Source: Ethanoligenens harbinense YUAN-3 (GTDB lineage Bacteria; Bacillota; Clostridia; Oscillospirales; Ethanoligenentaceae). From it: a stretch of 64,000 nt of DNA. Made by a program: the position numbers and the translations under genes. The notes below the pieces were generated by a model, which ran no database searches, was not told the origin of the DNA, and saw only the letters and a program-made list of their open reading frames with translations. How positions within the stretch are numbered: the first letter of the stretch is position 1; each line of letters begins with the position of its first letter. Below are positions 1 through 64,000 of the stretch, piece after piece. The stretch is from contig NC_014828.1 in NCBI RefSeq assembly GCF_000178115.2, positions 829,501 to 893,500 of the forward strand, given 5' to 3'.

Positions 1-2
1 AT

Positions 3-578
3 TTCCGGCAAAGCGGTTACACGCTTTGTATTGTGGACACGGCAGGAAACCATGCCGATCTCAACGATGATTATGCCTCCATCCAGTCTGAAATGAAAGC
101 GGTGGCTGCGCTGCTGGGTCACACCGTCCTGCGGGAATGCGCAGAGCGCGATTTTTACGACCGGCTGCCGGAGATCCGTAAAAAATTGGGCGACCGCGCC
201 GCTTTGCGCGCCGTTCACTTCTTCGGCGACGACCAGCGTGTTTTGAAAGAGGTGGACGCCCTGCGGACACAGAATTTTGCATCGTTTTTGGATTTGGTGG
301 CAAAGTCGGGACGCTCGTCTTTCCAGTGTCTGCAAAACGCTTACTCCATCCAGGAACCCAGGCAACAGGGCTTGCCGCTGGCGCTTGCCCTTTCGGAAAA
401 ACTGCTGGACGGAAAAGGCGCATGGCGTGTGCACGGCGGCGGATTTGCCGGTACGATCCAGGCGTTTGTGCCGAATGCGCTGGTGGATGCGTATGCTTTG
501 GAAATGAACCGCGTGTTTGGGGCGCGCGCGTGCTACCGGTTGCTGGTGCGGCCGACGGGAGCGACCCGCGTCTTATAA
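3..578 (+). CDS. galK: galactokinase, C-terminal part (cut by window start)
   Basis: GHMP-family galactokinase, which phosphorylates galactose to galactose-1-phosphate in the Leloir pathway. The reading frame is open from base 3, so the gene starts upstream and only the last 191 residues are visible. The segment at the window edge (GYTLCIVDTAGNHADL) resembles the central part of galactokinases, and WRVHGGGFAGTIQAFVP near the C-terminus is the typical glycine-rich GHMP motif 3. A GTG at 33 is internal, not the start. galT begins 69 bp after the stop and galE follows, which supports the assignment. The phosphate-binding motif 2 lies outside the window. Confidence 0.88.
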   Translation, partial: FRQSGYTLCIVDTAGNHADLNDDYASIQSEMKAVAALLGHTVLRECAERDFYDRLPEIRKKLGDRAALRAVHFFGDDQRVLKEVDALRTQNFASFLDLVAKSGRSSFQCLQNAYSIQEPRQQGLPLALALSEKLLDGKGAWRVHGGGFAGTIQAFVPNALVDAYALEMNRVFGARACYRLLVRPTGATRVL

Positions 579-647
579 AAAATTCACCCGACTGCCCTTG
601 CATGGGACGGCCGCTTCAACAAACAACTGCCGATTTGGGGGATTATT

Positions 648-1640
648 ATGGCTGAACTTCGCTGGCATCCGTTTATCCGCGACTGGGTGATGATCGCGTC
701 ATCCCGTCAGAACCGCCCGCAAATGCCGAAGGACTGGTGCCCGTTTTGCCCGGGTTCCGGAAAAGTACCCGATCATTACGACGTTCTAAAATACGACAAC
801 GATTTTCCTGCGCTTTCGCAGACGCCGCCGGAGCCGGATGATGTCGCCACCGATTTCTTTAAGGTGCGCCCGGCCTACGGCAAGTGTGAAGTCATCCTGT
901 ATTCGCCGGAGCACACCATCACGCTGCCGGAACTGCCGGTGCCGCATATCCGCAAACTGGTGGACCTCTGGGCGGAGCGGTATGACGCGCTGCGCCGGGA
1001 TGAGAAGATCAAATATGTTTTCATTTTTGAAAACCGCGGCGATGTGGTGGGTGTGACCATGCCGCATCCGCACGGGCAAATCTACGGGTACTCGGTCATT
1101 CCCAAAAAACTGCGGTTGGAGCTGGAGGCGAGCGAAGCCTACTACAACGAAAATGACCGCTGCCTGTTCTGTGACAGCCTGAAAGCAGAGCAGGATTTTC
1201 AAAAGCGCGTCATTTTTCAAAACGACCATTTTGTCTGCTTGCTGCCGTTTTATACGGAGTATCCATATGGCGTGTATGTCTACAGCAAACGCCACATCGG
1301 CGCCATCGCGGATTTCACGGGTGAGGAGCGTGACGCGCTGGCGGCTATGCTGAAAGAAACCACCGGAACGCTCGACAGCCTGTTTGGCTATAAGTTTCCA
1401 TATATGATGTGCATGCACAACGCGCCGGTCAATTCCGGCAATACCAGTGCGTATTACCATTTTCATATCGAATTTTTCCCGCCGATGCGCTCGGAAAAAA
1501 AGCAGAAGTTCAACGCTTCCAGCGAAACCGGCGCATGGGCGCACTGTAACCCGACTTGTCCCGAGGAAAAAGCGGAAGAACTGCGGCAGGCGCATGCGCG
1601 TTTTCTTGCATCCGCAGCCGGGCAGGCGGACAACCATTGA
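648..1640 (+). CDS. galT: galactose-1-phosphate uridylyltransferase
   Basis: Transfers UMP from UDP-glucose to galactose-1-phosphate, the second Leloir step. It is a HIT-superfamily enzyme of 330 residues, near the usual size of the class I family. The active-site motif HPHGQ is at residues 140-144, with H142 the expected uridylylated histidine. A CPFCPG cysteine pair lies near residue 31 and an ENRGD segment precedes the active site. A second zinc-type histidine pair (YYHFHIEF) is near residue 270. Its ATG lies 69 bp after galK, and galE begins 27 bp after its stop, so the three genes form an operon. Confidence 0.93.
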   Translation: MAELRWHPFIRDWVMIASSRQNRPQMPKDWCPFCPGSGKVPDHYDVLKYDNDFPALSQTPPEPDDVATDFFKVRPAYGKCEVILYSPEHTITLPELPVPHIRKLVDLWAERYDALRRDEKIKYVFIFENRGDVVGVTMPHPHGQIYGYSVIPKKLRLELEASEAYYNENDRCLFCDSLKAEQDFQKRVIFQNDHFVCLLPFYTEYPYGVYVYSKRHIGAIADFTGEERDALAAMLKETTGTLDSLFGYKFPYMMCMHNAPVNSGNTSAYYHFHIEFFPPMRSEKKQKFNASSETGAWAHCNPTCPEEKAEELRQAHARFLASAAGQADNH

Positions 1641-1667
1641 TCCGACCATAGAAGGAGGAACCGTGAC

Positions 1668-2699
1668 ATGCGTATATTGGTGACCGGAGGCGCGGGCTTC
1701 ATCGGCAGCCATACCTGTGTTGAACTGTTGCAGGGCGGGCACGAAGTCATCGTGCTGGACAATCTCTACAATAGCGCTGTGACTGCCCTGCGCCGCGTGG
1801 AAAAGATCACGGGCCGCAGTCTGACGTTTTGCAAAGGGGACGTGCGGGACGGTGCGCTTCTGAAAACCATTTTTGCCAGGCATGCCGTTGATGTGGTGAT
1901 CCATTTTGCGGCGCTCAAGGCTGTGGGCGAATCCGTACAGAAGCCTCTGGAGTATTATGACAACAACATCGGCGGCGTGGTGACGCTTTGCAAAGCCATG
2001 CGCGAAGCGGGCGTGCACAGTATCATTTTCAGCTCGTCCGCCACGGTGTACGGCGTGCCGGAAACGGTGCCTGTAAAAGAGGATTTCCCCTTATCCGCCA
2101 CCAGCCCTTATGGACGCACCAAACTGATGACGGAAGAAATACTGCGGGATGTTTTTGTGGCGGATAATCGCTTCAGCGTGGTTCTGCTGCGGTATTTCAA
2201 TCCCATCGGCGCGCATGAGAGCGGGCTCATCGGCGAATACCCCAAGGGCATTCCCAACAATCTTACGCCGTATATCGCACAGGTGGCCACCGGTAAACTA
2301 AAAGAATTGAAAGTGTTTGGAAATGACTATCCCACGCCGGACGGCACCGGAGTCCGAGACTATATCCATGTGGTGGATCTGGCGAAAGGACATGTCTGTG
2401 CGCTGAAAAAGGCATCGGAACCTGGCGTGCATATCTATAATCTCGGCACCGGTGTTGGATATAGCGTCCTGCAGGTCATTGCAGCGTTTGAAAAAGCGTG
2501 CGGCAAAACGATTCCCTATGTGTTTGCGCCCCGGCGGGCGGGCGACGTGGCGGAAAACTACGCCGACCCGTCCAAGGCCCTGCGCGAACTGGGCTGGAAG
2601 ACGACGAAAGGAATCGACGATATGTGCCGTGATTTGTGGAACTGGCAGTCCAAAAACCCGGATGGGTATCCGGTTGAAGACAAAACCGGCACGGAATAG
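1668..2699 (+). CDS. galE: UDP-glucose 4-epimerase (copy 1)
   Basis: Interconverts UDP-galactose and UDP-glucose with bound NAD, closing the Leloir pathway. It is an extended short-chain dehydrogenase of 343 residues. The NAD-binding motif TGGAGFIGS is at residues 6-14, the catalytic Ser is near 124 (FSSSATVYG), and the YxxxK pair is Y148/K152. The ATG follows GGAGGAACCGTGAC. It is the last gene of galK-galT-galE. A second, very similar galE lies on the minus strand at 49018-50040. The two proteins share long identical stretches, such as the segment around [17 protein letters not shown]. Confidence 0.95.
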   Translation: MRILVTGGAGFIGSHTCVELLQGGHEVIVLDNLYNSAVTALRRVEKITGRSLTFCKGDVRDGALLKTIFARHAVDVVIHFAALKAVGESVQKPLEYYDNNIGGVVTLCKAMREAGVHSIIFSSSATVYGVPETVPVKEDFPLSATSPYGRTKLMTEEILRDVFVADNRFSVVLLRYFNPIGAHESGLIGEYPKGIPNNLTPYIAQVATGKLKELKVFGNDYPTPDGTGVRDYIHVVDLAKGHVCALKKASEPGVHIYNLGTGVGYSVLQVIAAFEKACGKTIPYVFAPRRAGDVAENYADPSKALRELGWKTTKGIDDMCRDLWNWQSKNPDGYPVEDKTGTE

Positions 2700-2772
2700 A
2701 TAAAATTGGATTTTCAAAGCAAAGCGGCGTGGGTGTGCCGATGGTTTGCAATGGACGAAAGAAATGGCAAAA

Positions 2773-2826
2773 GCGCACGTAATCCGAGCCCCTTTCCAAC
2801 AGGAAAAGGGTTCGGATTACGTGCGC
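2773..2826. repeat. 54-bp near-perfect palindrome
   Basis: Two 25-base arms (2773-2797 and 2802-2826) pair around an AACA loop with only two mismatches. Each arm runs GCGCACGTAATCCGA and then a CCCTTTTCC-like stretch. There is no T-run after either arm, so it does not look like an intrinsic terminator. It sits between the galE stop and the convergent tRNA-Leu. It may be a REP-like or MITE-like intergenic repeat, but I see no second copy in this window. Confidence 0.7.
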
Positions 2827-2881
2827 TCGGCAGGTCTGGCCCCAAAAGATGCGCGGTACAGACGCAGGCACAAAGCAAAAC

Positions 2882-2968
2882 TGGTGCCGCTGACGAGACT
2901 TGAACTCGTACGATGTTGCCATCGAGGGATTTTAAGTCCCTTGTGTCTACCGGTTCCACCACAGCGGC
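2882..2968 (-). tRNA. tRNA-Leu (anticodon TAA)
   Basis: An 87-nt class II tRNA. The acceptor stem GCCGCTG pairs with CAGCGGC, the discriminator is A, and CCA is encoded. The anticodon loop reads ACTTAAAAT, giving anticodon TAA, and there is a leucine-type long variable arm and a GTTCAAGTC T-arm. The promoter is on the minus strand just upstream. Confidence 0.95.
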
Positions 2969-2987
2969 TTATCGAAAAGCAGAATCC

Positions 2988-3016
2988 ATGATAGCATATT
3001 TGAGACAAAACCGCAA
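2988..3016 (-). promoter_or_regulatory. sigma-A promoter of tRNA-Leu
   Basis: On the minus strand, TTGCGG (3011-3016) and TATCAT (2988-2993) are separated by 17 bp. They lie 20 bp upstream of the mature tRNA-Leu 5' end. Confidence 0.7.
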
Positions 3017-3222
3017 GCGTTTCAGCCGGTCCGCATGGCAAAAGCCTTATTGCTTTACGAAACGGTAACAAAATTCCATATTGTGGTAATCGACGTTGTA
3101 AAGCCGCCGAAAATGTGGTAATATAATACGACGGGGGTTCCGGCTGCCGGACAAAATCTTCGGCGGCGTTTCCTTTAGAATGAACGATTTGATTTGAATA
3201 TTGTTATGCGGAGATGAGCATT

Positions 3223-4287
3223 TTGAAAAAACCGCGTGTAGCCGTCCTGTTTGGCGGCATGTCCTCGGAGCATGCAGTTTCTCTTGTTTCGGCCACTTCG
3301 GTCATTGCCAATATTCCGCGTGATCGGTTTGATGTAGTAATGATCGGCATCACGCGCGACGGCGAATGGCGGCTGTTTGAAGGCGATGTTGAAAAACTGG
3401 CCGGTTCCGGCTGGGAAAGCGACCCGTCCAACCGGCCGGCGTTCATCGCGCCCGATTCGCGCGTGCATGGGATCGTGGCGCTTTCACCGGATGGTCGGAT
3501 CGAAACCATCCGTCTGGACGTCGTGTTCCCGGTGCTCCATGGTCTGAACGGCGAGGACGGCACGGTGCAGGGGCTGCTGACCCTGGCGCGCATTCCGTTT
3601 GTCGGCTGCGGTGTAACGGCTTCCGCAGTCTGTATGGACAAAGCGATCACCAAAGCGCTGTGCGATACGTACCAGATCCCGCAGGCCAAATGGGAAACGG
3701 TGCGGGTCTCCGATCTGAAAGACAACGGCAAAGCGGTTGTGGAACGCCTGGAAGCGCATCTGGGCTACCCGTTGTTTGTAAAACCCGCGAATGCGGGCTC
3801 TTCGGTGGGGATTAGCAAAGCGGCCGACCGTGAAACACTCTACAAGGCCATCGAAACCGCTGCGACGCATGACCGTAAGCTGGTGTTTGAAGAGGCCGTG
3901 AACGGCAGAGAAATTGAGTGCGCCGTGCTGGGCAATGAGGAACCGGTCGTGTCCTGCTGCGGAGAAATCAAACCCTGCAACGAATTTTATGATTATAACG
4001 CCAAATATCTGGCCGGCCGCACGGAACTGGTTATCCCGGCGAGTCTGCCGAAAGATGTATCCGAACGCGTACGTCAGACCGCAATGCGCGTGTTTCGGCT
4101 TTTGGGCTGCCGGGGTCTGACGCGCATGGACTTCTTTGCCTTGGAAGACGGGACGGTGCTCCTCAACGAGCCGAATACCATCCCCGGGTTTACGTCCATC
4201 AGCATGTACCCCAAACTGTTCGAAGCCGGTGGCATCTCTTATGGCGAACTGTTGGAAACCCTGCTGCGGCTGGCGATGGAAGGGTGA
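3223..4287 (+). CDS. ddl: D-alanine--D-alanine ligase
   Basis: ATP-grasp enzyme that joins two D-alanines for peptidoglycan precursors. The N-terminus is the family VAVLFGGMSSEH motif. The ATP-grasp lysine segment is PLFVKPANAGSSVGI, and the metal-binding C-terminal motif is LLNEPNTIPGFT. I prefer the TTG at 3223, because GGAG (3210-3213) is 9 bp away and the protein then begins LKKPRVAVLF. The in-frame ATG at 3214 touches that GGAG directly. Length is 354 residues, normal for the family. A possible -10 (TATAAT, 3122-3127) lies upstream with no good -35. murI follows within 10 bp, so the two cell-wall genes are probably co-transcribed. Confidence 0.94.
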   Translation: MKKPRVAVLFGGMSSEHAVSLVSATSVIANIPRDRFDVVMIGITRDGEWRLFEGDVEKLAGSGWESDPSNRPAFIAPDSRVHGIVALSPDGRIETIRLDVVFPVLHGLNGEDGTVQGLLTLARIPFVGCGVTASAVCMDKAITKALCDTYQIPQAKWETVRVSDLKDNGKAVVERLEAHLGYPLFVKPANAGSSVGISKAADRETLYKAIETAATHDRKLVFEEAVNGREIECAVLGNEEPVVSCCGEIKPCNEFYDYNAKYLAGRTELVIPASLPKDVSERVRQTAMRVFRLLGCRGLTRMDFFALEDGTVLLNEPNTIPGFTSISMYPKLFEAGGISYGELLETLLRLAMEG

Positions 4288-4296
4288 GAGACTGTT

Positions 4297-5112
4297 TTGG
4301 ATAATCGGCCTATCGGCGTTTTTGATTCAGGGCTGGGCGGTTTGACGGTGATTCGGGCGCTGGAGCGTACTCTCCCGCATGAGGACCTGATCTATTTCGG
4401 AGATACTGGCCGCGTGCCCTATGGCACCAAAGGGAATGACACCATCGTCAAATATTCCGAGCAGATCGTGCGCTTCCTTCGTGGCTTCGATGTCAAAGCG
4501 ATCCTGATCGCCTGCAATACGGTCAGTTCGGTCGCATTTGAAGAGGTGTGCGCGCAGGCGGGCGTGCCGGTTTTCGGCGTGGTGGAGCCGGCTGTGGAGG
4601 CGGCTGTGCGCACGACCAGGGGCGGGGAAATCCTCGTTTTGGGTACCAGCGCCACGGTGCGCAGCGGTGCGTATGAACAGGCGATCCACCGGTATCTTCC
4701 CGATGCGGGAGTGCGCAGTCGGGCTTGCCCTCTGTTCGTGCCGCTGGTGGAAAACGGTCACTTCGCGGCGGGCGACCAGTTGGCCGAACTGGCAGCGCAT
4801 GAGTATTTGGATTCATTCATCGGGCAGGGCGTGGATACCGTCATCCTCGGCTGCACGCATTATCCCATTCTGCGTTCGCTCATCGCGAAGATTATGGGCG
4901 GGCAGGTAGAACTGGTGGACTCCGGCTGTGAAATGGCCGTGCGGGCTGCGGTGGCAATGGATGAGCGCGGCCTGCTCACCGACAGGGAAGAACCCGGCAG
5001 GCAGAATTTTTATGTTAGCGACTATTCTGAAGATTTCACCCGGCTGGCGGGCGTACTGCTGGAACACTCGCTGGCGGGGTATGTGGAAAAGACCAATATT
5101 GAGAAATATTGA
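4297..5112 (+). CDS. murI: glutamate racemase
   Basis: Makes D-glutamate for peptidoglycan by two-cysteine acid/base catalysis. It has 271 residues. The family N-terminus IGVFDSGLGGLTV is present, with the first catalytic cysteine C73 in ACNTVSS and the second C186 in GCTHYP. The GDTGRVPYG substrate motif is at about 36-44. It starts at TTG 4297, with GGGTGAGAG overlapping the ddl stop as ribosome binding site. It lies between ddl and the ywiB-like gene in one tight operon. Confidence 0.95.
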   Translation: MDNRPIGVFDSGLGGLTVIRALERTLPHEDLIYFGDTGRVPYGTKGNDTIVKYSEQIVRFLRGFDVKAILIACNTVSSVAFEEVCAQAGVPVFGVVEPAVEAAVRTTRGGEILVLGTSATVRSGAYEQAIHRYLPDAGVRSRACPLFVPLVENGHFAAGDQLAELAAHEYLDSFIGQGVDTVILGCTHYPILRSLIAKIMGGQVELVDSGCEMAVRAAVAMDERGLLTDREEPGRQNFYVSDYSEDFTRLAGVLLEHSLAGYVEKTNIEKY

Positions 5113-5123
5113 CGGAGGAAACC

Positions 5124-5582
5124 ATGCAAAAGGATGTGCTCATCAGCATCACCGGTACGGTCATTTCGGAAGAAGGTGTGCCGGACGTGATCGAACTGGT
5201 GACAGCCGGGCGTTATTACAGGCGTGACGGCAAATATTATATCCGGTATCTGGAGAGCGAGGCCACGGGCTTTGCCGGAGTGACTACCACGGTGAAAGTG
5301 GAGGGCGAGCGCTCGGTCACGCTCACCCGCAGCGGCCCTGCCGCGTCCCGGTTGATCCTTGAACACGGCAAACGCCATCTCTGCCAATACAACACGGGCT
5401 TGGGACAGATGATGGTCGGTATTTCCGGCTGCCAGATCCACAGTGATCTGGGGGAGCTCGGCGGCGAGCTGGAGTTCCACTATATGCTGGACGTCAATTC
5501 CAATCTGGTCAGCCGCAACGAAGTGCGGATCAGTGTCAAGGAGGCAAACGGGCATGCAGAACCTGATGTATACAGCAACTGA
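5124..5582 (+). CDS. DUF1934 (YwiB-like) beta-barrel protein
   Basis: A 152-residue small cytoplasmic protein of the YwiB/DUF1934 calycin-like beta-barrel family, which commonly sits next to argS in Firmicutes. Its biochemical role is not established. Alternating hydrophobic beta strands, KYYIRYLES, an LILEHGKRHLCQYNTG-type core and the end GELEFHYMLDVNSNLVSRN fit the family. ATG 5124 is chosen because GGAGG at 5113-5117 precedes it by 6 bp. A TTG at 5109 lies upstream of that site. Its 3' end overlaps argS by 29 bp, implying translational coupling. Confidence 0.82.
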   Translation: MQKDVLISITGTVISEEGVPDVIELVTAGRYYRRDGKYYIRYLESEATGFAGVTTTVKVEGERSVTLTRSGPAASRLILEHGKRHLCQYNTGLGQMMVGISGCQIHSDLGELGGELEFHYMLDVNSNLVSRNEVRISVKEANGHAEPDVYSN

Positions 5583-7248
5583 TGAGATCCGCCATGTTGT
5601 GATGCAGGCAATGGGGCGCCTGGTGGCGAGCGGGAAGCTGCCGGCCGAGCCGCTGCCGCCGTTCGGGGTGGAAGTGCCGGCCGACCGCGCCCACGGTGAT
5701 TTTTCCGCCAATGTGGCCATGGTGAGCGCCCGTGCGCTCAAAATGCCACCGCGCAAGATCGCCGAAGCTGTTTTGGGAGAACTGTGCCTAAAGGGCACCT
5801 ATTTCACGCACGCCGAGGTGGCGGGACCGGGATTCCTGAATTTTTTCCTCGCGCCGGCATGGTATACGGCCATTCTGAACGCCGTGCAGACCGAGGGGGA
5901 AGGGTATACCCACACCGCGCAGGGCGGCGGTAAAAAGATCATGGTTGAATATGTGTCGGCCAACCCCACCGGACCCATGCATATGGGCAATGCGCGCGGC
6001 GGCGCACTGGGCGACTGCCTGGCAGCGGTGCTGGAGCACGCCGGCTATGATGTGACGCGGGAATTCTATGTCAACGACGCGGGCAACCAGATCGCCAAAT
6101 TCGCCGTTTCACTGGAGGCGCGTTATTTCCAGATATTCAGGGGTGAAGACGCGGTGCCTTTCCCGGAGGATGGTTACCACGGCGACGACGTTCGTGAGCG
6201 CGCGAAAGAGTTTGCAGCGCAGTACGGCAAGCAATATCTGGACGCGCCGGAGGATGAACGCCGCAAGGTACTGGCGGCGTTCGGCATCGAGCGCAACGTA
6301 AAGAAGCTGCACGACGATCTGCTCAAGTATCGCATTGAGTACGATGTGTGGTTCCGTGAGAGCGTGCTGCACGAGGACGGTGAGCTGGCCGACGTCATCG
6401 CGCTGCTCAAGGAGCGGGGCGCAGCTTACGAAAAGGACGGCGCGCTGTGGTATGCGGCCACCCGTTTTGGTGCGGAAAAGGACGAGGTGCTGGTGCGTGC
6501 CAACGGTATTCCGACCTATTTCGCGGCGGATATCGCCTACCACCGCAACAAGTTTGAAAAGCGCGGGTTTGCCAAAGTGGTGGATGTCTGGGGCGCGGAT
6601 CATCACGGCCATGTGGCGCGTCTGAAAGGCGCAATGGACGCCATCGGCGTCGGCGGTGACAAGCTTGATGTGGTGCTCACCCAACTGGTGCGGCTCATGC
6701 GCGGCGGGGAAGTGGTGCGTATGTCCAAGCGCACCGGCAAGGCCATCTCGCTGGACGACCTGTTGGAGGAAGTGCCGGTGGACGCGGCGCGTTTCTTCTT
6801 TAACCTGCGTGAAGCCAACAGCCATCTGGATTTTGATCTGGACCTTGCGGTGGAACAATCCTCGCAGAACCCGGTCTATTATGTCCAATACGCCCACGCG
6901 CGTATCTGGAGCATCCTCAAGAACCTGGCGGCGGAAAATATTCACCCGCGCGCCTGCACGCCGGAGGAATTCGGCCTGCTTTCCGCCAGCGAGGAGCGGG
7001 AATTGATCCGGCATCTTGGGCTCCTGCCAAACGAGATCGACGAGGCCGCGAAAGCCTACGATCCGGCACGTATCACCCGTTATGTGCTCGACCTGGCCAC
7101 CAAGTTCCATAAGTTCTACAATGCGCATTATGTACGTGGGGAGGACGAGCCGCTGATGCAGGCTCGGCTGAACCTCTGCCTGTGCGTACGCGACGTACTC
7201 AAATATGTGTTGGATATGCTGAAGATCACCGCACCGCAGACCATGTGA
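5554..7248 (+). CDS. argS: arginyl-tRNA synthetase
   Basis: Class I synthetase that charges tRNA-Arg. It has 564 residues from ATG 5554, which is preceded by AAGGAGGCAAACGGG. The HIGH-type signature is HMGNARGG after SANPTGP. The KMSKS position reads RMSKRTGKAI, as usual for ArgRS. An N-terminal Add-1 domain and a C-terminal DALR anticodon-binding helical domain (ending LDMLKITAP) are recognisable. It overlaps the end of the ywiB-like gene by 29 bp and closes the ddl-murI-ywiB-argS cluster. Confidence 0.96.
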   Translation: MQNLMYTATDEIRHVVMQAMGRLVASGKLPAEPLPPFGVEVPADRAHGDFSANVAMVSARALKMPPRKIAEAVLGELCLKGTYFTHAEVAGPGFLNFFLAPAWYTAILNAVQTEGEGYTHTAQGGGKKIMVEYVSANPTGPMHMGNARGGALGDCLAAVLEHAGYDVTREFYVNDAGNQIAKFAVSLEARYFQIFRGEDAVPFPEDGYHGDDVRERAKEFAAQYGKQYLDAPEDERRKVLAAFGIERNVKKLHDDLLKYRIEYDVWFRESVLHEDGELADVIALLKERGAAYEKDGALWYAATRFGAEKDEVLVRANGIPTYFAADIAYHRNKFEKRGFAKVVDVWGADHHGHVARLKGAMDAIGVGGDKLDVVLTQLVRLMRGGEVVRMSKRTGKAISLDDLLEEVPVDAARFFFNLREANSHLDFDLDLAVEQSSQNPVYYVQYAHARIWSILKNLAAENIHPRACTPEEFGLLSASEERELIRHLGLLPNEIDEAAKAYDPARITRYVLDLATKFHKFYNAHYVRGEDEPLMQARLNLCLCVRDVLKYVLDMLKITAPQTM

Positions 7249-7266
7249 TCCATATGCCGCGTTTCA

Positions 7267-7288
7267 CGCCCGCCCGTTTGGGCGGGCG
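7267..7288 (+). terminator. GC-rich hairpin after argS
   Basis: Perfect 9-bp arms CGCCCGCCC/GGGCGGGCG with a 4-base loop, 18 bp after the argS stop. The following T-run is weak (TTGCCTTT), so termination strength is uncertain. Confidence 0.55.
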
Positions 7289-7530
7289 TTGCCTTTGATC
7301 GGTCGCGTTTTGGGGACAAATGGTATAGCGGGTGGGACAGCTTCATATCATGCCAACAGGCGGGCTGTTCATGATTTTGCAAAAACTGTATGCTATTCTG
7401 AACGCAAGAAGCCCGGGGGACGCGTGCACCGAGATGCGGCGCCGGTAAACGAGATCATGGTGAAAAATGCAGGATGTTTGGACCCGCGCGGCACAAAGGG
7501 GTTCTGAACCGACGGCACGGGGGTGCTTTT

Positions 7531-8358
7531 TTGCTTACAGTTACATCTTTGGAAATCCGTTTGAGCTGCTTGCCCGCTGCGTTTGACGGATTTCGTATCA
7601 TCCATTTGTCCGACCTGCACGGGCGACGCTTTGGCAAGGCAAACAGCCTCCTGTTGCAGGCGGTGCTGGAACAATCGCCGGATCTTGTGGTCGCCACGGG
7701 AGACATGCTCGACCGCAAACACGAGGGCGGCGCCGCATTTTTGGAACTTGTGCATCCGCTGGCGGTCCATGTGCCGGTTTATGCGATCCGGGGCAATCAT
7801 GAACAGTATATGGCCGACCATATGGATGAAGCGCCGTTTTTGGCGCAGTATGAAAAAGAGCTGCGTGACGCGGGCGTGACCCTGCTGGACGACCGTGCGG
7901 CGCTGTTTTTCCGTGACGGTGCACACATCCTGTTTTATGGCATCACGCTTCCGCGATTCTGCTATAAACCGCAGGCGGCGAAAGCCCCCTATGCTTGCCT
8001 GCCGCCGGATGCAGTGGCCCGGCATGTGGGCCTGGCCGATGAAAGCCACTGCGGCATTCTTCTTGCGCATTCGCCGTTGTTTTTTCATTCCTATGCCGAC
8101 TGGGGCGCCGACTTGGTTCTTTCCGGTCATATGCACGGCGGTCTGATTCGCGTGCCGGGGGTGGGCGGTCTGCTTTCCCCCTATCACCATTTTTTTCCCC
8201 GATATGACGCCGGGCTGCATGTGCTGGGAGATGCCAAACTGGTGGTTTCCCGCGGGCTGGGGGACAGCCCGTTGCGTGTGCGTATCTGCAATCCTCCGGA
8301 AATCGTCGTCGTCACGTTGCGCGCGGAGCATGCGCAGGCGGCGGATGAACCTGTTTGA
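7531..8358 (+). CDS. metallophosphoesterase (YkuE-like)
   Basis: Calcineurin-like two-metal phosphoesterase, about 275 residues. All metal-binding motifs are visible in order: DLHGRRFG, ATGDMLDRK, GNHEQYM, a histidine in LLAHSPLFFHS, and GHMHGGL. The relatives often act on lipid or nucleotide phosphates, but the substrate here is unknown. No clear signal peptide is seen, though the N-terminus is short and hydrophobic (LLTVTSLEI). I chose TTG 7531, since GGGGG at 7519-7523 precedes it by 7 bp. An upstream in-frame ATG at 7474 would add 19 residues with no good ribosome binding site. A hairpin terminator follows at 8405. Confidence 0.85.
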   Translation: MLTVTSLEIRLSCLPAAFDGFRIIHLSDLHGRRFGKANSLLLQAVLEQSPDLVVATGDMLDRKHEGGAAFLELVHPLAVHVPVYAIRGNHEQYMADHMDEAPFLAQYEKELRDAGVTLLDDRAALFFRDGAHILFYGITLPRFCYKPQAAKAPYACLPPDAVARHVGLADESHCGILLAHSPLFFHSYADWGADLVLSGHMHGGLIRVPGVGGLLSPYHHFFPRYDAGLHVLGDAKLVVSRGLGDSPLRVRICNPPEIVVVTLRAEHAQAADEPV

Positions 8359-8404
8359 AGGCTTTTCGATATTATGCGAAAAACCTGGGTGGCTGTCCTT
8401 TCAA

Positions 8405-8425
8405 CGGGCAGTTGCCCGCTTTTTT
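8405..8425 (+). terminator. intrinsic terminator after the phosphoesterase
   Basis: CGGGC/GCCCG hairpin with a tight AGTT loop followed by CTTTTTTG. It separates the phosphoesterase from the metA promoter. Confidence 0.7.
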
Positions 8426-8489
8426 GTGTGAAAAACCAGTGCAAGAGATGGCGGAAACGGTTTACAAAAAATTACATAGTATTTTTATA

Positions 8490-8518
8490 TTGAAGGTATG
8501 GAATGGGTTTGTTATAAT
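8490..8518 (+). promoter_or_regulatory. sigma-A promoter of metA
   Basis: TTGAAG (8490-8495), a 17-bp spacer and TATAAT (8513-8518), close to consensus. The predicted transcription start is near 8525, directly before the palindrome at 8545. Confidence 0.8.
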
Positions 8519-8544
8519 GAGTGGTAATAGACAAATGGCTGCAA

Positions 8545-8566
8545 ATTTGCAGGATATCCTGCAAAT
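8545..8566. promoter_or_regulatory. perfect 22-bp palindrome, probable operator of metA
   Basis: Two 11-base arms, ATTTGCAGGAT and its exact reverse complement, with no spacer. It is 26 bp downstream of the metA -10 box and 35 bp before the ATG. A perfect palindrome of this length at the expected start of transcription suggests a dimeric repressor site. As RNA the same sequence would form a loopless or tightly looped hairpin. No SAM riboswitch or T-box is seen here. Confidence 0.6.
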
Positions 8567-8601
8567 ACATATGCTCAGGTGCGCAAAGGGGAGAAGCATT
8601 C

Positions 8602-9519
8602 ATGCCCATCAAAGTGCCGGACGGTTTGCCGGCGATCGGAGTGCTGGAAAAAGAGAATATCTTTTTGATGACCGAAGACCGCGCCGTGCATCAGGATATC
8701 CGCCCCATCAAATTGATTATCCTGAATCTGATGCCTACCAAGGTGGTGACCGAAACACAGCTTTTGCGGTTGCTGAGCAATACGCCGCTGCAGTTGCAGG
8801 TGGATCTGCTACAGACCGCGACGCATGAAGCCAAGCATGTTTCAGGCGAACATCTGGTGGAGTTTTATAAAACGTTTGACGATATACGGAAAGAGCGATA
8901 CGATGGCATGATCATCACGGGTGCGCCGGTGGAGCAGATGCCCTTCGAGCAGGTGGACTATTGGCAGGAGCTTTGTAAGATCATGCGCTGGTCCAAAACC
9001 AACGTCTACTCCACCCTGCATATCTGCTGGGGTGCGCAGGCGGGTCTGTATTACCATTTCGGCGTCCCCAAATATCCCTTGCCGCAAAAGCTGTTCGGTG
9101 TCTACCCGCACCGGCCTCTCCGGCGTAACCATCCGCTTCTGCGCGGGTTTGACGACGAATTTTATGTTCCGCATTCCCGGCACAGCGAGGTCCACGCGGA
9201 GGATATCGAGAAAGTGCCCGAGCTGGTGATTTTGGCCGACTCCCCGGAAGCCGGCGTGAACATCGTGGCCAATAAAAACGGGCGCCAGTTTTTTGCCACC
9301 GGCCATCTGGAATATGACCGTTACACGCTTGCGCGCGAATATGACCGGGATGTGAAAAAGGGCCTGCCCATTGCGGTTCCGACGAACTATTTTCCGGGCG
9401 ACGACCCGTCGAAGAAGCCGCTGGTCAAATGGCGCGGACATGCCGCTTTGTTTTACACCAACTGGCTCAACTACTATGTCTATCAGGAAACGCCGTATGA
9501 TCTTGCGGATCTGAAATGA
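8602..9519 (+). CDS. metA: homoserine O-acetyltransferase (MetA family)
   Basis: Activates homoserine for methionine synthesis. It is a 305-residue class I glutamine-amidotransferase-like acyltransferase. The catalytic cysteine is C142 in TLHICWGAQ, and FATGHLEYD carries the His/Glu pair. Residue 111 is Glu (TGAPVEQ). In characterised MetA enzymes Glu at this position goes with acetyl-CoA and Gly with succinyl-CoA, so I infer acetyltransferase activity despite the 'succinyltransferase' family name. ATG 8602 follows AAGGGGAGAAG. It is single-gene, with its own promoter and a bidirectional terminator after it. Confidence 0.94.
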
Positions 9520-9542
9520 TCCTGCGGTAAGCGGCCGAACAG

Positions 9543-9592
9543 AAAAGCGGACCGGCAGGGCACAGTATCTGTGCAGCTTCCGGTCCGCTTTT
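9543..9592. terminator. bidirectional terminator between metA and mreB
   Basis: AAAAGCGGACCGG pairs with CCGGTCCGCTTTT. A-run and T-run flank the stem, so it can end metA on the plus strand and mreB on the minus strand. Confidence 0.85.
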
Positions 9593-9624
9593 TATGCGAG
9601 GGTACGCGGCGGTGGGCGCTTCGG

Positions 9625-10647
<1,023 letters not shown>

Positions 10648-10789
10648 TGTTCTCTCCTCTGTGATCATGAGCGGCGGGACCCGTAGGCCCCGTCCGCGCG
10701 GTTCCTTTGTGTCGATGCCGGCCTCCGGCCGCCGTTCTGGCCATTTGCCCGCAGGCACCATCGCGGTATGTAGTAGGTCGGCCTTTTTT

Positions 10790-10818
10790 ATTATAGCGCA
10801 TTTGCGCGTGGTTTCCAA
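10790..10818 (-). promoter_or_regulatory. sigma-A promoter of mreB/mbl
   Basis: Minus-strand TTGGAA (10813-10818), 17-bp spacer, TATAAT (10790-10795). It falls in the 196-bp gap between comF and mreB, so mreB can be transcribed on its own. Confidence 0.75.
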
Positions 10819-10843
10819 TGCCTTTTGTGCCGGTTTCCAGCAC

Positions 10844-11521
10844 TTACCGCACGCAGGCGACGGCGATGCAGCGCACGTCCGCCGCGCCGGCGAGCATTAA
10901 AATGCGCGCGCATTCGTGCAATGTGGCGCCGGTGGTGAGGATGTCGTCCGCCAGTAGGATGCGCTTGCCCTGCACATCGGTGCAGACGGCGAACGCCCCG
11001 AACACGTTGCCCCAGCGCTCCGTGCCGCCGCAGGTGTGCTGGGGTTTGGTGTCGAACGGCTTTTGCAGTGTTTCGGCGTAGGGAAGTGTCAAATGCCCGG
11101 CCAGCGCGCGGGCAAACAGTGTGGACTGGTTGTAGCCGCGCGCGCGCAGCCCCTTTCGGCTGAGTGGCACGGCGGTAACCAGATCAACCGCCGCGTCCGC
11201 CGTGACGCGCCGCGCCGCCGGGAGCGCGAGGGCGGCAAAGCCCGCCGCCACACCCGGATGCCCGTGGAATTTCAGCCGGGCAATGCCCCGTTTGACGGCG
11301 TCTTCATAATAATAAGCCGCCGCGCAGGCCGAAAAAGCAAAGCTTCGGCGGCAGGCACAAAAGGCCTTGCCGCGCCCGCAGCCGGAGCAGACAGGTTCTT
11401 CCACGCGGGGCGCTTTGCCTGCGCAGGCAGGGCAGGCGAACGTGCCCTGCGGCACCACCGCGCCGCAGAAAACACACCGCGCGGGAAAGAGCACGCCTGC
11501 GACCCGCTCGAGCAGGCTCAT
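10844..11521 (-). CDS. comF: ComF-family phosphoribosyltransferase-like protein
   Basis: ComFC-type protein of 225 residues. The N-terminal zinc ribbon has paired cysteines (CVFCGAVV, CPAC, CSGCGRGKAFCAC). A PRTase domain follows with RGYNQSTLFA and the PRPP-binding loop ILLADDILTTGAT. ComFC takes part in DNA uptake in naturally competent Firmicutes. The role here is inferred from family only, though a type IV pilus system is present in the window. Its ATG overlaps the recD2 stop by 4 bp, so it is co-translated with the helicase. Confidence 0.88.
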   Translation of the reverse strand: MSLLERVAGVLFPARCVFCGAVVPQGTFACPACAGKAPRVEEPVCSGCGRGKAFCACRRSFAFSACAAAYYYEDAVKRGIARLKFHGHPGVAAGFAALALPAARRVTADAAVDLVTAVPLSRKGLRARGYNQSTLFARALAGHLTLPYAETLQKPFDTKPQHTCGGTERWGNVFGAFAVCTDVQGKRILLADDILTTGATLHECARILMLAGAADVRCIAVACVR

Positions 11522-13725
11522 GGTTCCTCACCCGCCTGCAAAAACGCGCAAAGCCCGGTGTATCGCTTGGAGCGGCGGTCGTTCTGCACCATCTGCTCGA
11601 TGGTCTCTTTTCGCCCCACGAGGATGGTGATTTCTTTGGCGCGGGTGACCGCCGTATAGAGCAGGTTGCGGTAGAACAGCATGGGCGCGCCCGAAAACAG
11701 CGGCAATACCACGGCCTTGAACTCGCTGCCCTGACTTTTGTGCACCGTTACCGCATAGGCCAGTTCCAGTTCCTCCGCATGGTCGGGGCCGTATTCCGCC
11801 AGACGGTCGTCAAAGCGCACCCACAGCGTGCCGGTGCGGCGGTCGATCCGTTCAAGCAGGCCCACGTCGCCGTTGTAGACGCCCGCGCCCTGCTCGCCGT
11901 TGTCGCGCTGCCACGCGAGATCGTAATTGTTTTTCACCTGCATGACCTTGTCGCCCTCGCGTAGCACCCCGAACACCGTCGGGCGTTCTGCCTTACCGCC
12001 GCCCGCGGGGTTGAGCACGTCCTGAAGCAGTTTGTTGAACGCGCCGGAGCCCAGTTCACCTTTTCGTCCCGGTGTGAGCACCTGCATATCCCACAGCGGG
12101 GAATAGCCGTAGGCGGCGGGCAGGCGGGTGTGCATCAGTTCCACTACGGTGGTGCTTACCTGCGCGGCGGTGTAGCGCGGCATGAAGAAAAAGTTGCCGT
12201 CGCGTCGGGCGAGTTCGGGCATTTTGCCGCGGACGATGCGGTGGGCGTTGGTGACGATGAGGCTTTTGGCGGCCTGACGGAAAATCTCGTCCAGCACCAC
12301 GGTGGGCACCTTGCCGGAGTCGATCATATCCCGCAGGGCGTTCCCCGGGCCCACCGGCGGCAACTGGTCGGCGTCGCCCACCATCACAAGGCGGCAGTTT
12401 AGTTTCAGCGCGCGCAGCAGCGATTCAAGCAGCATCACATCCACCATCGAAAGCTCGTCCACGATGACGGTGTCGCAGTCAAGCGGGTTTTTCTCGTTGC
12501 GGGTGAAACGCGCGGTATCCTCGCTTTCAAACGACATTTCCAGCAGGCGGTGGATGGTTTTGGCTTCCCGCCCCGAAACCTCCGACATCCGCTTGGCCGC
12601 CCGGCCGGTGGGCGCGGCCAGCGCCACTTTCAGCCCCATGCCCTCGTAAACATGGATGATGGCGTTGAGGGTGGTGGTTTTGCCGGTGCCCGGCCCGCCG
12701 GTGAGAATCATCACGCTGTTGCGGCAGGCGGTCTCGATGGCTTCCCGCTGCTTGCGGGCATAGGTGATGCCCATGCGTTCCTCCGCTTCGCGGATGCGGG
12801 TGCCGGAGTCGCCCATTTCCGGCAGCCTGATGCCGCGCATGAGCAGCAGCCGCCCGGCGATGTAGCTTTCGGCGCGGTGTGATTCCGGCAGGAACAGCAC
12901 TTGCCGCCCGCCGATCTCCTCGTCTTCCAGTTCTCCCTCGGCCGCCATATCGTCGATGGTGGAGGCGGCCGTGTCTGCGTCGATGCCGAGCAGAGCCTGC
13001 GCCAGCCCGGCGAGTTTTTCCCGCGGGATGTAGGTGTGGCCGCCGCTGTAAAGGTTGTGGCGCAGAATGTGCGCGATGCCCGCGTGGATGCGAAAGGCGT
13101 CGCCCTTGTCCATGCCCATCTGCATGGCGATGGCGTCCGCGCGCTCAAACCCGATGTACAGTCCGGATTCACAGAGGGCGTAGGGGTTGCGCTTGATGAT
13201 GTCCACGGCATTGGCGCCGAAGCGCTTCCAGACACGGATAGCCTGCGCTGCCGTGACGTTGTATTGCTGTAGAAACAGCATGCAGGTGCGCACGCCGAAC
13301 TGGCTTTTGTAGGCTTCGCTCATCTCCTGCGCCTTTTTTTCGGAGATGCCCCGGACCTCCGTGAGCCGTTCGGGGTGGTTTTCAAGAATGTCCAGCGTGT
13401 CCACGCCGAACACGTCCACGATGCGTTTGGCGGTGGCGGGGCCGACCCCTTTGACTGCGCCGGAGGAGAGATAACGCAGCATGGCGGACTCGGTGGCGGG
13501 CAGCTCGCGCTCGAAGGTTTCCGCCTTGAATTGCCGGCCGTAGGAGGGGTGCTTGCCCCATTCGCCCTTGACGGTGAGCGTTTCGCCTTCGGCGATCTCG
13601 AACACATGCCCCACCACGGTGCAGAGTTCCTCGCCGCAGGCCAGTTCAAAAACCGTCCAGCCGTTTTCCCTGTTGCGGAATACCACCGATTCCACGGTGC
13701 CGCGCAGCGTTTCCTGTTCTTCCAT
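11518..13725 (-). CDS. recD2: RecD2-type ATP-dependent 5'-3' DNA helicase
   Basis: RecD-like superfamily 1B helicase that acts without RecBC in Firmicutes. It has 735 residues from ATG 13725, preceded by GGGAG. The N-terminal OB-like region (GTVESVVFRNRENGWTVFEL) and helix-hairpin-helix repeats (AVKGVGPATAKRI) are typical of RecD2. The Walker A motif LTGGPGTGKTTT is near residue 345, Walker B reads VIVDELSMVD, and the C-terminal helicase motif is AYAVTVHKSQGSEF. It is coupled to comF by a 4-bp overlap. Confidence 0.93.
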   Translation of the reverse strand: MEEQETLRGTVESVVFRNRENGWTVFELACGEELCTVVGHVFEIAEGETLTVKGEWGKHPSYGRQFKAETFERELPATESAMLRYLSSGAVKGVGPATAKRIVDVFGVDTLDILENHPERLTEVRGISEKKAQEMSEAYKSQFGVRTCMLFLQQYNVTAAQAIRVWKRFGANAVDIIKRNPYALCESGLYIGFERADAIAMQMGMDKGDAFRIHAGIAHILRHNLYSGGHTYIPREKLAGLAQALLGIDADTAASTIDDMAAEGELEDEEIGGRQVLFLPESHRAESYIAGRLLLMRGIRLPEMGDSGTRIREAEERMGITYARKQREAIETACRNSVMILTGGPGTGKTTTLNAIIHVYEGMGLKVALAAPTGRAAKRMSEVSGREAKTIHRLLEMSFESEDTARFTRNEKNPLDCDTVIVDELSMVDVMLLESLLRALKLNCRLVMVGDADQLPPVGPGNALRDMIDSGKVPTVVLDEIFRQAAKSLIVTNAHRIVRGKMPELARRDGNFFFMPRYTAAQVSTTVVELMHTRLPAAYGYSPLWDMQVLTPGRKGELGSGAFNKLLQDVLNPAGGGKAERPTVFGVLREGDKVMQVKNNYDLAWQRDNGEQGAGVYNGDVGLLERIDRRTGTLWVRFDDRLAEYGPDHAEELELAYAVTVHKSQGSEFKAVVLPLFSGAPMLFYRNLLYTAVTRAKEITILVGRKETIEQMVQNDRRSKRYTGLCAFLQAGEEP

Positions 13726-13848
13726 GCCGCTCCCTGTTTCTGTGCCCGACGGCGGGCGTCGCCGGGCCGTTTCCACAAATTGATTCTGCAATATTATACA
13801 CCGGGGGCATGGAATTGTAAAACAAAACGCGGCGGCGCGGCAAACGGT

Positions 13849-14358
13849 TCAGGGTTGACGGCACAGCACTTTTTCAAATGCAAAGCAGTGGAAATGGCCG
13901 GGCTCCAGACAGACGGTTCCACGGTTTTCATATCCGTTTCGTTCATAAAGGCGGCAAGCGTCCGCGTTTTGTGCGAACACGTCCAGCCGGATGGACGTGC
14001 AGCCCTGTTCCGCCGTGATTTGCTCGGCAAAACGCAGAAAACCGGACGCGATTCCCTGCCGCCGGTATGCCGGATGCACACACAGCCGGTGGAGCACCCA
14101 TGCGTTGCCGTTTTTGTCGCGCCAGTTCCGTGCATCGCATTCCGCTTCCTGTTCCCGGTTCAGGACAAAGCAGCCGACGATGCGCCCTTTGTCCGTTTGG
14201 ACATAAAGCGTGCCCTCCGCGAGATCGTCCCCCAGGACCGGTCCGGGGTAGTCGGCGTCCCATTGGTGAATCTGCCGCGCTTCCAGATCGGCAATGGCGG
14301 CTTCTACAAGTTCCAGCAGCCGCGGCAGTTCTGCCGGTCGGCCTTTGCGAATCTTCAT
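13849..14358 (-). CDS. GNAT-family N-acetyltransferase
   Basis: A 169-residue acetyl-CoA-dependent transferase. The acetyl-CoA pyrophosphate loop is HPAYRRQGIASGF, preceded by VLHRLCV and followed by IRLDVFAQNADACRLYERNGY, the C-terminal GNAT core. The acceptor substrate is unknown. The start is the ATG at 14358 (MKIRKGRPAELPRLLELV). The frame is open further upstream but that part is not GNAT-like. A TATACT-type -10 lies just upstream on the minus strand. Confidence 0.85.
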   Translation of the reverse strand: MKIRKGRPAELPRLLELVEAAIADLEARQIHQWDADYPGPVLGDDLAEGTLYVQTDKGRIVGCFVLNREQEAECDARNWRDKNGNAWVLHRLCVHPAYRRQGIASGFLRFAEQITAEQGCTSIRLDVFAQNADACRLYERNGYENRGTVCLEPGHFHCFAFEKVLCRQP

Positions 14359-14429
14359 TGGTATCTGTCCTTCTCGTTTTTCAAAAACAGTATAGCATAC
14401 CTGTTGAAAGAGAAAAACGGCAGTTTTGC

Positions 14430-14477
14430 AAAAAAACAACGCCGCCTTCCTGCGGCAGACCACAGGGAAGCGGCGCA
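14430..14477 (-). terminator. terminator of spoIIQ
   Basis: On the minus strand CGCCGCTTCC pairs with GGAAGGCGGCG, followed by TTGTTTTTTT, just after the spoIIQ stop. Confidence 0.75.
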
Positions 14478-14491
14478 AAAGCGTTTTTCCG

Positions 14492-15268
14492 TTATTTGGA
14501 CTGAACGGTGACCAGCGGATCGATCGGCTGTCCGTTTTTCATCATGGCAAAGTGCAGATGCGGTACGAGCGAAATCTCGCTCTGTGCGGACTGGCCCACC
14601 GCGCCGATTACGGTGCCGGCCTGCACCTGCTGCCCTTTTTTCACCGCCACCTGGTCGCTCAGGTTGGCATAGATGGACTGCAGGCCGCCGCTGTGCTGGA
14701 TGATGACCTCCTGCCCGAGCATGCTGTCTACCTTCACGTCGAGCACCGTGCCGTCCGCGCAGGCTTTCACCGGTGTGCCCTCGTCCGCGGCAATGTTCAC
14801 GCAATCGCTTACCCGCCAGTCGTCCATGGTTTTGTCATAGATCGGGGTGTTGGGGCTGTAGGCGGTGATGACATCGCCGGTAACGGGCATGACGTAATAA
14901 TTGGGCGCGGCAGTCTGGGCGGCGGAAGAAGCGGCGGAAGAAGCGGAGGACGACGGGGCGGAAGACGCGGCCTGCGAAGACGACGCGGAGTCCGCGCCCG
15001 ACGAAGACCGGCTGCCCGTCACGCCGCTGACCGTGTTGACGGTCTGTTCCGCGCCGTCCCAACCTGCGGCGTCGTCCGAACCGGCGGACGATGCCGATGC
15101 GGCGCCGGATGACGAAACGACGCCGACGCCCAGGTTCTTGAACGTCCCGTTGGCAGCGATATATGCGGCGGAACCAATCGCCACGAGGCAGAGAGCAAGG
15201 GCTATGTAGAAGCCCTTACCGCTCATGAACTGGGAAAAACGCGATGGTCTCATTTTGAATTTACTCAT
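14492..15268 (-). CDS. spoIIQ: SpoIIQ-like sporulation protein with degenerate M23 (LytM) domain
   Basis: Bitopic forespore-membrane protein of the SpoIIQ type, 258 residues. One TM segment is at about 18-40, then an Ala/Ser-rich linker (about 50-121), then an extracellular LytM/M23 domain (about 125-254). The domain keeps H192 and the HLH motif (H237, H239). The HxxxD motif that supplies two zinc ligands reads S154 and N158, so it is probably not an active endopeptidase. SpoIIQ of Bacillus subtilis is also degenerate there, and it binds SpoIIIAH across the septal membranes. ATG 15268 is set by GGAGGTG upstream. An exact sigma-F-type promoter precedes it. Confidence 0.85.
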   Translation of the reverse strand: MSKFKMRPSRFSQFMSGKGFYIALALCLVAIGSAAYIAANGTFKNLGVGVVSSSGAASASSAGSDDAAGWDGAEQTVNTVSGVTGSRSSSGADSASSSQAASSAPSSSASSAASSAAQTAAPNYYVMPVTGDVITAYSPNTPIYDKTMDDWRVSDCVNIAADEGTPVKACADGTVLDVKVDSMLGQEVIIQHSGGLQSIYANLSDQVAVKKGQQVQAGTVIGAVGQSAQSEISLVPHLHFAMMKNGQPIDPLVTVQSK

Positions 15269-15287
15269 TTTTTGCACCTCCGGTAGT

Positions 15288-15316
15288 ATTCTGGCCGGAA
15301 ATGCAGGAGCTTATGC
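15288..15316 (-). promoter_or_regulatory. sigma-F (forespore) promoter of spoIIQ
   Basis: On the minus strand GCATA (15312-15316), a 15-bp spacer and GGCCAGAAT (15288-15296). This matches the sigma-F consensus GYATA-N15-GGNNANAMT. It is 20 bp upstream of the spoIIQ ATG, as expected for the gene. Confidence 0.72.
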
Positions 15317-15354
15317 AAAATGAGACGTTTTTCTCGCCGGAAACCGGCTGGAAA

Positions 15355-15801
15355 TCATTGACGGGATTCGGCGGCCAGATGGACCTGTTTTTTATGCAGC
15401 GCGCACAGGCCGCACGGTGGGATCGGTTCGCCGCTGTCGGCCGCGGCGGCGGCCTGCCGATAATAGGAAAGCTTTTCGTCTATGGTCGCAAGATTTTCCT
15501 CGAACGCGGCGATTCTTTTCAGCACGTCCCGCCTGTGCTGCTCCAGTATCGCGACGCGCCCGTGCAGACCGGCGCTTTCGTCCTTGCGGGAATCCATGAA
15601 CACACGGATCGCCTGGATGGACATGCCGGTCTTTTTCAGGCAGCAGATGAACAGCAGGGTTTCCAGGGCGTTCTCGTCGAACAGGCGGTTTCCGGTAGAG
15701 TCGCGCCGCAGGCGGGGCAGCAGCCCCTCTCTTTCATAATAACGCAGGGTGTGTGCGGCAAGACCGGTGATCTTTGCCGCCTGCGCGATGCTGAAATCCA
15801 T
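15355..15801 (-). CDS. MerR-family transcriptional regulator
   Basis: A 148-residue regulator. The N-terminal winged helix-turn-helix (SIAQAAKITGLAAHTLRYYEREGLLP, residues about 4-29) is classic MerR, followed by a coiled-coil dimerisation helix (about 85-115). The C-terminus has a CGLC pair (PPCGLCALHKKQ) and could bind a metal or sense redox state or an electrophile. It is divergent from the flavoreductase gene, and the intervening promoter has the 19-bp spacer and dyad typical of MerR control. Confidence 0.9.
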   Translation of the reverse strand: MDFSIAQAAKITGLAAHTLRYYEREGLLPRLRRDSTGNRLFDENALETLLFICCLKKTGMSIQAIRVFMDSRKDESAGLHGRVAILEQHRRDVLKRIAAFEENLATIDEKLSYYRQAAAAADSGEPIPPCGLCALHKKQVHLAAESRQ

Positions 15802-15880
15802 TGTCTCCTCCTGGTACGGGTGTGAGCGCGTGTCTGCAAACAGTATACCATGTGCGGCCGAAAAAAGTCTGAAAAAAGGC

Positions 15881-15911
15881 TTGACTTCAAGTGGACTTTA
15901 AGCGCTATACT
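15881..15911 (+). promoter_or_regulatory. MerR-type promoter and operator of the flavoreductase
   Basis: TTGACT (15881-15886) and TATACT (15906-15911) are 19 bp apart, too far for sigma-A alone but standard for MerR-activated promoters. Inside the spacer is the dyad CTTCAAGT (15885-15892), GG, ACTTTAAG (15895-15902), with one mismatch. Confidence 0.8.
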
Positions 15912-15975
15912 GTGCTCGGACGAAGGAAACCGGCTGTTTCGGACGGAAACGGCGTGCCGGAAAGGAGCATGCATC

Positions 15976-16602
15976 ATGCGCGTAGTATTAATCAACGGGA
16001 GCCCCCGCGCGACGGGGAACACCCGCCTGGCGCTGGACACCATGGCGGAGGAACTCAAAAAGGAAAGCATCGAAACCGATATCGTGCACGTGGGCAGCCA
16101 GCCCATCCACGGCTGCATCGCCTGCGGCTACTGTGAAACCTCTCCGGAGCACCGCTGTGTCTTTAAGGATGACCCGGTGAACGAAACGGTGGAAAAGATG
16201 CGGCAGGCCGACGGATTCATCCTCGGCGCGCCCACCTATTACGGCGGCATTGCGGGCGCGATGAAATGCTTCCTCGACCGTGCGTTCTACACCAGCTCCG
16301 GCTATTTCCGCTACAAGGTGGCCTCGGCAGTGGCGGTGGTGCGGCGCACCGGCGGGCTGGACACGCTGCACCAGCTTCAGAACTATCTGGCGCTGGGCGA
16401 GACCATCACCCCGCCTTCACAGTACTGGACGGTGGGCTACGGCACCGATAAGGGGGAGCTTGCGGAAGATCCCGAAGGCATGCAGACCATCCGCAAACAC
16501 GCGCGGGCGTTTGCATGGCTTCTCAAGGTGGTGGACGCCGGCAAAAAATCCGTGCCGCTGCCGCCCGAGGAAGCGCATATCTACACCAATTTCATTCGCT
16601 GA
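15976..16602 (+). CDS. flavodoxin-fold NAD(P)H-dependent FMN oxidoreductase
   Basis: Cytoplasmic FMN reductase/iron-sulfur flavoprotein-like enzyme of 208 residues. The flavodoxin-like FMN-binding start is VVLINGSPRATGNTRLAL. GAPTYYGGIAGAMKCFLDR is the second flavin-contact segment. A cysteine group (GCIACGYCETSPEHRC) follows residue 40, as in iron-sulfur flavoproteins, although the spacing alone does not prove a cluster. GGAGCATGCATC precedes ATG 15976. The divergent MerR gene and its promoter suggest induction by a redox or electrophile stress. Confidence 0.87.
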   Translation: MRVVLINGSPRATGNTRLALDTMAEELKKESIETDIVHVGSQPIHGCIACGYCETSPEHRCVFKDDPVNETVEKMRQADGFILGAPTYYGGIAGAMKCFLDRAFYTSSGYFRYKVASAVAVVRRTGGLDTLHQLQNYLALGETITPPSQYWTVGYGTDKGELAEDPEGMQTIRKHARAFAWLLKVVDAGKKSVPLPPEEAHIYTNFIR

Positions 16603-16608
16603 ACAGCA

Positions 16609-17640
16609 TTACCATGGAAAAGGCGTGACGGCGACGCCGGTGTAATAGTATTTCACGATATCCTGCCAGCTTTTGCCCTGTTTGGCCAGCGCGCAGGCGC
16701 CGTATTGCGAAAGCCCCACGCCGTGGCCGTCACCCAGCACAGTGAACGTGAAGGTCCCGTTTGCAAACTGCACGTCAAAATGGGTGGAATGCAGCCCGAA
16801 CAGGGATTGGATGTTCGTCCCGCTCACCGTCTTGCCGCCCAGACGCACGGTGAGCACGCCGCCCGCGTCTGAGTGGGAAACAATGCCGATCCACCCGGAA
16901 GGGTCGGGTCCGAACGCCGCGCCGGAGACATCCGACGCGGCTGCTTTTTGGAACGCGGCCTGTGAAACGCGCACGGTGCTGTGGTAATCCGGGGCGGCAC
17001 TGTCCCAGGTGCTGCTCACTTCCACCAGATAGGGCACGTCGTCGCCCCAGATGTCGTGGCTGCTTTCCGTTTTGCCTGCCGAACAGGAAAAATAGAGCGC
17101 GTTGATGAGCTGGCCGTTCTGGGTGAGGGCGAATCCGTGCACGGCCTGCACCGCCTGGGTGATTTTGGCCCACTGCCAGTCGAAGTCGCTGCCGAAACGT
17201 CTGCGTGCGGTCTCCTCGGAAATATACGATTGGTAGTGCGAGGGGTCGTCCGACACATCCGCTCCGCCAATGGACGCGGCCGCGGCCGGGTGAGTCCGGT
17301 GGTAGGCGCGCTGCACGGCGGCGTAGGTGAAAGCCGCCGCCGCCTGCGCCTTGAGTGCCTCGCCGGGATATTCCGCCGGCATCTCCGCCGCCACTACGCC
17401 GCGGACATAATCATCGGCGGAGAGGGTTTCTGCCGATTTTGTCCGCGTGTGGTAGACGGTGAAGCCGCCGTCCGTTTCGGCCGCAGAGACGGGAACCGGC
17501 TGCACGGGGGGGGCCTGCGTGACCGAAGATGCATTTTTTGCTGTATTATATTGCACGTTTGTATTCAAAGCCAGCGCAGCGAGGGGAATTATCAATAAAA
17601 AAATCGTAAAAGCTGCAATGGGGAGAATGTAGTCTTTCAT
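16609..17640 (-). CDS. spoIID: stage II sporulation protein D
   Basis: Lytic transglycosylase-type peptidoglycan hydrolase needed for engulfment with SpoIIM and SpoIIP. It has 343 residues with an N-terminal TM anchor (about 5-24). The SpoIID core contains YVRGVVAAEMPAEYPGEALKAQAAAA with the catalytic-type Glu, SCSAGKTESSHDIWG in the middle and GHGVGLSQYGA near the C-terminus. ATG 17640 follows GGGAGCAAAA. It is separated by 6 bp from the convergent flavoreductase gene and is divergent from citrate synthase. I found no convincing sigma-E promoter. Confidence 0.94.
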   Translation of the reverse strand: MKDYILPIAAFTIFLLIIPLAALALNTNVQYNTAKNASSVTQAPPVQPVPVSAAETDGGFTVYHTRTKSAETLSADDYVRGVVAAEMPAEYPGEALKAQAAAAFTYAAVQRAYHRTHPAAAASIGGADVSDDPSHYQSYISEETARRRFGSDFDWQWAKITQAVQAVHGFALTQNGQLINALYFSCSAGKTESSHDIWGDDVPYLVEVSSTWDSAAPDYHSTVRVSQAAFQKAAASDVSGAAFGPDPSGWIGIVSHSDAGGVLTVRLGGKTVSGTNIQSLFGLHSTHFDVQFANGTFTFTVLGDGHGVGLSQYGACALAKQGKSWQDIVKYYYTGVAVTPFPW

Positions 17641-17769
17641 TTTTGCTCCCGTCCTCTTGACGCAACCTCTTGTTTTAGGGTAGAATAAACGTATATACAC
17701 CAAACAATACAGGCGTTGAGCGGCTTACATCGTCGGCATGCGTGCGTCTACACAAAGGAGTGCAGAACA

Positions 17770-19170
17770 ATGCAGGAAACGATTTCGCAGAATCAGACCG
17801 ATATAGAACATGGCATTTCCGAAGCATCTTTTAAGAAGTTATGCGACGAATTCCGTAAATATAACCACATTGATCCAAAGCTGTTCGAGACCTACCATGT
17901 CAAACGCGGCCTGCGCAACGAAGATGGAACCGGCGTGCTGACGGGCCTGACATTGATTTGCAATGTGCACGGCTATATGATCGACGACAATGAGAAGGTG
18001 CCCGTGGAGGGCGACCTGATCTACCGCGGCATCAGCATCAAGGATCTGGTGGCCGGCTGCGAGACGGAAAACCGCTTCGGGTTTGAGGAAGTCATATGGC
18101 TGTTGCTGTTCGGCCACCTGCCGGATGCCACCACGCTGGAAAATTTCACGAAAATCCTGGCAAATTGCCGGGAGCTGCCCAACTATTTCACCGAGGATGT
18201 ATTGATGAAGGCTCCTTCGGCCAATATCATGAACCAGCTTGGGCAGGCGGTGCTGGCGCTGTATGCTTATGACAGGAACCCGGATGAAAACACGGTGGTA
18301 AACGTGCTGCGGCAGTCTATCTGGCTGATCGCCCGCATGCCCACCATCATGGTCAACGCTTACCAGGTCAAGCGGCGTCATTTCGATCACGAGACCATGT
18401 TCATCCATCCGCTGGAATCCGGCCACTCCACGGCTGAAAGCATTCTGGCCACCATGCGCTCGGATAAGAAATTCACCGACCAGGAAGCGAAGCTGCTCGA
18501 TCTCTGCCTGATGCTCCACGCCGAGCACGGCGGCGGCAACAACTCCAGCTTTACCTGCCGGGTCTTGTCGTCTACGGGGTCGGATACCTATGCGGCCATT
18601 TCCGGCGCCATCGGCAGCCTCAAGGGCCCGCGGCACGGCGGCGCCAATATCAAGGTGATGCAGATGATGGACTACATCAAAGAAGGCGTCGAGGATTGGA
18701 ACGACGACGACGAGATTGCCGACTTTCTTGCCAAGATATTAAGAAAAGAAGCGGGCGACGGCGCGGGCCTGATCTATGGCATGGGCCATGCGGTCTATAC
18801 CCTTTCCGACCCGCGCGCGGTCATCCTGAAAAAATATGCCAAAAAGCTTGCCGACCAGACCGAGCATGCGGAAGAATTCCATCTGCTGGAATCCGTGGAG
18901 CGCCTGGCGCCTGCGGTGTTCGCACAGGTCAAGGGCAGCGATAAGAACATTTGTGCCAACGTGGACCTGTATTCCGGGATGGTGTACAAGGTGCTGGGGG
19001 TGCCGCCCGAGCTGTATACTCCGCTGTTTGCAGTGGCGCGCATCGCGGGCTGGTGTGCGCACCGCATTGAGGAGATGACGACCAGCAACCGCATCATGCG
19101 TCCGGCCTACAAAGCCGTTTCCACCATGCAGGCCTATGTACCGCTGGCGGAGCGCGAACCCCTCTTGTAA
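17770..19170 (+). CDS. citrate synthase
   Basis: Condenses acetyl-CoA and oxaloacetate. It has 466 residues, slightly longer than the usual 370-430 because of an N-terminal extension. Catalytic motifs are LHAEHGGGNNSSFTCR (first His), GLIYGMGHAVYTLSDPR (second His) and the C-terminal Asp region near NVDLYSGMVY. GPRHGGANIKV is the CoA/citrate segment. RBS AAAGGAGTG precedes ATG 17770. A promoter may be TTGACG (17657-17662), 18 bp, TAGAAT (17681-17686). No aconitase or isocitrate dehydrogenase is nearby, so the use may be glutamate synthesis rather than a full cycle. Confidence 0.93.
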   Translation: MQETISQNQTDIEHGISEASFKKLCDEFRKYNHIDPKLFETYHVKRGLRNEDGTGVLTGLTLICNVHGYMIDDNEKVPVEGDLIYRGISIKDLVAGCETENRFGFEEVIWLLLFGHLPDATTLENFTKILANCRELPNYFTEDVLMKAPSANIMNQLGQAVLALYAYDRNPDENTVVNVLRQSIWLIARMPTIMVNAYQVKRRHFDHETMFIHPLESGHSTAESILATMRSDKKFTDQEAKLLDLCLMLHAEHGGGNNSSFTCRVLSSTGSDTYAAISGAIGSLKGPRHGGANIKVMQMMDYIKEGVEDWNDDDEIADFLAKILRKEAGDGAGLIYGMGHAVYTLSDPRAVILKKYAKKLADQTEHAEEFHLLESVERLAPAVFAQVKGSDKNICANVDLYSGMVYKVLGVPPELYTPLFAVARIAGWCAHRIEEMTTSNRIMRPAYKAVSTMQAYVPLAEREPLL

Positions 19171-19207
19171 ATTGCACCCGGACGGCTTATACTTAGAAAG
19201 ACACATG

Positions 19208-19240
19208 GACCGCCGCGGCCCGTTACCGGTCGCGGCGGCG
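19208..19240 (+). terminator. GC hairpin after citrate synthase
   Basis: CCGCCGCG (19210-19217) pairs with CGCGGCGG (19231-19238). The tail CGTCTTTCTG is T-poor, so it may be a weak terminator or a read-through hairpin before the next gene. Confidence 0.45.
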
Positions 19241-19278
19241 TCTTTCTGCCCCGGAAAGGCTTTTTTGGAGGTGCATGT

Positions 19279-20112
19279 ATGCATAGAAAACTGCCCCTGA
19301 TCTTTTCAATCGTTTTTCTTGTCGGCCTGTGCGTTACGTTCGCGTTGCGGCTCACGCTGGTGCGTTCGTTCATGGATCCTTCCACCGGGTTTTATAAGGG
19401 TGGGTATACCGCGCTTGCCCAGGCGCTGAATGTGGCGACAGGCGTGTGCGCCGTGCTGCTGCTGGTGCCTCTGGCGCTCCCGAAAAAAGCTGCGGTCTTT
19501 TCGCCGCTTCCGGTCCGGAACCCGCTGCTGGGCACACTGGCCGCGCTGGGTGCGCTGGCGCTGCTGGCGGATGCTCTGAGCCTGTTTGTGTCTTTGGTGA
19601 CCAACAGCACCAGCGGCGGCCTGTTTCTGGACGCGCTGTTCACCCTTGCGGCGGCGGTGTATTTCGGCTTGCAGGCAAAGACCTTTCTGCTGGGCGGGCA
19701 GCCTCCCCATGCGGTTGTGGCGCTGCTGCCGGTGCTGTGGGCCACGGTGCATCTCATCGTGTCCTGGATGCATTTTACCGTGGTGACCAGTATGCCCAAC
19801 GATCTGTTCGACCTGTTCAAGATGGTTGCGTTTATGCTGTTTTTCTATTATCACGCGCGGCTGGCCGGCGGGGTGCCCAACGGGCGCGAGGGCCGCGGCC
19901 TGCTGTCGTTCGGTTTGCTGGCGGCGTGGCTTGGGCTGCTTTCTGTTCTGCCGTCGCTTCTTGTGCGGCTGGGCGGCGGGCAGACGGCGGCTTTCAGCCT
20001 GTCGGACGGCGTCGTGACGCTGGTGCTGTCGGTCTACGCGCTGGTACTGTTTGCCCGGTTGTTTTTCCGGCGCGGCACAGCGGGAGAACCGGCCGTGCGG
20101 TCCGCCGCCTGA
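19279..20112 (+). CDS. polytopic membrane protein of unknown function
   Basis: A 277-residue protein with about eight hydrophobic segments, starting with PLIFSIVFLVGLCVTFAL and ending VLSVYALVLFARLFF. I do not recognise a family. No catalytic motif is seen, and the loops are short with arginines inside. GGAGGTGCATGT precedes ATG 19279. It follows citrate synthase by 108 bp, across a weak hairpin, so read-through is possible. The T-box operon follows with its own promoters. Confidence 0.75.
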   Translation: MHRKLPLIFSIVFLVGLCVTFALRLTLVRSFMDPSTGFYKGGYTALAQALNVATGVCAVLLLVPLALPKKAAVFSPLPVRNPLLGTLAALGALALLADALSLFVSLVTNSTSGGLFLDALFTLAAAVYFGLQAKTFLLGGQPPHAVVALLPVLWATVHLIVSWMHFTVVTSMPNDLFDLFKMVAFMLFFYYHARLAGGVPNGREGRGLLSFGLLAAWLGLLSVLPSLLVRLGGGQTAAFSLSDGVVTLVLSVYALVLFARLFFRRGTAGEPAVRSAA

Positions 20113-20131
20113 GCGCATGACGGCACGGGCA

Positions 20132-20160
20132 TTGCGGCCAGGATGGGTTTGTGCTATAAT
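20132..20160 (+). promoter_or_regulatory. upstream sigma-A promoter of the cys operon
   Basis: TTGCGG (20132-20137), 17-bp spacer, TATAAT (20155-20160). It lies about 80 bp upstream of a second candidate promoter. Confidence 0.55.
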
Positions 20161-20213
20161 AAACAGGTATCGGCGCATGTTTTGACCGGTTTGGACGGAA
20201 TGAACCGGACAAG

Positions 20214-20241
20214 TTGCAATTTTCGACCAGTCTGCTATACT
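20214..20241 (+). promoter_or_regulatory. sigma-A promoter directly before the T-box
   Basis: TTGCAA (20214-20219), 16-bp spacer, TATACT (20236-20241). A transcript would start just before Stem I of the T-box leader. Confidence 0.65.
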
Positions 20242-20245
20242 GCAA

Positions 20246-20506
20246 AAAGAAGAAATGCGTGGATCGGGAAAAGTATCCGCCGTTTTTCCGGGCAGAGAGG
20301 GGGAGCCGTCGGCTGTGAGCGCCCCTGCGGAAACGGCGGGGAAATGCCCCCGTGAGCAGGCGGCGGGAACGGGCGGACAGAACCGCCCCAGTATCGCCGT
20401 CCGGCAGGGCGCCGTTATCGCCGTCTGGAGAGAAAAATCGAAGTGGAACCGCGGCGTAAGCCGCCTTCGGGTAAGACGGAGGCGGCTGGAGTTCGCGGTT
20501 TTTTGT
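20246..20506 (+). promoter_or_regulatory. T-box riboswitch, cysteine-specific
   Basis: tRNA-sensing leader upstream of cysE-cysS. The hallmark T-box AAGTGGAACCGCGG is at 20441-20454. An AGTA motif (20272-20275) and an AGAGAG-like motif lie in Stem I. The likely specifier codon is TGC (Cys) at 20345-20347, followed by a GTGAGCA element. The competing terminator pairs AACCGCG with CGCGGTT and GCCGCC with GGCGGC, ending in TTTTTT near 20505. Uncharged tRNA-Cys should favour the antiterminator and switch the operon on. Confidence 0.9.
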
Positions 20507-20596
20507 GTATACAGCCTGTTTTTAAGATAGCCGGCCGGAGACATTGCGGCGCAGGCCGACGGCAGGCGGGAATTTGCAGGCGGAGGGAGAACGACG

Positions 20597-21259
20597 ATGT
20601 TTCGCAGCGTTCGTGAAGATTTGCACTCGATACGGAAGCGCGATCCCGCTGCACGTTCCAACGCGGAGGTGTTTTTCCTGTATGCGGGTTTCCACGCGGT
20701 GCTGTATTACCGGATTTCGCACTGGTTTTACCGGCACAAATGCTTTGGATTCGCGCGGTGGGTCTCCCAACTGGGGCGCTTTTTCACCGGCATCGAGATT
20801 CATCCAGGCGCCACCATCGGCAAGGGATTGTTCATCGACCACGGGATGGGCGTGGTCATCGGGGAAACGGCGGAGATCGGGGATTACTGCACACTCTATC
20901 AGGGCGTGACATTGGGCGGCACCGGCAAAGACAAAGGCAAGCGGCACCCCACGCTCGGTTCCCATGTGATGGTGGGGTCGGGGGCAAAAGTGCTCGGCCC
21001 GGTGACGATTGGCGACCACAGCAAGGTGGGTGCGAACGCGCTGGTTCTCATCAATGTGCCGCCCCATTCCACCGCCGTGGGCGTGCCCGCCCGGGTGGTG
21101 CGCATCGGTGGGCGGCGGGTGGAGGAAGACAACGAACTCGACCAGATCCACATGCCGGACCCCGTTTCACAGGAACTGTGCCAGCTGCATATGCAGATTC
21201 ATGCGCTGCAGGAAAAGCTCGGACGGCAGAAGGGAAACGATGACCATGAAAATTTATAA
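20597..21259 (+). CDS. cysE: serine O-acetyltransferase
   Basis: Acetylates serine with acetyl-CoA for cysteine synthesis. It has 220 residues with a left-handed beta-helix of hexapeptide repeats. Motifs are [23 protein letters not shown]-type repeats, the catalytic DH pair (FIDHGMG), and the [14 protein letters not shown] loop. The N-terminal helical part ([19 protein letters not shown]) fits the short Firmicutes SAT form. It lies behind the Cys T-box and overlaps cysS by 14 bp, so synthesis and charging of cysteine are controlled together. Confidence 0.95.
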
Positions 21260-22637
21260 TACCCTTACCAGGGAAAAGGACGAATTTGTACCGATCAAGC
21301 CGGGGGAGGCGCGCATTTATGCCTGCGGCCCCACGGTTTATAACTATATCCATGTGGGCAACGCGCGCCCGATGGTGGTGTTCGATATTTTGCGGCGGTA
21401 TCTCGAATACCGCGGATACAAGGTGCTGTTCGCGCAGAACTTCACCGACGTGGACGATAAGATGATTCGGCGGGCCAACGAAGAAGGCGTTGCCGTGGCG
21501 GAGGTGGCGGAAAAATACATCGCCGCCTACAGGGAAGACGCAGCGGGCCTGCATGTGCGCGAGGCTACGTTTCATCCCCGCGCCACCGAGAACATTGCCG
21601 ATATCCTTGCGCTGATCCGCACGTTGGAGCAGAAGGGCTATGCGTATGCGTCCGACGGCGACGTGTATTTTCGTGCGCACGCGTTCAAGGAATATGGCAA
21701 GCTCTCGCACCAGCCGCTGGAGGACCTTGAGGCGGGGGCGCGGGTGGATGTGAGCGAGCGCAAAGAGGACCCGGTGGATTTCGCCCTTTGGAAAGCGGCA
21801 AAACCCGGTGAACCGAGCTGGGATTCGCCCTGGGGCCCGGGGCGGCCGGGCTGGCATATCGAGTGTTCCGCCATGGCCAGGCACTTTTTGGGCCAGACCA
21901 TTGACATTCACTGCGGCGGGCAGGACCTGATCTTTCCGCACCATGAAAACGAGATTGCCCAGAGCGAATGCGCAAACGACGCGCCGTTCGCGCATTACTG
22001 GATGCACAACGGCTATATCAACATCGACAACCGTAAGATGTCAAAATCGCTGGGAAATTTCTTCACCGTGCGCGAGGTGGCGGCCAAATACGGCTATGAA
22101 CCCATCCGGTTCCTCATGCTCTCGGCGCAGTACCGTACGCCTATCAATTTCAGCGACGAAATCATGGAGCAGTCCGTAGCGGCGCTCGACCGTCTTTACC
22201 GCTGCAGGGAGGCGCTGAAGGACGCGTTGCGGCAGGCGGGCGAGACCCCGGCGGACAGCGCCGCCGTTTCCGCATGGCAAGAGAAATTCGACGCGGCGAT
22301 GGACGATGACCTCAACACCGCCGACGCGCTGGCTGTGCTGTTTGAACTGGTCAAGGAGATCAACACCCGCGTGGCGGAGGGAACGGCCGGCGCGGACTGG
22401 CTGAAAGGCGCGGCCGGGCTGTTCGGCACCTTCTGCGATGTGCTGGGTTTGCTGTATGAGCGTAAGGAGCGGACGCTGGATGCCGAGGTGGAAGTGCTGA
22501 TCGAAAAACGCCGGCAGGCGCGCAAGGCGAAGGATTTCAAGACGGCCGACGCCATCCGCGACGAGCTGAGCGCAAAGGGCATCGTGCTCAAGGATACGCC
22601 GCAGGGCGTGAAGTGGGAATACAAAAAGAGCGAATGA
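21246..22637 (+). CDS. cysS: cysteinyl-tRNA synthetase
   Basis: Class I synthetase for Cys, 463 residues. The zinc-binding cysteine is in ACGPTVYN, and the HIGH variant is HVGNARP. The second zinc patch includes [10 protein letters not shown] and [10 protein letters not shown]. The KMSKS motif is [13 protein letters not shown] 21246 starts at MKIYNTLTR. An ATG two codons upstream (21240) is nearer AAGGGAAACG and is equally possible. The gene overlaps the end of cysE. A C-terminal DALR-type helical domain ends the protein. Confidence 0.96.
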
Positions 22638-22650
22638 GGCTGCGCGGGCG

Positions 22651-23568
22651 ATGACACTGCAACAACTGAAATACGCGATTGAGATCGCGCACTGCGGTTC
22701 CATCAACGAAGCCGCCAAGCGGCTGTTCATCACACAGCCGAGCCTGTCGAGCGCCATCAAGGAACTGGAGACCGAGTTGGGCGTGACGATTTTTATCCGC
22801 ACCAACCGCGGCATTGTCCTTTCAACGGAGGGCACGGAGTTTCTGGGGTATGCGAGACAGGTGACCGAGCAGATGAACCTGCTGGAGGAACGCTATCTCA
22901 AAAACAAACCGGCAAGGCGGCAGTTTTCCGTTTCCACGCAGCACTATGCGTTCGCGGTGAGCGCGTTTGTGGCGCTTCTGCGGCATCAGGGGCTGACGGC
23001 CTATGACTGCATGCTCAGTGAGACCCGCACCTATGAGATCATCGCGGATGTCAAAAACCTGCGCAGCGAGATTGGCATCCTGTATCTCAACCCGTTTAAC
23101 GCCAAAGTGCTGCACAAGCTGTTTAATGAGAACGATCTGGCATTTCATCCGTTGTTCGACGCCAGCCCGCACGTTTTCCTCAGTGCGCAGAACCCGCTGG
23201 CAAACAAGCCGTTTGTGACGCTGGAGGACCTGGAAGACCTGCCTTGCCTGTCATTCGAGCAAGGAGAGTACAATTCTTTCCATTTTTCGGAGGAGATTCT
23301 CAGTACGCTCTCCCATCGCAAGAACATCCGCGTGAGCGATCGCGCCACCATTTTCAACTGCCTGATCGGGCTGGACGGATACACCATTTCCACCGGCATC
23401 CTGAGTGCGGAACTCAACGGCACCGATATCGTCTCCGTGCCGTTGCAGGTGGACGAACACATGACGGTGGGATGGATCGCCCACCGGAAACTGACGCTGA
23501 GTCCCCTGGCTTCCTGCTACCTCGAAGAGCTGAAGGCCATTCTGGACAGAGAACATCCGTCCCGCTGA
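22651..23568 (+). CDS. LysR-family transcriptional regulator
   Basis: A 305-residue LTTR. The N-terminal winged HTH (LQQLKYAIEIAHCGSINEA, then AKRLFITQPSLSSAIKELE) occupies residues about 3-60. A periplasmic-binding-like effector domain follows (about 90-300). It begins 13 bp after cysS in the same direction and is probably in the T-box operon. Position suggests it may regulate sulfur or cysteine genes, but the effector is unknown. Confidence 0.9.
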   Translation: MTLQQLKYAIEIAHCGSINEAAKRLFITQPSLSSAIKELETELGVTIFIRTNRGIVLSTEGTEFLGYARQVTEQMNLLEERYLKNKPARRQFSVSTQHYAFAVSAFVALLRHQGLTAYDCMLSETRTYEIIADVKNLRSEIGILYLNPFNAKVLHKLFNENDLAFHPLFDASPHVFLSAQNPLANKPFVTLEDLEDLPCLSFEQGEYNSFHFSEEILSTLSHRKNIRVSDRATIFNCLIGLDGYTISTGILSAELNGTDIVSVPLQVDEHMTVGWIAHRKLTLSPLASCYLEELKAILDREHPSR

Positions 23569-23640
23569 TGAGGTTTATACGGCAGACAGCACGCTTCCGG
23601 AACGACCCGGGGGCGGTTTCTGTTTTGGGCCTGGACAAGA

Positions 23641-23669
23641 AAAGGCCGCCGGAGATGCCGGTGGCCTTT
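23641..23669. terminator. hairpin terminator between lysR and the minus-strand oxidoreductase
   Basis: AAAGGCC-GCCGG pairs with CCGGT-GGCCTTT, with A/T ends on both sides, so it can act in both directions between the convergent genes. Confidence 0.65.
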
Positions 23670-23761
23670 CAAATCAGTCTCTATCCCATCTGGAATGGGG
23701 AAGCAGCAACAAAACGGGCGGTGCTTGCGGGGCCCCATGTCCGGGCGGCTGCTGGCCGCAG

Positions 23762-24742
23762 TCATGCCGGGGAACGTTCAAAAGGATAAATCATGCCCCA
23801 CTGGTTGCGAATCTCGCTGAGCAGGCTGGTCACGTCCCGCGTCCAGCCGAGGGTTTCGCCCTCGGTGCGGTCGGCGACGTATGCCTGCATGTCCGCCACC
23901 TCATATTCCAACGCTTTGGCGGTCTCGCCCAGAGCAATCTCTTCGGTGTGTCCGTCGGCGGTGTAGGTGATGGCGGCTTTGTCCGCCCGCGGATAGTTGG
24001 AGACTTCGATGAAGCCTTTTTCACCGGCCACCACGCCGCGCTTGGGCTGCTTGGCGCGCATGGTCAGCGCGGTGACGGCCATCTGTCCACAGTCGTTCTT
24101 CATGAGAATGCCGGACTGTTCATCCACACCGGTCTCGAAATACTGCGGCGTGGTCAGCACGACGTTCGGTTTCTTTTCCAGAAAGAAGCGTGCGAACGAG
24201 ACGGCATAGACCCCGATGTCGAGCAGCGCGCCGCCGGCCAGTTCCTTGCTGAAGAAGCGGTTGTTTACATCATATTCCTTGCAGCTGCCGAAATTGACCT
24301 GCACCATCTTGACCTTGCCGATGGTGCCGGACACCACGATTTCCCGCAGCTTTTTGTAGAGTGGCATGTGGTAGAGCGTCATGCCTTCCATGACCGCCAC
24401 GTTCTTTTCCCGCGCCAACGCGACGACTTCCTCAAGCTGTTTTTCATTGACGGTGATGGCTTTTTCGCAGAATACGTGCTTGCCGCTGCGGATAGCCTTG
24501 AGCAGGAGCTCGTAATGCAGGTTGTGCGGCGTGGCGATGTAGGCAATGTCCAGCTTTGGGTCGGCGAGCAGTTCGTCCGCGTCGGTGAACACGTGGGATA
24601 CGCCGTGGGTCTCGGCGAATGTTTTGGCGGAGTTCGGCCTGCCGCTGCACACGCCGTAGATTTCCCCGTTGACGGCGCGCAGCGCGGCCGCCATTTCTTT
24701 GGCGATGACGCCGGTTCCGATCAGGCCCCAGTTGTAGCCCAT
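23762..24742 (-). CDS. Gfo/Idh/MocA-family oxidoreductase
   Basis: NAD(P)-dependent dehydrogenase of 326 residues. The Rossmann start is WGLIGTGVIAKEMAAAL. The family EKAITVNEKQ motif (the usual EKP lysine, here EKA) is near residue 95. LLDIGVYAVSFARFF provides the conserved DxGxY element with the catalytic region. The substrate is probably a sugar or cyclitol derivative but cannot be named. RBS GGAGGAATTGC precedes ATG 24742. It follows rpiA by 53 bp on the same strand, so both may be transcribed together. Confidence 0.87.
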   Translation of the reverse strand: MGYNWGLIGTGVIAKEMAAALRAVNGEIYGVCSGRPNSAKTFAETHGVSHVFTDADELLADPKLDIAYIATPHNLHYELLLKAIRSGKHVFCEKAITVNEKQLEEVVALAREKNVAVMEGMTLYHMPLYKKLREIVVSGTIGKVKMVQVNFGSCKEYDVNNRFFSKELAGGALLDIGVYAVSFARFFLEKKPNVVLTTPQYFETGVDEQSGILMKNDCGQMAVTALTMRAKQPKRGVVAGEKGFIEVSNYPRADKAAITYTADGHTEEIALGETAKALEYEVADMQAYVADRTEGETLGWTRDVTSLLSEIRNQWGMIYPFERSPA

Positions 24743-24795
24743 AATGCAATTCCTCCTTGCAGGTCGGCTTGTTGAAACGAAAGGTGCGCAGATGT

Positions 24796-25458
24796 TCAGC
24801 CCCGCGTGAGCTGCCGCACGCCGCCCGGCCCGGCCACCAGCGCCCGGGCCGCCACCCGATAAAACAGAGAGGTGTCCACTACGCCGGGGATGTGCAGCAG
24901 CGCCTCGTGGAAAGCCGCCAAATCGTCCGGCGGGGCGATTTGCATATCCAGCAGGTAGTTGCCGTGGTCGGTGACGGTGAAGCCGTCTTTGGCGCCGCTT
25001 ACGCGGTAGGCTGCCGCGCCGCCGAAAGCCTGCACCCGTTTTTCCACGAGTGCTTTCGCTTCGGGAATGACCTCCAGTACCACCGGGTGCGTAAACGGCA
25101 GCGCGGCGAACACCTTGCTTTCGTCCGCCAGCAGGACATATTCGTTTGCCAGAGAGGCAACGATTTTTTCATTGGTGTGGATGCCGCCGCAGCTCTTGAG
25201 CGCGTTGAGTGAGCCGTCCAACTCGTCACAGCCGTCGAACGCGATGTCGATGGCGTCCACCGTCCAGGTGGGAAGCACGGGCAGGCCGTGTTCCGCGCAG
25301 AGCGCGGCGGTGCGGGTGGAGGGTGTGACCACCCGGACGGACAGGCCCGCCTGCGCGATCAGGCCGACGAGGATGGACACCGTGCCGCCGCCGCCCAGGC
25401 CGATGACGGTTCCGTCTTTGACAAGTTTGAACGCTTCTTCCGCACATTTCTGCTTCAA
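24796..25458 (-). CDS. rpiA: ribose-5-phosphate isomerase A
   Basis: Interconverts ribose-5-phosphate and ribulose-5-phosphate in the pentose phosphate pathway. It has 220 residues. The phosphate loop reads GLGGGGTVS (usually GTGST). The catalytic region is FDGCDELD (usually DGADE), then LKSCGG (usually LKGGG) and the catalytic Glu in TNEKIV. The Asp, Lys and Glu needed for catalysis are all kept, so it is probably active in spite of the unusual cysteines. A strong promoter lies just upstream, divergent from the NiCo riboswitch. Confidence 0.88.
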   Translation of the reverse strand: MKQKCAEEAFKLVKDGTVIGLGGGGTVSILVGLIAQAGLSVRVVTPSTRTAALCAEHGLPVLPTWTVDAIDIAFDGCDELDGSLNALKSCGGIHTNEKIVASLANEYVLLADESKVFAALPFTHPVVLEVIPEAKALVEKRVQAFGGAAAYRVSGAKDGFTVTDHGNYLLDMQIAPPDDLAAFHEALLHIPGVVDTSLFYRVAARALVAGPGGVRQLTRG

Positions 25459-25557
25459 AACAAATCACTACTTTCCACTGTTGCCGGCGGGGCGTTCCAG
25501 ACGTCCCGGCGTCGGTTTTGAAAATGGAGAATGGGGCACTGCCGATTTCTCCCGTTC

Positions 25558-25586
25558 ATTATACAAAATTTCGGTTTGCTGTTCAA
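25558..25586 (-). promoter_or_regulatory. sigma-A promoter of rpiA
   Basis: Minus-strand TTGAAC (25581-25586), 17-bp spacer, TATAAT (25558-25563). Confidence 0.75.
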
Positions 25587-25611
25587 TGTATGAGGACACC
25601 GCCCGGCACGC

Positions 25612-25639
25612 TTGACATCCGCCCGGAATATGTTATCAT
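25612..25639 (+). promoter_or_regulatory. sigma-A promoter of the NiCo riboswitch transcript
   Basis: TTGACA (25612-25617), 16-bp spacer, TATCAT (25634-25639). The start would be near 25646, about 35 nt before the aptamer. Confidence 0.8.
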
Positions 25640-25677
25640 ATGAATGATCTCTTTGCACTGCATATGAATCTACAGTA

Positions 25678-25772
25678 CAAACTGAGCAGGCGATGGATCC
25701 TTTTGGGGTCTGTGGGGCTGGGCCGCTTTGGCGGCAGCGGGTTTGCATCTTTGATCACACCTGCGGGACAGT
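25678..25772 (+). promoter_or_regulatory. NiCo (czcD-type) riboswitch aptamer
   Basis: Leader RNA sensing Ni2+/Co2+. It contains ACTGAGCAGGCGATGG at 25681, a GGGCCGC/GCGGCAGC hairpin in the middle, and TGCGGGACAGT at 25762-25772. These match the conserved parts of the NiCo riboswitch as I recall them, and the order of the four-way junction is kept. The ACTG at the start and the CAGT at the end form the closing stem P1. The 3' part overlaps the 5' arm of the terminator, so ligand binding should block termination. The downstream gene is a cation P-type ATPase, which fits. Confidence 0.85.
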
Positions 25773-25798
25773 GGTATGTTCCGCGGGTGTGATTTTTT
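25754..25798 (+). terminator. expression-platform terminator of the NiCo riboswitch
   Basis: ATCACACCTGCGGGA pairs with TCCGCGGGTGTGAT followed by TTTTTTAT. Its 5' arm includes the last conserved aptamer block (GCGGGACAGT), so folding of aptamer and terminator exclude each other. Confidence 0.85.
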
Positions 25799-25882
25799 AT
25801 ACCCTTTGGGGAACATACAACTGAGACTGGAGTGCCAGGGAGCTATCTTACAAGCCGGAAACGGTAAATGGAGGTAACTTTT

Positions 25883-28405
25883 ATGACAGGCAGCAAGTAC
25901 ACTGCGGCGGGACTGACTTCTGCGGAAGCCAGATCGTTACAGGAGCGGTTTGGCAAAAACGAACTCGTCCCCCAAAAGAACCAGGATTTTTTTCATAAGG
26001 CGCTGCATATTCTCAGCGAGCCGATGTTCCTGCTGCTGATTGCGGCCGCCGCGATCTATTTCATTCTGGGCGAACAGCGGGACGGGGCGGTCATGCTCCT
26101 GTTTGTCGTCGGCATGATCGGCATCGACATGACGCAGGAATGGAAGACGGACCGTACCCTTCGTGCGCTCCGGAACCTGTCCGCTCCGCGCGTCACCGTC
26201 CTGCGCGACGGCAAAGAAACGGAAATCGCCAGCGTCGATCTGGTGCCGGGCGACGTCATGCTGGTGCATGAAGGCGTGAAAATCCCGGCGGACGGCAGCA
26301 TCATCCGGTGCAGCGACCTGTGCGTGGACGAATCCACGCTGACGGGCGAAGCCGAGGGCGTGTGGAAGGTGGACCGCGCACACGCCGAACCGCCTTCCGG
26401 GTATTGGCGCAAAGATTATTGCTATGCAGGCACGCTCGTTACGCAGGGCATGGCGGAGATACTGGTGAAGGAGATCGGCGCCGCCACCGAATACGGAAAG
26501 ATCAGCGCGGACGTTGCGTCCGCTCCTCCCACTGCCTCGCCGCTGCAAAAGCAGACCGGCAGCCTTGTCAAGCTCTGCGCGGGTATCGCCGCCGTGCTGT
26601 TTGCGCTTGTCTGCGTTGTCACCTATTTCAGCATACCGGCGCGTGCGGTTGGCAGCAGGCTCATCGACAGCATCCTCGCGGGTGTCACGCTGGCCATGGC
26701 GATGATCCCGGAGGAATTTCCCGTGATTCTGACGGTCTTCCTTTCCATGGGCGCGTGGCGGCTTGCCCAAAAGAGCTCCCTTGTGCGCAAACTGCCTGCG
26801 GTGGAGACGCTCGGGGCTGTTTCCGTGCTGTGCGTGGATAAAACGGGTACCATCACGATGAACCGGATGACGGTGCAGGAGACCTGGTCGGCGAATGGCG
26901 ATGAACACGCTTTGTGTGAAGTGATGGGACTAGGCTGTGAAACCGATGCCTACGACCCGATGGAAAAGGCCATGCTTGCTCACTGTGAAAAGCTGGGTAT
27001 CACAAAAGAACAGCTTTTTGGCGGCGAGCTGATTACCGAATATGCCTTTACCAACGAGCAGAAGATGATGGGGCATGTCTGGCGGCGCGGCAGGGAAATC
27101 GTCATCGCCGCGAAAGGTTCGCCGGAACGCCTGATTACCCTCTGCGCGCTTTCCGATGACGCCCGGCAGGCTGCGGAGCAAAAAAGCGAGGAAATGTCCC
27201 GTCGGGGCCTGCGCGTTATCGCGGTAGGCGCGGCGCATCCCCGTACGGAAAGCGAGATTCCGAACCGGCTGGCAGATTGCGCCCTCACATTCCTGGGGCT
27301 GGTCGGGCTCGCCGACCCGCCCCGGGAGAGTGTCCGGAAAGACATTGCCCGCTGCCGGAAAGCAGGTATCCGCGTCGTGATGATTACCGGGGACAACGGC
27401 ATGACCGCGGCGGCCATAGCGGAAAAAGTCGGCATGCCGCACAACGGCAGAATGGTCACCGGCGATAGGCTGGAGGCGATGACGGACGGGGAACTGCAGG
27501 AAACGGTCCGGGAAGTCAGCATCTTTTCCCGCGTGGTGCCCGCGCACAAAATGCGCATCGTCAAAGCGTTCCGGGAAAACGGCGAAGTGGTCGCCATGAC
27601 AGGGGACGGCGTGAACGACGCCCCTGCGCTGAAATACGCCGATATCGGCATCGCCATGGGCAAGCGCGGGAGCGAGGTCTCCCGCGAGGCTGCCGACCTG
27701 ATCCTGATGGACGACAACTTTTCCACCATCGTAGATACCGTTGAGGACGGCCGCAGGATTTATGACAACATCCGCAAGGCGATGGGCTATGTATTCACCA
27801 TCCATATTCCCATTGCGCTGGCATCTTTGCTTGCCCCCATGCTCAGCATCCCCGCGACCGGCCTGCTGTTGCTGCCGCTCCATGTGGTGCTGCTGGAACT
27901 CATCATCGACCCGACCTGTTCCGTCGTTCTGGAGCGCCAGCCTGCGGAAAACGATATCATGGAGCGCAGGCCGCGCGATCCCAAGGGAAAACTCATCGGC
28001 GCCGGGCTGCTGGCCAAAAGCATTCTGCAGGGGCTGGCAATTTTCGCCGCGTCTTTTGGCACCTACCTCACGGTGCTGGCACAGTCCCCACAAAACGTGC
28101 CGCTTGCCCGCACGATGGGGCTTGCGATTATCATGCTTGCCAATCTGTTCCTGGTGCAGGTGAACAGTTCGGAGCGGGAGCCTGTGTTCCGCTCGGCCAG
28201 GCGGCTCGCAAAAGACCGAGTGATGTGGATCGCAAACATTGCCGTTCTTGCCGGGCTGTTCGTCATCCTTTACACGCCGCTCCATGGTTTTTTGGAGCTT
28301 TCAGCCCTCTCGGCGGCGCAGTTTTTGATGGTCGTCGGTATCTCCGCCGTGTCCGTGCTGTGGTATGAAATCTGGAAAGGCATTCAACGGGTGCGCGGAC
28401 GATAA
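25883..28405 (+). CDS. cation-translocating P-type ATPase, probably Ni/Co exporter
   Basis: An 840-residue P-type ATPase in the membrane. The actuator loop is DESTLTGEAEG, the phosphorylation site CVDKTGTITMNR, and the hinge MTGDGVNDAPALKYADIGIAMG. TM4 carries IPEEFPVILT in place of the PEGLP of calcium pumps, and I see no CPx/SPC metal motif, so it is P2-like rather than P1B. About eight to ten TM segments are visible. GGAGG 8 bp before ATG 25883 fixes the start. Control by a NiCo riboswitch implies export of Ni2+/Co2+ or related metals. The family alone would have suggested calcium or another cation. Confidence 0.88.
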   Translation: MTGSKYTAAGLTSAEARSLQERFGKNELVPQKNQDFFHKALHILSEPMFLLLIAAAAIYFILGEQRDGAVMLLFVVGMIGIDMTQEWKTDRTLRALRNLSAPRVTVLRDGKETEIASVDLVPGDVMLVHEGVKIPADGSIIRCSDLCVDESTLTGEAEGVWKVDRAHAEPPSGYWRKDYCYAGTLVTQGMAEILVKEIGAATEYGKISADVASAPPTASPLQKQTGSLVKLCAGIAAVLFALVCVVTYFSIPARAVGSRLIDSILAGVTLAMAMIPEEFPVILTVFLSMGAWRLAQKSSLVRKLPAVETLGAVSVLCVDKTGTITMNRMTVQETWSANGDEHALCEVMGLGCETDAYDPMEKAMLAHCEKLGITKEQLFGGELITEYAFTNEQKMMGHVWRRGREIVIAAKGSPERLITLCALSDDARQAAEQKSEEMSRRGLRVIAVGAAHPRTESEIPNRLADCALTFLGLVGLADPPRESVRKDIARCRKAGIRVVMITGDNGMTAAAIAEKVGMPHNGRMVTGDRLEAMTDGELQETVREVSIFSRVVPAHKMRIVKAFRENGEVVAMTGDGVNDAPALKYADIGIAMGKRGSEVSREAADLILMDDNFSTIVDTVEDGRRIYDNIRKAMGYVFTIHIPIALASLLAPMLSIPATGLLLLPLHVVLLELIIDPTCSVVLERQPAENDIMERRPRDPKGKLIGAGLLAKSILQGLAIFAASFGTYLTVLAQSPQNVPLARTMGLAIIMLANLFLVQVNSSEREPVFRSARRLAKDRVMWIANIAVLAGLFVILYTPLHGFLELSALSAAQFLMVVGISAVSVLWYEIWKGIQRVRGR

Positions 28406-28430
28406 CGCTTTATGGAACGGTAACCATTTG

Positions 28431-28466
28431 CAGCCGCCGGTTTGAAAAAACCGGCGGTTGTTTTTG
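28431..28466 (+). terminator. terminator of the P-type ATPase
   Basis: CAGCCGCCGGTTT pairs with AAACCGGCGGTTG, followed by TTTTTGTTG. Confidence 0.85.
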
Positions 28467-28532
28467 TTGTGAAGGTATGGGCCCGCACGGCCGGCGACTG
28501 CCCGGATGCGGGATGGAAAGGGCGTGTTCCCA

Positions 28533-28561
28533 TTGACTTTTGGTGATACGAGGCATATACT
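28533..28561 (+). promoter_or_regulatory. sigma-A promoter of sdpR-sdpI
   Basis: TTGACT (28533-28538), 17-bp spacer, TATACT (28556-28561), 48 bp before the sdpR ATG. Confidence 0.8.
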
Positions 28562-28608
28562 TGAGAGAGTAATTAGAGTTTTTGCTAAATATAAAACAAA
28601 GGGGCAAT

Positions 28609-28911
28609 ATGTCGCTAAACACACTGTTTAAGGCGCTGGCAGACCCGACGAGGCGCAGGATCATTCTCCTGCTGCAGCAGGGCGACCTGAACGCGGGGGA
28701 GATTGCCGGTCATTTTGCAATCAGCAAACCGAGTATTTCCCGCCATCTGCACATTTTGAAAGAGGCGTCTCTGGTCTCCGATGAGCGCAGAGGCCAGAAC
28801 GTGATCTACTCGCTCAACACAACGGTCTTTCAGGATGTCATCAACTGGCTCTTCAACGCGGCCAATATTCAGGAAAAGAGTGATAACCATGAAAAAGATC
28901 CTCAAAAGTGA
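28609..28911 (+). CDS. sdpR: ArsR/SdpR-family transcriptional repressor
   Basis: A 100-residue winged-helix autorepressor. LFKALADPTRRRIILLLQQG and the recognition helix region SKPSISRHLHILKEASLV are classic ArsR/SdpR. No metal-binding CxC site is seen, which fits SdpR rather than metal sensors. It starts at ATG 28609 after AAAGGGG. It overlaps sdpI by 23 bp, the arrangement seen with SdpI immunity proteins. In Bacillus subtilis SdpR is trapped at the membrane by SdpI bound to the SDP toxin. Confidence 0.85.
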   Translation: MSLNTLFKALADPTRRRIILLLQQGDLNAGEIAGHFAISKPSISRHLHILKEASLVSDERRGQNVIYSLNTTVFQDVINWLFNAANIQEKSDNHEKDPQK

Positions 28912-29542
28912 CTGGTATATCCTGCTGATCGTGGCGGTTGGGTTTCTGTTGGGCGCGATTTTCTACCAAAAGATGCCGGCCAGGGTGCCCGTTCACTGGG
29001 ATGCCCAGGGGCATGTAAACGGATATGGAAGCCGGTTCATGGGCGCGTTCTTTTTGCCTCTGCTCAATCTGGGCGTCTACCTGCTGATGGCGGCGGCGCC
29101 GTATATCGACCCGCGCGGTTCCAATTACCGGAAGTTCAAAGGCAGCTACCAGGCCATCAAATGCCTGGTGATGGTGGCCCTGCTGTTCATTTATATCTGC
29201 ACGTCCCTCGCCGCCATCGGCATGCGGATCAATATCGCGATGGTCGTCTCAGTTGCGATTGCGTTCCTGTTTATCGTGCTTGGCAACGTGATGGGGCGCA
29301 TCCGATTCAATTACTTTGTGGGTATCCGGACACCGTGGACGCTGGCCAATGAGGAAGTCTGGCGCAAGACCCATCGCTTTGCTGCGCCTGTCTGGGTTTT
29401 GGGTGGCATTGCTATTCTGCTGTTTGCCATTTTGAGCGGAGGCATGGCCATCTGGTCCGTTATCGTGATTGCGTGTGCCGTTGCGCTCATCTGTGTTGTC
29501 TATTCCTATCTGGTGTTCCGGAAGATCGACAAGCACCGGTAA
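28889..29542 (+). CDS. sdpI: SdpI-family membrane immunity protein
   Basis: A 217-residue polytopic protein of the DUF1648/SdpI type with about six TM segments. The DUF1648 motif is RVPVHWDAQGHVNGYGSR, and the SdpI signature GIRTPWTLANEEVWRKTHR is in the C-terminal half. SdpI gives immunity to the SDP toxin and acts as signal receptor for SdpR. No sdpABC toxin genes are in the window, so the target toxin is not known and may come from other cells. Confidence 0.85.
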   Translation: MKKILKSDWYILLIVAVGFLLGAIFYQKMPARVPVHWDAQGHVNGYGSRFMGAFFLPLLNLGVYLLMAAAPYIDPRGSNYRKFKGSYQAIKCLVMVALLFIYICTSLAAIGMRINIAMVVSVAIAFLFIVLGNVMGRIRFNYFVGIRTPWTLANEEVWRKTHRFAAPVWVLGGIAILLFAILSGGMAIWSVIVIACAVALICVVYSYLVFRKIDKHR

Positions 29543-29607
29543 GTGCGCTTGGCCGGGGCAGAGGCAGCAAAACCGTTTTGTGTTTTGACCATATGGAGGA
29601 CTTTTTT

Positions 29608-30225
29608 ATGCCGCACGTTGAGAAAGGTTGCATCTCCGGGCAGCCGCAGGATGTGCCCGCCGTGGCGTTGGTCGGCGACTCGCTGGTGGAATATTTTCCT
29701 ATAGATGAACTGTATCAGGGGCCTGTCCGTCTCTACAACCGCGGCGTTGCGGGGGACACCACGTATGATATTCTGGCGCGGTTGGATGGAGCGGTCGCTT
29801 CCCTCCGGCCGGACACCGTCATTATTCTGGCGGGGGTGAACGACCTGATGCCGTTTGTGCCGCATAATACCAAGGAGGAGATCGTGTCCCGCATCGTGGA
29901 GATCGGGAAACGGACCGTGGCGGCCATGCCGGGTGTGCGTATCTGTGTGCAGTCGCTCTACCCCGTGCATGAAGCGGATGGACAGGGACTCTTGAACGCC
30001 GCGGGCAACGCGGCTATCCGCGCCATCAACAGGCTGCTGCGGGAGCAATGCATCGCCAATGGGTTCACCTATATCGATGTCCACTCCCATCTGCTGGACA
30101 ATGCCGGGCAGTTGGACGCGCACCTGACGCTGGACGGTCTCCACGTCAACAGGGGCGCCTATGAAATCATTCTGGAACTGCTCCGGCCGTATTTTGCCAA
30201 CGTCGGGGACGAACCGGTGACATAA
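29608..30225 (+). CDS. SGNH/GDSL-family hydrolase
   Basis: A 205-residue esterase/lipase-like enzyme. Block I is ALVGDSLVEYF with the catalytic Ser, block II GVAGDTTYD with Gly, block III AGVNDLM with Asn, and block V DGLHVN with the catalytic Asp/His. No signal peptide is seen. GGAGG precedes ATG 29608. It follows sdpI by 65 bp and may share its transcript. The substrate is unknown. A strong terminator follows. Confidence 0.87.
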   Translation: MPHVEKGCISGQPQDVPAVALVGDSLVEYFPIDELYQGPVRLYNRGVAGDTTYDILARLDGAVASLRPDTVIILAGVNDLMPFVPHNTKEEIVSRIVEIGKRTVAAMPGVRICVQSLYPVHEADGQGLLNAAGNAAIRAINRLLREQCIANGFTYIDVHSHLLDNAGQLDAHLTLDGLHVNRGAYEIILELLRPYFANVGDEPVT

Positions 30226-30247
30226 GTGACGTTCGGTTTTGTCTTTG

Positions 30248-30291
30248 AAGCACACCGGATCCGCGTTTTCGCGGGGCTGGTGTGCTTTTTT
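30248..30291 (+). terminator. terminator of the sdpRI-SGNH transcript
   Basis: AAGCACACCGG pairs with CTGGTGTGCTTTTTT, with an inner CCGCG/CGCGG stem. Confidence 0.85.
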
Positions 30292-30508
30292 GCAGAGCGG
30301 GGAGACTGGAGAATATCCTGTAAGCGTTTTTGCCGGGCAGACATGAAATGTTTACGATTTGTCTATGGAATTCTCATGTGTTTTTGATAATTGTCGTTTA
30401 TACTGATATCAAATCAATTGTTGAGCGGAGAAAAAGCGCTTCGCTTAGATGCTCCGATCGGAATAAAGATCCATTGCCATATACAGCATGCGGAAAGGGG
30501 GACTGACC

Positions 30509-31486
30509 ATGCAGGGGTTTTCTCAACAAAGGGACGCGCTGCACTGCCGTTTCCTGTCACTGGGCACCCTGAATGAGATTGATTTGTTTGCGGAAGCGGC
30601 GGACGCACTGGCGATGGCGGAAAAACGGGTGCGGGAAATCGACGATTGCATGTCCGTTTTCAAGCCGGACAGCGACATCTTCCGATTGAATGCTTTTGCC
30701 GGACGCAAAGCGGTGGAGCTGCATCCGGAAACACTGGCGCTGCTCGCATTGGCCAAAACCATCCACGCAGAGTCGCGGGGGGCGTTTGACATCACGGTGC
30801 GCCCGCTGACGAAACTATGGGCGATTGAAAAAAACAGGGAGACCGTCCCGGCCGAGCGCGAAATCGCCCGTGCGCGGAAGCTGGTGGACAGCCGGAAGCT
30901 GGTCTGCGATGCAAAACATGCGCGCGCTTTTTTAAAGAGATCGGGGCAGGCGGTCGATCTTGGCGGTATCGCCAAAGGCTATGCCGCGGATGAAGTGAAG
31001 CGCATCCTGTCGGAAAACGGCGTGCAAAACGCGCTCATCAATCTGGGTGGAAACATCGCCGCTGTCGGCACGCGGCCTGATGGGAGCCCATGGCATATCG
31101 GCATACAGAATCCGGCGGCGGCGCGGGGCACCTATATAGCCGTGCTCTCCATTGCCGACTGCTCGGTCGTCACATCGGGCAGCAACGAGCGGTTTTTCAT
31201 ACGGGACGGCGTGCGATACCATCACATTCTTGACCCGCGCACCGGCTGGCCCGTGCAGAATGGGCTTTTGAGCGTCACCGTGGTGTGCAGGCGGTCTGTG
31301 ATAGCGGACGCGCTGTCTACCGCCCTGTTCGCAGGGGGAATGCGGTATCTTCCGCTTTTGCGCCAATATGACGCCGAAGCGGTGATCGCCACCGAACGTG
31401 GAGAACTGTATGCTACGCCGGGGCTTTCCGGCCGGTTGGAGATCGTATCGGACCAAACAGAAAAAAGGAGTCAGCGTCATGCCTAA
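30509..31486 (+). CDS. apbE: FAD:protein FMN transferase
   Basis: Attaches FMN covalently to a Thr of partner flavoproteins, using FAD. It has 325 residues. Motifs are DDCMSVFKPDSDIFRLN, RGAFDITVRPLTKLWAI, VDLGGIAKGYAADEV, INLGGNIAAVG and YHHILDPRTGWPV, all typical of ApbE. No lipobox is visible, so it may act in the cytoplasm or be exported by other means. GGAAAGGGGGACTGACC precedes ATG 30509. It overlaps the next gene by 8 bp, and that protein carries the ApbE target motif. Confidence 0.93.
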   Translation: MQGFSQQRDALHCRFLSLGTLNEIDLFAEAADALAMAEKRVREIDDCMSVFKPDSDIFRLNAFAGRKAVELHPETLALLALAKTIHAESRGAFDITVRPLTKLWAIEKNRETVPAEREIARARKLVDSRKLVCDAKHARAFLKRSGQAVDLGGIAKGYAADEVKRILSENGVQNALINLGGNIAAVGTRPDGSPWHIGIQNPAAARGTYIAVLSIADCSVVTSGSNERFFIRDGVRYHHILDPRTGWPVQNGLLSVTVVCRRSVIADALSTALFAGGMRYLPLLRQYDAEAVIATERGELYATPGLSGRLEIVSDQTEKRSQRHA

Positions 31487-32753
31487 TCGAATATCCAGAA
31501 TCCCGGTCATCCGCATCGTTCGCGCCGTTTCACAGGTTTTGTTTTTCATATTCCTGCCGGGCGTTTATTTCAGTGCCTTCAGCGGCGTGCAGCAGATCGT
31601 TCAGAGCATTCTGAACCACAGCTTCAATCCGGCGGTTTTGCTGCCGCAGATCGTTGCCACGGTGGCCGTCATTCCGCTGACGATGGTGTTGGGGCGGTTC
31701 TTTTGCGGGTGGATGTGCGCGTTTGGTTCGATGGGTGACTTCATCTATGAGATTTCCTCAAAAATCTGGAAACGCAAACCCCGCATCAGCGAGCGGCTCG
31801 ACCGTGTGCTCAAGCTGGTGAAGTATGTTTGGCTGGCGGTTCTGGTTGTGGTGGTGTGGGCGCTGGGCTCCAAACTGTTTGCGTCTGCCGACCCGTGGGA
31901 TGCGTTCGGCATGCTGTTCACGTTCGGGAAAGCGCCGGCGCTTTCTCTGGTGCTTACCACGTTGCTGCCTGCGTTTTTCCTGCTGGTGGGGATCATGGTC
32001 GGCTCGGTGTTCGTCCACCGCTTTTTCTGCCGGTATCTTTGCCCGCTGGGCGCCATTTTTGCCATCGTATCCAAAGTACGGGTGACGCATATACAAAAAG
32101 AAAGGACATCCTGCGGCAAGTGCCGCGCATGCACCAACGCATGCCCCATGGGCATTGCGCTGTATCGCAGCGACAAGGTCCGGTCCGGGGAATGCATCGC
32201 ATGCATGGCCTGTGTTGCCGTCTGCCCGCGCAAAAACGCCACGCTTGCCATTTCGGAGAGCAGTGTGCGGCCCGCGGCCGCCGGTGTGATGGCGGCCGCC
32301 GTGATGGCCGGCACGTATTATGCCGGCACGTTTTCCACCAATCTGCTGAGCAGCAATACCGCGACGGCGGCTGGTGCGGCATCTTCCGATCAGGGGAGTA
32401 CCGCGGGCAGCGCGTCCCTGGAGGGTTCACAGACTGCACCGTCGTCTTCCTCCTCGGCAGCCGCGTCCTCCCAGACATCTTCCGGCTATAAAGATGGTGT
32501 CTATCAGGGCACGGGCACAGGCTTCCGCGGCGGCACCACGACGGTTTCCGTCACTGTGCAAGACGGCAGGATAATGAGTGTGAGCACGGTTTCCACACAG
32601 GATGACACGTCGTTCTACAGCCGCGCGTATCCGACCATCACGCAGGCGATCATCCGTTCACAGTCCGCGCAGGTCGATGCCGTTTCCGGCGCTACCTACA
32701 GCAGCCGCGGCATCATGGAGGCTGTTGCCAATGCGCTGAGCAAGGCGCTGTAA
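31479..32753 (+). CDS. membrane polyferredoxin fused to FMN-binding domain
   Basis: A 424-residue NapH/NosR-like membrane protein. The N-terminal part has about five TM segments with the cysteine motifs FCGWMCAFG and FCRYLCPLG. Two 4Fe-4S sites follow (CGKCRACTNACPMG and CIACMACVAVCPRKNA). Then come another TM segment, an Ala/Ser-rich linker (about 295-335) and a C-terminal FMN-binding domain. That domain ends with DAVSGATYS, the flavinylation motif, with T406 the expected FMN acceptor. With apbE this looks like a transmembrane electron conduit from cytoplasm to an extracytoplasmic flavin. Confidence 0.9.
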   Translation: MPNRISRIPVIRIVRAVSQVLFFIFLPGVYFSAFSGVQQIVQSILNHSFNPAVLLPQIVATVAVIPLTMVLGRFFCGWMCAFGSMGDFIYEISSKIWKRKPRISERLDRVLKLVKYVWLAVLVVVVWALGSKLFASADPWDAFGMLFTFGKAPALSLVLTTLLPAFFLLVGIMVGSVFVHRFFCRYLCPLGAIFAIVSKVRVTHIQKERTSCGKCRACTNACPMGIALYRSDKVRSGECIACMACVAVCPRKNATLAISESSVRPAAAGVMAAAVMAGTYYAGTFSTNLLSSNTATAAGAASSDQGSTAGSASLEGSQTAPSSSSSAAASSQTSSGYKDGVYQGTGTGFRGGTTTVSVTVQDGRIMSVSTVSTQDDTSFYSRAYPTITQAIIRSQSAQVDAVSGATYSSRGIMEAVANALSKAL

Positions 32754-32825
32754 AAGCCGCCCGGTCTGAGCGGACACCGGGATGCGGGAGCGGGCATATA
32801 CTGGAAGCGAAAGCGAGGAGAGTAT

Positions 32826-33395
32826 ATGATGGATTATCCGAATCCGTATGCCCCGTATCCGGGCGAACCATTTCCGGCCGATACGCAGGGAGGCACCATC
32901 CCGATCATTCCGGTTGTACAGCAGTATGCCGCACCCGTTCAGAACCAGCCGTTCGATCCGGTTTTTGTCTATCCGCAGAACCTGCCTGGCGCACTTTCGC
33001 TGATCGGGCAGGCGGTGGCGGGCGAATCGGAGGATGCACAGTTTTATGAATGGCTGCTCCAGCGTGCGCCTTCGCCCGAAGACCGGCAGATCATCACCGG
33101 CATCCGCAACGATGAGCTGCATCACAACGGCTGGTTCCGCCAGCTCTATCTGGAGCTGACCGGCAGGCCGGTGCCGTCTATGCCGGGTGAAACGTTCATG
33201 CCCCCCGCAAACTATTGCGACGGGCTCCGTCGGGCCATTCAGGGGGAGCAGCACGCCGTGCAGAACTACCGCAAGATCTTGTTTGCCCTGCAAAACCGCG
33301 TACATATCAATGTGTTGACAGAGATCATCACCGACGAGCTTCGTCACGCCGTTCTGTATAATTACCTGTATGCCAAAAACAGCTGCAAGGCATGA
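32826..33395 (+). CDS. ferritin-like (rubrerythrin-fold) protein
   Basis: A 189-residue protein with a Pro/Tyr-rich N-terminal tail (about 1-50) and a four-helix ferritin-like domain. Putative diiron ligands are in GESEDAQFYEWLL, RNDELHHNGW, QGEQHAVQNY and TDELRHAVLYNYLY. The function may be iron or peroxide handling. The proline-rich tail also recalls some spore-coat ferritin-like proteins, but that is a guess. GAGGAG precedes ATG 32826, with a second ATG at 32829. Two hairpin terminators follow. Confidence 0.75.
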   Translation: MMDYPNPYAPYPGEPFPADTQGGTIPIIPVVQQYAAPVQNQPFDPVFVYPQNLPGALSLIGQAVAGESEDAQFYEWLLQRAPSPEDRQIITGIRNDELHHNGWFRQLYLELTGRPVPSMPGETFMPPANYCDGLRRAIQGEQHAVQNYRKILFALQNRVHINVLTEIITDELRHAVLYNYLYAKNSCKA

Positions 33396-33411
33396 TATAC
33401 CGCATGCTCCG

Positions 33412-33440
33412 AAGGCCGCCCTTTCGGGCGGCCTTTTTTA
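33412..33440 (+). terminator. terminator of the ferritin-like gene
   Basis: AAGGCCGCC/GGGCGGCCTTTTTT hairpin with a CTTTC loop. Confidence 0.85.
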
Positions 33441-33452
33441 TGCCTGAAAACA

Positions 33453-33479
33453 GAAAAAACGGCATCAAAGCCGTTTTTT
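33453..33479. terminator. bidirectional terminator, serves msmX
   Basis: AAAAAACGGC pairs with GCCGTTTTTT around ATCAAA. Read on the minus strand it follows the msmX stop and has its own T-run. Confidence 0.75.
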
Positions 33480-33539
33480 GATACAAGCCATATAAACCAT
33501 ACAAACGCGGGAGCCGGTGTGTATCTAATGTTGGGGCAT

Positions 33540-34676
33540 TCAGTTGATGATGGTTTCTCCGCTCTCTTTATCAAACAGATGCACTCGGTTCGTATCGAGC
33601 GCGATCTTGATCGTGCTCCCGGTTTGGGCCGTTGTGCGGGAAGAAACGCGGGCGGTGGCGTTCTGGCCGACGACCGTCAGATACAGATACGTCTCGGCAC
33701 CCATCATTTCGGTCAGATCGACATGCGCGTCCACAACCGCGTCTTTTGCCGCGGTGAGGAAGATTCCTTCTTCGTGCAGGTGTTCCGGACGAATGCCCAG
33801 GATAACTTCCTTCCCGATATAGGGCGCAAGATCGGTGCCTTTGATTTTTCCGTCGGGCAGCGGGATCGAATAATCGGGCTTGCCGCTTTCTGTCGAAGAA
33901 CCCAGATTGACGTAAACATGCCCGTCTTTTTTCTCCAGAACAGCGTCGATAAAGTTCATTTGCGGCGAACCCATAAATCCGGCCACAAACAGATTCACCG
34001 GATTTTCATACAGATTGGCAGGAGTATCCACTTGCTGGATAACGCCGTCTTTCATTACGACGATGCGGTCCCCCATCGTCATGGCTTCGGTCTGGTCATG
34101 CGTTACGTAAATGAAGGTCGTGCCGAGACGTTTGTGCAGTTTGGAGAGCTCGGAGCGCATCTGTGTACGCAGTTTCGCATCCAGGTTGGAAAGGGGTTCA
34201 TCCAGAAGAAAAACTTTCGGTTCGCGGACGATTGCGCGACCCAGCGCAACACGCTGCCGCTGGCCACCGGAAAGTGCTTTGGGTTTGCGGTCCAGCAAGT
34301 GCGAAATATCCAGCGCTTTTGCCACATCCTCGATCCGCGATCGGATCTGATCTTTGGGCATATGGCGCAGCTTCAGGCTGAACGCCATATTGTCATAAAC
34401 GGTCATGTGGGGGTAAAGCGCGTAGTTCTGGAACACCATGGCAATATCACGGTCTTTCGGGGGGACATCGTTGACGAGCTTGTCACCGATATACAGTTCA
34501 CCCTCCGAAATTTCTTCCAGACCGGCAATCATGCGCAGCGTGGTGGATTTGCCGCATCCTGAGGGGCCAACGAGAATGATGAATTCCTTGTCCTGGATCT
34601 CAAGGTTGAAATCATTGACGGCAACTACATTTCCGGCATATTTTTTATAAATGTGCTTTAACGATAAACTGGACAT
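33540..34676 (-). CDS. msmX: MsmX/UgpC-type sugar ABC transporter ATPase
   Basis: A 378-residue carbohydrate ABC ATPase (CUT1/MalK type). Walker A is GPSGCGKSTT, the Q-loop VFQNYALYPHMTV, the signature LSGGQRQRVALGRA, Walker B VFLLDEPLSNLDA and the H-loop VTHDQ. A C-terminal OB-fold regulatory domain follows (about 240-378). No permease or binding protein is adjacent, so it probably serves several sugar importers, as MsmX does in Bacillus. GGAGGTTTTGTT precedes ATG 34676. A short inverted repeat (ATCCG/CGGAT at 34766-34777) lies in its upstream region. Confidence 0.92.
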   Translation of the reverse strand: MSSLSLKHIYKKYAGNVVAVNDFNLEIQDKEFIILVGPSGCGKSTTLRMIAGLEEISEGELYIGDKLVNDVPPKDRDIAMVFQNYALYPHMTVYDNMAFSLKLRHMPKDQIRSRIEDVAKALDISHLLDRKPKALSGGQRQRVALGRAIVREPKVFLLDEPLSNLDAKLRTQMRSELSKLHKRLGTTFIYVTHDQTEAMTMGDRIVVMKDGVIQQVDTPANLYENPVNLFVAGFMGSPQMNFIDAVLEKKDGHVYVNLGSSTESGKPDYSIPLPDGKIKGTDLAPYIGKEVILGIRPEHLHEEGIFLTAAKDAVVDAHVDLTEMMGAETYLYLTVVGQNATARVSSRTTAQTGSTIKIALDTNRVHLFDKESGETIIN

Positions 34677-35107
34677 AACAAAACCTCCAATAATCTACAC
34701 GAGTGAAATAAATGGTTGTTTGGAAAAGTTCAGCGTGTTTCGTGTATGAATATATGATAGCAAATATCCGGTCGGATAGGTAGATGTCATTTATCCAAAC
34801 TTTATTTTTGGATTTATGAAAATTACACATCAAAAAACATAGACTTTATATAAAACATTTAAATAAATCAAGGAATATTTGGACATTTTCGTAGAAAGGC
34901 TTAGGAGTGGGCGCGCATGGCGATATGGACAAAGCACACGGTATGCGCCTGGTTTCCGGAAATCCAAACCCTTCGATTTGTTGCAAAATGAAATGAAGTG
35001 TAAAATAGATGTTGAAAGTTTTTTCAAAATGGGATACTATATGGTTGCATTCTATAAAAAAATTGTGGAATCTGGCAGAATTTTGCTGTTGACAGAAAGG
35101 GGCCGTG
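34677..35107. other. AT-rich divergent intergenic region (msmX / pilus operon)
   Basis: 431 bp without a gene. It holds upstream DNA of msmX on the minus strand, with inverted repeats at 34766-34777 and 34793-34813 (ATCCAAA/TTTGGAT). A good plus-strand promoter for the pilus operon is at 35012-35040. It is clearly more A/T-rich than its surroundings. Confidence 0.6.
35012..35040 (+). promoter_or_regulatory. promoter of the plus-strand pilus operon
   Basis: TTGAAA (35012-35017), 17-bp spacer, TACTAT (35035-35040), about 70 bp before the prepilin peptidase start. Confidence 0.65.
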
Positions 35108-35866
35108 ATGGCGGGCTTGCTTGCTGTTTTTATGTTTCTATTCGGGCTTTGCATCGGCAGCTTTTTGAATGTGTGCATCTACCGCATCCCCAAAGGAGAA
35201 TCCATTGTATTCGGCCGGTCGCATTGCCCCGCTTGCGGTGCCGCCATCCAGAACCGCGACCTCGTTCCGGTTTTCAGCTGGCTGGCGCTTAAAGGCCGCT
35301 GCCGGAATTGCGGTGCGCGCATCCCCGTCCGCTACCCCGCGGTGGAGCTGCTGGGCGGGCTGCTCTTTCTGGCTGTTTATGGCGCGTATGGCTTGACACT
35401 TTCGGCGGCAGTCTATGCGGCTTTCATCTGCGCCCTTGTTGTGACCGCGTTCATTGATTACGACCAGTCCATTATACCGAACGGCATTGTGCTGTACATA
35501 TTGGCGGTGGGCGTGCCGGCCATATTTTTTACGCAGGGCACGGGCCTAATTGATCGGGTCATCGGTTTTTTTGCGGCCAGCGTGCCGCTGCTCATCGCGT
35601 ATTTTGTGACGCGGGGCGGACTGGGCCTCGGGGATGTCAAACTGATGGCGGCCGGGGGTTTTCTGCTGGGATGGAAGCTGATCCTGCTCTCGTTGGCGGT
35701 GGGAAGTATCGTGGGTGCGGTCGTGGGCGTTTCGCTTGTTTTGCGGGGACGAAAGTCCATGCGGTCGGCCGTCCCGTTCGGGCCGTTTCTGTCTTTGGGG
35801 ATGTGCTTTTCCGCGCTTTACGGCAATGCGGCGCTGCATGCGTATATCGGTCTGTTTGTCCGGTAG
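35108..35866 (+). CDS. pilD: prepilin peptidase (A24 family)
   Basis: Inner-membrane aspartic peptidase that cleaves prepilin leaders and N-methylates the new end. It has 252 residues. The N-terminal A24 domain has SFLNVCIYRIPKGES and the paired zinc cysteines CPAC and CRNCGARIPVRYP. The two active-site aspartates are in FIDYDQSIIP and GLGDVKLM. About seven TM segments are seen. The start is ATG 35108, with GTG directly before it at 35105. It is the first gene of the plus-strand pilus operon. Confidence 0.94.
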   Translation: MAGLLAVFMFLFGLCIGSFLNVCIYRIPKGESIVFGRSHCPACGAAIQNRDLVPVFSWLALKGRCRNCGARIPVRYPAVELLGGLLFLAVYGAYGLTLSAAVYAAFICALVVTAFIDYDQSIIPNGIVLYILAVGVPAIFFTQGTGLIDRVIGFFAASVPLLIAYFVTRGGLGLGDVKLMAAGGFLLGWKLILLSLAVGSIVGAVVGVSLVLRGRKSMRSAVPFGPFLSLGMCFSALYGNAALHAYIGLFVR

Positions 35867-35907
35867 CGGCACCCCCTGTTATTCTGGAAGTGTAAGGACG
35901 TGACAAT

Positions 35908-37590
35908 ATGGCGATGAAAAATCTGCGCATAGGTGAAATGCTGCTGGAAGAAAACCTGATCACACAGGCACAGCTCGATGCCGCACTTGCACGCAAAAAA
36001 GAAGGGGACCACAACAAGCTGGGCGACATTCTGGTGGAAATGGGCAGTGTTTCGGAAAAGGAACTGACCCGAATGCTGGGCACGCGGCTGAAAGTGCCGG
36101 TCGTAGACTTGGTGGAGACGGGCATCGACCAGCATGTTCCAGACCTGATACCCGAGGAACTGGCTAAAAAATACATGGTCATTCCCATCGCGCAGGACGG
36201 ACAGATTCTCACGGTCGCCACCAGCGACCCGATGAATTTCTATGCCATCGATGACCTGCGGCTGGCCACTAATCTGGAAATCAAGCCGGTATTGGCCACA
36301 TCCACAGACATCAAAAACGCCATCAGCCATTATTACAGCCGCAAGCTGGCGGAAGAAGCGGCCGAGGACGTCAACCGTGAATTCAACTTCAACAGTATGG
36401 TTGATGCGGGCAATCTTTTGGGGGAGAAAGTTGATAATGCGCCGGTCGTCCGTCTGGTGGCCTCCATCATCCAGCAGGGTATCAAGTTTGGAGCCAGCGA
36501 TCTCCATATCGAGCCGTCGGAGACGGAAACCCGCATCCGCATGCGCGTGGACGGTGTGCTCAAGCCGCTGATGTCGCTGGCGGCCGCGGCGCATGCCTCG
36601 GTGGTGACCCGCATCAAGATCATGGGCAATATGAACATTGCCGAGCGGCGCGTGCCGCAGGACGGCAGGGTGGAGATCGTCATCGACGGCCGGCCGGTGG
36701 ACATGCGCCTCTCCGTGCTGCCCACCGTGACGGGTGAAAAAGTCGTCATTCGTATTCTGGGCGGACAGGACGCGGTGCGCTCGGTCAATGATCTGGGTCT
36801 GTCGGCGGAAAACCGCGCGCTGTTTGAAAAAATCACCCGCAGCCCCAATGGTATTCTGCTCGTTTCCGGCCCCACCGGCAGCGGCAAATCCACCACCCTT
36901 TACTCCATCCTCAACCAGCTCAACCAGCCCGGCGTCAACATCATTACGGTCGAGGACCCGGTCGAGTACCGCATGCCCGGTGCCAACCAGGTGCAGGTCA
37001 ACCCCAAAGCGGGCCTGACGTTTGCAAGCGGCCTGCGCTCCATCCTGCGGCAGGACCCCGATATCATCATGATCGGCGAGATCCGCGACGCCGAGACGGC
37101 GCAGATCGCCATCCGGGCGGCCATTACCGGCCATCTGGTGCTCTCCACCATCCACACCAACGACGCGGCCTCGACCGTTACCCGTCTGGTGGATATGGGC
37201 GTGGAGCCGTTTCTTGTGTCGTCCGCCGTCATCGGCATCATTGCGCAGCGGTTGGTGCGCAAGATCTGCCCACGCTGCAAGCAGCCGTATACTCCAAGCG
37301 ACAGTGAGTGCCGGCTGCTGGGCATCCCCGTGCAGAGCACGCTTTACCGGGGGACGGGCTGCAATTACTGCGACCACACCGGCTATAAGGGCCGCACCGC
37401 CATCCATGAGATTATGGCAATCAGCCATGACGTGCGTGAACTCATCGACAATGAAGCCGCCACCGACGAGATCCGCGCGCAGATCGTCCGCGACGGCACC
37501 ATCACGTTGCAGGAGTGCTGCAAGCAGCTGGTCTTAAACGGTGTGACCACCAGGGAAGAACTGCTGCGCGCCACCTACAGTATTGGGTGA
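35908..37590 (+). CDS. pilB: type IV pilus assembly ATPase PilB/GspE
   Basis: Cytoplasmic hexameric extension motor, 560 residues. The N-terminal MshEN-type domain starts at RIGEMLLEENLITQAQLDAA. Walker A is VSGPTGSGKSTTLYS, the Asp box VEDPVEY, Walker B DPDIIMIGEIRDAETA and the His box STIHTNDA. A tetracysteine zinc site (CPRCK and CNYCDHTGYKGRT) is near the C-terminus, as in extension ATPases and unlike PilT. It is 41 bp after pilD and 103 bp before pilT. Confidence 0.95.
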   Translation: MAMKNLRIGEMLLEENLITQAQLDAALARKKEGDHNKLGDILVEMGSVSEKELTRMLGTRLKVPVVDLVETGIDQHVPDLIPEELAKKYMVIPIAQDGQILTVATSDPMNFYAIDDLRLATNLEIKPVLATSTDIKNAISHYYSRKLAEEAAEDVNREFNFNSMVDAGNLLGEKVDNAPVVRLVASIIQQGIKFGASDLHIEPSETETRIRMRVDGVLKPLMSLAAAAHASVVTRIKIMGNMNIAERRVPQDGRVEIVIDGRPVDMRLSVLPTVTGEKVVIRILGGQDAVRSVNDLGLSAENRALFEKITRSPNGILLVSGPTGSGKSTTLYSILNQLNQPGVNIITVEDPVEYRMPGANQVQVNPKAGLTFASGLRSILRQDPDIIMIGEIRDAETAQIAIRAAITGHLVLSTIHTNDAASTVTRLVDMGVEPFLVSSAVIGIIAQRLVRKICPRCKQPYTPSDSECRLLGIPVQSTLYRGTGCNYCDHTGYKGRTAIHEIMAISHDVRELIDNEAATDEIRAQIVRDGTITLQECCKQLVLNGVTTREELLRATYSIG

Positions 37591-37693
37591 GCGGTTTTCA
37601 TACCCTCTCGTATCCAGTGTACGCGTCTGAAGCTCCGGAATGCCGGAGCGGGAAAAAGGAAACGACAGTGAAGAAGAGAAAGAGGAATGCAGC

Positions 37694-38755
37694 ATGAAAC
37701 GGGTCGATGAATTGCTTTTTAAAGCGATGGACTGCAAAAGCTCCGATCTGCACCTCACGGTGGGGGTGCCTCCCATGGTGCGGATCAACGGCCTGCTCCG
37801 GCCACTGGAAGGCTATGATGTTCTGCTGCCCGAAGACACGCAGGAAATTGCCGCTTCCATGCTTACGGAAGCGCAAAACCAAGAGGTGGAAACAAAAGGC
37901 CAAACGGATTTTTCGTATGTGATACAGGATGTCGGACGTTTCCGTGTCAATATCTACAAGCAGCGGCGCAGCTATTCCATCGCTATCCGCGTGCTGGCGG
38001 CAACGATGCCGACCATTGAAAGCCTGGGCCTGCCGGGCACGCTCAAGGAGCTGGCGCTCAGGCCGCGCGGCCTTGTGCTCGTTACCGGGCCGACGGGCAG
38101 CGGCAAGTCCACCACGCTGGCGGCCATGGTGGATTATATCAATATGAACCGGCGCTGCCATGTGCTGACCATCGAAGACCCGATCGAATACCTGCACAAG
38201 CACAAGAACAGCATCGTCAACCAGCGCGAGGTCGGCGACGATACCGATTCTTTTGCCGGGGCGCTGCGCTCCGCTTTGCGTGAGGACCCGGATGTCATTC
38301 TCGTGGGCGAGATGCGCGATCTGGAGACCATCTCCACTGCCATCTCCGCTGCCGAAACCGGCCACTTCGTGCTTTCCACGCTGCACACCAACGGCGCCGC
38401 GCAGACGGTCGACCGCATCATCGATATGTTTCCGCCCTTCCAGCAGCAACAGATACGCGTACAGCTTTCCTCGGTGCTGCAGGCGGTCATCACGCAGCAA
38501 CTGCTGCCCAACGTGCTGCACGACGGGCGGGTGGTCGCCATGGAGCTGATGCTCTGCAACGACGCTGTGCGCAACATGATACGCGACAACAAGTGCCACC
38601 AGATCGTTACCGCGTTGCAGACCGGCATCAAGCAAGGCATGATGCCCATGGATTATTCGCTCAGCCGCTTGGTGAAAGCAAACCAGATCACGCAGGCGGA
38701 AGCGATGTCGCACAGCATGGATAAGGAAACGCTGCGTCGCTACCTGACCATGTGA
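37694..38755 (+). CDS. pilT: type IV pilus retraction ATPase PilT
   Basis: Hexameric retraction motor, 353 residues. The N-terminus has the PilT SSDLHLTVGVPPMVRINGLL start. Walker A is VTGPTGSGKSTTLAA, the Asp box TIEDPIEYLH, Walker B DPDVILVGEMRD and the His box STLHTNGA. There is no zinc tetracysteine. AEAMSHSMDKETLRRYL ends it in place of the usual retraction AIRLIR helix region. ATG 37694 is chosen at MKRVDELLF. Its presence predicts twitching, DNA uptake or dynamic adhesion. Confidence 0.95.
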   Translation: MKRVDELLFKAMDCKSSDLHLTVGVPPMVRINGLLRPLEGYDVLLPEDTQEIAASMLTEAQNQEVETKGQTDFSYVIQDVGRFRVNIYKQRRSYSIAIRVLAATMPTIESLGLPGTLKELALRPRGLVLVTGPTGSGKSTTLAAMVDYINMNRRCHVLTIEDPIEYLHKHKNSIVNQREVGDDTDSFAGALRSALREDPDVILVGEMRDLETISTAISAAETGHFVLSTLHTNGAAQTVDRIIDMFPPFQQQQIRVQLSSVLQAVITQQLLPNVLHDGRVVAMELMLCNDAVRNMIRDNKCHQIVTALQTGIKQGMMPMDYSLSRLVKANQITQAEAMSHSMDKETLRRYLTM

Positions 38756-38869
38756 ATCGTTTCAAAAAAAAAATTTTGAAACGTGTCTGGAAATCCGGTT
38801 TGGCGGTATAAAGAAAACAGAAACATAAGAATTGTGCTGAAAACGGTCTATGAAATGGGAGGGTACCAT

Positions 38870-39310
38870 ATGATTAAGTCACTTGTGAAAACACGTGAAA
38901 AACTCCGTAAGAACAAAAAAGGCTTTACCCTGATCGAACTCCTCGTCGTCATCGCCATCCTCGCCGTCCTCGCGGCGATCCTCATCCCTGTCGTTGGTGG
39001 GTTCATTGGCAGTGCCCGGAAAAATGCCGCGACTGCGGATGCCCGTTCCGTTTATTCCGCAACCACCACTTATCTCGCGCAAAACACGGGAGATTTCAGC
39101 GGCGGTTATAATGCGACTACTAACGGCATCAGTGATGCTAATCTCGAACAGTATCTGGGTGGCACTCCGACTACTTGGAACTTCAAAATTACAGCTATCG
39201 ATATAACATATGATTCCACAACGGGGACATCAACTGTGCATAGTGTCACTATCACAGAACCCCAAACTGGTGGTACTTCTTACACGTTTGATGGTGTGCA
39301 CATCTCGTAA
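38870..39310 (+). CDS. type IV prepilin, major pilin candidate 1
   Basis: A 146-residue prepilin. The positively charged leader ends KKG before FTLIELLVVIAILAVLAAIL, giving a mature N-terminal Phe with the conserved Glu5. A short soluble head of about 100 residues follows. AGAGGG-type GGGAGGGTACCAT precedes ATG 38870. It lies 115 bp after pilT, and a terminator follows it, which could make this the main product of the operon's 3' part. It resembles the second pilin strongly at the N-terminus and weakly in the head. Confidence 0.92.
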   Translation: MIKSLVKTREKLRKNKKGFTLIELLVVIAILAVLAAILIPVVGGFIGSARKNAATADARSVYSATTTYLAQNTGDFSGGYNATTNGISDANLEQYLGGTPTTWNFKITAIDITYDSTTGTSTVHSVTITEPQTGGTSYTFDGVHIS

Positions 39311-39338
39311 TCTGAGGGTAGCTTTTAAAGTAAGTTTA

Positions 39339-39370
39339 CAAAAACCGCCGGTTTGGCCGGCGGCTTTTTG
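39339..39370 (+). terminator. terminator between the two prepilin genes
   Basis: CAAAAACCGCCGG pairs with CCGGCGGCTTTTTG. It suggests that the second prepilin is expressed by read-through or from its own promoter. Confidence 0.8.
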
Positions 39371-39431
39371 TTACCATTTTGAGCGACTTCGTGCATTGAA
39401 TTGGAATGGGATTGAAAGATGGGGGCTACAT

Positions 39432-39845
39432 ATGGTCAAGGCACTTGCGGAAACCCATGGAAAACTACGCAGGAGCAAAAAAGGTTTTACTCTCATCGAG
39501 CTTCTCGTCGTCCTCGCTATCCTCACCATTCTCGTGGCAATTTTGATTCCTGTTGTAGCTGGATTTATCCATAAAGCAAAGCAGAGCGCGTCTAACACTG
39601 ATGCGCACACGGTTTTTACCGCTGCAGCAGCGTATGTGGCGCTTCACGATGATACGACCTTTACAAGTTTGGGTAGTGCCGCCTCGACGGGTAAAGTTCC
39701 GATCACCACCGCCGATCTTTCAAATTATATTGGAAGCAATTACAGCTTTACCATTACAAAAATCACGATTAACGGCGGCGTGGTGGCTGGCGTGCAAGTC
39801 TCGGAGTTTGGCGGGACATTCACCGGCACCTATGGAACCGTGTAG
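39432..39845 (+). CDS. type IV prepilin, major pilin candidate 2
   Basis: A 137-residue prepilin. The leader (MVKALAETHGKLRRSKKG) is followed by FTLIELLVVLAILTILVAIL with Glu5. The N-terminal 45 residues are close to the first pilin, while the head differs and is rich in Ser/Thr/Gly. It probably arose by duplication. ATG 39432 follows GGGGGCTACAT. A strong bidirectional terminator lies after it, towards the convergent minus-strand operon. Confidence 0.92.
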   Translation: MVKALAETHGKLRRSKKGFTLIELLVVLAILTILVAILIPVVAGFIHKAKQSASNTDAHTVFTAAAAYVALHDDTTFTSLGSAASTGKVPITTADLSNYIGSNYSFTITKITINGGVVAGVQVSEFGGTFTGTYGTV

Positions 39846-39867
39846 GGGACTGCCCTGCGGCGCAAAA

Positions 39868-39907
39868 ACGAACCGGCTCCGCAACGCGGAGCCGGTTCGT
39901 TTATTTT
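39868..39907. terminator. bidirectional terminator between the convergent pilus operons
   Basis: Perfect 15-bp arms ACGAACCGGCTCCGC and its complement around AAC, with T-runs on both sides. It overlaps the stop codon of the minus-strand sigma factor gene. Confidence 0.9.
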
Positions 39908-40671
39908 CCCTTTATCATCTTGAATGATTTCGATGAATCAATAATATGGAAGCTTGGCCCGCCGAGCAGGGTGGCCAGCGATTTGAGCCCCGCTGATTTC
40001 ACACGGCTGACCTTGCGCTGGTTCAGCCCCAGCTCGGCGGCGGTCTGTTCCTGCGTAAGCCCGCGGAAGAACAAGGCGGAAATCACGCGGCGCTGTAGTT
40101 CGTCGAGTTTTTCCATTGCCTGCGCGAGCGCCAGCCTGTCTTCCAGCGGCAGGTGAAATGGCTGCATCTGTGTGGAACTGATCTTCTCAATATCCAAGTC
40201 GGAAAAGGCGACCAGCCCCGCCCGCAGCACCTCTCGCACGCCCTCGGGCCGGATGCCGAGTTCGTCAGCCAGCTTGTCTTCTTCCGGCGGCGGTTCACCG
40301 TCCTCCGCCGTGCGTTCCAGCACTTTCTCCGCCTGTTCCTGCAATCGGTTGAGACAGCCCGGGCGACGATAGACCCGTTCCTTGCGCGCAAAATGCCGGA
40401 TTTCCCCGATGATGCAATGGGACGCCCATGTGGAGAACAGCACACGCCCGTCATAACTTTTTATGGCTTTGACAAGGCCCAGCATGCCGGTTTGCGCCGT
40501 ATCCTCAAGCGGGCAGCCCACGCCGTACAGCGCGGCAAAATGATAGACCAAGGGCCTGCCAGCCAAAACGACCGCCTCCAGCGCGGCGTCGCTGGGGGTG
40601 GCGGTATAGCAGGCGTAGGCTTCGTTGATATCGGGGCCGGATGAGGTTTGCAGTTTGGCTGTTTGTTCCAT
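39901..40671 (-). CDS. SigB/F/G-type sigma factor at the end of the pilus operon
   Basis: A 256-residue sigma-70 family factor. Region 2 is visible as LVYHFAALYGVGCPLEDTAQ, then GMLGLVKAIKSYD and STWASHCIIGEIRHFARKER. Region 3 lies at about 115-165. The region 4 helix-turn-helix is RGLTQEQTAAELGLNQRKVSRV. The pattern is nearest to SigB/SigF/SigG, but CIIGEIRHFARKER is not identical to known sporulation factors. It starts 33 bp after the minor prepilin gene on the same strand, so it looks co-transcribed with pilus genes. No anti-sigma gene is seen nearby. Confidence 0.85.
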   Translation of the reverse strand: MEQTAKLQTSSGPDINEAYACYTATPSDAALEAVVLAGRPLVYHFAALYGVGCPLEDTAQTGMLGLVKAIKSYDGRVLFSTWASHCIIGEIRHFARKERVYRRPGCLNRLQEQAEKVLERTAEDGEPPPEEDKLADELGIRPEGVREVLRAGLVAFSDLDIEKISSTQMQPFHLPLEDRLALAQAMEKLDELQRRVISALFFRGLTQEQTAAELGLNQRKVSRVKSAGLKSLATLLGGPSFHIIDSSKSFKMIKGK

Positions 40672-40704
40672 GTTATCACATCCCTGCTGTCAAAAAACGC
40701 GCTG

Positions 40705-41295
40705 TCATGGCGAGGTATAAGGCGTAAAACCGATCAAGGCGCCCCCGTTTGGATTGCCACCGGTGTTGTCCGTGATGGACGCGCTGGTGAACCCCCTGCC
40801 AATATTGTTGATGGGAATGTCGGTGTTGAGCGTGTAGTTGTCATTTGCGTTGGCATTGTTATAAATGGAAATTGTAACATGGAGCACGGCCGCTGAGGTT
40901 TCTTTGAAGCTCACGGTCACGGTGTATCCTTTAAAGTAGCCTTTTTGAAAAGCAATTTCCGGTGCGCCAGACTTTGGATTGATAATCAAGGCGGCGTTTG
41001 CGGTTCCGCCGGATGGCGTAGTGTCAAAATACAGGTAGCCATTCGTGCAACTGGAAAGGAATGAGGGGTCGTTATAAATGGTCAGGCTGGTGCTGTTCTG
41101 CACCGTGTTTTTGATTTTTTGCTCAAGCAGCAGCGCCATGGTGTGTTCATCAAACTTGTAGTTCGTGTTTTTGACGATATTGTTGCCGAACACCATGATG
41201 CCGCCGATGGCCACGAGCACAATGGAGGTGATGGCCAGCACGACCACCAGCTCAATCAGCGTAAACCCTTGCCTGTTTTTTAAGTGTTTTTTCAT
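40705..41295 (-). CDS. minor prepilin (PilW-like)
   Basis: About 196 residues. The leader MKKHLKNRQG is followed by FTLIELVVVLAITSIVLVAIG with Glu5. The head is long and Asn/Ser/Thr-rich. The start could also be GTG 41304. Minor pilins of this sort prime pilus assembly. It lies 18 bp after the PilV-like gene and 33 bp before the sigma factor gene. Confidence 0.87.
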   Translation of the reverse strand: MKKHLKNRQGFTLIELVVVLAITSIVLVAIGGIMVFGNNIVKNTNYKFDEHTMALLLEQKIKNTVQNSTSLTIYNDPSFLSSCTNGYLYFDTTPSGGTANAALIINPKSGAPEIAFQKGYFKGYTVTVSFKETSAAVLHVTISIYNNANANDNYTLNTDIPINNIGRGFTSASITDNTGGNPNGGALIGFTPYTSP

Positions 41296-41313
41296 CACGC
41301 TCACACTTTCGGT

Positions 41314-41691
41314 TCAGTTGGGGGTGAAGTTCCAGTAGGTGACGGAGCCGCCCGGCGTGTCCGACGTCGTGCCGGTTTCGTAGGTGCCGGTCACGGTGGA
41401 GGCCGCGCCGCCGATGGTAACGATGACATCGCCGCCCGTACTGCTTACGGATGTGGTGGCCGCATCCCCTGCGGCGACACTCGCAGTGCCGGTTGCGCCC
41501 GCAGCCTTGAGTGAATTTTTGCTGCGCGGCATGGTCTTGCTCATGATGTTCAGCCCGACGACCAGCGCAGTGCCGATGAGCACTACCACGATGGTAAGCA
41601 GCGCTAAAGCTACGATGACCTCGACCAGCGTCATGCCCTTTTGTTCGCGCAGGCAAATGGGGTGCTTTTTCAAGTTATGCAGCTTTTTCAT
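41314..41691 (-). CDS. minor prepilin (PilV/PilI-like)
   Basis: A 125-residue prepilin-like protein. The leader ends EQKG before MTLVEVIVALALLTIVVVLI, with Glu5 present. The head is short, Ser/Thr/Gly-rich and lacks cysteines. Its ATG overlaps the stop of the PilX-like gene by 4 bp, so the two are translationally coupled. Confidence 0.87.
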   Translation of the reverse strand: MKKLHNLKKHPICLREQKGMTLVEVIVALALLTIVVVLIGTALVVGLNIMSKTMPRSKNSLKAAGATGTASVAAGDAATTSVSSTGGDVIVTIGGAASTVTGTYETGTTSDTPGGSVTYWNFTPN

Positions 41692-43316
41692 TTGTCAGCC
41701 CACCCATCCAAAGTCCATGAGCCAGTGCCACCACCGCCGGAACCGGAGCCTGATGCCATTCCATTTAGAGGTGTTCCACTTAAATCCGGGGGAGCAATGT
41801 ATTGCAATTTGACATTATTGCTAATGATTATTGACTGCGCGCATACACTTCCAAAAAGTTTATAAGTGTATGTATTGGCCCCACCGGCTGTGAAGGTGCC
41901 ATTTGGAAGATAAATATATCCGTCAAATCTTGTATCACTTGATAAAGTGACGCTCTGGCCGGAACTGCCGCTTTCGCCTATGATAAATATTTCCGGCTGT
42001 GCATTTGCATTATTATTACTGTCATTATTGCTCATTATCAATGCACAGTTTCCATTTGTAATGTTCAAAGAAGTGTTATTACCTCTTAAATATACAAAAA
42101 GTTTGTTAGGGCCTGTTACAATGAGGTGAATATTGCTGGGAACCGTTTGCGCTGAATTAATGACGACATTGATATCATGAGCAATAGTATTAAATTTTAT
42201 AACATAGTTACTGTATCCCTTTATTTTTGAATCAAAACTGAGAACACAGTCATCATTTATGGAATAAGTGTTGCCTGAGCTAAATGTGCTCGTTCCAATA
42301 TTTATTGAAGTATAACCAGATGGTGCGGCAATGCTGTTGAAAGTCGGGGTGTCAAAGTCAATAACTACCGGAGATACTGTCGCGTTTTCAGTTGCCATGC
42401 CACCAACGAAAGTGGAGATGTTGCCCCAAGTATAAGTGTAAGTTCCCCCGGTGGTCAGATTACCATTGATCCTATTCGATCCGCCGGAAAAACTGGCATT
42501 CCCACCAAAGGTCGCATTACCAGTTATATTGCCGTTGGAAAGTGTACCGCTTTGGCCAATGTACACGCTACCGTTTACCTTTCCACTTCCGGACATAATT
42601 AAATCATTTGTTGCATAGACATCCCCGTTTGTGATTCTACCGCTACCAGTTATTGTAACCGTACCCTTTGCCTTCACACCAGTTAATCCGCTCCCGTCAC
42701 CATCTAAAGTGACGTCACCATTTGAGAGTAAGGTTCCGTTTATAACAGAACCATTCCCGTAGGAAAATGAACCGTTTGCCACAATATTACCCGTTAATTG
42801 ACTTTGACCTAATGTGGCCGAGCCATTTACATAAATAAGATTATCAAATGGATATATAGGTAAAGGAGCACTACTTGATTTCATATATGCGATAGCGGTG
42901 GCTGTGATGCCATGGACGGTCGCGGTGGAGGCCACTTTCAGCGATGTCGCACTTATTTTCGTAATAGTAATGGGGCAGCTTTGCACATTTTTGAGAGCGG
43001 TGGCAGGAGTAGTGGTGGGTAATTTGAATGTGGGTGTGGCGCTTAGCGTGTTTCCAGTTGTCAAAGCATTGACACTATCCCGTAAGTTCGTGGTATTTGG
43101 ATCGCTTATATATTTCATTGTAGCGCTCACGGCAGATTTTGCCGCAAAATACGCCTGTTGCTGGTAGATCTGCGCCTGTGTCTGGCTGCCGGATGCAAGC
43201 GAAAGGCTGATCACGGCGGCGCCGAGCACGACGAACACAACAAACACGATCAGCACGGCAATGAGCGCACTGCCGGTCTGCTCTCGATATTTCCGATACA
43301 TTCGTTTGATGTTCAT
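41688..43316 (-). CDS. PilX/GspK-like prepilin with large beta-repeat domain
   Basis: About 542 residues. The N-terminus REQTG is followed by SALIAVLIVFVVFVVLGAAV, a prepilin-like helix without Glu5, as in GspK/PilX proteins. Residues about 165-290 hold short glycine- and asparagine-rich repeats (such as GNIVANGSFSYGNGSVINGT), like a bactofilin or beta-helix stack. The C-terminus is a Gly/Ser tail (SGSGSGGGGTGSW). It is much more A/T-rich than its neighbours, which suggests fast evolution or recent gain. A tip adhesin role is possible. GGGGGCGG precedes ATG 43316. Confidence 0.82.
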   Translation of the reverse strand: MNIKRMYRKYREQTGSALIAVLIVFVVFVVLGAAVISLSLASGSQTQAQIYQQQAYFAAKSAVSATMKYISDPNTTNLRDSVNALTTGNTLSATPTFKLPTTTPATALKNVQSCPITITKISATSLKVASTATVHGITATAIAYMKSSSAPLPIYPFDNLIYVNGSATLGQSQLTGNIVANGSFSYGNGSVINGTLLSNGDVTLDGDGSGLTGVKAKGTVTITGSGRITNGDVYATNDLIMSGSGKVNGSVYIGQSGTLSNGNITGNATFGGNASFSGGSNRINGNLTTGGTYTYTWGNISTFVGGMATENATVSPVVIDFDTPTFNSIAAPSGYTSINIGTSTFSSGNTYSINDDCVLSFDSKIKGYSNYVIKFNTIAHDINVVINSAQTVPSNIHLIVTGPNKLFVYLRGNNTSLNITNGNCALIMSNNDSNNNANAQPEIFIIGESGSSGQSVTLSSDTRFDGYIYLPNGTFTAGGANTYTYKLFGSVCAQSIIISNNVKLQYIAPPDLSGTPLNGMASGSGSGGGGTGSWTLDGWADK

Positions 43317-43351
43317 GGCTATCCGCCCCCTGGTCGAGGTCAACCCGATTG

Positions 43352-44164
43352 TCACATGATGTCGCTCTTGCCGGCGGGCGCAGGCAAGGTCCAGGCAAAA
43401 ACGGTGTCCGTATCGTCCGGTTTTTCAGCGCCGTAGCACCGCAGCACCACCGTGGCGTTTTGCGGCGTGATATCCAGCTTTGTAACCTGCACGGTCTTGC
43501 CGCTGTTTTTGATGGTGTCGAGCAACGCCTTGAACCCGCCGTAGTTGCCGGTGAGCTGAAGTGTGACATCCTCACTCAGTAAAGAACCGGTGGCACTGGA
43601 GCTGGAACCGGTGCTTTTAGTGGTTTGCGATGCATTGCTGTTTTGCGCAGTGGCGGATGTGCTTTTCGATGCGGTGCTGTTGCCGGCTGTGCCGCTTGAA
43701 ACCGTGTGGCCTTTAAATTCTTCGGCATAGGTCTTCAACAGATAGGTGAGCGTATTTGCCGTTGTCACCTGCGAGCCGCTGCCGGACGACTGCTGGGTTG
43801 TGGTCGTCTGGCCTATATCGGTGACGGCGGGGGTGGAAAATTTGATGGAATTTACGGACAATCCGTTTGCCGCAGTCAACCCGAGCAGCCAAAGGTTCAA
43901 CTGCTCGTTGTCTACCGACGGCAGGATGCTCGCAGCCGCGGTATCGGCTGCCGTCGCCGCCTTTTTGACGGTGCTGTCCAGTTTGGATGCCGTCGCCAGG
44001 TTCGTCCGGGCAATGTCCTGCTTGGTCTGCATGTCGAGCAGGGTTTGGGTATGTACCGAGAGGGTTGTGAATGCCGGTGTGATCAGGAGCTTGATGCCCA
44101 CGAACAGCACCACCACGATGCCCAGCAGAAACACCAGAATCTTCTCACGCAGATTCAGCGTCAT
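43352..44164 (-). CDS. PilO-like pilus alignment protein
   Basis: A 270-residue bitopic protein. One N-terminal TM (ILVFLLGIVVVLFVGIKLLI) is followed by a coiled coil (about 38-75) and a Ser/Thr-rich insertion (about 155-195). The C-terminal ferredoxin-like region (GNYGGFKALLDTIKNSGKTVQVTKLDI) is typical of PilO. It pairs with PilN and PilM to link the motor to the pilus. It overlaps pilN by 4 bp. Confidence 0.82.
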   Translation of the reverse strand: MTLNLREKILVFLLGIVVVLFVGIKLLITPAFTTLSVHTQTLLDMQTKQDIARTNLATASKLDSTVKKAATAADTAAASILPSVDNEQLNLWLLGLTAANGLSVNSIKFSTPAVTDIGQTTTTQQSSGSGSQVTTANTLTYLLKTYAEEFKGHTVSSGTAGNSTASKSTSATAQNSNASQTTKSTGSSSSATGSLLSEDVTLQLTGNYGGFKALLDTIKNSGKTVQVTKLDITPQNATVVLRCYGAEKPDDTDTVFAWTLPAPAGKSDIM

Positions 44165-44718
44165 TGCCCTCCGCCCCCTTTCAGCGTGCAGGTGATGGTA
44201 AAGCTGCAGGAAGTCCCGCCCTTTACCACGCCGTCGTAGGTGGCATAGTCAAATTTTCCGCTTGCTTTGAGTGCGTTGGTGAAGACGGCGGCCGATTTTT
44301 CATCGGTCGCGGCGCATGTCAGCTTGATGGCCATATCCGTGTAGTTCAGGTCGCTCACGGTCACATCCGCCGGCTGAGCTTTCGCAATGGCGCCAAGCAG
44401 ATCGGAGTCCACGACCGGCAGGGAGGTGAACGCTTTGGCGTTTTTGGCCGCGAGCGCTTCATATTGTTTCAGATAGGCGGTTTTTCGGTTTGCCTCGCTC
44501 ACGGCCGAGGCCACGGAGGTGACATTGCGCTGTGCCAGAAAACTGCTGATGGAGCGGTTCTGCGCCTGCACGGTGGCGTCGTCAATCTTGATGAACGCGA
44601 ACACCCCGGCCATGACCACGACGCAGCTCAGGAGCACCGATAGCCCGGCAATGGTCGCCTTGTCATAGCCCGCGGCGCCGGAATGATAGACTGAGAAAAA
44701 ATTGATGTCTCTTTGCAT
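44161..44718 (-). CDS. PilN-like pilus assembly protein
   Basis: A 185-residue bitopic protein. The short cytoplasmic N-terminus (RDINFFSVYHSGAAGYDKAT) contains the INFF motif by which PilN binds PilM. A single TM (about 25-45), a coiled coil and a small C-terminal domain follow. It sits between pilM and pilO in the usual order, and overlaps pilO by 4 bp. Confidence 0.85.
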   Translation of the reverse strand: MQRDINFFSVYHSGAAGYDKATIAGLSVLLSCVVVMAGVFAFIKIDDATVQAQNRSISSFLAQRNVTSVASAVSEANRKTAYLKQYEALAAKNAKAFTSLPVVDSDLLGAIAKAQPADVTVSDLNYTDMAIKLTCAATDEKSAAVFTNALKASGKFDYATYDGVVKGGTSCSFTITCTLKGGGGQ

Positions 44719-44729
44719 GTCCCGTCACC

Positions 44730-45740
44730 TCACAGTCTGATGAGTGCGCCAATCGCATTGGCGTATTCTGCTATATTGATGTCGCCCGCTTTCACCTTTG
44801 AGACGCTCCGCACGGTCTGAACCGGCAGTCCCGTTGTCGTGCCCAGAGCGTCTTCCAGCCCTTTGATTTCGGAAAGGCTGCCGTAGAGGTAAACGCAGGC
44901 AACTGGGTTTGCCGAGTTGCGGCGTAATTGGAACTGGTTCATTTTCTGCAATTCTTCGGCCAACTGGCCGACGTATTGGCGTGCCGCACCGCTGAGAATG
45001 GAGTCCAGCCGGATTTCATCCGCTGTGATGTCCAGCCCGCTGAGGGAATGGCTTTCGGTATTGCCCAGTCCGGCATTCTCCACGACGAGACGGAATTCCT
45101 CGGAAGAGACGGGAGCCAGGCGGGAAAATGCCCGCTGTCCTTCGCTGAAGAGATGGATCTCAGCCGTGTCGTGCTCAATGCCGACAAACAGCGCCGATTT
45201 TCCGCCGACGGCCGTGCCGTTTATATTCTCGCCGAGGAACAGTTTTTCCACCGAGTTGGCATGTGTGTCCAGCGCCACCGGCTTAAACCGGACGCTGCGG
45301 AAAATCGAATAGTATTCGTCCACCGTTTCTTTGGGAATGGCATATGCCCACACGTTGTTTATGGACGATTTGGCCTTGGCGTCGTCTCCTGTCAGGGAAT
45401 ATTCATAAACGAAATCGGTCGTGTCGCTCACGACCTGTTGCAATTCATTACGCACCATCAGGGTGAGTTCCCTTGGTTTGGCAGGCGGCAGTTCCAGCCT
45501 GCGCGACAGGATGGAACTGCTGCTGATGGTCATTACCATGTTGGTTGATCTGAAATTTTTCAGTGCGTGCAGTTTGCTGAGAGCCATTACAAAGGCGGCA
45601 TGGTTTCTGACGATTCCGTCTTCCACGGTTCCTTCCGGAAGCCGCATTTTCCCGCTGTTGACAACGGTTACGGTCCCTCCGTTCGCGTTGCCCTCGACGG
45701 CATAAAGAAACTGGCTGCTCACATCCACTGAAAACAACAT
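44730..45740 (-). CDS. pilM: PilM-like actin-fold pilus protein
   Basis: A 336-residue FtsA/actin-fold cytoplasmic protein. The start LFSVDVSSQFLYAVEG, the middle region ELPPAKPRELTLMVRNELQQ and the end AEYANAIGALIRL fit PilM. It binds the N-terminus of PilN at the membrane. It is 11 bp before pilN and 35 bp after pilC. Confidence 0.84.
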   Translation of the reverse strand: MLFSVDVSSQFLYAVEGNANGGTVTVVNSGKMRLPEGTVEDGIVRNHAAFVMALSKLHALKNFRSTNMVMTISSSSILSRRLELPPAKPRELTLMVRNELQQVVSDTTDFVYEYSLTGDDAKAKSSINNVWAYAIPKETVDEYYSIFRSVRFKPVALDTHANSVEKLFLGENINGTAVGGKSALFVGIEHDTAEIHLFSEGQRAFSRLAPVSSEEFRLVVENAGLGNTESHSLSGLDITADEIRLDSILSGAARQYVGQLAEELQKMNQFQLRRNSANPVACVYLYGSLSEIKGLEDALGTTTGLPVQTVRSVSKVKAGDINIAEYANAIGALIRL

Positions 45741-45775
45741 GGCCTCATCCCCCTCTTTTTTCTATCTCTGGATTG

Positions 45776-46987
45776 TCACGAAGTACTGCCGATTGAACCG
45801 TAAACGCTGTAGATGGGTGTGATGATGGAAACGATGATAAAGCCCACGATCAAAGCAAGCACCACGATCATGATGGGCTCGATAAGCGAAACCATTTGCT
45901 GGATGGCTGTATCCGCCTCGTCATCGTAAAAGGCGGCGGTTTTGTTCAAAATCTCATCCATATTACCGGATTCTTCGCCGATGTTCAGCATGGAACACAG
46001 CATCACAGGGAAAATCTCCAGTTTGCGTATGGAACCCGAAATGGAGACGCCCCGGCGCACATCTTCAGTCGCCTGTAACAGGCCGGCCTTTACATAGGTG
46101 TTTTTGATTACCCGCGTTACGATCTCGATAGACTGGATAATGGGCAGGCCGCTGCTGAACAGGGAAGCCAGCGTTCTGGCAAACCGCGCCGATTCCAGGG
46201 TGAGCAGGATTTTACCGAAAATGGGAAAACGCAGCTTCATGCGGTCCCAGCCCATGCGCGTTTTTTCATTTCTCATCAACAGCACCCACGCAAAGTAGAC
46301 CGCAATGACCCCAATGATAAAAAGGTACCAATAGCCGGTCATCGCGTTGCTGATGCTTAACAGAATCTTGGTAGTGGTGGGAATTTTGCCGCCGAACTGA
46401 TCGAACATTTTCAGAAAGGTCGGCATAATGAACGTGAGCAGGAAAATGACCACCGCGACCGACATGCAGACAAGAAAGATCGGATACACCATGGCCTGCT
46501 TCACCTTGTTCTGCAGCTTGTTGTCTTTTTCATACTGTGTGGCCATCCGGTTCATGACGGTGTCGAGCGTACCGCTGGCTTCGCCCGCCGCCACCATGTT
46601 GAGCAGCAGTTCCGGAAAGGCGTCCTGCAGAGCCATCGCCTTTGAAAGCGACTCGCCCCGCTGCACCGCTTCGTAGACACCCAGAACGATTGCCTTGATA
46701 TTTTTTTTGGTCGTCTGCTGATAAAGAATATCCAGACATTTGATGACCGAAAGACCGGAGTTGAGCATGGTGCTGAACTGCCTGCAGAAAATGCTCAGAT
46801 CCTTAAGCTTGATTTTTTTGCTGCCGAAACGGATCTCTTTCTGTTGCAGTCCGGTTTCATGCACGCTGACGCAAAATTGGCCGTGTGACCGGAGTGTGCG
46901 ATAAAAGGACTCGATGTTGTCCGCTTCCAGAACGCCATTGAATGTTTTGCCGCTTATGTCTTTGGAAACATATTGGAATTCCGGCAT
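45776..46987 (-). CDS. pilC: type IV pilus inner-membrane platform protein PilC/GspF
   Basis: A 403-residue polytopic platform protein. Two T2SSF domains (about 65-190 and 270-390) are visible, with FCRQFSTMLNSGLSVIKCLD and FARTLASLFSSGLPIIQSIE as their paired signatures. Three TM regions are present, the last IMIVVLALIVGFIIVSIITPI. ATG 46987 (MPEFQYVSKD) is chosen over the longer frame. It is the first gene of the minus-strand pilus operon, with an A/T-rich promoter region upstream. Confidence 0.93.
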   Translation of the reverse strand: MPEFQYVSKDISGKTFNGVLEADNIESFYRTLRSHGQFCVSVHETGLQQKEIRFGSKKIKLKDLSIFCRQFSTMLNSGLSVIKCLDILYQQTTKKNIKAIVLGVYEAVQRGESLSKAMALQDAFPELLLNMVAAGEASGTLDTVMNRMATQYEKDNKLQNKVKQAMVYPIFLVCMSVAVVIFLLTFIMPTFLKMFDQFGGKIPTTTKILLSISNAMTGYWYLFIIGVIAVYFAWVLLMRNEKTRMGWDRMKLRFPIFGKILLTLESARFARTLASLFSSGLPIIQSIEIVTRVIKNTYVKAGLLQATEDVRRGVSISGSIRKLEIFPVMLCSMLNIGEESGNMDEILNKTAAFYDDEADTAIQQMVSLIEPIMIVVLALIVGFIIVSIITPIYSVYGSIGSTS

Positions 46988-47323
46988 TTTCTTCACCCTT
47001 TTCACTGAGGTCTCGTTAAAAACAGAACGGCACAATTATACTATAATTATATAGAATTCAAGGGAAATAGCAATAGATTATCAAAAACTTACAAAAATAT
47101 ATAAGAATATACAAAGCAGATTTGACAAAATGATGGTTCCAATAAGACGAATACATGGTTGGATTTGGATGACTCATCGGAACGCCTGTTTTGTTAACGG
47201 CGATGCGGTGGAGAACGGTGTGAGACCCGCTGCTTGGGCATCAATATGTATACAAGCGGGTTCGCCGGTAAAAAGGAGCGCGGCGGTTGCGGCAATCAGT
47301 CCATAGTGCTTCCACCGGTGCGT
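46988..47323. other. A/T-rich intergenic region upstream of the minus-strand pilus operon
   Basis: 336 bp with no gene. A minus-strand promoter candidate lies at 47046-47073 (TTGCTA, 16 bp, TATAAT), with an overlapping second TATAAT nearer the gene. I see nothing else identifiable; the 47200-47323 end is the tail after fetB. Confidence 0.55.
47046..47073 (-). promoter_or_regulatory. promoter of the minus-strand pilus operon
   Basis: Minus-strand TTGCTA (47068-47073), 16-bp spacer, TATAAT (47046-47051), about 60 bp before pilC. Confidence 0.55.
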
Positions 47324-48088
47324 TCAAGGGATTGGGACCAGTTGTTTCCTTTTATTGAAGAATCCCCTGTAAGAGAGATAACAGGCGATGAACGAGGAGA
47401 TGGCCGTGGTCGAAAGCAGCATGAACGTGACCATGATCTGGTACTTGATGGCCGTGAGCGGCGATATGCCGGCGAGGATGAGTCCGGTCATTGTTCCGGG
47501 GAGGGAAACGATGCCGAGGGTTTTGGCCGAGTCGATGGTGGGGAGCATGCCGGTGCGGATGCTTTCGCGGATGATGTTGATCGATGAGGGCAGCACGTCC
47601 GCTCCGAGCGCCAGCTTGGTTTCCACTTCGTTCCGCCTGTCTGCAAAATCCGCTTTCAAATGGCGGTAGCACAGGCCAAGGGCGACCATGGCGTTGCTGA
47701 CGATCATGCCGCTGATGGGGATAATCTGATAAGCGGTATATTGAATGGCATTTGCCAGCACCAGCACGGCCAGCGTGGTGCATGTGCCGATGAAAATGGC
47801 CGCAAACGAGATCCAAAGGCCGCCCCGGATGCCTTTGCCGCGCCGGGAGGCGTTCCAGGCGGCGTTGAAGATCATAAAGAGCATCAGCAGCGTGGTGAAC
47901 AAAGGACTTTTGAGGCCGAAAATATAGGTGAGCGCATACCCGACCGCGATGAGCTGCACGACGGCGCGCACCACACTGATGACGAGCTCTTTTTCAAGCC
48001 GGAGCTTTTGCACATAGGAGAACACCAGCGATACGCACACCAGAAGGGAAGACACCAAAAGCGAGGCCACGCTGACATCGGTTTTCAT
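47324..48088 (-). CDS. fetB: FetB-type ABC permease (UPF0014)
   Basis: A 254-residue membrane protein of the FetB/YbbM family with about seven TM segments. Motifs are IPISGMIVSNAMVALGLCYRHL-type and KTLGIVSLPGTMTGLILAG, both conserved in the family. In Escherichia coli FetAB exports iron and helps against oxidative stress. Its ATG overlaps the fetA stop by 4 bp. Confidence 0.88.
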   Translation of the reverse strand: MKTDVSVASLLVSSLLVCVSLVFSYVQKLRLEKELVISVVRAVVQLIAVGYALTYIFGLKSPLFTTLLMLFMIFNAAWNASRRGKGIRGGLWISFAAIFIGTCTTLAVLVLANAIQYTAYQIIPISGMIVSNAMVALGLCYRHLKADFADRRNEVETKLALGADVLPSSINIIRESIRTGMLPTIDSAKTLGIVSLPGTMTGLILAGISPLTAIKYQIMVTFMLLSTTAISSFIACYLSYRGFFNKRKQLVPIP

Positions 48089-48750
48089 CGGAGTACCTCC
48101 AGCGACTGTAGTGTTCCGTCTGCCACGGTGAGCAGTTTACGGGCGTATTTCCTGCTTTGTTCGGGGTTGTGGGTTACCCACAGCACGGTGACGCCCCTGC
48201 TGTTGAGACCGGTAACGGCGTTTTCCACGATTTTGGTATTTTCTATGTCCAGCGCCGAGGTGATTTCGTCGAGCAGCAGGATTTCCGGCTGAAACAGAAG
48301 GGTGCGGATAAGGGCGATGCGCTGTTTTTCTCCACCCGAAAGATTGTGGACCGGCTGGTTGAGGAAGGTTTCGTTCATTTCAAACTGTTCGAACAGGCGC
48401 CGGATATGGTCAAAATCGGGGGGCAAGCGGCGGATCGCATAGGGAAAGCGCATGTTTTCTTCCACCGTCTTGCCAAACAGCACCGGTGTTTGAAAACAAT
48501 AGGCCACCCGCCTGCGCAGCTCCGTAGGGTTTTGCTGCATTATGTCGGCGCCGTCCAGGAAAATGGAACCTTGCGTCGGGCTGATGAGATGACAGCAAAG
48601 TTTGAGCAGTGTGCTTTTGCCGCTGCCCGAGGGGCCCACAATGGAAACGAAATCGCCTGCTTCAAAGTCGATGGAAATGTCATGGAGGATCTCTCTATGG
48701 TCAGCCGTATAACAGACTCCCTGAAGCGCCAGATGAGCCAATTTCAGCAC
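48085..48750 (-). CDS. fetA: FetA-type ABC ATPase
   Basis: A 221-residue ABC ATPase. Walker A is VGPSGSGKSTLLK, the signature NLSGGEKQRIALIR, Walker B EILLLDEITSALD and the H-loop WVTHNPEQ. The start is GTG 48750, just after GGAGGCGG. A longer frame upstream has no family similarity. A TATAAT promoter lies 37 bp upstream. It pairs with fetB. Confidence 0.88.
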   Translation of the reverse strand: MLKLAHLALQGVCYTADHREILHDISIDFEAGDFVSIVGPSGSGKSTLLKLCCHLISPTQGSIFLDGADIMQQNPTELRRRVAYCFQTPVLFGKTVEENMRFPYAIRRLPPDFDHIRRLFEQFEMNETFLNQPVHNLSGGEKQRIALIRTLLFQPEILLLDEITSALDIENTKIVENAVTGLNSRGVTVLWVTHNPEQSRKYARKLLTVADGTLQSLEVLR

Positions 48751-48786
48751 CCGCCTCCTGGTAATTTCATACCCGTGATTGCTTTC

Positions 48787-48815
48787 ATTATATCGTGTTT
48801 GATTTTGGCGCGCAA
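48787..48815 (-). promoter_or_regulatory. sigma-A promoter of fetAB
   Basis: Minus-strand TTGCGC (48810-48815), 17-bp spacer, TATAAT (48787-48792). Confidence 0.7.
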
Positions 48816-48928
48816 TGGCAGGATTGCCTCCCTGTTTGCAAGACGGAGACAAGCGGCCGCAGCGTGTGGGAAGTAGAAAATACAACAAGTATAAAAACCG
48901 ATGTTTTCCCGATTGGCTTTGACACGAA

Positions 48929-48951
48929 ACGGGCGCCATCCAGGCGCCCGT
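48929..48951 (-). terminator. terminator hairpin after galE copy 2
   Basis: ACGGGCGCC pairs with GGCGCCCGT around ATCCA. On the minus strand the stem is followed by TTCGTGTC, so the T-run is weak. Confidence 0.6.
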
Positions 48952-49017
48952 TCTTACGGTCTTTGTTCTATTGGCCGGCCGGTCTGCGGCTGCGGCAGGG
49001 GGTACGGACGTTTTTTA

Positions 49018-50040
49018 TTAGCCGTTGGTTTCATCCGGATATCCGTCGGGGTTGTTGGATTGCCACGCCCACAGGTCGCGGCACATTTCGTCGATTCCCT
49101 TTTCGGTTTTCCAGCCCAGGTCGCGCAAGGCTTTGGAGGGGTCTGCATAGTTTTCAGCTACATCGCCGGCCCGGCGGGGTGCAAACGCATACGGGATAGT
49201 TTTGCCGCACGCCTTTTCAAACGCGGCGACCACCTGAAGGACACTGTAGCCCACACCCGTGCCGAGATTGTAGATATGCACACCGGATTCGATTGCTTTT
49301 TTCAGCGCGCAGACGTGCCCTTTCGCCAGATCGACCACGTGGATGTAATCCCGTACGCCGGTGCCGTCCGGGGTGGGGTAGTCGTTTCCGAACACCTTGA
49401 GTTCTTTCAGTTTGCCGGTGGCCACCTGCGCAATGTAGGGTGTGAGGTTGTTTGGAATGCCCTTGGGATATTCGCCGATCAGCCCGCTTTCATGCGCGCC
49501 GATGGGGTTGAAATACCGCAGCAGCACAACGCTCCAGCGTGCATCCGCGGTAAAGATATCCCGTAGGATCTCTTCGGTCATCAGTTTGGTGCGGCCATAC
49601 GGGTTGGTGGCCGAAAGCGGAAAATCTTCCGTGATGGGCACTGTTTTGGGGACGCCGTATACGGTGGCGGAGGAACTGAAGATGATGCTGCGCACCCCTG
49701 CTTCCTGCATGGCCCGGCAAAGCGTTATTACCCCGCCGATGTTGTTTTCATAGTAGAGCAGCGGCTTCTGTACCGATTCGCCCACGGCTTTGAGGCCCGC
49801 GAAATGGATGACGACGTCGATGGAATGTTTCTCAAAGATGGATTTGAGCAGCGCGGCATCACGCACGTCGCCCTCGTAAAAGACCGGTTTTCGTCCGGTG
49901 ATCTTTTCCACACGGTTCAGCGCTTCTTTTTTGCTGTTGTACAGATTGTCGATCACGACCACGTCGTGTCCGCTTTCCAAAAGCTCCACGCATGTATGGC
50001 TGCCGATGTATCCTGCGCCGCCGGTTACTAAAATAGTCAT
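49018..50040 (-). CDS. galE: UDP-glucose 4-epimerase (copy 2)
   Basis: Second GalE, 340 residues. The NAD motif is TGGAGYIGS, with FSSSATVYG and NPYGRTK for the Ser/Tyr/Lys triad. It is very like copy 1 at 1668-2699 but has a shorter C-terminus. It stands alone, apart from galK and galT, so it may serve exopolysaccharide or cell-wall sugar supply rather than galactose catabolism. AGGAATGG precedes ATG 50040. TATAAT (minus strand, about 50112) with TTGAAA 15 bp further up is a possible promoter with a short spacer. Confidence 0.94.
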
Positions 50041-50280
50041 GAACATCCATTCCTTTCTTGTATGCAGGCCGCGGATGCGCCAAAAGGCGCCGTCCGGTCG
50101 ACCATACACCATATTATACTTATACACAGAAGTTTTCAAGCGGTTCTGTGCCGGCACCCGCCGTCCCTAGACGAACCGGTATTTTCCAACGGCGATGCAC
50201 CGCAACTTTGTGTGATGTGAAAAACGGCTTTCCACGGAGGCCTTTTTCAATGAAATCCGACGGAACTCGCGGCACAGCTC

Positions 50281-50309
50281 TTGTGTGGGGCGGACGAGTT
50301 GTGTATAAT
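50281..50309 (+). promoter_or_regulatory. sigma-A promoter of the BMP transporter operon
   Basis: TTGTGT (50281-50286), 17-bp spacer, TATAAT (50304-50309). The start near 50316 gives a leader of about 237 nt before the first ATG. Confidence 0.7.
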
Positions 50310-50315
50310 AGACGG

Positions 50316-50552
50316 AGCATGGCGTGTGTTCGCGGCAATGGAGCTGTACCGAATCGGTATGGCTCTTTTAGATGATAGAGAGAAATTGCCCTGCACCGGT
50401 TTTTGCCGTGCCCTGAAGCCAGGCCATGGAAACCCGCTTTTGAAATGTGGCGGGTGGGCCTTGTCGGATCGGCTGTATGGATTTTTTCAAGATACAGAAA
50501 GGAGCCGGAAAACGGCTCTGGGATGTTGCAGGAGTGGGAGGAAAAAAACAGC
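50316..50552 (+). promoter_or_regulatory. structured 5' leader of the BMP operon, class unknown
   Basis: A long untranslated region with several hairpins. GAGC-GTACCG/CGGTAT-GGCTC with TTTT after it is near 50350. A stem with ACCCGC/GCGGGT inside AGGCC/GGCCT is at about 50420-50465. CTGTAT/ATACAG and GAGCC/GGCTC lie near 50470-50520 just before the ribosome binding site. It does not match the purine, 2'-dG, SAM, lysine or T-box consensus that I know. It may be regulatory or only structured by chance. Confidence 0.4.
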
Positions 50553-51659
50553 ATGAAAAAAAGCAAACGCAGTGTGCTGCTGGCGCTCTGCCTGGCGGTC
50601 GCGGTTGTGGTCGCGTTTGCGGGGTGCAGCAAGAGCGGAAGCGGTTCGTCAGGCCAGAAGATCAAGGTCGCATTTGTATATGTAGGACCTACCGGCGATG
50701 CGGGCTACACCTACGCACAGGATCTCGGCCGCAAATATCTGGCCCAGAAAATGCCCAATGTGCAAACCAGCTATGTGGAAAACGTGCCGGAAACGGCCGA
50801 CTGCGAGCGTGTGTTCACCCAACTGGCGCAGCAGGGCAACAAGGTCATTTTCGGCACCAGCTACGGGTATATGGATTACATGCTGGATGTCGCCAAAAAG
50901 TTCCCAAACGTCGTGTTTGAGCATTGCAGCGGCTATAAGACGTCCACCAACATGGGCACCTATTTCAACCGCGATTATCAGGCCAGATACCTGACCGGCA
51001 TGGTGGCGGGGAAGTACTCCAAGAGCGGCGTGCTCGGCTTCGTGGCACCGTTCGGTACGCCGGAAGTCATCCGCAACATCGATGCGTTCACGCTCGGCGC
51101 ACGGTCCGTCAACCCGAATATCAAGGTCAAGGTTGTCTGGACAAACTCCTGGAACGATCCGCCCACGGAAAAAACCGCTTCCAACAGCCTGATAGACGCG
51201 GGCGCGGATGTTCTGGCAATGCATGTCGATTCTCCGTCTTTCGCGGAGACGGCTCAGACGCGCGGTGTATTCTCCATTGGGCATGATTCCAATATGTCGA
51301 AATTTGCGCCGAAATCCATCCTGGTGGGCGACGTGTCCAACTGGGGCCCGTATTTTGTGAAGACGGTCCAGTCGGTGATCGCCGGCACGTGGAAATCCGA
51401 ACAGTATTGGGGCGGCATCGCCGACGGCGGTGTCATCGACATCACGCCGTTCAGCTCGCAGGTCAGCAAAGACTTCCAGCAGCAGGTGCTTGCCAAGAAA
51501 AGCGATATCGTCAAAGGTACGTTTGATCCGTTCAGCGGCCCGGTCTATGACCAGAGCGGCGCGCTGAAGATCGCCCAAGGGCAGAAAGCTACCGACGATC
51601 AGTTGCTTTCGATCGACTGGTTCGTCAAAGGCGTGGAAGGCTCCATACCGAAATCGTAA
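50553..51659 (+). CDS. BMP/PnrA-family ABC transporter substrate-binding lipoprotein
   Basis: A 368-residue lipoprotein. The signal peptide (MKKSKRSVLLALCLAVAVVV) ends in the lipobox FAGC, so Cys27 or close to it is lipidated. A BMP (basic membrane protein) domain follows, with VAFVYVGPTGDAGYTYA near the start. PnrA-like proteins bind purine nucleosides. Other BMP proteins bind different ligands. ATG 50553 follows GGAGTGGGAGG. It is the first gene of a four-gene importer. Confidence 0.92.
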   Translation: MKKSKRSVLLALCLAVAVVVAFAGCSKSGSGSSGQKIKVAFVYVGPTGDAGYTYAQDLGRKYLAQKMPNVQTSYVENVPETADCERVFTQLAQQGNKVIFGTSYGYMDYMLDVAKKFPNVVFEHCSGYKTSTNMGTYFNRDYQARYLTGMVAGKYSKSGVLGFVAPFGTPEVIRNIDAFTLGARSVNPNIKVKVVWTNSWNDPPTEKTASNSLIDAGADVLAMHVDSPSFAETAQTRGVFSIGHDSNMSKFAPKSILVGDVSNWGPYFVKTVQSVIAGTWKSEQYWGGIADGGVIDITPFSSQVSKDFQQQVLAKKSDIVKGTFDPFSGPVYDQSGALKIAQGQKATDDQLLSIDWFVKGVEGSIPKS

Positions 51660-51692
51660 GACAGATTCTTTACACAAAGACATGCAGCGAAA

Positions 51693-51734
51693 CGCAAACC
51701 GGTCGACAGCTTGTTCGCCGGTTTGTGTTTTGTG
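51693..51734 (+). terminator. intercistronic hairpin between BMP and ATPase genes
   Basis: GCAAACCGG pairs with CCGGTTTGT followed by GTTTTGTG. It could be a partial terminator that gives more binding protein than ATPase. Confidence 0.55.
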
Positions 51735-51782
51735 CGGGCCTTTGTGCCGGTTGCGCGTGGGACGCGGAAGGAGAGAACGCCA

Positions 51783-53294
51783 ATGGCACCCATGGCGGAA
51801 ATGAAGAACATTACCAAGGACTTTCCCGGTGTGCGCGCCAACGACCGCGTGTCGTTCTCGGTGGAAGCCGGCGAGATACACGCTCTGCTGGGTGAAAACG
51901 GCGCGGGCAAAAGCACGCTGATGAGCGTGCTGACGGGATTGTATATGCCGGACGAAGGGGAAATCCGTCTGAACGGGAAACCGGTCTGTTTTTCCTCGCC
52001 GAAAGATGCGGTGAACCGCGGCATCGGCATGGTGCACCAGCACTTCAAACTGGTGCAGTCCTTTACCGTGGCTGAAAATGTGATGCTCAGCATGCCTGAC
52101 CTGCCGCAGTTTTACAGCCCCAAAGAGATCGAACGGAAAGTGCGGGGCTATTCCGAGGCGTTTGGACTGTCCATTGACCCGCGTGCGAAGGTGTATCAGC
52201 TTTCGGTCGGCCAGCAGCAGCGTGTCGAGATCATCAAGCTTCTTTGCCGCGGCGCGAATCTGCTCATTCTCGACGAGCCGACGGCGGTTCTCACGCCGCA
52301 GGAGGCCGACCAGCTTTATGCCACGCTGCACAGGATGGCCGGGGACGGAAAAGCCGTGATCCTCATCTCACACAAGATGCGCGAGGTGATGGAGAATACC
52401 GACCGCATTACCGTGCTGCGGGATGGCAGGTCCATCGACACCGTGGTGACCAAAGAGACCAATGAGCAGGAACTGGTGCGGATGATGGTCGGGCGGGAGA
52501 TTGCTAAAGTCGGGAAAAGAGAGACCGCCGTACGGTCGGAAACCGTACTGGAACTGCGGAATGTCTCCGTGAGCTGCGACGGCCCGGACAGACTGCACGC
52601 GGTTTCCATGGCGGTGCATGCCGGGGAAATTTTCGGCGTGGCAGGCGTGGACGGCAACGGGCAGAAGGAACTGGCCGACCTGGTCGCCGGTCTGGTGCGC
52701 GCCTCATCCGGCAGTGTATACATCGAGGGCAGGGATCACACCGAAGACACCCGCCGGCAGCGTATCGACGCGGGCGTGGCTTATGTGCCGGAAGACCGTA
52801 TGACGACCGGGCTGGTCACCGACCTCGGCGCCTGCGAGAACATGGCACTGCTCGATTACCGCAAAGCCAAAGGCGGATGGATTCCCTGGCGGTCGGTGCG
52901 CAAGCGCACCGATCATCTGGTCGAGAAGTTTGACATTAAGCTGGCGTCGATCTCCAATCCGGTGAAAATGCTTTCCGGCGGCAATATCCAGAAGCTGCTG
53001 CTTGCCCGGGAGATCGAATCCCAGCCCAAACTCATCATTGCGGTCTACCCGATGCGCGGGCTGGATATCGGCGCGGCCGATACTGTCCGGCGCCTGCTCA
53101 TCGAGCAAAGCCGACAAGGGCGTGCTATCCTGCTTATATCGGAAGATATGGAAGAACTGCTCACCATGTCCGACCGCATCGCGGTGCTGCATGGGGGCGA
53201 GATCATGGGGTGTGTCCGCCCGGATGAGGCCAGCCAGGAGGAGATCGGCCTGATGATGGCGGGCCGCAGAAAGGAGGGCGCGCATGCTTCCTGA
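51783..53294 (+). CDS. nucleoside/sugar-type ABC ATPase with two ABC domains
   Basis: A 503-residue ATPase of the NupA/RbsA kind. Domain 1 has Walker A GENGAGKST, the signature LSVGQQQRVEI and Walker B LLILDEPTAVLTP. Domain 2 has a degenerate Walker A (GVDGNGQKEL), the signature MLSGGNIQKLLLARE and AVYPMRGLDIG in place of DEP. The asymmetry is normal in this family. GGAAGGAGAG precedes ATG 51783. It overlaps the first permease by 11 bp. Confidence 0.93.
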   Translation: MAPMAEMKNITKDFPGVRANDRVSFSVEAGEIHALLGENGAGKSTLMSVLTGLYMPDEGEIRLNGKPVCFSSPKDAVNRGIGMVHQHFKLVQSFTVAENVMLSMPDLPQFYSPKEIERKVRGYSEAFGLSIDPRAKVYQLSVGQQQRVEIIKLLCRGANLLILDEPTAVLTPQEADQLYATLHRMAGDGKAVILISHKMREVMENTDRITVLRDGRSIDTVVTKETNEQELVRMMVGREIAKVGKRETAVRSETVLELRNVSVSCDGPDRLHAVSMAVHAGEIFGVAGVDGNGQKELADLVAGLVRASSGSVYIEGRDHTEDTRRQRIDAGVAYVPEDRMTTGLVTDLGACENMALLDYRKAKGGWIPWRSVRKRTDHLVEKFDIKLASISNPVKMLSGGNIQKLLLAREIESQPKLIIAVYPMRGLDIGAADTVRRLLIEQSRQGRAILLISEDMEELLTMSDRIAVLHGGEIMGCVRPDEASQEEIGLMMAGRRKEGAHAS

Positions 53295-54363
53295 ATTTTT
53301 GCACGGGTGGCAGATAAAAAAAGTCAATGCCGGGTCTACCCGGAAACAGGTGCTTATTTCACTGATATCGATTGCGTTGGGGCTGTTGTTCTGCGGCGTA
53401 CTGGTCTTTTTCAGCGGTGACGATCCCCTGAGCCTTTACCAGCAGATTTTTTCTTCCGCGTTCGGTTCGCTTTACGGTTTTTCCGAAACGGTCGTCGAGG
53501 CGATCCCGCTCGCCCTCTGCGCGCTGGGTGTGATGGTCGCGTTCCGCATGAAGCTGTGGAACATCGGCGCGGAAGGGCAGTTTTACATGGGCGCGTTCGG
53601 CGCCACATTCCTTGCGCTCACGTTTCCGCAGCTGCCGGCCATTCTCCTGCTGCCGCTGATGGCGCTGGCCGGACTGGTTTGCGGCGGTGTGTGGGCGCTG
53701 CTGCCCGCCATCCCCAAGGCGCTTTGGAACGTCAACGAGACCATCAGCACGCTGCTGATGAACTACATCGCCATTTTGTGGACCACTTACCTTGTGTTTG
53801 GCCCGTGGCGTGACCCCAAAGGAAAAAACTTTCCGCTCACCGTCGCTTTTTCATCCGGCGCCACGCTTCCCACGCTGGGCGGGACGCGTATCAGCATTTC
53901 GCTCATCGTTGCGGTGCTGCTGGCGGTCGGCCTGTTTTTTGTGTTCCGGTATTCCAAATGGGGATATGAGATTCGTGTGAGCGGCAGCAGCAGGAAAGCA
54001 GCCGATTATGCCGGTATGCATTACGTCAGAAACGTGCTGCTGGTGCTGTTTGTCAGCGGAGCGATTTCCGGTTTTGCCGGCATGGCGGAGGTTTCCGGTG
54101 TGATCCACCGCCTGCAGCAGAGCATTTCACCCGGATACGGCAACACGGCCATCATCATCGCACTGATCGCCCGGCTGAATCCGTTGAGCATCCTGCTCGT
54201 GTCGTTTTTGATGGGCGGCTTGTTGGTGGGCGGCTACAGTCTGCAGACGGCGGGCTTTCCGTCCAGTATGGTCGCCATGTTCCAGGGCGCTATCCTGTTC
54301 TTTGTGCTGGCGGGCGAGATGTTCAACAACTATCGTCTGGTCCGGAAGGAGGTGCGCGCATGA
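53284..54363 (+). CDS. nucleoside-type ABC permease 1
   Basis: A 359-residue BPD_transp_2 family permease with about nine TM segments. It starts at ATG 53284, which overlaps the ATPase. GMVAFRMKLWNIGAEGQFYMGA-type and GANIIIALIARLNP-like segments (here NTAIIIALIARLNPLSIL) are typical of the family. Its 3' end overlaps the second permease by 4 bp. Confidence 0.9.
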   Translation: MLPEFLHGWQIKKVNAGSTRKQVLISLISIALGLLFCGVLVFFSGDDPLSLYQQIFSSAFGSLYGFSETVVEAIPLALCALGVMVAFRMKLWNIGAEGQFYMGAFGATFLALTFPQLPAILLLPLMALAGLVCGGVWALLPAIPKALWNVNETISTLLMNYIAILWTTYLVFGPWRDPKGKNFPLTVAFSSGATLPTLGGTRISISLIVAVLLAVGLFFVFRYSKWGYEIRVSGSSRKAADYAGMHYVRNVLLVLFVSGAISGFAGMAEVSGVIHRLQQSISPGYGNTAIIIALIARLNPLSILLVSFLMGGLLVGGYSLQTAGFPSSMVAMFQGAILFFVLAGEMFNNYRLVRKEVRA

Positions 54364-55292
54364 CCCTGGCTTATATTGTCGCTATTTTGGCGGCGGGCGT
54401 GGTGGCGGGCACGCCCATTCTGTATGCGTCGCTTGGGGAAGTGATTGCGGAGCGCTCCGGCGTGATGAACCTGGGCGTGGAGGGCATGATGCTGGTGGGC
54501 GCGGTCACCGCGTTTTCGGTCTGCACGTCCACCGGTAGTCTGTGGCTCGGCCTGCTGGTCGCCATCATCGTCGGCGGCTTGATGGGCCTGCTGCATGCGT
54601 TGCTCACCATTACGTTCCGCGCCAATCAGGTGGCCTGCGGCGTGGCGCTCACCATTTTTGGCACCGGGCTGTCGGCTTATCTGGGCAAGTCGTTCGTCGG
54701 CGTGCCGTCCGTTGCCAGTTTCGGGACAGTGGCGGTGCCGGTGCTGTCGCAGATCCCGGTTGTTGGAAAGATTTTATTCCAGCAGGATCTGATGGTCTAT
54801 ATCAGTTATATCCTGGTGATCGCGGTGGCGTTTCTGCTTTATCGATCCAAAGCGGGGCTGCTGGTGCGCGCCGCGGGCGAAAACCCGTCGGCTGTGGATG
54901 CCCAGGGCCACAATGTGTTTTTGGTCCGGTATGCCTGCGTGGCAATCGGCGGAATGTTTGCCGGCGCGGCCGGCGCCTACCTTTCGCTGGCGTTCTCACC
55001 GTCGTGGACGGAAAATATGTCTTCCGGGCGCGGGTGGATTGCCATCGCGCTGGTGATCTTTGCCGTTTGGGACCCCGGGCGTGCGCTTGTGGGGGCTTAT
55101 CTGTTCGGCATCATCAATTCGCTTGGTCTGCATCTGCAGGCGCTCGGCGTGATGATTCCTTCGTATTTCCTACAGATGCTCCCGTATGCGTTTACGCTGG
55201 TCGTACTGATTCTGACCACGGCACAGACTAGGCACCGGCGCGCGGGCACGCCGGCGGCTCTGGGCGTTCCGTATATCCGCGAAGAGCGGTAG
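54360..55292 (+). CDS. nucleoside-type ABC permease 2
   Basis: A 310-residue partner permease with about nine TM segments. Conserved parts are ASLGEVIAERSGVMNLGVEG and GMFAGAAGAYLSLAFSP. It is the last gene of the importer and is coupled to permease 1 by a 4-bp overlap. The two permeases form the heterodimeric channel. Confidence 0.9.
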   Translation: MTLAYIVAILAAGVVAGTPILYASLGEVIAERSGVMNLGVEGMMLVGAVTAFSVCTSTGSLWLGLLVAIIVGGLMGLLHALLTITFRANQVACGVALTIFGTGLSAYLGKSFVGVPSVASFGTVAVPVLSQIPVVGKILFQQDLMVYISYILVIAVAFLLYRSKAGLLVRAAGENPSAVDAQGHNVFLVRYACVAIGGMFAGAAGAYLSLAFSPSWTENMSSGRGWIAIALVIFAVWDPGRALVGAYLFGIINSLGLHLQALGVMIPSYFLQMLPYAFTLVVLILTTAQTRHRRAGTPAALGVPYIREER

Positions 55293-55375
55293 CGTGCCTG
55301 CCCGTCGGGCGTACGGAGCGGCGACGCTGTGTGCAGATGCGTACCGCTCTATGCCCATGTGAAAATTTCGATAGG

Positions 55376-55417
55376 AAAAAGCCGAGGGCCCGACGGATTT
55401 GCGGGTCTGCGGCTTTT
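55376..55417 (+). terminator. terminator of the BMP transporter operon
   Basis: AAAAGCCG-GGCCCG pairs with GCGGGTCTGCGGCTTTT, 83 bp after the last permease. Confidence 0.8.
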
Positions 55418-55491
55418 GATTTGCTGAAAAACTGCACCGCGTAAAGGCTCCGTGGAACGCACCGCGAGGCATTTTGTTTCGTGTTCTCCGT

Positions 55492-56097
55492 TCAATTTTT
55501 ATGGGGCGCGACCTTTTCGGCATAATAATGAAGCAGTGCTTCCAGATCGCCGCTTTGCAGCAGCGGGATCGCATGGAAAAGGTTTGCATCGTCCCAGTTC
55601 CACCATGCCGCCGTCAGGAGTTTTTCAATGATATTGGGTGCAAACCGGTATCGGATCCATTTCGCCGGATTGCCGGCGGCCACGGCATAGGGCGGGACGT
55701 CTTTCGTGACGGTGGCGTTTGCGCCCACGACGGCACCGTCACCGATGCTGACGCCTGAAAGAATGGTGGCGCAGGACCCCAGCCAGACATCGTTGCCAAT
55801 GGCCACATCCCCTTTGCTTTTCGGGTGCCCTTTCAAATAGGCAAATTCGCTCATCAGTGCGTTAAACGGATAGGTGGTGACCCAGTCGGGCCGATGCTCT
55901 CCACCGAGAAATATGGTGACACCCTTTGCAATGGAACAGAATTTTCCGATTTTCAGTACAGTGCCTTCGCCCCAACTGAAAACTTTCGGCTGGCCATAGG
56001 TAAAATCGCCGACTTGGATAAGGGGGCTGGCATAGAGTTTTTGCTCTTGCGCAATCCGCCTGCGCAAAGCGTCCAGCGCTTCGGATGATTCCGGCAT
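55492..56097 (-). CDS. CatB-related left-handed beta-helix O-acetyltransferase
   Basis: A 201-residue acetyltransferase with hexapeptide repeats (GEGTVLKIGKFCSIAKGVTI and GDVAIGNDVWLGSCATILSG). The loop GGEHRPDWVTTYPF carries the catalytic-type His seen in the xenobiotic acetyltransferase (CatB/Vat) group. Members in this family have many acceptors, so drug resistance must not be assumed. GGGAGGTCTGAG precedes ATG 56097. It stands alone between the importer and the tRNAs. Confidence 0.85.
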   Translation of the reverse strand: MPESSEALDALRRRIAQEQKLYASPLIQVGDFTYGQPKVFSWGEGTVLKIGKFCSIAKGVTIFLGGEHRPDWVTTYPFNALMSEFAYLKGHPKSKGDVAIGNDVWLGSCATILSGVSIGDGAVVGANATVTKDVPPYAVAAGNPAKWIRYRFAPNIIEKLLTAAWWNWDDANLFHAIPLLQSGDLEALLHYYAEKVAPHKN

Positions 56098-56593
56098 CGT
56101 ACTCAGACCTCCCTGTTTATGATGCTATTGTCTGCGGACAGCCGTTTCCTCTCAAAAGGCAGGACAAAAGCCACCCAATATCGAGCACAATACTGCATTT
56201 TCATTATATGCCGCATACGGCGTGATGCTTCCCCGTGTCGGATTGCCGGGCAAAATGGCTTGCAACAATGCGCAAGCTGAAAACAAATCGGAGCTTATAC
56301 CTGACTGAGAAGAAATGATAAAATGAGAAGAAGGCGTCGTCATTCGTCACTTACAAATGGTCATGCAAAAAGGAAAAGATTGTTCCATGCTTTAAGTCTT
56401 TGAACAGGCCGCGCTGTAAATGTTCTTTTGCATCTGCCTGCTTTTGTGCGATGGTGTCTGTTCTCTGGTCTGTGGTCGCTATTTGGTCGCTTTTCCGGGC
56501 AAAACGTAGATAAAAGACCGGCGCAACGTTCCATCACCAGCAGCACGAAAAAGCCGCAAGTCCAGCAAAATACTGAACTTGCGGCTTCCTGTT
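56098..56593. other. intergenic region after the tRNA cluster
   Basis: About 496 bp. It holds the upstream DNA of the acetyltransferase and the tRNA terminator at 56548-56588. I see no gene in the rest. Confidence 0.5.
56548..56588 (-). terminator. terminator of the tRNA cluster
   Basis: On the minus strand GCCGCAAGT pairs with ACTTGCGGC followed by TTTTTCGTG, just after tRNA-Ser. Confidence 0.85.
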
Positions 56594-56684
56594 TGGCGGA
56601 GAGACAGGGATTCGAACCCTGGGGAGCATTTCTGCCCCACACGATTTCCAGTCGTGCCCCTTAGACCAGCTCGGACATCTCTCC
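56594..56684 (-). tRNA. tRNA-Ser (anticodon GGA)
   Basis: A 91-nt class II tRNA with acceptor stem GGAGAGA/TCTCTCC, encoded CCA and the anticodon loop CTGGAAA (GGA). It has the long variable arm of serine tRNAs. Last of four tRNAs in transcription order. Confidence 0.95.
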
Positions 56685-56706
56685 TTGTCCAAAACCAATG
56701 GAAAAA

Positions 56707-56748
56707 ACAAACCGCTTAGACCCATTCACACGCATCCAAGCGGTTTGT
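56707..56748 (-). other. hairpin between tRNA-Ser and tRNA-Thr
   Basis: ACAAACCGCTT pairs with AAGCGGTTTGT. It is inside the tRNA transcript. It may be an attenuating terminator or a processing signal. Confidence 0.5.
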
Positions 56749-56824
56749 TGGAGCTGATAACGCGATTCGAACGCGTGACCTCATCCTTACCAAGGATGTG
56801 CTCTGCCGACTGAGCTATATCAGC
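56749..56824 (-). tRNA. tRNA-Thr (anticodon GGT)
   Basis: 76 nt, with encoded CCA, acceptor stem GCTGATA/TATCAGC, and anticodon loop TTGGTAA (GGT). Confidence 0.95.
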
Positions 56825-56827
56825 ACA

Positions 56828-56904
56828 TGGCGACCCGAAGGGGGCTCGAACCCCTGACCTCTAGCGTGACAGGCTAGCGTTCTAACCAACTGAACTACCG
56901 GGCC
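56828..56904 (-). tRNA. tRNA-Asp (anticodon GTC)
   Basis: 77 nt, with encoded CCA, acceptor stem GGCCCGG/TCGGGTC including G-T pairs, and anticodon loop CTGTCAC (GTC). It is 3 bp from tRNA-Thr. Confidence 0.95.
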
Positions 56905-56929
56905 GTATCAAAGAAAAAGAAAGTCCATA

Positions 56930-57005
56930 TGGCAGGGGTAGTAGGACTTGAACCCACGGCACGCGGTTTTGGAGACCGCTGCTCTACCAACTGAGCTATA
57001 CCCCT
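56930..57005 (-). tRNA. tRNA-Trp (anticodon CCA)
   Basis: 76 nt, with acceptor stem AGGGGTA/TACCCCT, discriminator G, encoded CCA, and anticodon loop CTCCAAA (CCA). First of the four tRNAs in transcription order. Confidence 0.95.
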
Positions 57006-57792
57006 AAATCGCAATTCGTGAGCCCAAAGGATCTAACCCCGATACCGAAAGCCGATAGGTCCAAAACCAGTTAAATCCCGCTATTTCCGCACAAAGTAAC
57101 AAATTTCGTGAAGAAATTCCACACAAAAGCACGGCGGTTTTTCAGAGCGCTTGAACATAATAGCATATCCTACGGTGATTTGTCAAGAAAAAATAATGAA
57201 TCTTCAAAAAAATAAGAGGCTTGGAATATGGCGCCGTGCGCAAAGGTCTGGGGCATGGGCAACACCTGTGCCTGCGCGGCGGTGTATGTTTAAACAGAGT
57301 AACCGCAGCGGGAGAACCAGGGGTTGCCGACACTGTTCCAAAACCCAGAAGTGCTATGAAGTGCTATATGGTTGGGATTCCGCCATAAGTGGCAGTTGAC
57401 TTATCTGGTGTTTAGAGAAAATATGTATGTTGTTTACAATATATGTTGGGATATATTGTTCTTTTGCATGTGGATATTTTTTCTTTGTCAGTATATGATA
57501 GAATGGTTCGCCCCTCCACAGATTGAATAGTGGTTTCCGCATTGATATTCCTCCAACATTTTTATATTCCGCCAACCTTTTTAGCCCTGCGGCTGAGAAC
57601 ATAAACGAATGAAAAAAATTCCATAAACAGCGGGATGCCACAAGCGCCTGACGGCTTTGGAATGTTTATTGGCGTTGACTTTTTCTATACATTGTGCCAC
57701 AGTGCGCTCCAAACAGACAGATCACCGGTTTGAAACAACTTATAACCGGATTCGGCAAGGGGGACGGGCAAAAAAATGAAGGAGAGTTGTCT
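57006..57792. other. intergenic region between tRNA-Trp and the chemoreceptor
   Basis: About 787 bp. The tRNA promoter lies at 57157-57186. Beyond it the DNA is fairly A/T-rich (about 57400-57640) and holds only short frames without a recognisable family. A TTGACT at about 57674 and TATACA at about 57684 are too close to form a promoter. The chemoreceptor RBS is at its right end. Confidence 0.5.
57157..57186 (-). promoter_or_regulatory. sigma-A promoter of the tRNA cluster
   Basis: Minus-strand TTGACA (57181-57186), 18-bp spacer, TATTAT (57157-57162), about 150 bp before tRNA-Trp. Confidence 0.75.
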
Positions 57793-60549
57793 GTGAAAAG
57801 GCCAAAAGAGCAGAGTATTTCTCAAAAAATAACAAGGGCGGTCGTTTTTGTTGCGCTGTTGAGCAATGTTATTCTTGGTTTGGCGGGTATCATCAGTCTG
57901 GTGGTCGTCAACCATACGGCGCAGGAGATTTACGCGCAAAATCTCGTCCCGCTGAATCCTCTGTATTTAGCTTCGAGTGACCTCGCTTCGATACGAGTCG
58001 ATTGCCGCACACTTCTTACGAGTACGGGCGACCCCAGCGCGACCATACATACAATCAATACAACATTTGACGATATGAAAAAGCAGGCTTCCATTTATCA
58101 TGACAATATCTCTTCCGGAGTAGAAACGGAAAATTATCGTATTATTGAAAAGGGACTTTCCGACTTTTCAGCATTCCTCGGTAGTTATGAAGCGGCCATC
58201 AGCGCGGGTGATAAGGCACAGGCGCAGACATTGCTTACCGATTCGGTCAGTAAAAGCATAAATGACGCGATGACAAAGGCGTTTACACTCAATGTCAATC
58301 AGGCGCATGACCGCTATCAATCCGAAATGATCCTGTTTTGGTGTGTTCTTGCGGGCATCATCACGGTCATTGCCGCGTTTATGCTGATCGCGCTCAGAAT
58401 CGGTAGGCGTGTGGCGCATGTTATCAGCGAGCCGGTTGTGAAAATGGCCGATGTGGCCACCGCGATTGCCAAAGGCGACTTGGAGGTGGATCTGGATATT
58501 TCCACGGGAGATGAAACCGAGGTGCTGGCGGAGGCTTGCCGCAGCATCGTCGAGTCGCTCCGCCGCCTGAAAACGGACATACAGATGCTTATCTCGGAGA
58601 CGCTGGAGGGCAGACTGGACACCCGTGCGGACAGCACGGCACATGAAGGCGGTTACCGTGAAATCATCGACGGCGTGAACACGATGCTCAATACGATCAA
58701 AGAACCGTTGGATACGGCATCCGGGTTCCTTGACAGATTGGCTGAGGGGATACATCAGGACGATATCCGGCAAAGCTGCAAGGGGTATTTCGCGACCCTG
58801 ACCGACAATCTGAACCGCGTCCGGCATTCTGTTGCCATCCTTACCGAAGAAGCCAATAAACTGGCGGAGGCCGGTCTGAACGGCGATCTGGAGACGCGGG
58901 GCGATGAAAGCAGGCTGAAAGGCATCTATGCTCAGGTTATTCATGGCGTAAACAAAACGTTTGATGCCTTTAAGGACCCGCTGGATGTTGCCGCTGTGTT
59001 TATTTCCAGCCTGGCTGCCGGAGAGCATCAGGAGCCTATCCAGAACCAGTATAAAGGGTATTATGCCGCGCTGGTGGACAACCTGAATGATGTCCGGGCT
59101 TCGCTGAATTACCTGGTGGAGGAGTCTTCCAAGCTGACGCAGGCCGGATCACAGGGTGATTTTACAGCGCGAGGGAATGCGGGCACCTTGCGGGGATCTT
59201 ATGCCCATATCATCAACGGCGTGAACCAAACACTCGACGCTGTCGTCGTGCCGCTTCGTGAATCGGGCGTTGTATTGGGCAAAATGGCGATCAACGATTA
59301 TTCATCCCAGATGTCGGAAGACTATCCTGGCCTACTGCACGATTTTTCCGTCTCCATCAACGCTGTGCGTGAGCGTCTGCTGGCTATCGAAAAAATTTGC
59401 GTGGGCGTCTCGGACGGCGATATGTCTTCCTTGGCAGGTTTGAAAAAGATCGGCAAGCGTTCGGAAAACGACCGGTTGATGCCGGCGCTCATTCGGATGA
59501 TGCAGACGATTCAGGATCTGATAGAAGACACCAACCGGCAGGCGGAAGCGGCTGTTGCGGGGGATTTGCATATTCGCGGAGACGCCGATAAATTCAAAGG
59601 CGAATATCGCAAGATCATTGACGGAATGAACCGGACGATGGCGGCGGTCGCAGCCCCCATCGAAGAATCCTCTACGGTGCTGCAGCAGTTGGCACAGGGC
59701 AATCTGACGGTTGAGATGGCAGGAGATTACGCGGGCGAATACAACCGGATCAAGGCATCGCTGAATCAGGCGGTCCAGGCATTCCGCGAGCTGCTGAATG
59801 CCGTTGTGATCTCAGCGGATGAGGTCGCCGCGGGCGCGGCACAAGTTTCCGACGCGAGCCAGTCGCTGTCCCAAGGAGCCACCGAGCAGGCAAGCTCGGT
59901 TGAGGAACTGACGGCTTCCGTAACGGAGATCGCCTCGCAGACCAGGCAGAATGCTCTGGACGCGGCGCAGGCCAGCGAGCTTGCTTCGGCCACAAGCCAG
60001 GAAGCGGAGCAGGGCAATGAAAAGATGCACCGTATGTTGGAAGCCATGCAGGACATCAACACATCGTCCGCCAGCATCTCCAAAATCATCAAGGTGATCG
60101 ACGACATCGCGTTCCAAACCAATATTCTGGCGCTGAACGCGGCGGTGGAGGCCGCGCGGGCGGGCCAATATGGAAAAGGATTTGCCGTGGTTGCCGAAGA
60201 AGTGCGTAACCTCGCGGGAAAAAGCGCGGAGGCCGCCAAGGAAACCACCACGCTGATCGAGAGTTCGGTTGAAAAGGTGAAAGCCGGAACCGAAATGGCG
60301 GACGACACGGCTCAGATGTTAAGCGAGATAGCGGAAAGTGTCCAAAAGGCAGCCGTTTTGGTCGGCAGCATCGCCACCGCCTCTAACGAGCAGGCGACGG
60401 CCATCGCGCAGATCGACCAGGGCCTGTCGCAGGTTTCCGGCGTGGTGCAAAACAACTCGGCTACGGCCGAGGAGAGCGCCGCATCCAGCGAAGAACTTTC
60501 CGGGCAGGCCGACATGCTCAAACAGATGGTCGGCCGGTTCAGCCTGTAA
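57793..60549 (+). CDS. methyl-accepting chemotaxis protein with poly-HAMP tandem
   Basis: A 918-residue chemoreceptor. TM1 is at about 15-39, a four-helix ligand-binding region at about 40-178, and TM2 at about 179-203. Residues about 204-675 are a tandem of about ten HAMP units. Two types alternate: A units ([32 protein letters not shown]) and B units ([17 protein letters not shown] and similar). The signalling tip [20 protein letters not shown] starts near 771. GTG 57793 follows GGAGAGTTGTCT. No chemotaxis or flagellar genes are near, so its target could be pilus motility or another Che system. Confidence 0.93.
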
Positions 60550-60591
60550 ACGGACAAAATACTTGTGCCGACGGATGACCGCGGCGAACGC

Positions 60592-60633
60592 GACAAACAG
60601 GCATGAACAAAACGTTCACGCCTGTTTGTTTAT
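60592..60633 (+). terminator. terminator of the chemoreceptor gene
   Basis: ACAAACAGGC-TGAAC pairs with GTTCA-GCCTGTTTGT around an AAAAC loop, followed by TTAT. Confidence 0.85.
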
Positions 60634-60691
60634 ACCTGTTTGATAAAATACCCGATGTATTGTCCCTGCACAGCGCCGCCATTCGGCGGGC

Positions 60692-61501
60692 TTATAGATC
60701 GTTTTGCACGGCAAACGCCCAACCGTCCTCGTCGTTTGTGCGGGTGACAAAATCGGCGGTGTTTTTGACCGATGCCGGCGCATTGCCCATGGCCACGCCA
60801 ATGCCGGCAAATTCGATCATATCGAGGTCGTTTTCCCCGTCTCCGATAGCCAGTATGTCTTCCCGTGGGATGCCGTAGCGCTTGCACAGGAACGAAACGG
60901 CCAGCCGTTTGCTGCTCTCCGGAGGAATGACCTCCAGATAGGTGGGCTTGGAGCGGCAGAAGGTCAGATCGGTGTGTACTTCATGCTCCAGCGCCTGCTT
61001 GAGGGCCGTGATCCGATCCGGTTTCGCCATGAACAGGATCTTGTTGGGGCCGGTTCGGGCATCCTCCCATTGTTGAAAGATGTCGGGAAACGGACAGATG
61101 TCCGGTGTCAGGCTGGTGATATCCGATTCCTGCCCGGCCCATTCGTCCGGCTGGCCGATGATCCAGCGATCCTGCCGGTACAGGCTGATGTGTATGCCTA
61201 TCCGCCCGGCGGTTTCAGCGATCTTCCTGGTTTCCGAAAGCGGAAGGAAGCGGCTGAACACAGCCTTGCCGTCCTCCATGATCAGCGCCCCGCCGTAGCA
61301 GATGAGGATATCCGGCAGAGCCAGCTCTTTTCGAATGGGCTCCATGCCCTGTGGCATCCGGGCGGATACCAGCACGATCCTCACGCCTTTTCCCAGTGCT
61401 TTGGCTACGGCTTGCCGTGTTGCTTCCGTCAGTTGGTGCCTGGTGTTTAGAATCGTGCCGTCGATATCCGAAAAGATCATCCTGCATCCCATGACGTACA
61501 T
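60692..61501 (-). CDS. Cof-type HAD phosphatase
   Basis: A 269-residue HAD-superfamily hydrolase of the Cof/IIB type. Motif 1 is FSDIDGTILNTRHQL with the nucleophile Asp, motif 2 VLVSARMPQGM, the lysine motif near VIPPESSKRLAV, and motif 4 AIGDGENDLDMI. Usually it acts on sugar phosphates. The start is ATG 61501 or ATG 61492. It is the last gene of the PTS operon, directly after the small membrane gene, so a PTS sugar phosphate is a likely substrate. Confidence 0.9.
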   Translation of the reverse strand: MYVMGCRMIFSDIDGTILNTRHQLTEATRQAVAKALGKGVRIVLVSARMPQGMEPIRKELALPDILICYGGALIMEDGKAVFSRFLPLSETRKIAETAGRIGIHISLYRQDRWIIGQPDEWAGQESDITSLTPDICPFPDIFQQWEDARTGPNKILFMAKPDRITALKQALEHEVHTDLTFCRSKPTYLEVIPPESSKRLAVSFLCKRYGIPREDILAIGDGENDLDMIEFAGIGVAMGNAPASVKNTADFVTRTNDEDGWAFAVQNDL

Positions 61502-61822
61502 TCACTTCGATTCCGCAATGTTGTTCAGATGCGCTACGTTCTTTTTCCCATGACAGATGCTCAGGTGCACCAGCAGCGCGCCGGCTGCGAACAATCCGGT
61601 AGCTACCAGGCCGATCACGCCTACGGCGAACGGAAGCATTTTGTTAACCAGCCCGCAATAGGCAAGAATCAGACCGAAAGCTGAAAAGATGGAGGCGTTC
61701 AGCCGCCATTTTGCCAACTGTTCCAGCGCGTGCGTCTGCATGTCGGCTTCTTTCCGCAGCTGCTTACGCGCCGCCTGCCCGCTCAGGGGCGGATGGCTTT
61801 CGCCCGTTTTTACGTTATTCAT
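61502..61822 (-). CDS. small membrane protein of unknown function in the PTS operon
   Basis: A 106-residue protein with two TM helices (about 44-62 and 67-89). The N-terminus is charged and soluble, and the C-terminus ends in the hydrophilic CHGKKNVAHLNNIAESK. I do not recognise a family. It lies 36 bp after the IID gene and directly before the HAD phosphatase gene. Perhaps an accessory factor of the PTS. No catalytic residues are evident. Confidence 0.7.
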   Translation of the reverse strand: MNNVKTGESHPPLSGQAARKQLRKEADMQTHALEQLAKWRLNASIFSAFGLILAYCGLVNKMLPFAVGVIGLVATGLFAAGALLVHLSICHGKKNVAHLNNIAESK

Positions 61823-61858
61823 GCTGTATCGCTCCCATTCTCCGCAGACGGGTTGTTT

Positions 61859-62719
61859 TTAGTATTTGAGGCCCGGGTTGAAGAAGCCCACAAGGCAACC
61901 GAAAAAGGCGACGGCTACGAGGATGAGCATCACAATGACCGGGGAGAGGTTCTTTTTGGTCATCAGCCACCAGCAGAAGATAACGGTGGCGGCGGTCAGC
62001 AGACCGGGGTAGATATTGTTGAGCGTTTTTTGCAGGTCGAGGATGGTCACTTTGCCGTTCATAATCGTCAGCGCGGTGGTGACATGGATCCAGGAGGCCG
62101 ACACGCCGCCGATAACGATGGTGCCGATCATGGTGATGGCTTCGCGCATGGCGTTGGCTTTTTCACCGACGAGGATCTCCACGGCGCGGCCGCCGAGACG
62201 GTAGCCGAGGTTGAACAGGAAGCGCATGCCGAAGATGGCGATGAGGTTCCAGACCACCATGTAGAAGATCGGACCGAGCGGGGAACCGCCGCCGGACATA
62301 CCCAGCGAAACGCCCAACAGGATCGGGATGAGTGTGCCGACTACCAGCGAGTCGCCGATGCCGGCGAGCGGGCCCATGAGACCGGCGCGGATGGCGTTGA
62401 TCGCTTCGCTGTCGATCGGCTCACCGTTTGCTTTGGCTTCTTCCATGCCGACCGTCATGCCTACCACCACGGAACCGACCTGCGGCTCGGTGTTGAAGAA
62501 TACACGGTAGGTCTCCATAGCCTCGATCTGCTCTTCCTTGGTGTCATAGAGCTCTTCGATGACCGGCAACATGGCGCACATATAGCCGAAGGTCTGCATA
62601 TGCTCCTGGGAGAAACAGGTGAGGTTGCCGTAAAACCATTCGCGGAAGGATTTTTTCAAGGTCTTTTGCGATACCTTTTTTACAGGCGTTTGGATCGTCT
62701 TTTCAGCAGTAGCAGCCAT
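61859..62719 (-). CDS. PTS mannose/fructose/sorbose family IID component
   Basis: A 286-residue IID subunit. The N-terminal cytoplasmic part carries FSQEHMQTFGYMCAMLPVIEELY, and the family GPLAGIGDSLVVGTLIPIL and LFNLGYRLGGRAVE segments follow. TM segments are in the C-terminal half. It pairs with the IIC protein for transport. ATG 62719 is 1 bp after the IIC stop. Confidence 0.93.
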   Translation of the reverse strand: MAATAEKTIQTPVKKVSQKTLKKSFREWFYGNLTCFSQEHMQTFGYMCAMLPVIEELYDTKEEQIEAMETYRVFFNTEPQVGSVVVGMTVGMEEAKANGEPIDSEAINAIRAGLMGPLAGIGDSLVVGTLIPILLGVSLGMSGGGSPLGPIFYMVVWNLIAIFGMRFLFNLGYRLGGRAVEILVGEKANAMREAITMIGTIVIGGVSASWIHVTTALTIMNGKVTILDLQKTLNNIYPGLLTAATVIFCWWLMTKKNLSPVIVMLILVAVAFFGCLVGFFNPGLKY

Positions 62720-62720
62720 T

Positions 62721-63587
62721 TCAGATATCCTCCTCATCATCGTCAGTTGTGGACAATTCGCCCGACGAGGTAGCAATCGCCGCCTTTTTGCTTGCTTTCA
62801 AGGCGACCATCTGGATGTTGTAGGTGATGACGGCGAAGAACCCGGCGACCAGCGCGGCCGAAACAAGGTTCAGGCCCATGATGGCGCAGAGGGTGAAGCC
62901 GAAGAAGAAACTGAGAAAATGAACTGGTTTGGTGATGACCTGTTTGAGCAGGATCGCAATACCGACGGCAGGAAGCAGGCTGCCCAGAGTGAACAGTGTC
63001 TTCATGGCGATGCCGTCCATCGGCAGGTAGGTTTTGATGGCGCTGACCATGGAGGAACCGACCAGGTTGATGGCAAACGCGGGGATAAAGCTGCAGATGA
63101 TGTGCGAGATCCACGGCAGGCCTTTATTGACCAGGTAGACCCTGTGCAGATTGCCCTCCTCGATGGCTTTCCAACCGATGTGCTGCCACACCAGGTTGAT
63201 GGTGGCGGTCAAGTAGAAGAGCACGGTGCCCACGGTGCCCACGGCGGCGCCCAAGCTGGTGGCCAGCTGCTGTGCCTGCGTGGTGGCTGGGGAGATGCCC
63301 AGGCCTTTGATGGCCATGATGGCGAGCGGGATGCCGATGTAGCTGACGGCACGCACGTCGGCCGAAACGGTGCCGCCCGGCGTGACCAGTGCGATGTACA
63401 CGATCTGGATCGCCGCGCCGACGATGACGCCGGTGGTCACATCCCCCATGATGAGACCGACGATCAGGCCCGCAACCAGCGGACGGCCGAGCGTGTAGTT
63501 GCCGATGGTGGTACCGCCCATACCGGGGAGACTGGCCAAGCATGCAAACAGGCCCAGCAGGGCTGCCTGCAGAATGTTGATTGACAT
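62721..63587 (-). CDS. PTS mannose/fructose/sorbose family IIC component
   Basis: A 288-residue IIC channel subunit. The start INILQAALLGLFACLASLPG, GRPLVAGLIVGLIMGDVTTG and VYIALVTPGGTVSADVRAV are typical. Its C-terminus is acidic (TTDDDEEDI). ATG 63587 is chosen over the upstream frame. It lies between IIB (36 bp upstream) and IID. Confidence 0.93.
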   Translation of the reverse strand: MSINILQAALLGLFACLASLPGMGGTTIGNYTLGRPLVAGLIVGLIMGDVTTGVIVGAAIQIVYIALVTPGGTVSADVRAVSYIGIPLAIMAIKGLGISPATTQAQQLATSLGAAVGTVGTVLFYLTATINLVWQHIGWKAIEEGNLHRVYLVNKGLPWISHIICSFIPAFAINLVGSSMVSAIKTYLPMDGIAMKTLFTLGSLLPAVGIAILLKQVITKPVHFLSFFFGFTLCAIMGLNLVSAALVAGFFAVITYNIQMVALKASKKAAIATSSGELSTTDDDEEDI

Positions 63588-63623
63588 GGGATCACCCATC
63601 CTTTCCAATTACCCTCAGGTTTG

Positions 63624-64000
63624 TTAATCTTTATATCCAAACTGGCCGCGGAATTTTTCCCATGGCCCGATGGCGGCTTCTTTGATCAGGGCGAAATTGA
63701 TTTTATACCCGGCTTTGTAGATACGTTCCAGCGCCTCCGCTTCTTCTTTCGTGATGGACTGGTTGTTGCCGAGTTTGACGGTGCCGGGGCGGTCGTTGCA
63801 CGGCCCGATGATGACTTCCTTGATGCCGGGCTGGAATTTGTCATCCGCCAGAATCTTGGCCATGGTGAGCGGCTCTTTGGTGATGAGGAAATACCGGCTG
63901 TCGGAATCCAGCACCTTCTGGCATTTTGTTTTCCATTCCTCATAGGTCCAGACGAAGGTTTTTTTGCCGGCTGCGGCGTTTTTGTATGCCGCCTTGAGCA
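63624..64000 (-). CDS. PTS mannose/fructose/sorbose family IIB component (cut by window end)
   Basis: The frame is open through the window edge, with 124 codons visible of the C-terminal part. The region IKEVIIGPCNDRPGTVKL and the end GPWEKFRGQFGYKD fit a sorbose-type IIB subunit. The active-site histidine would lie N-terminal to this part, outside the window. An in-frame ATG at 63914 is internal. With IIC, IID, the small protein and the HAD phosphatase it forms one minus-strand operon. Confidence 0.75.
   Translation of the reverse strand, partial: LKAAYKNAAAGKKTFVWTYEEWKTKCQKVLDSDSRYFLITKEPLTMAKILADDKFQPGIKEVIIGPCNDRPGTVKLGNNQSITKEEAEALERIYKAGYKINFALIKEAAIGPWEKFRGQFGYKD

Follow-up and report, generated by a model that had tools for sequence, protein, structure and literature searches.

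The window analysed here is a stretch of 64,000 nucleotides of the Ethanoligenens harbinense YUAN-3 genome, in which a riboswitch leader precedes a P-type ATPase gene. The features of the leader and the gene are the following.

25612–25639, + strand: sigma-70-like promoter TTGACA-16-TATCAT with TG ahead of the -10 (pattern scan, 11/12 matches; shuffles 0.4)
25647–25663, + strand: 5' block ATCTCTTTGCACTGCAT where the transcript is predicted to start, kept in the majority of ATPase leaders and in about ten CDF ones
25672–25773, + strand: NiCo aptamer RF02683 (77 bits; 26 pairs covarying in 39 leaders)
25673–25684, + strand: CAGU-ACAA-ACUG hairpin rivalling aptamer helix P1 (predicted fold; aptamer pairs)
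25753–25794, + strand: intrinsic terminator, 18 pairs then a T run, which excludes helices P4 and P1 (covariation, 39 leaders)
25774–25818, + strand: post-terminator stem, GTATGTTCC at 25774–25782 (3' arm of the terminator) with GGAACATAC at 25810–25818
25839–25881, + strand: hairpin over the ribosome-binding site, 25839–25847 with 25873–25881, enclosing the inner hairpin CCG-GAAA-CGG at 25855–25864
25868–28405, + strand: P-type ATPase, open frame of 845 residues, probably 840 from 25883 (alignment A1 of 58)
25870–25874, + strand: ribosome-binding site GGAGG, 8 nt ahead of ATG 25883 (sequence)
26705–26722, + strand: TM4 motif IPEEFP, residues 280–285 (E283 in 86/86, E282 in 85/86)
26837–26851, + strand: phosphorylation motif DKTGT (sequence)
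27803–27811, + strand: TM5 HIP (H646, P648; both in 85/86), where P2A pumps have the Asn of N-x-G-E (P2A alignment)
27896–27919, + strand: TM6 ELIIDPTC (E677, D681, C684), where P2A pumps have N-x-x-T-D (P2A alignment)

The leader had been annotated initially as a NiCo riboswitch, to be checked against the Rfam covariance model. The cmscan search confirmed the assignment: RF02683 matches in full length (model positions 1–96) at 25672–25773 of the + strand with 77.0 bits, far over the gathering threshold of 37, and an E-value of 3.8e-16. This is the sole NiCo copy in the 3.0-Mb single-contig genome, and a chance match is ruled out by the 77 bits together with the recurrence described below. All four helices of the RF02683 aptamer are present with covariation. 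Across 39 ATPase leaders the 26 aptamer pairs are formed in 92.8% of cells and 11 of them changed on both sides (0/500 shuffles), a covariation that exceeds both shuffles and slides. The overlap claimed at the same time between the 3' part of the aptamer and a strong terminator was likewise found, as the 3' arms of helices P4 and P1 constitute the 5' arm of the terminator. The terminator is 89.4% paired in the 39 leaders, with seven pairs changed on both sides, and it too covaries beyond shuffles and slides. The rival hairpin engages ACUG 25681–25684, which in aptamer helix P1 pairs with CAGU 25769–25772. Aptamer and terminator are mutually exclusive, and therefore the sequence alone supports the usual ON logic, from which we infer the ON behaviour. 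The riboswitch is thus an ordinary member of its class, resembling the NiCo (czcD) riboswitch of Furukawa et al. 2015, as reviews describe it, in the full aptamer, the terminator sharing its 3' arms, the ON logic and the position ahead of a cation exporter. The leader differs in driving an IPEEFP P-type ATPase and in adding conserved stems past the terminator, outside the Rfam model.

Two such elements follow the terminator. In the post-terminator stem the longest match averages 6.15 nt in the leaders' own combinations and 5.44 nt in swapped ones (0/2000 swaps), and the stem changes on both sides, for example TGTTCT/AGAACA and TGTTTC/GAAACA. A block (G)AGTGCCATAGAGCTATC is common to most ATPase leaders in the stretch from the terminator to the start codon, and it recurs in two CDF leaders (L119 and L120). 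The ribosome-binding site pairs with the tail of this block, as AGAGCUAUC/GGUAACUUUU in one group and as AGAGAAAUC/GGAUUCUUUU in another. Pairs of this second hairpin were counted in own versus swapped combinations, leaving out MAFFT alignment A4, which was misaligned in the inner loop; the 26 haplotypes, their relatedness retained, form 7.27 of 9 pairs, compared with 6.52 when swapped (0/20000) and at most 5.4 when slid. The inner hairpin is present but variable in sequence. The two elements suggest a second, translational layer of control, and a translational gate acting after read-through would be a reasonable reading of them. Even chances are given to the alternative that the hairpin is a mere translation damper or stability element, outside any switch. 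The hairpin is strong in the window at 37 °C, with pair probabilities of 0.60–0.98 save for one C.A mismatch, as a damper would be; however, it would be opened by pairing of the conserved 5' and 3' blocks, which are complementary at GCACU/AGUGC and CUCU/AGAG. This long-range pairing is plausible, although near-invariance of the 5' block leaves it with weak covariation, and there are CDF leaders that have the 5' block and no 3' block. The elements suggest that some metal riboswitches may act at two steps.

The 5' block was also noted elsewhere. The CTCTTTGC(A/G)CTGCA block, or a near variant, stands at the presumed transcript start of CDF leaders L114–L116, L119, L120, L126, L131, L136, L140 and L143, also where the 3' block is missing. 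Its ACUG is a possible partner for the CAGU in the competing hairpin.

The ATPase probably starts at ATG 25883, behind the GGAGG, rather than at 25868. Membership of the P-type superfamily is evident from DKTGT, TGE and GDGVND, the E1-E2 domain and the TIGR01494 score (282 vs 62 bits). The motif reported initially for TM4, IPEEFP with neither CPx nor SPC, is indeed present at residues 280–285 of a protein that carries DKTGT. The best specific NCBIfam models are the Ca2+ models of P2A, all of which stay under their cut-offs (TIGR01522, 504 vs 798 bits; TIGR01116, 409 vs 703 bits). Of the Ca2+ site of P2A pumps (PEGLP, Asn/Glu in TM5, Asn and Asp in TM6), only one Glu of TM4 and the Asp of TM6 are kept. 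Neither does the protein fit the heavy-metal P1B group, having IPEEFP in place of CPx/SPC and scoring 236 vs 346 bits with TIGR01525, nor the FUPA23 (CtpE) group, whose TM4 motif is VPEGL (PMC5615198). The closest solved sequences are LMCA1, SPCA1 and SERCA, and a fold search returned SPCA1, LMCA1, SERCA and Na,K-ATPase. The AlphaFold model (pLDDT 80.8) has the P2-family fold, which by itself is compatible with Ca2+/Mn2+. The genome encodes 11 P-type ATPases, and IPEEFP occurs in the NiCo-led one only; the other ten comprise three P1B (CPC/CPS), four PEGL(P) P2A-like, two PEGL/PKGL and Kdp. No NiCo leader precedes the only CDF gene of the genome.

Homologous loci with 54–73% identity were collected from public genomes, giving 77 loci. 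A NiCo riboswitch lies upstream in 63 of them (50 by core pattern, four of these also scored by Rfam, and 13 further by Rfam) and one more is masked by Ns; the 13 loci without it comprise eight archaeal and a few bacterial ones. A sample independent of the gene comprised 391 genomes of the window's class, covered by a riboswitch search and a separate search for DNA encoding IPEEFPV. Here 17 of 20 IPEEFP genes are located ~1 kb behind a NiCo riboswitch. Conversely, the 56 NiCo places of these genomes precede 17 IPEEFP ATPases, 37 CDF genes (PF01545), one decayed gene and one sub-threshold match, and none of the 56 precedes a P1B pump. The decayed case (L123, ~500–1400) has a full NiCo riboswitch ahead of a frame with early stops. 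The pairing of riboswitch and pump, repeated in many anaerobic bacteria, suggests that the whole branch, a little-studied one within the calcium-pump family, exports toxic transition metals, not calcium.

The leaders of the three NiCo-less IPEEFP genes in the 391-genome sample gave no Rfam match. In two of these genomes (G064 and G089) a palindrome, TATCAATTGATA, occurs exactly twice, once ahead of the IPEEFP ATPase and once ahead of a CDF gene. A genome of the same genus, G036, in which no IPEEFP pattern match was found, also contains it twice, once within a coding frame and once ~90 nt ahead of a CDF gene, so that five of the six sites in the three genomes precede a CDF gene or an IPEEFP ATPase. 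The third exception, G267, has TTATCATTTGATAA ahead of its ATPase. The palindrome is presumed to be a protein operator, as judged from few genomes of one genus. Since it stands before ATPase and CDF genes where NiCo is missing, two unrelated regulators join the same two gene types. A Fur-type box, which has a 7-1-7 arrangement of half-sites, was weighed as a reading of TATCAATTGATA and set aside, because the half-sites of the palindrome are ordered differently and no regulator gene adjoins it in G064 or G089. In G064 (L228, 1795–10720) three P-type ATPases stand in a row, the IPEEFP gene flanked by MgtA-like and PacL-like ones, and a gene that by eye is MntP/YtaF-like adjoins the three. Upstream of the NiCo-less ATPase of G267 (L232, 9566–10213) lies a GntR-type regulator with an apparent RCK_C (TrkA_C) domain, again by eye.

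A 99-protein tree, obtained by a quick method and with long branches, separates ordinary P2A pumps from the IPEEFP family with a support of 100; the family is joined on its side by PxEF/IP relatives from Nostoc, Sphingobium, Paraburkholderia and Chryseobacterium. Domain order, TM helices and nearest solved folds are those of P2A Ca2+/Mn2+-ATPases (PMR1/SPCA, LMCA1, SERCA; TIGR01522, TIGR01116), whereas the membrane motifs are not. TM4 reads IPEEFP against IPEGLP/IPEALS in P2A, TM5 H-x-P against N-x-G-E, and TM6 E-x-x-I-D-P-T-C against N-x-x-T/N-D. Near-invariant in the family are IPEEFP in TM4, H646-x-P648 in TM5, and E677 and D681-P682-T-C684 in TM6, at places that read PEGLP, N-x-G-E and N-x-x-T-D in the P2A alignment; the TM5 Asn/Glu and the TM6 Asn of P2A are replaced by His, Ile and Glu. 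The Glu-Glu pair of TM4, the TM5 His and the Glu/Asp/Cys of TM6 form a predicted site that would suit a transition metal, with these side chains as putative ligands. It is tentatively proposed, at somewhat below even odds, that the IPEEFP/HxP/ExxxDPxC clade may be a distinct, undescribed P-type subfamily for first-row transition metals whose leaders carry a second, translational gate. In that case Clostridia would possess, in this clade, a counterpart of CzcD that is powered by ATP. Archaeal MAGs of Bathycorpusculum and Nitrososphaerota (L015, L028, L032, L047, L056, L063, L067 and L073) carry the ATPase without NiCo, and those archaeal ATPases that were placed in the tree sit within the clostridial clade; lateral transfer with the riboswitch left behind is a probable origin of these copies.

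The riboswitch, the terminator overlap, the recurrent linkage, the distinct clade and the conserved residues were obtained by computation. The best overall explanation, to which a probability of about 0.76 is assigned, is a pump for the export of divalent transition metals under the control of an ON riboswitch of the NiCo class. When metal is lacking, the CAGU/ACUG hairpin would hold helix P1 open and the terminator at 25753–25794 would halt transcription. With metal (Ni2+, Co2+ or, according to some published work, Fe2+), the aptamer would keep the 5' arm of the terminator, polymerase would read through, and in the resulting RNA the downstream GGAACATAC would capture the 3' arm of the terminator. 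The product would be a P-type ATPase of a clade outside P2A, taking the role that CDF (CzcD) exporters have behind other NiCo riboswitches. The NiCo leader is common to CDF exporters and IPEEFP ATPases, as is TATCAATTGATA in one genus, although the CDF proteins are of unrelated fold and are not ATP-driven. The proposed role is that of the P1B-4 Co2+/Fe2+ ATPases (CzcP, PfeT/FrvA); unlike those, the pump lacks SPC/CPx and its best models are P2A, not P1B. Since riboswitch class and unrelated operator both tie the pump to CDF genes, its substrate would bear on the cognate metal of NiCo riboswitches in cells. The literature searched, which covers the work of Furukawa et al. and of Xu and Cotruvo through reviews, contains no mention of 'IPEEFP', and as far as it goes the novelty lies in the pump clade, its second operator and the additional elements of the leader. 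A clade annotated as 'cation-translocating' or calcium-like thereby acquires a testable substrate class and named residues to mutate.

Pump and CDF share a regulon, and the regulon evidence does not separate Fe2+ from Co2+/Ni2+. Fe(II) is abundant in anaerobic settings, and the sampled hosts are largely anaerobic. A narrower form of the best explanation, in which riboswitch and pump serve Fe(II) homeostasis and Ni/Co binding is incidental, is about as probable as not. According to reviews, Ni2+/Co2+ binding was the first property described for the class, a response to Fe(II) was added later, and there is debate over its cognate metal (PMC7689651, PMC11477304, PMC9294342). The Fe(II) response is credited to Xu and Cotruvo in reviews, which also state that a PfeT-like P1B pump of Listeria, also NiCo-controlled (PMC7689651), gives Fe(II) resistance (PMC7689651, PMC11477304, PMC12593503). 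The predicted His/Glu/Asp sets suit Fe(II); however, Co2+ and Ni2+ fit identical ligand sets, the original report found Ni/Co binding, as reviews summarize it, and an iron-gene neighbourhood is absent, with one FeoB in 68 neighbours. The initial annotation had proposed a Ni/Co-responsive role for a P-type subgroup usually taken as calcium-like or unassigned. The metal-responsive part of that proposal is supported, given 17/20 genes, the sharing with CDF and the second operator, but its Ni/Co specificity is contested by the Fe(II) response (PMC7689651, PMC11477304, PMC9294342). That the pump specifically detoxifies Ni2+ and Co2+ agrees with the first description of the class, as cited in reviews, and with the co-regulated CDF genes; it is nevertheless the unlikelier form, because buffered anaerobic affinities set against estimated cellular metal availability leave, in the account of PMC7689651, no metals but Fe(II) and Mn(II) that could bind inside cells. 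An ordinary Ca2+ or Mn2+ P2A pump brought under a metal riboswitch is very improbable: LMCA1, SPCA1 and SERCA are the top sequence and fold matches and TIGR01522 is the best specific model, though under cut-off, but the Ca2+-site residues are replaced, the clade is separate from P2A, the genome has separate PEGLP pumps, and ATPases beside Mn-riboswitch-like matches read AIPEGLP, a weak contrast as those matches are below cut-off. They come from a search of 146 genomes, in which all Mn-riboswitch matches stayed under the curated cut-off and the readable TM4 of the adjoining ATPases was AIPEGLP. The Mn2+ (yybP-ykoY) riboswitch with its YoaB-type ATPase is a similar arrangement, a metal riboswitch ahead of a P-type ATPase, in which the RNA differs.

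No metal theme was found among the gene neighbours or operon partners of the IPEEFP ATPases, and the operon partners in some loci are a methyltransferase or ATC_hydrolase. Directly behind the ATPase of the window, an ArsR-family regulator is followed by an SdpI/DUF1648 membrane protein (28582–29542). Further downstream, an ApbE flavin transferase adjoins an Fe-S/FMN-binding membrane protein (30488–32753), and the two are probably a flavin-based electron-transfer pair.

Follow-up and report, generated by a model that had tools for sequence, protein, structure and literature searches.

In many Gram-negative bacteria pilin genes are under the control of sigma-54, and FliA, which is made with the flagellar machine, switches on the filament (flagellin) gene. 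The locus described here resembles the flagellar case in that a sigma factor made with a machine is proposed to turn on the filament gene; it differs in that another organelle is concerned and that FliA is a separate gene in the same genome. Among type IV pilus systems, the group 3 sigma factor SigF of Synechocystis is described as transcribing pilA1 directly, both in vivo and in vitro, and its deletion as removing the pili (PMC2758279), and where mutations in sigF suppress a prepilin-peptidase mutant, they are reported to lower pilA1 mRNA (PMC8546353). The likeness lies in an alternative sigma factor acting on a pilin gene, as is predicted here. Unlike our sigma gene, SigF is given no operon linkage in the parts of these reports considered (PMC2758279, PMC8546353); the comparison of the two covers this arrangement and the match of the window protein to the SigF model given below. 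For Rubrobacter, the type IV pilus cluster is described as containing three predicted WhiG promoters whose starts were mapped, with RsiG, an anti-sigma factor that depends on c-di-GMP, keeping WhiG in check (PMC8325347). This is again an alternative sigma factor with promoters in a Gram-positive type IV pilus cluster, although WhiG as described there differs from our factor in belonging to the flagellar clade, in its promoter (-35 TAAA, -10 GCCGATAA) and in having a known anti-sigma factor. Given Synechocystis SigF and, probably, Rubrobacter WhiG, the making of pilin by an alternative sigma factor is already known. What appears to be new is a separate clade of clostridial sigma factors carried in the pilus operon with a predicted promoter of its own; no report of a clostridial pilus-operon sigma factor was found in the open-licence literature searched.

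The window, by which we mean the whole stretch of 64,000 nucleotides analysed, covers positions 829,501-893,500 of the single-contig genome of Ethanoligenens harbinense YUAN-3 (3,008,576 bases). It contains a type IV pilus locus (Table 1) with a gene for a sigma factor of 256 amino acids, which belongs to the sigma-70 family with regions 2 and 4 above the Pfam cut-offs (Sigma70_r2, E 2.7e-11, 43.5 bits against 24; Sigma70_r4, E 1.2e-9, 38 bits against 24.1); its predicted structure is of low confidence (pLDDT 56.5, pTM 0.41). Upstream of it on the same strand lie pilC, pilM, pilN, the pilO-position gene, a large protein and two prepilins, and the facing strand carries pilD, pilB, pilT, pilA1 and pilA2. 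The initial annotation placed the sigma gene 33 bp behind a minor prepilin gene, with its end in a shared terminator, and both details are accurate: 33 bp separate it from the prepilin gene at 40705-41304, and its stop codon falls inside a hairpin that is common to the convergent pilA2. The accompanying remark that no anti-sigma partner was visible also stands. The operon contains no anti-sigma gene, no FlgM-like partner adjoins the sigma gene, and the one strong match to the SpoIIAB-type family PF13581 in the genome (70.6 bits, in a short frame) lies directly upstream of the SigF gene instead, the nine other matches being weaker and found in longer frames (426 to 550 residues). No known RNA families were found at the pilus cluster. 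Apart from the candidate promoter of the pilC-sigma operon, pilD also has a sigma-A-like site (TTGAAA-17-TACTAT, 35012-35040); such sites commonly arise by chance, 19 having been found in the region against 10.9 expected.

Table 1. Features of the pilus locus in window coordinates. The start codon of pilA1 was picked from the reading frame and the ribosome site.
Feature	Position	Strand	Evidence
pilD, prepilin peptidase	35105..35866	+	Pfam Peptidase_A24 and A24_N_bact
pilB, ATPase	35908..37590	+	named from translation
pilT, ATPase	37640..38755	+	named from translation
palindrome GTTTCAAAA-N6-TTTTGAAAC, possible operator	38759..38782	.	touches the -35; one occurrence genome-wide
predicted sigma promoter: -35 GTGTCT, spacer 16, -10 GGTATAA	38783..38811	+	sole perfect match in the window; matrix rank 1
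pilA1, pilin gene, predicted target	38870..39310	+	Pfam N_methyl on ORF 38783-39310
pilA2, second pilin gene, without promoter	39432..39845	+	prepilin motif in ORF 39210-39845
terminator hairpin between pilA2 and sigma gene	39866..39902	.	17-pair stem
pilus-linked sigma gene	39901..40671	-	sigma-70 regions 2 and 4 by Pfam; member of the 12-gene clade linked to pili or comM
minor prepilin gene	40705..41304	-	Pfam N_methyl
minor prepilin gene	41314..41691	-	Pfam N_methyl
large pilus-operon protein, PilX-like position	41688..43355	-	without Pfam match
pilO-position gene	43352..44164	-	T2SSM match under cut-off
pilN	44161..44718	-	Pfam PilN
pilM	44730..45740	-	Pfam PilM_2
pilC	45776..47035	-	Pfam T2SSF
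sigma-A-like promoter candidate of the pilC-sigma operon, TTGCTA-16-TATAAT	47046..47073	-	10/12 consensus matches

A two-sequence profile run against 394 genomes of the window's order gave 517 bits for the window protein, 440 bits for its counterpart in UBA1320 and 110 bits for the next best match. A scan of named genome contigs likewise returned only 'Ruminococcaceae bacterium UBA1320', a family-mate whose protein shares 47% identity with ours, and the sigma factors listed in a plasmid search reached about 33% identity at most. Across the class, seven of 391 genomes, including that of the window, matched at E <= 1e-31, with 195-235 bits for the genes of G399, G598 (two genes), G620, G653 and G719. 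We left G131 (110 bits) and G702 (134 bits) out of the clade count, and also G637 (137 bits), taken as SigF from its STAS-like and SpoIIAB-like neighbours, which were named from their translations. An eight-sequence profile then gave five clear matches in 33 genomes of one further order, adding G770 and G768, and four in 30 genomes of another, adding G788 and G789. The resulting 12 genes from 11 genomes, which keep sigma regions 2 and 4, group in a single clade with support of 100/100 against 21 other sigma factors; in trees with only two clade members, AU tests had rejected none of three placements. The window factor thus belongs to its own clade of pilus-linked sigma factors, distinct from SigF, SigG and FliA. 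The window and UBA1320 proteins (the latter at L078 1957-2658) also carry a C-terminal tail, SFH..D...SFK.I, past region 4, which the proteins from other orders do not have.

The closest sequence families are the sporulation factors SigF and SigG together with SigB, so that the label "SigB/F/G-type" given at the outset fits as far as the nearest models go. It applies only loosely, since the best NCBIfam model, TIGR02980 (SigB/SigF/SigG), scores 102.9 bits, under half of the curated cut-off of 234.35, which places the protein outside that subfamily. A search for sigma region 2 gives 11 matches in this genome. Besides the window factor, these correspond by NCBIfam, in some cases under the curated cut-offs, to SigG, SigF, FliA, SigK, SigE, a SigH-like and three ECF-like factors, and the eleventh is RpoD, judged by its sequence. 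Orthology to sporulation SigF can be rejected, as the genome has a separate SigF gene with a PF13581 gene upstream and the window factor falls outside it in its own clade; SigG is rejected on the same grounds of a separate gene and clade, and no SpoIIAB-like gene stands beside our sigma gene. The phylogenetic placement therefore agrees with the earlier view that this is not one of the known sporulation sigma factors. A FliA/WhiG identity is rejected at 48.2 bits against a cut-off of 189.6, with FliA encoded elsewhere in the genome. PRK07408, the NCBIfam SigF model that we take to be the cyanobacterial one, scores 93.1 bits against a cut-off of 261, the tree being one without cyanobacterial sequences. 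Region 3, whose absence defines ECF factors, stays under the threshold in our protein, at 21.4 bits against a cut-off of 25.3, and has no match in the clade members of L179 and L206. In UBA1320 and in G768 (L205 10066-10761), which belong to different branches, it is clearly shortened or scrambled. In other sigma factors region 3 touches the extended -10; because it is shortened in UBA1320 and G768, it may be dispensable in this clade.

The genomic setting links the clade to pili. Eight of the 12 genes are part of a pilus operon: two close it and six stand between pilC and pilM, with the remaining four beside a comM-like gene. In UBA1320 the sigma gene comes after the last minor prepilin gene and is convergent with a pilin gene, as in the window, and the large pilus-operon protein has a counterpart with a conserved end; the pilM-pilN-pilO half of this operon sits on a separate contig. 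The sigma genes of G719, G399, G620, G768, G770 and one G598 copy lie between pilC and pilM, followed by pilN, pilO and pilB, and are tightly packed, with 1-3 bases from pilC to sigma, and with sigma and pilM anywhere between overlapping by 4 bases and standing 23 bases apart. The second G598 copy, G653, G788 and G789 form the comM-linked group (comM being named from translation), in two loci of which a dprA-like gene, also named from translation, lies about 8 kb away; G788 is the sole one of the four with a pilin gene, which is divergent and next to sigma. The window gene therefore has both the clade membership and the pilus linkage by which we define the proposed pilus-linked sigma clade. 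The recurrence of the operon-end position in another genus of the family, and the occurrence of relatives within pilus operons from two further orders, take the arrangement beyond chance and support the initial annotation in calling this a pilus-linked sigma factor. A sigma gene as a general feature of pilus loci can be rejected, since a sigma ORF occurs in none of 39 pilM regions from other genomes of the window's order. These regions, together with one from the operon of UBA1320, were picked for longer matches among the 109 of 394 genomes that match PF11104; several of the 39 are on short contigs, and 32 include a PilC homologue.

A survey for shared motifs uncovered a common promoter core, TGTCT-N16/17-GGTATAA, which stands before a pilin gene both in the window and in five further genomes with the sigma gene. 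Comparison of the upstream regions gave GTGTCT-N16/17-GGTATAA before pilA of G399, G620 and G719 and before pilA1 of the window, and the same core with a different first base in G768 and G788. The predicted -10 resembles what we take to be typical -10 elements of SigB/F/G-type sigma factors, which fits the models closest to the protein. The perfect form occurs once in the window and in none of 100 shuffles. With a matrix trained without the clade being tested, the pilin site ranks first in the window, L178, L179, L180, L205 and L206, which cover three families in three orders; in the window, the pilA1 site scores 21.4 with the core-only matrix trained on other clades and ranks first of 128,000 positions, and the best site upstream of pilA2 ranks 586. 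With a first matrix that included flanking letters, the pilA1 site (16.10) had been level with a site upstream of pilC (47128, minus strand; 16.09). The site of UBA1320 (L078) is degraded, with three mismatches and rank 2 of 15,046 under a matrix trained on all sites, and is overlapped by what by eye is a sigma-A-like TTGAAA-17-TACAAT. The single prepilin of L204, a protein other than the major pilin, came out at rank 24; L181 offered none for scoring, and the contigs of G770 and of the G598 operon copy end short of the major pilin.

Control loci behave differently. The core at one mismatch or fewer is found near a prepilin gene in six of eight sigma loci (all except L078 and L204) and in none of the 39 pilM loci without sigma. 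Likewise, among 58 control prepilin genes from 29 of these 39 loci none has a first-ranking site and one ranks within the first five, so that first-ranking sites number 6/8 in sigma loci and 0/29 in prepilin-holding control loci (Fisher p 1.2e-5), where the six are not independent because four come from one genus. Genome-wide, the strict pattern gave nine hits in seven sigma-bearing genomes against six for a reversed control, so that the signal rests on place and not on number: four of the nine are pilA sites. In the window genome the three hits are pilA1, one within a phage-like gene and a third whose 27 letters are identical to those of the phage-gene hit. Of the others, one lies within an ORF of G719, and those of UBA1320 and G653 are opposite ORFs.

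We consider it probable, at nearly 80%, that the factor is a dedicated type IV pilus sigma that transcribes pilA1, a reading drawn from gene order and promoter conservation; the pilin gene just across the terminator is its likely target. In the proposed sequence of events, the machine operon pilC-pilM-pilN-pilO-prepilins-sigma would be read from a sigma-A-type promoter, and its last product, the alternative sigma factor, would join RNA polymerase, recognise TGTCT-N16-GGTATAA before pilA1 and then transcribe this gene. The filament protein would thereby be made in cells that are building the assembly machine, much as FliA links the flagellar machine and flagellin. The initial annotation had suggested that this could be a feedback factor coupling pilus assembly to a gene set, such as competence or surface growth. 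As the predicted target is the adjacent pilin gene and not an outside gene set, the arrangement looks more like a relay from machine to filament. The AT-rich palindrome that touches the predicted -35 may add a second control on pilA1. Some observations speak against this reading: the closest relative that shares the gene order, UBA1320, retains just the degraded site; four of the 12 clade genes are found outside pilus operons, and of these only the G788 gene adjoins a pilin gene; and across whole genomes the strict pattern does not exceed its reversed control in frequency. A sigma factor in the pilus operon together with a readable pilin promoter would provide a direct handle on the timing of clostridial pilus making, and a pilus sigma would be a case of a machine-then-filament gene order outside flagella.

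The same observations could be accommodated by a wider regulon that includes surface growth, adhesins or competence and of which pilA is one member, which we regard as a possibility of some weight although the less probable reading. The four clade genes beside a comM-like gene, with the dprA-like gene near two of them, and the presence of comEC in the window genome would suit such a regulon, as would G788, where a second promoter-core site (L206 2196, minus strand) precedes a thioester adhesin domain gene (445-1953, minus strand). It is set against the strict-pattern hits of the window genome, which are confined to pilA1, the phage-like gene and the site with the identical 27 letters, with none shown at a competence gene. 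In G788 itself, the sigma factor may drive a surface adhesin too. That the conserved site is instead a weak sigma-A promoter or belongs to another activator, with the sigma factor acting elsewhere, seems unlikely to us. GGTATAA does contain TATAA, which is near a sigma-A -10 and lies 18 from GTGTCT, and the palindrome touching the window site would suit another activator; GTGTCT, however, agrees with TTGACA at just three of six positions, and the core is conserved in three sigma-bearing families yet absent near the 58 prepilin genes of loci without sigma.

The gene evolves fast, with 47% identity to its UBA1320 counterpart, and region 3 is shortened in UBA1320 and G768; it might therefore also be read as a paralogue in decay, or a mere passenger, that plays no part in the pilus. 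We hold this to be very improbable, since all 12 frames are open at 231 to 257 residues, regions 2 and 4 are retained, and the pilus linkage and the promoter are conserved. As to how the proposed pilus sigma might be regulated, one could imagine a flagellum-like checkpoint in which a part of the machine, for example the cytoplasmic PilM or the PilC platform, holds the factor, produced alongside pilC and pilM, inactive and releases it on assembly, so that pilin would be transcribed only once a machine is ready. The tight pilC-sigma-pilM packing in other orders and the lack of an adjacent anti-sigma gene would fit such a device, which we nevertheless judge quite unlikely.

Several further features were observed in the window and its genome. 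SigG, SigK, SigE, SigF and a SigH-like factor are all present (loci L002-L005 and L008), although the species is not known to sporulate. A NiCo riboswitch lies at 25672-25773 of the window (plus strand, 77 bits), and RAGATH-28 RNA occurs twice in the genome, at L187 2432-2517 beside phage-like genes and at L190 513-597.
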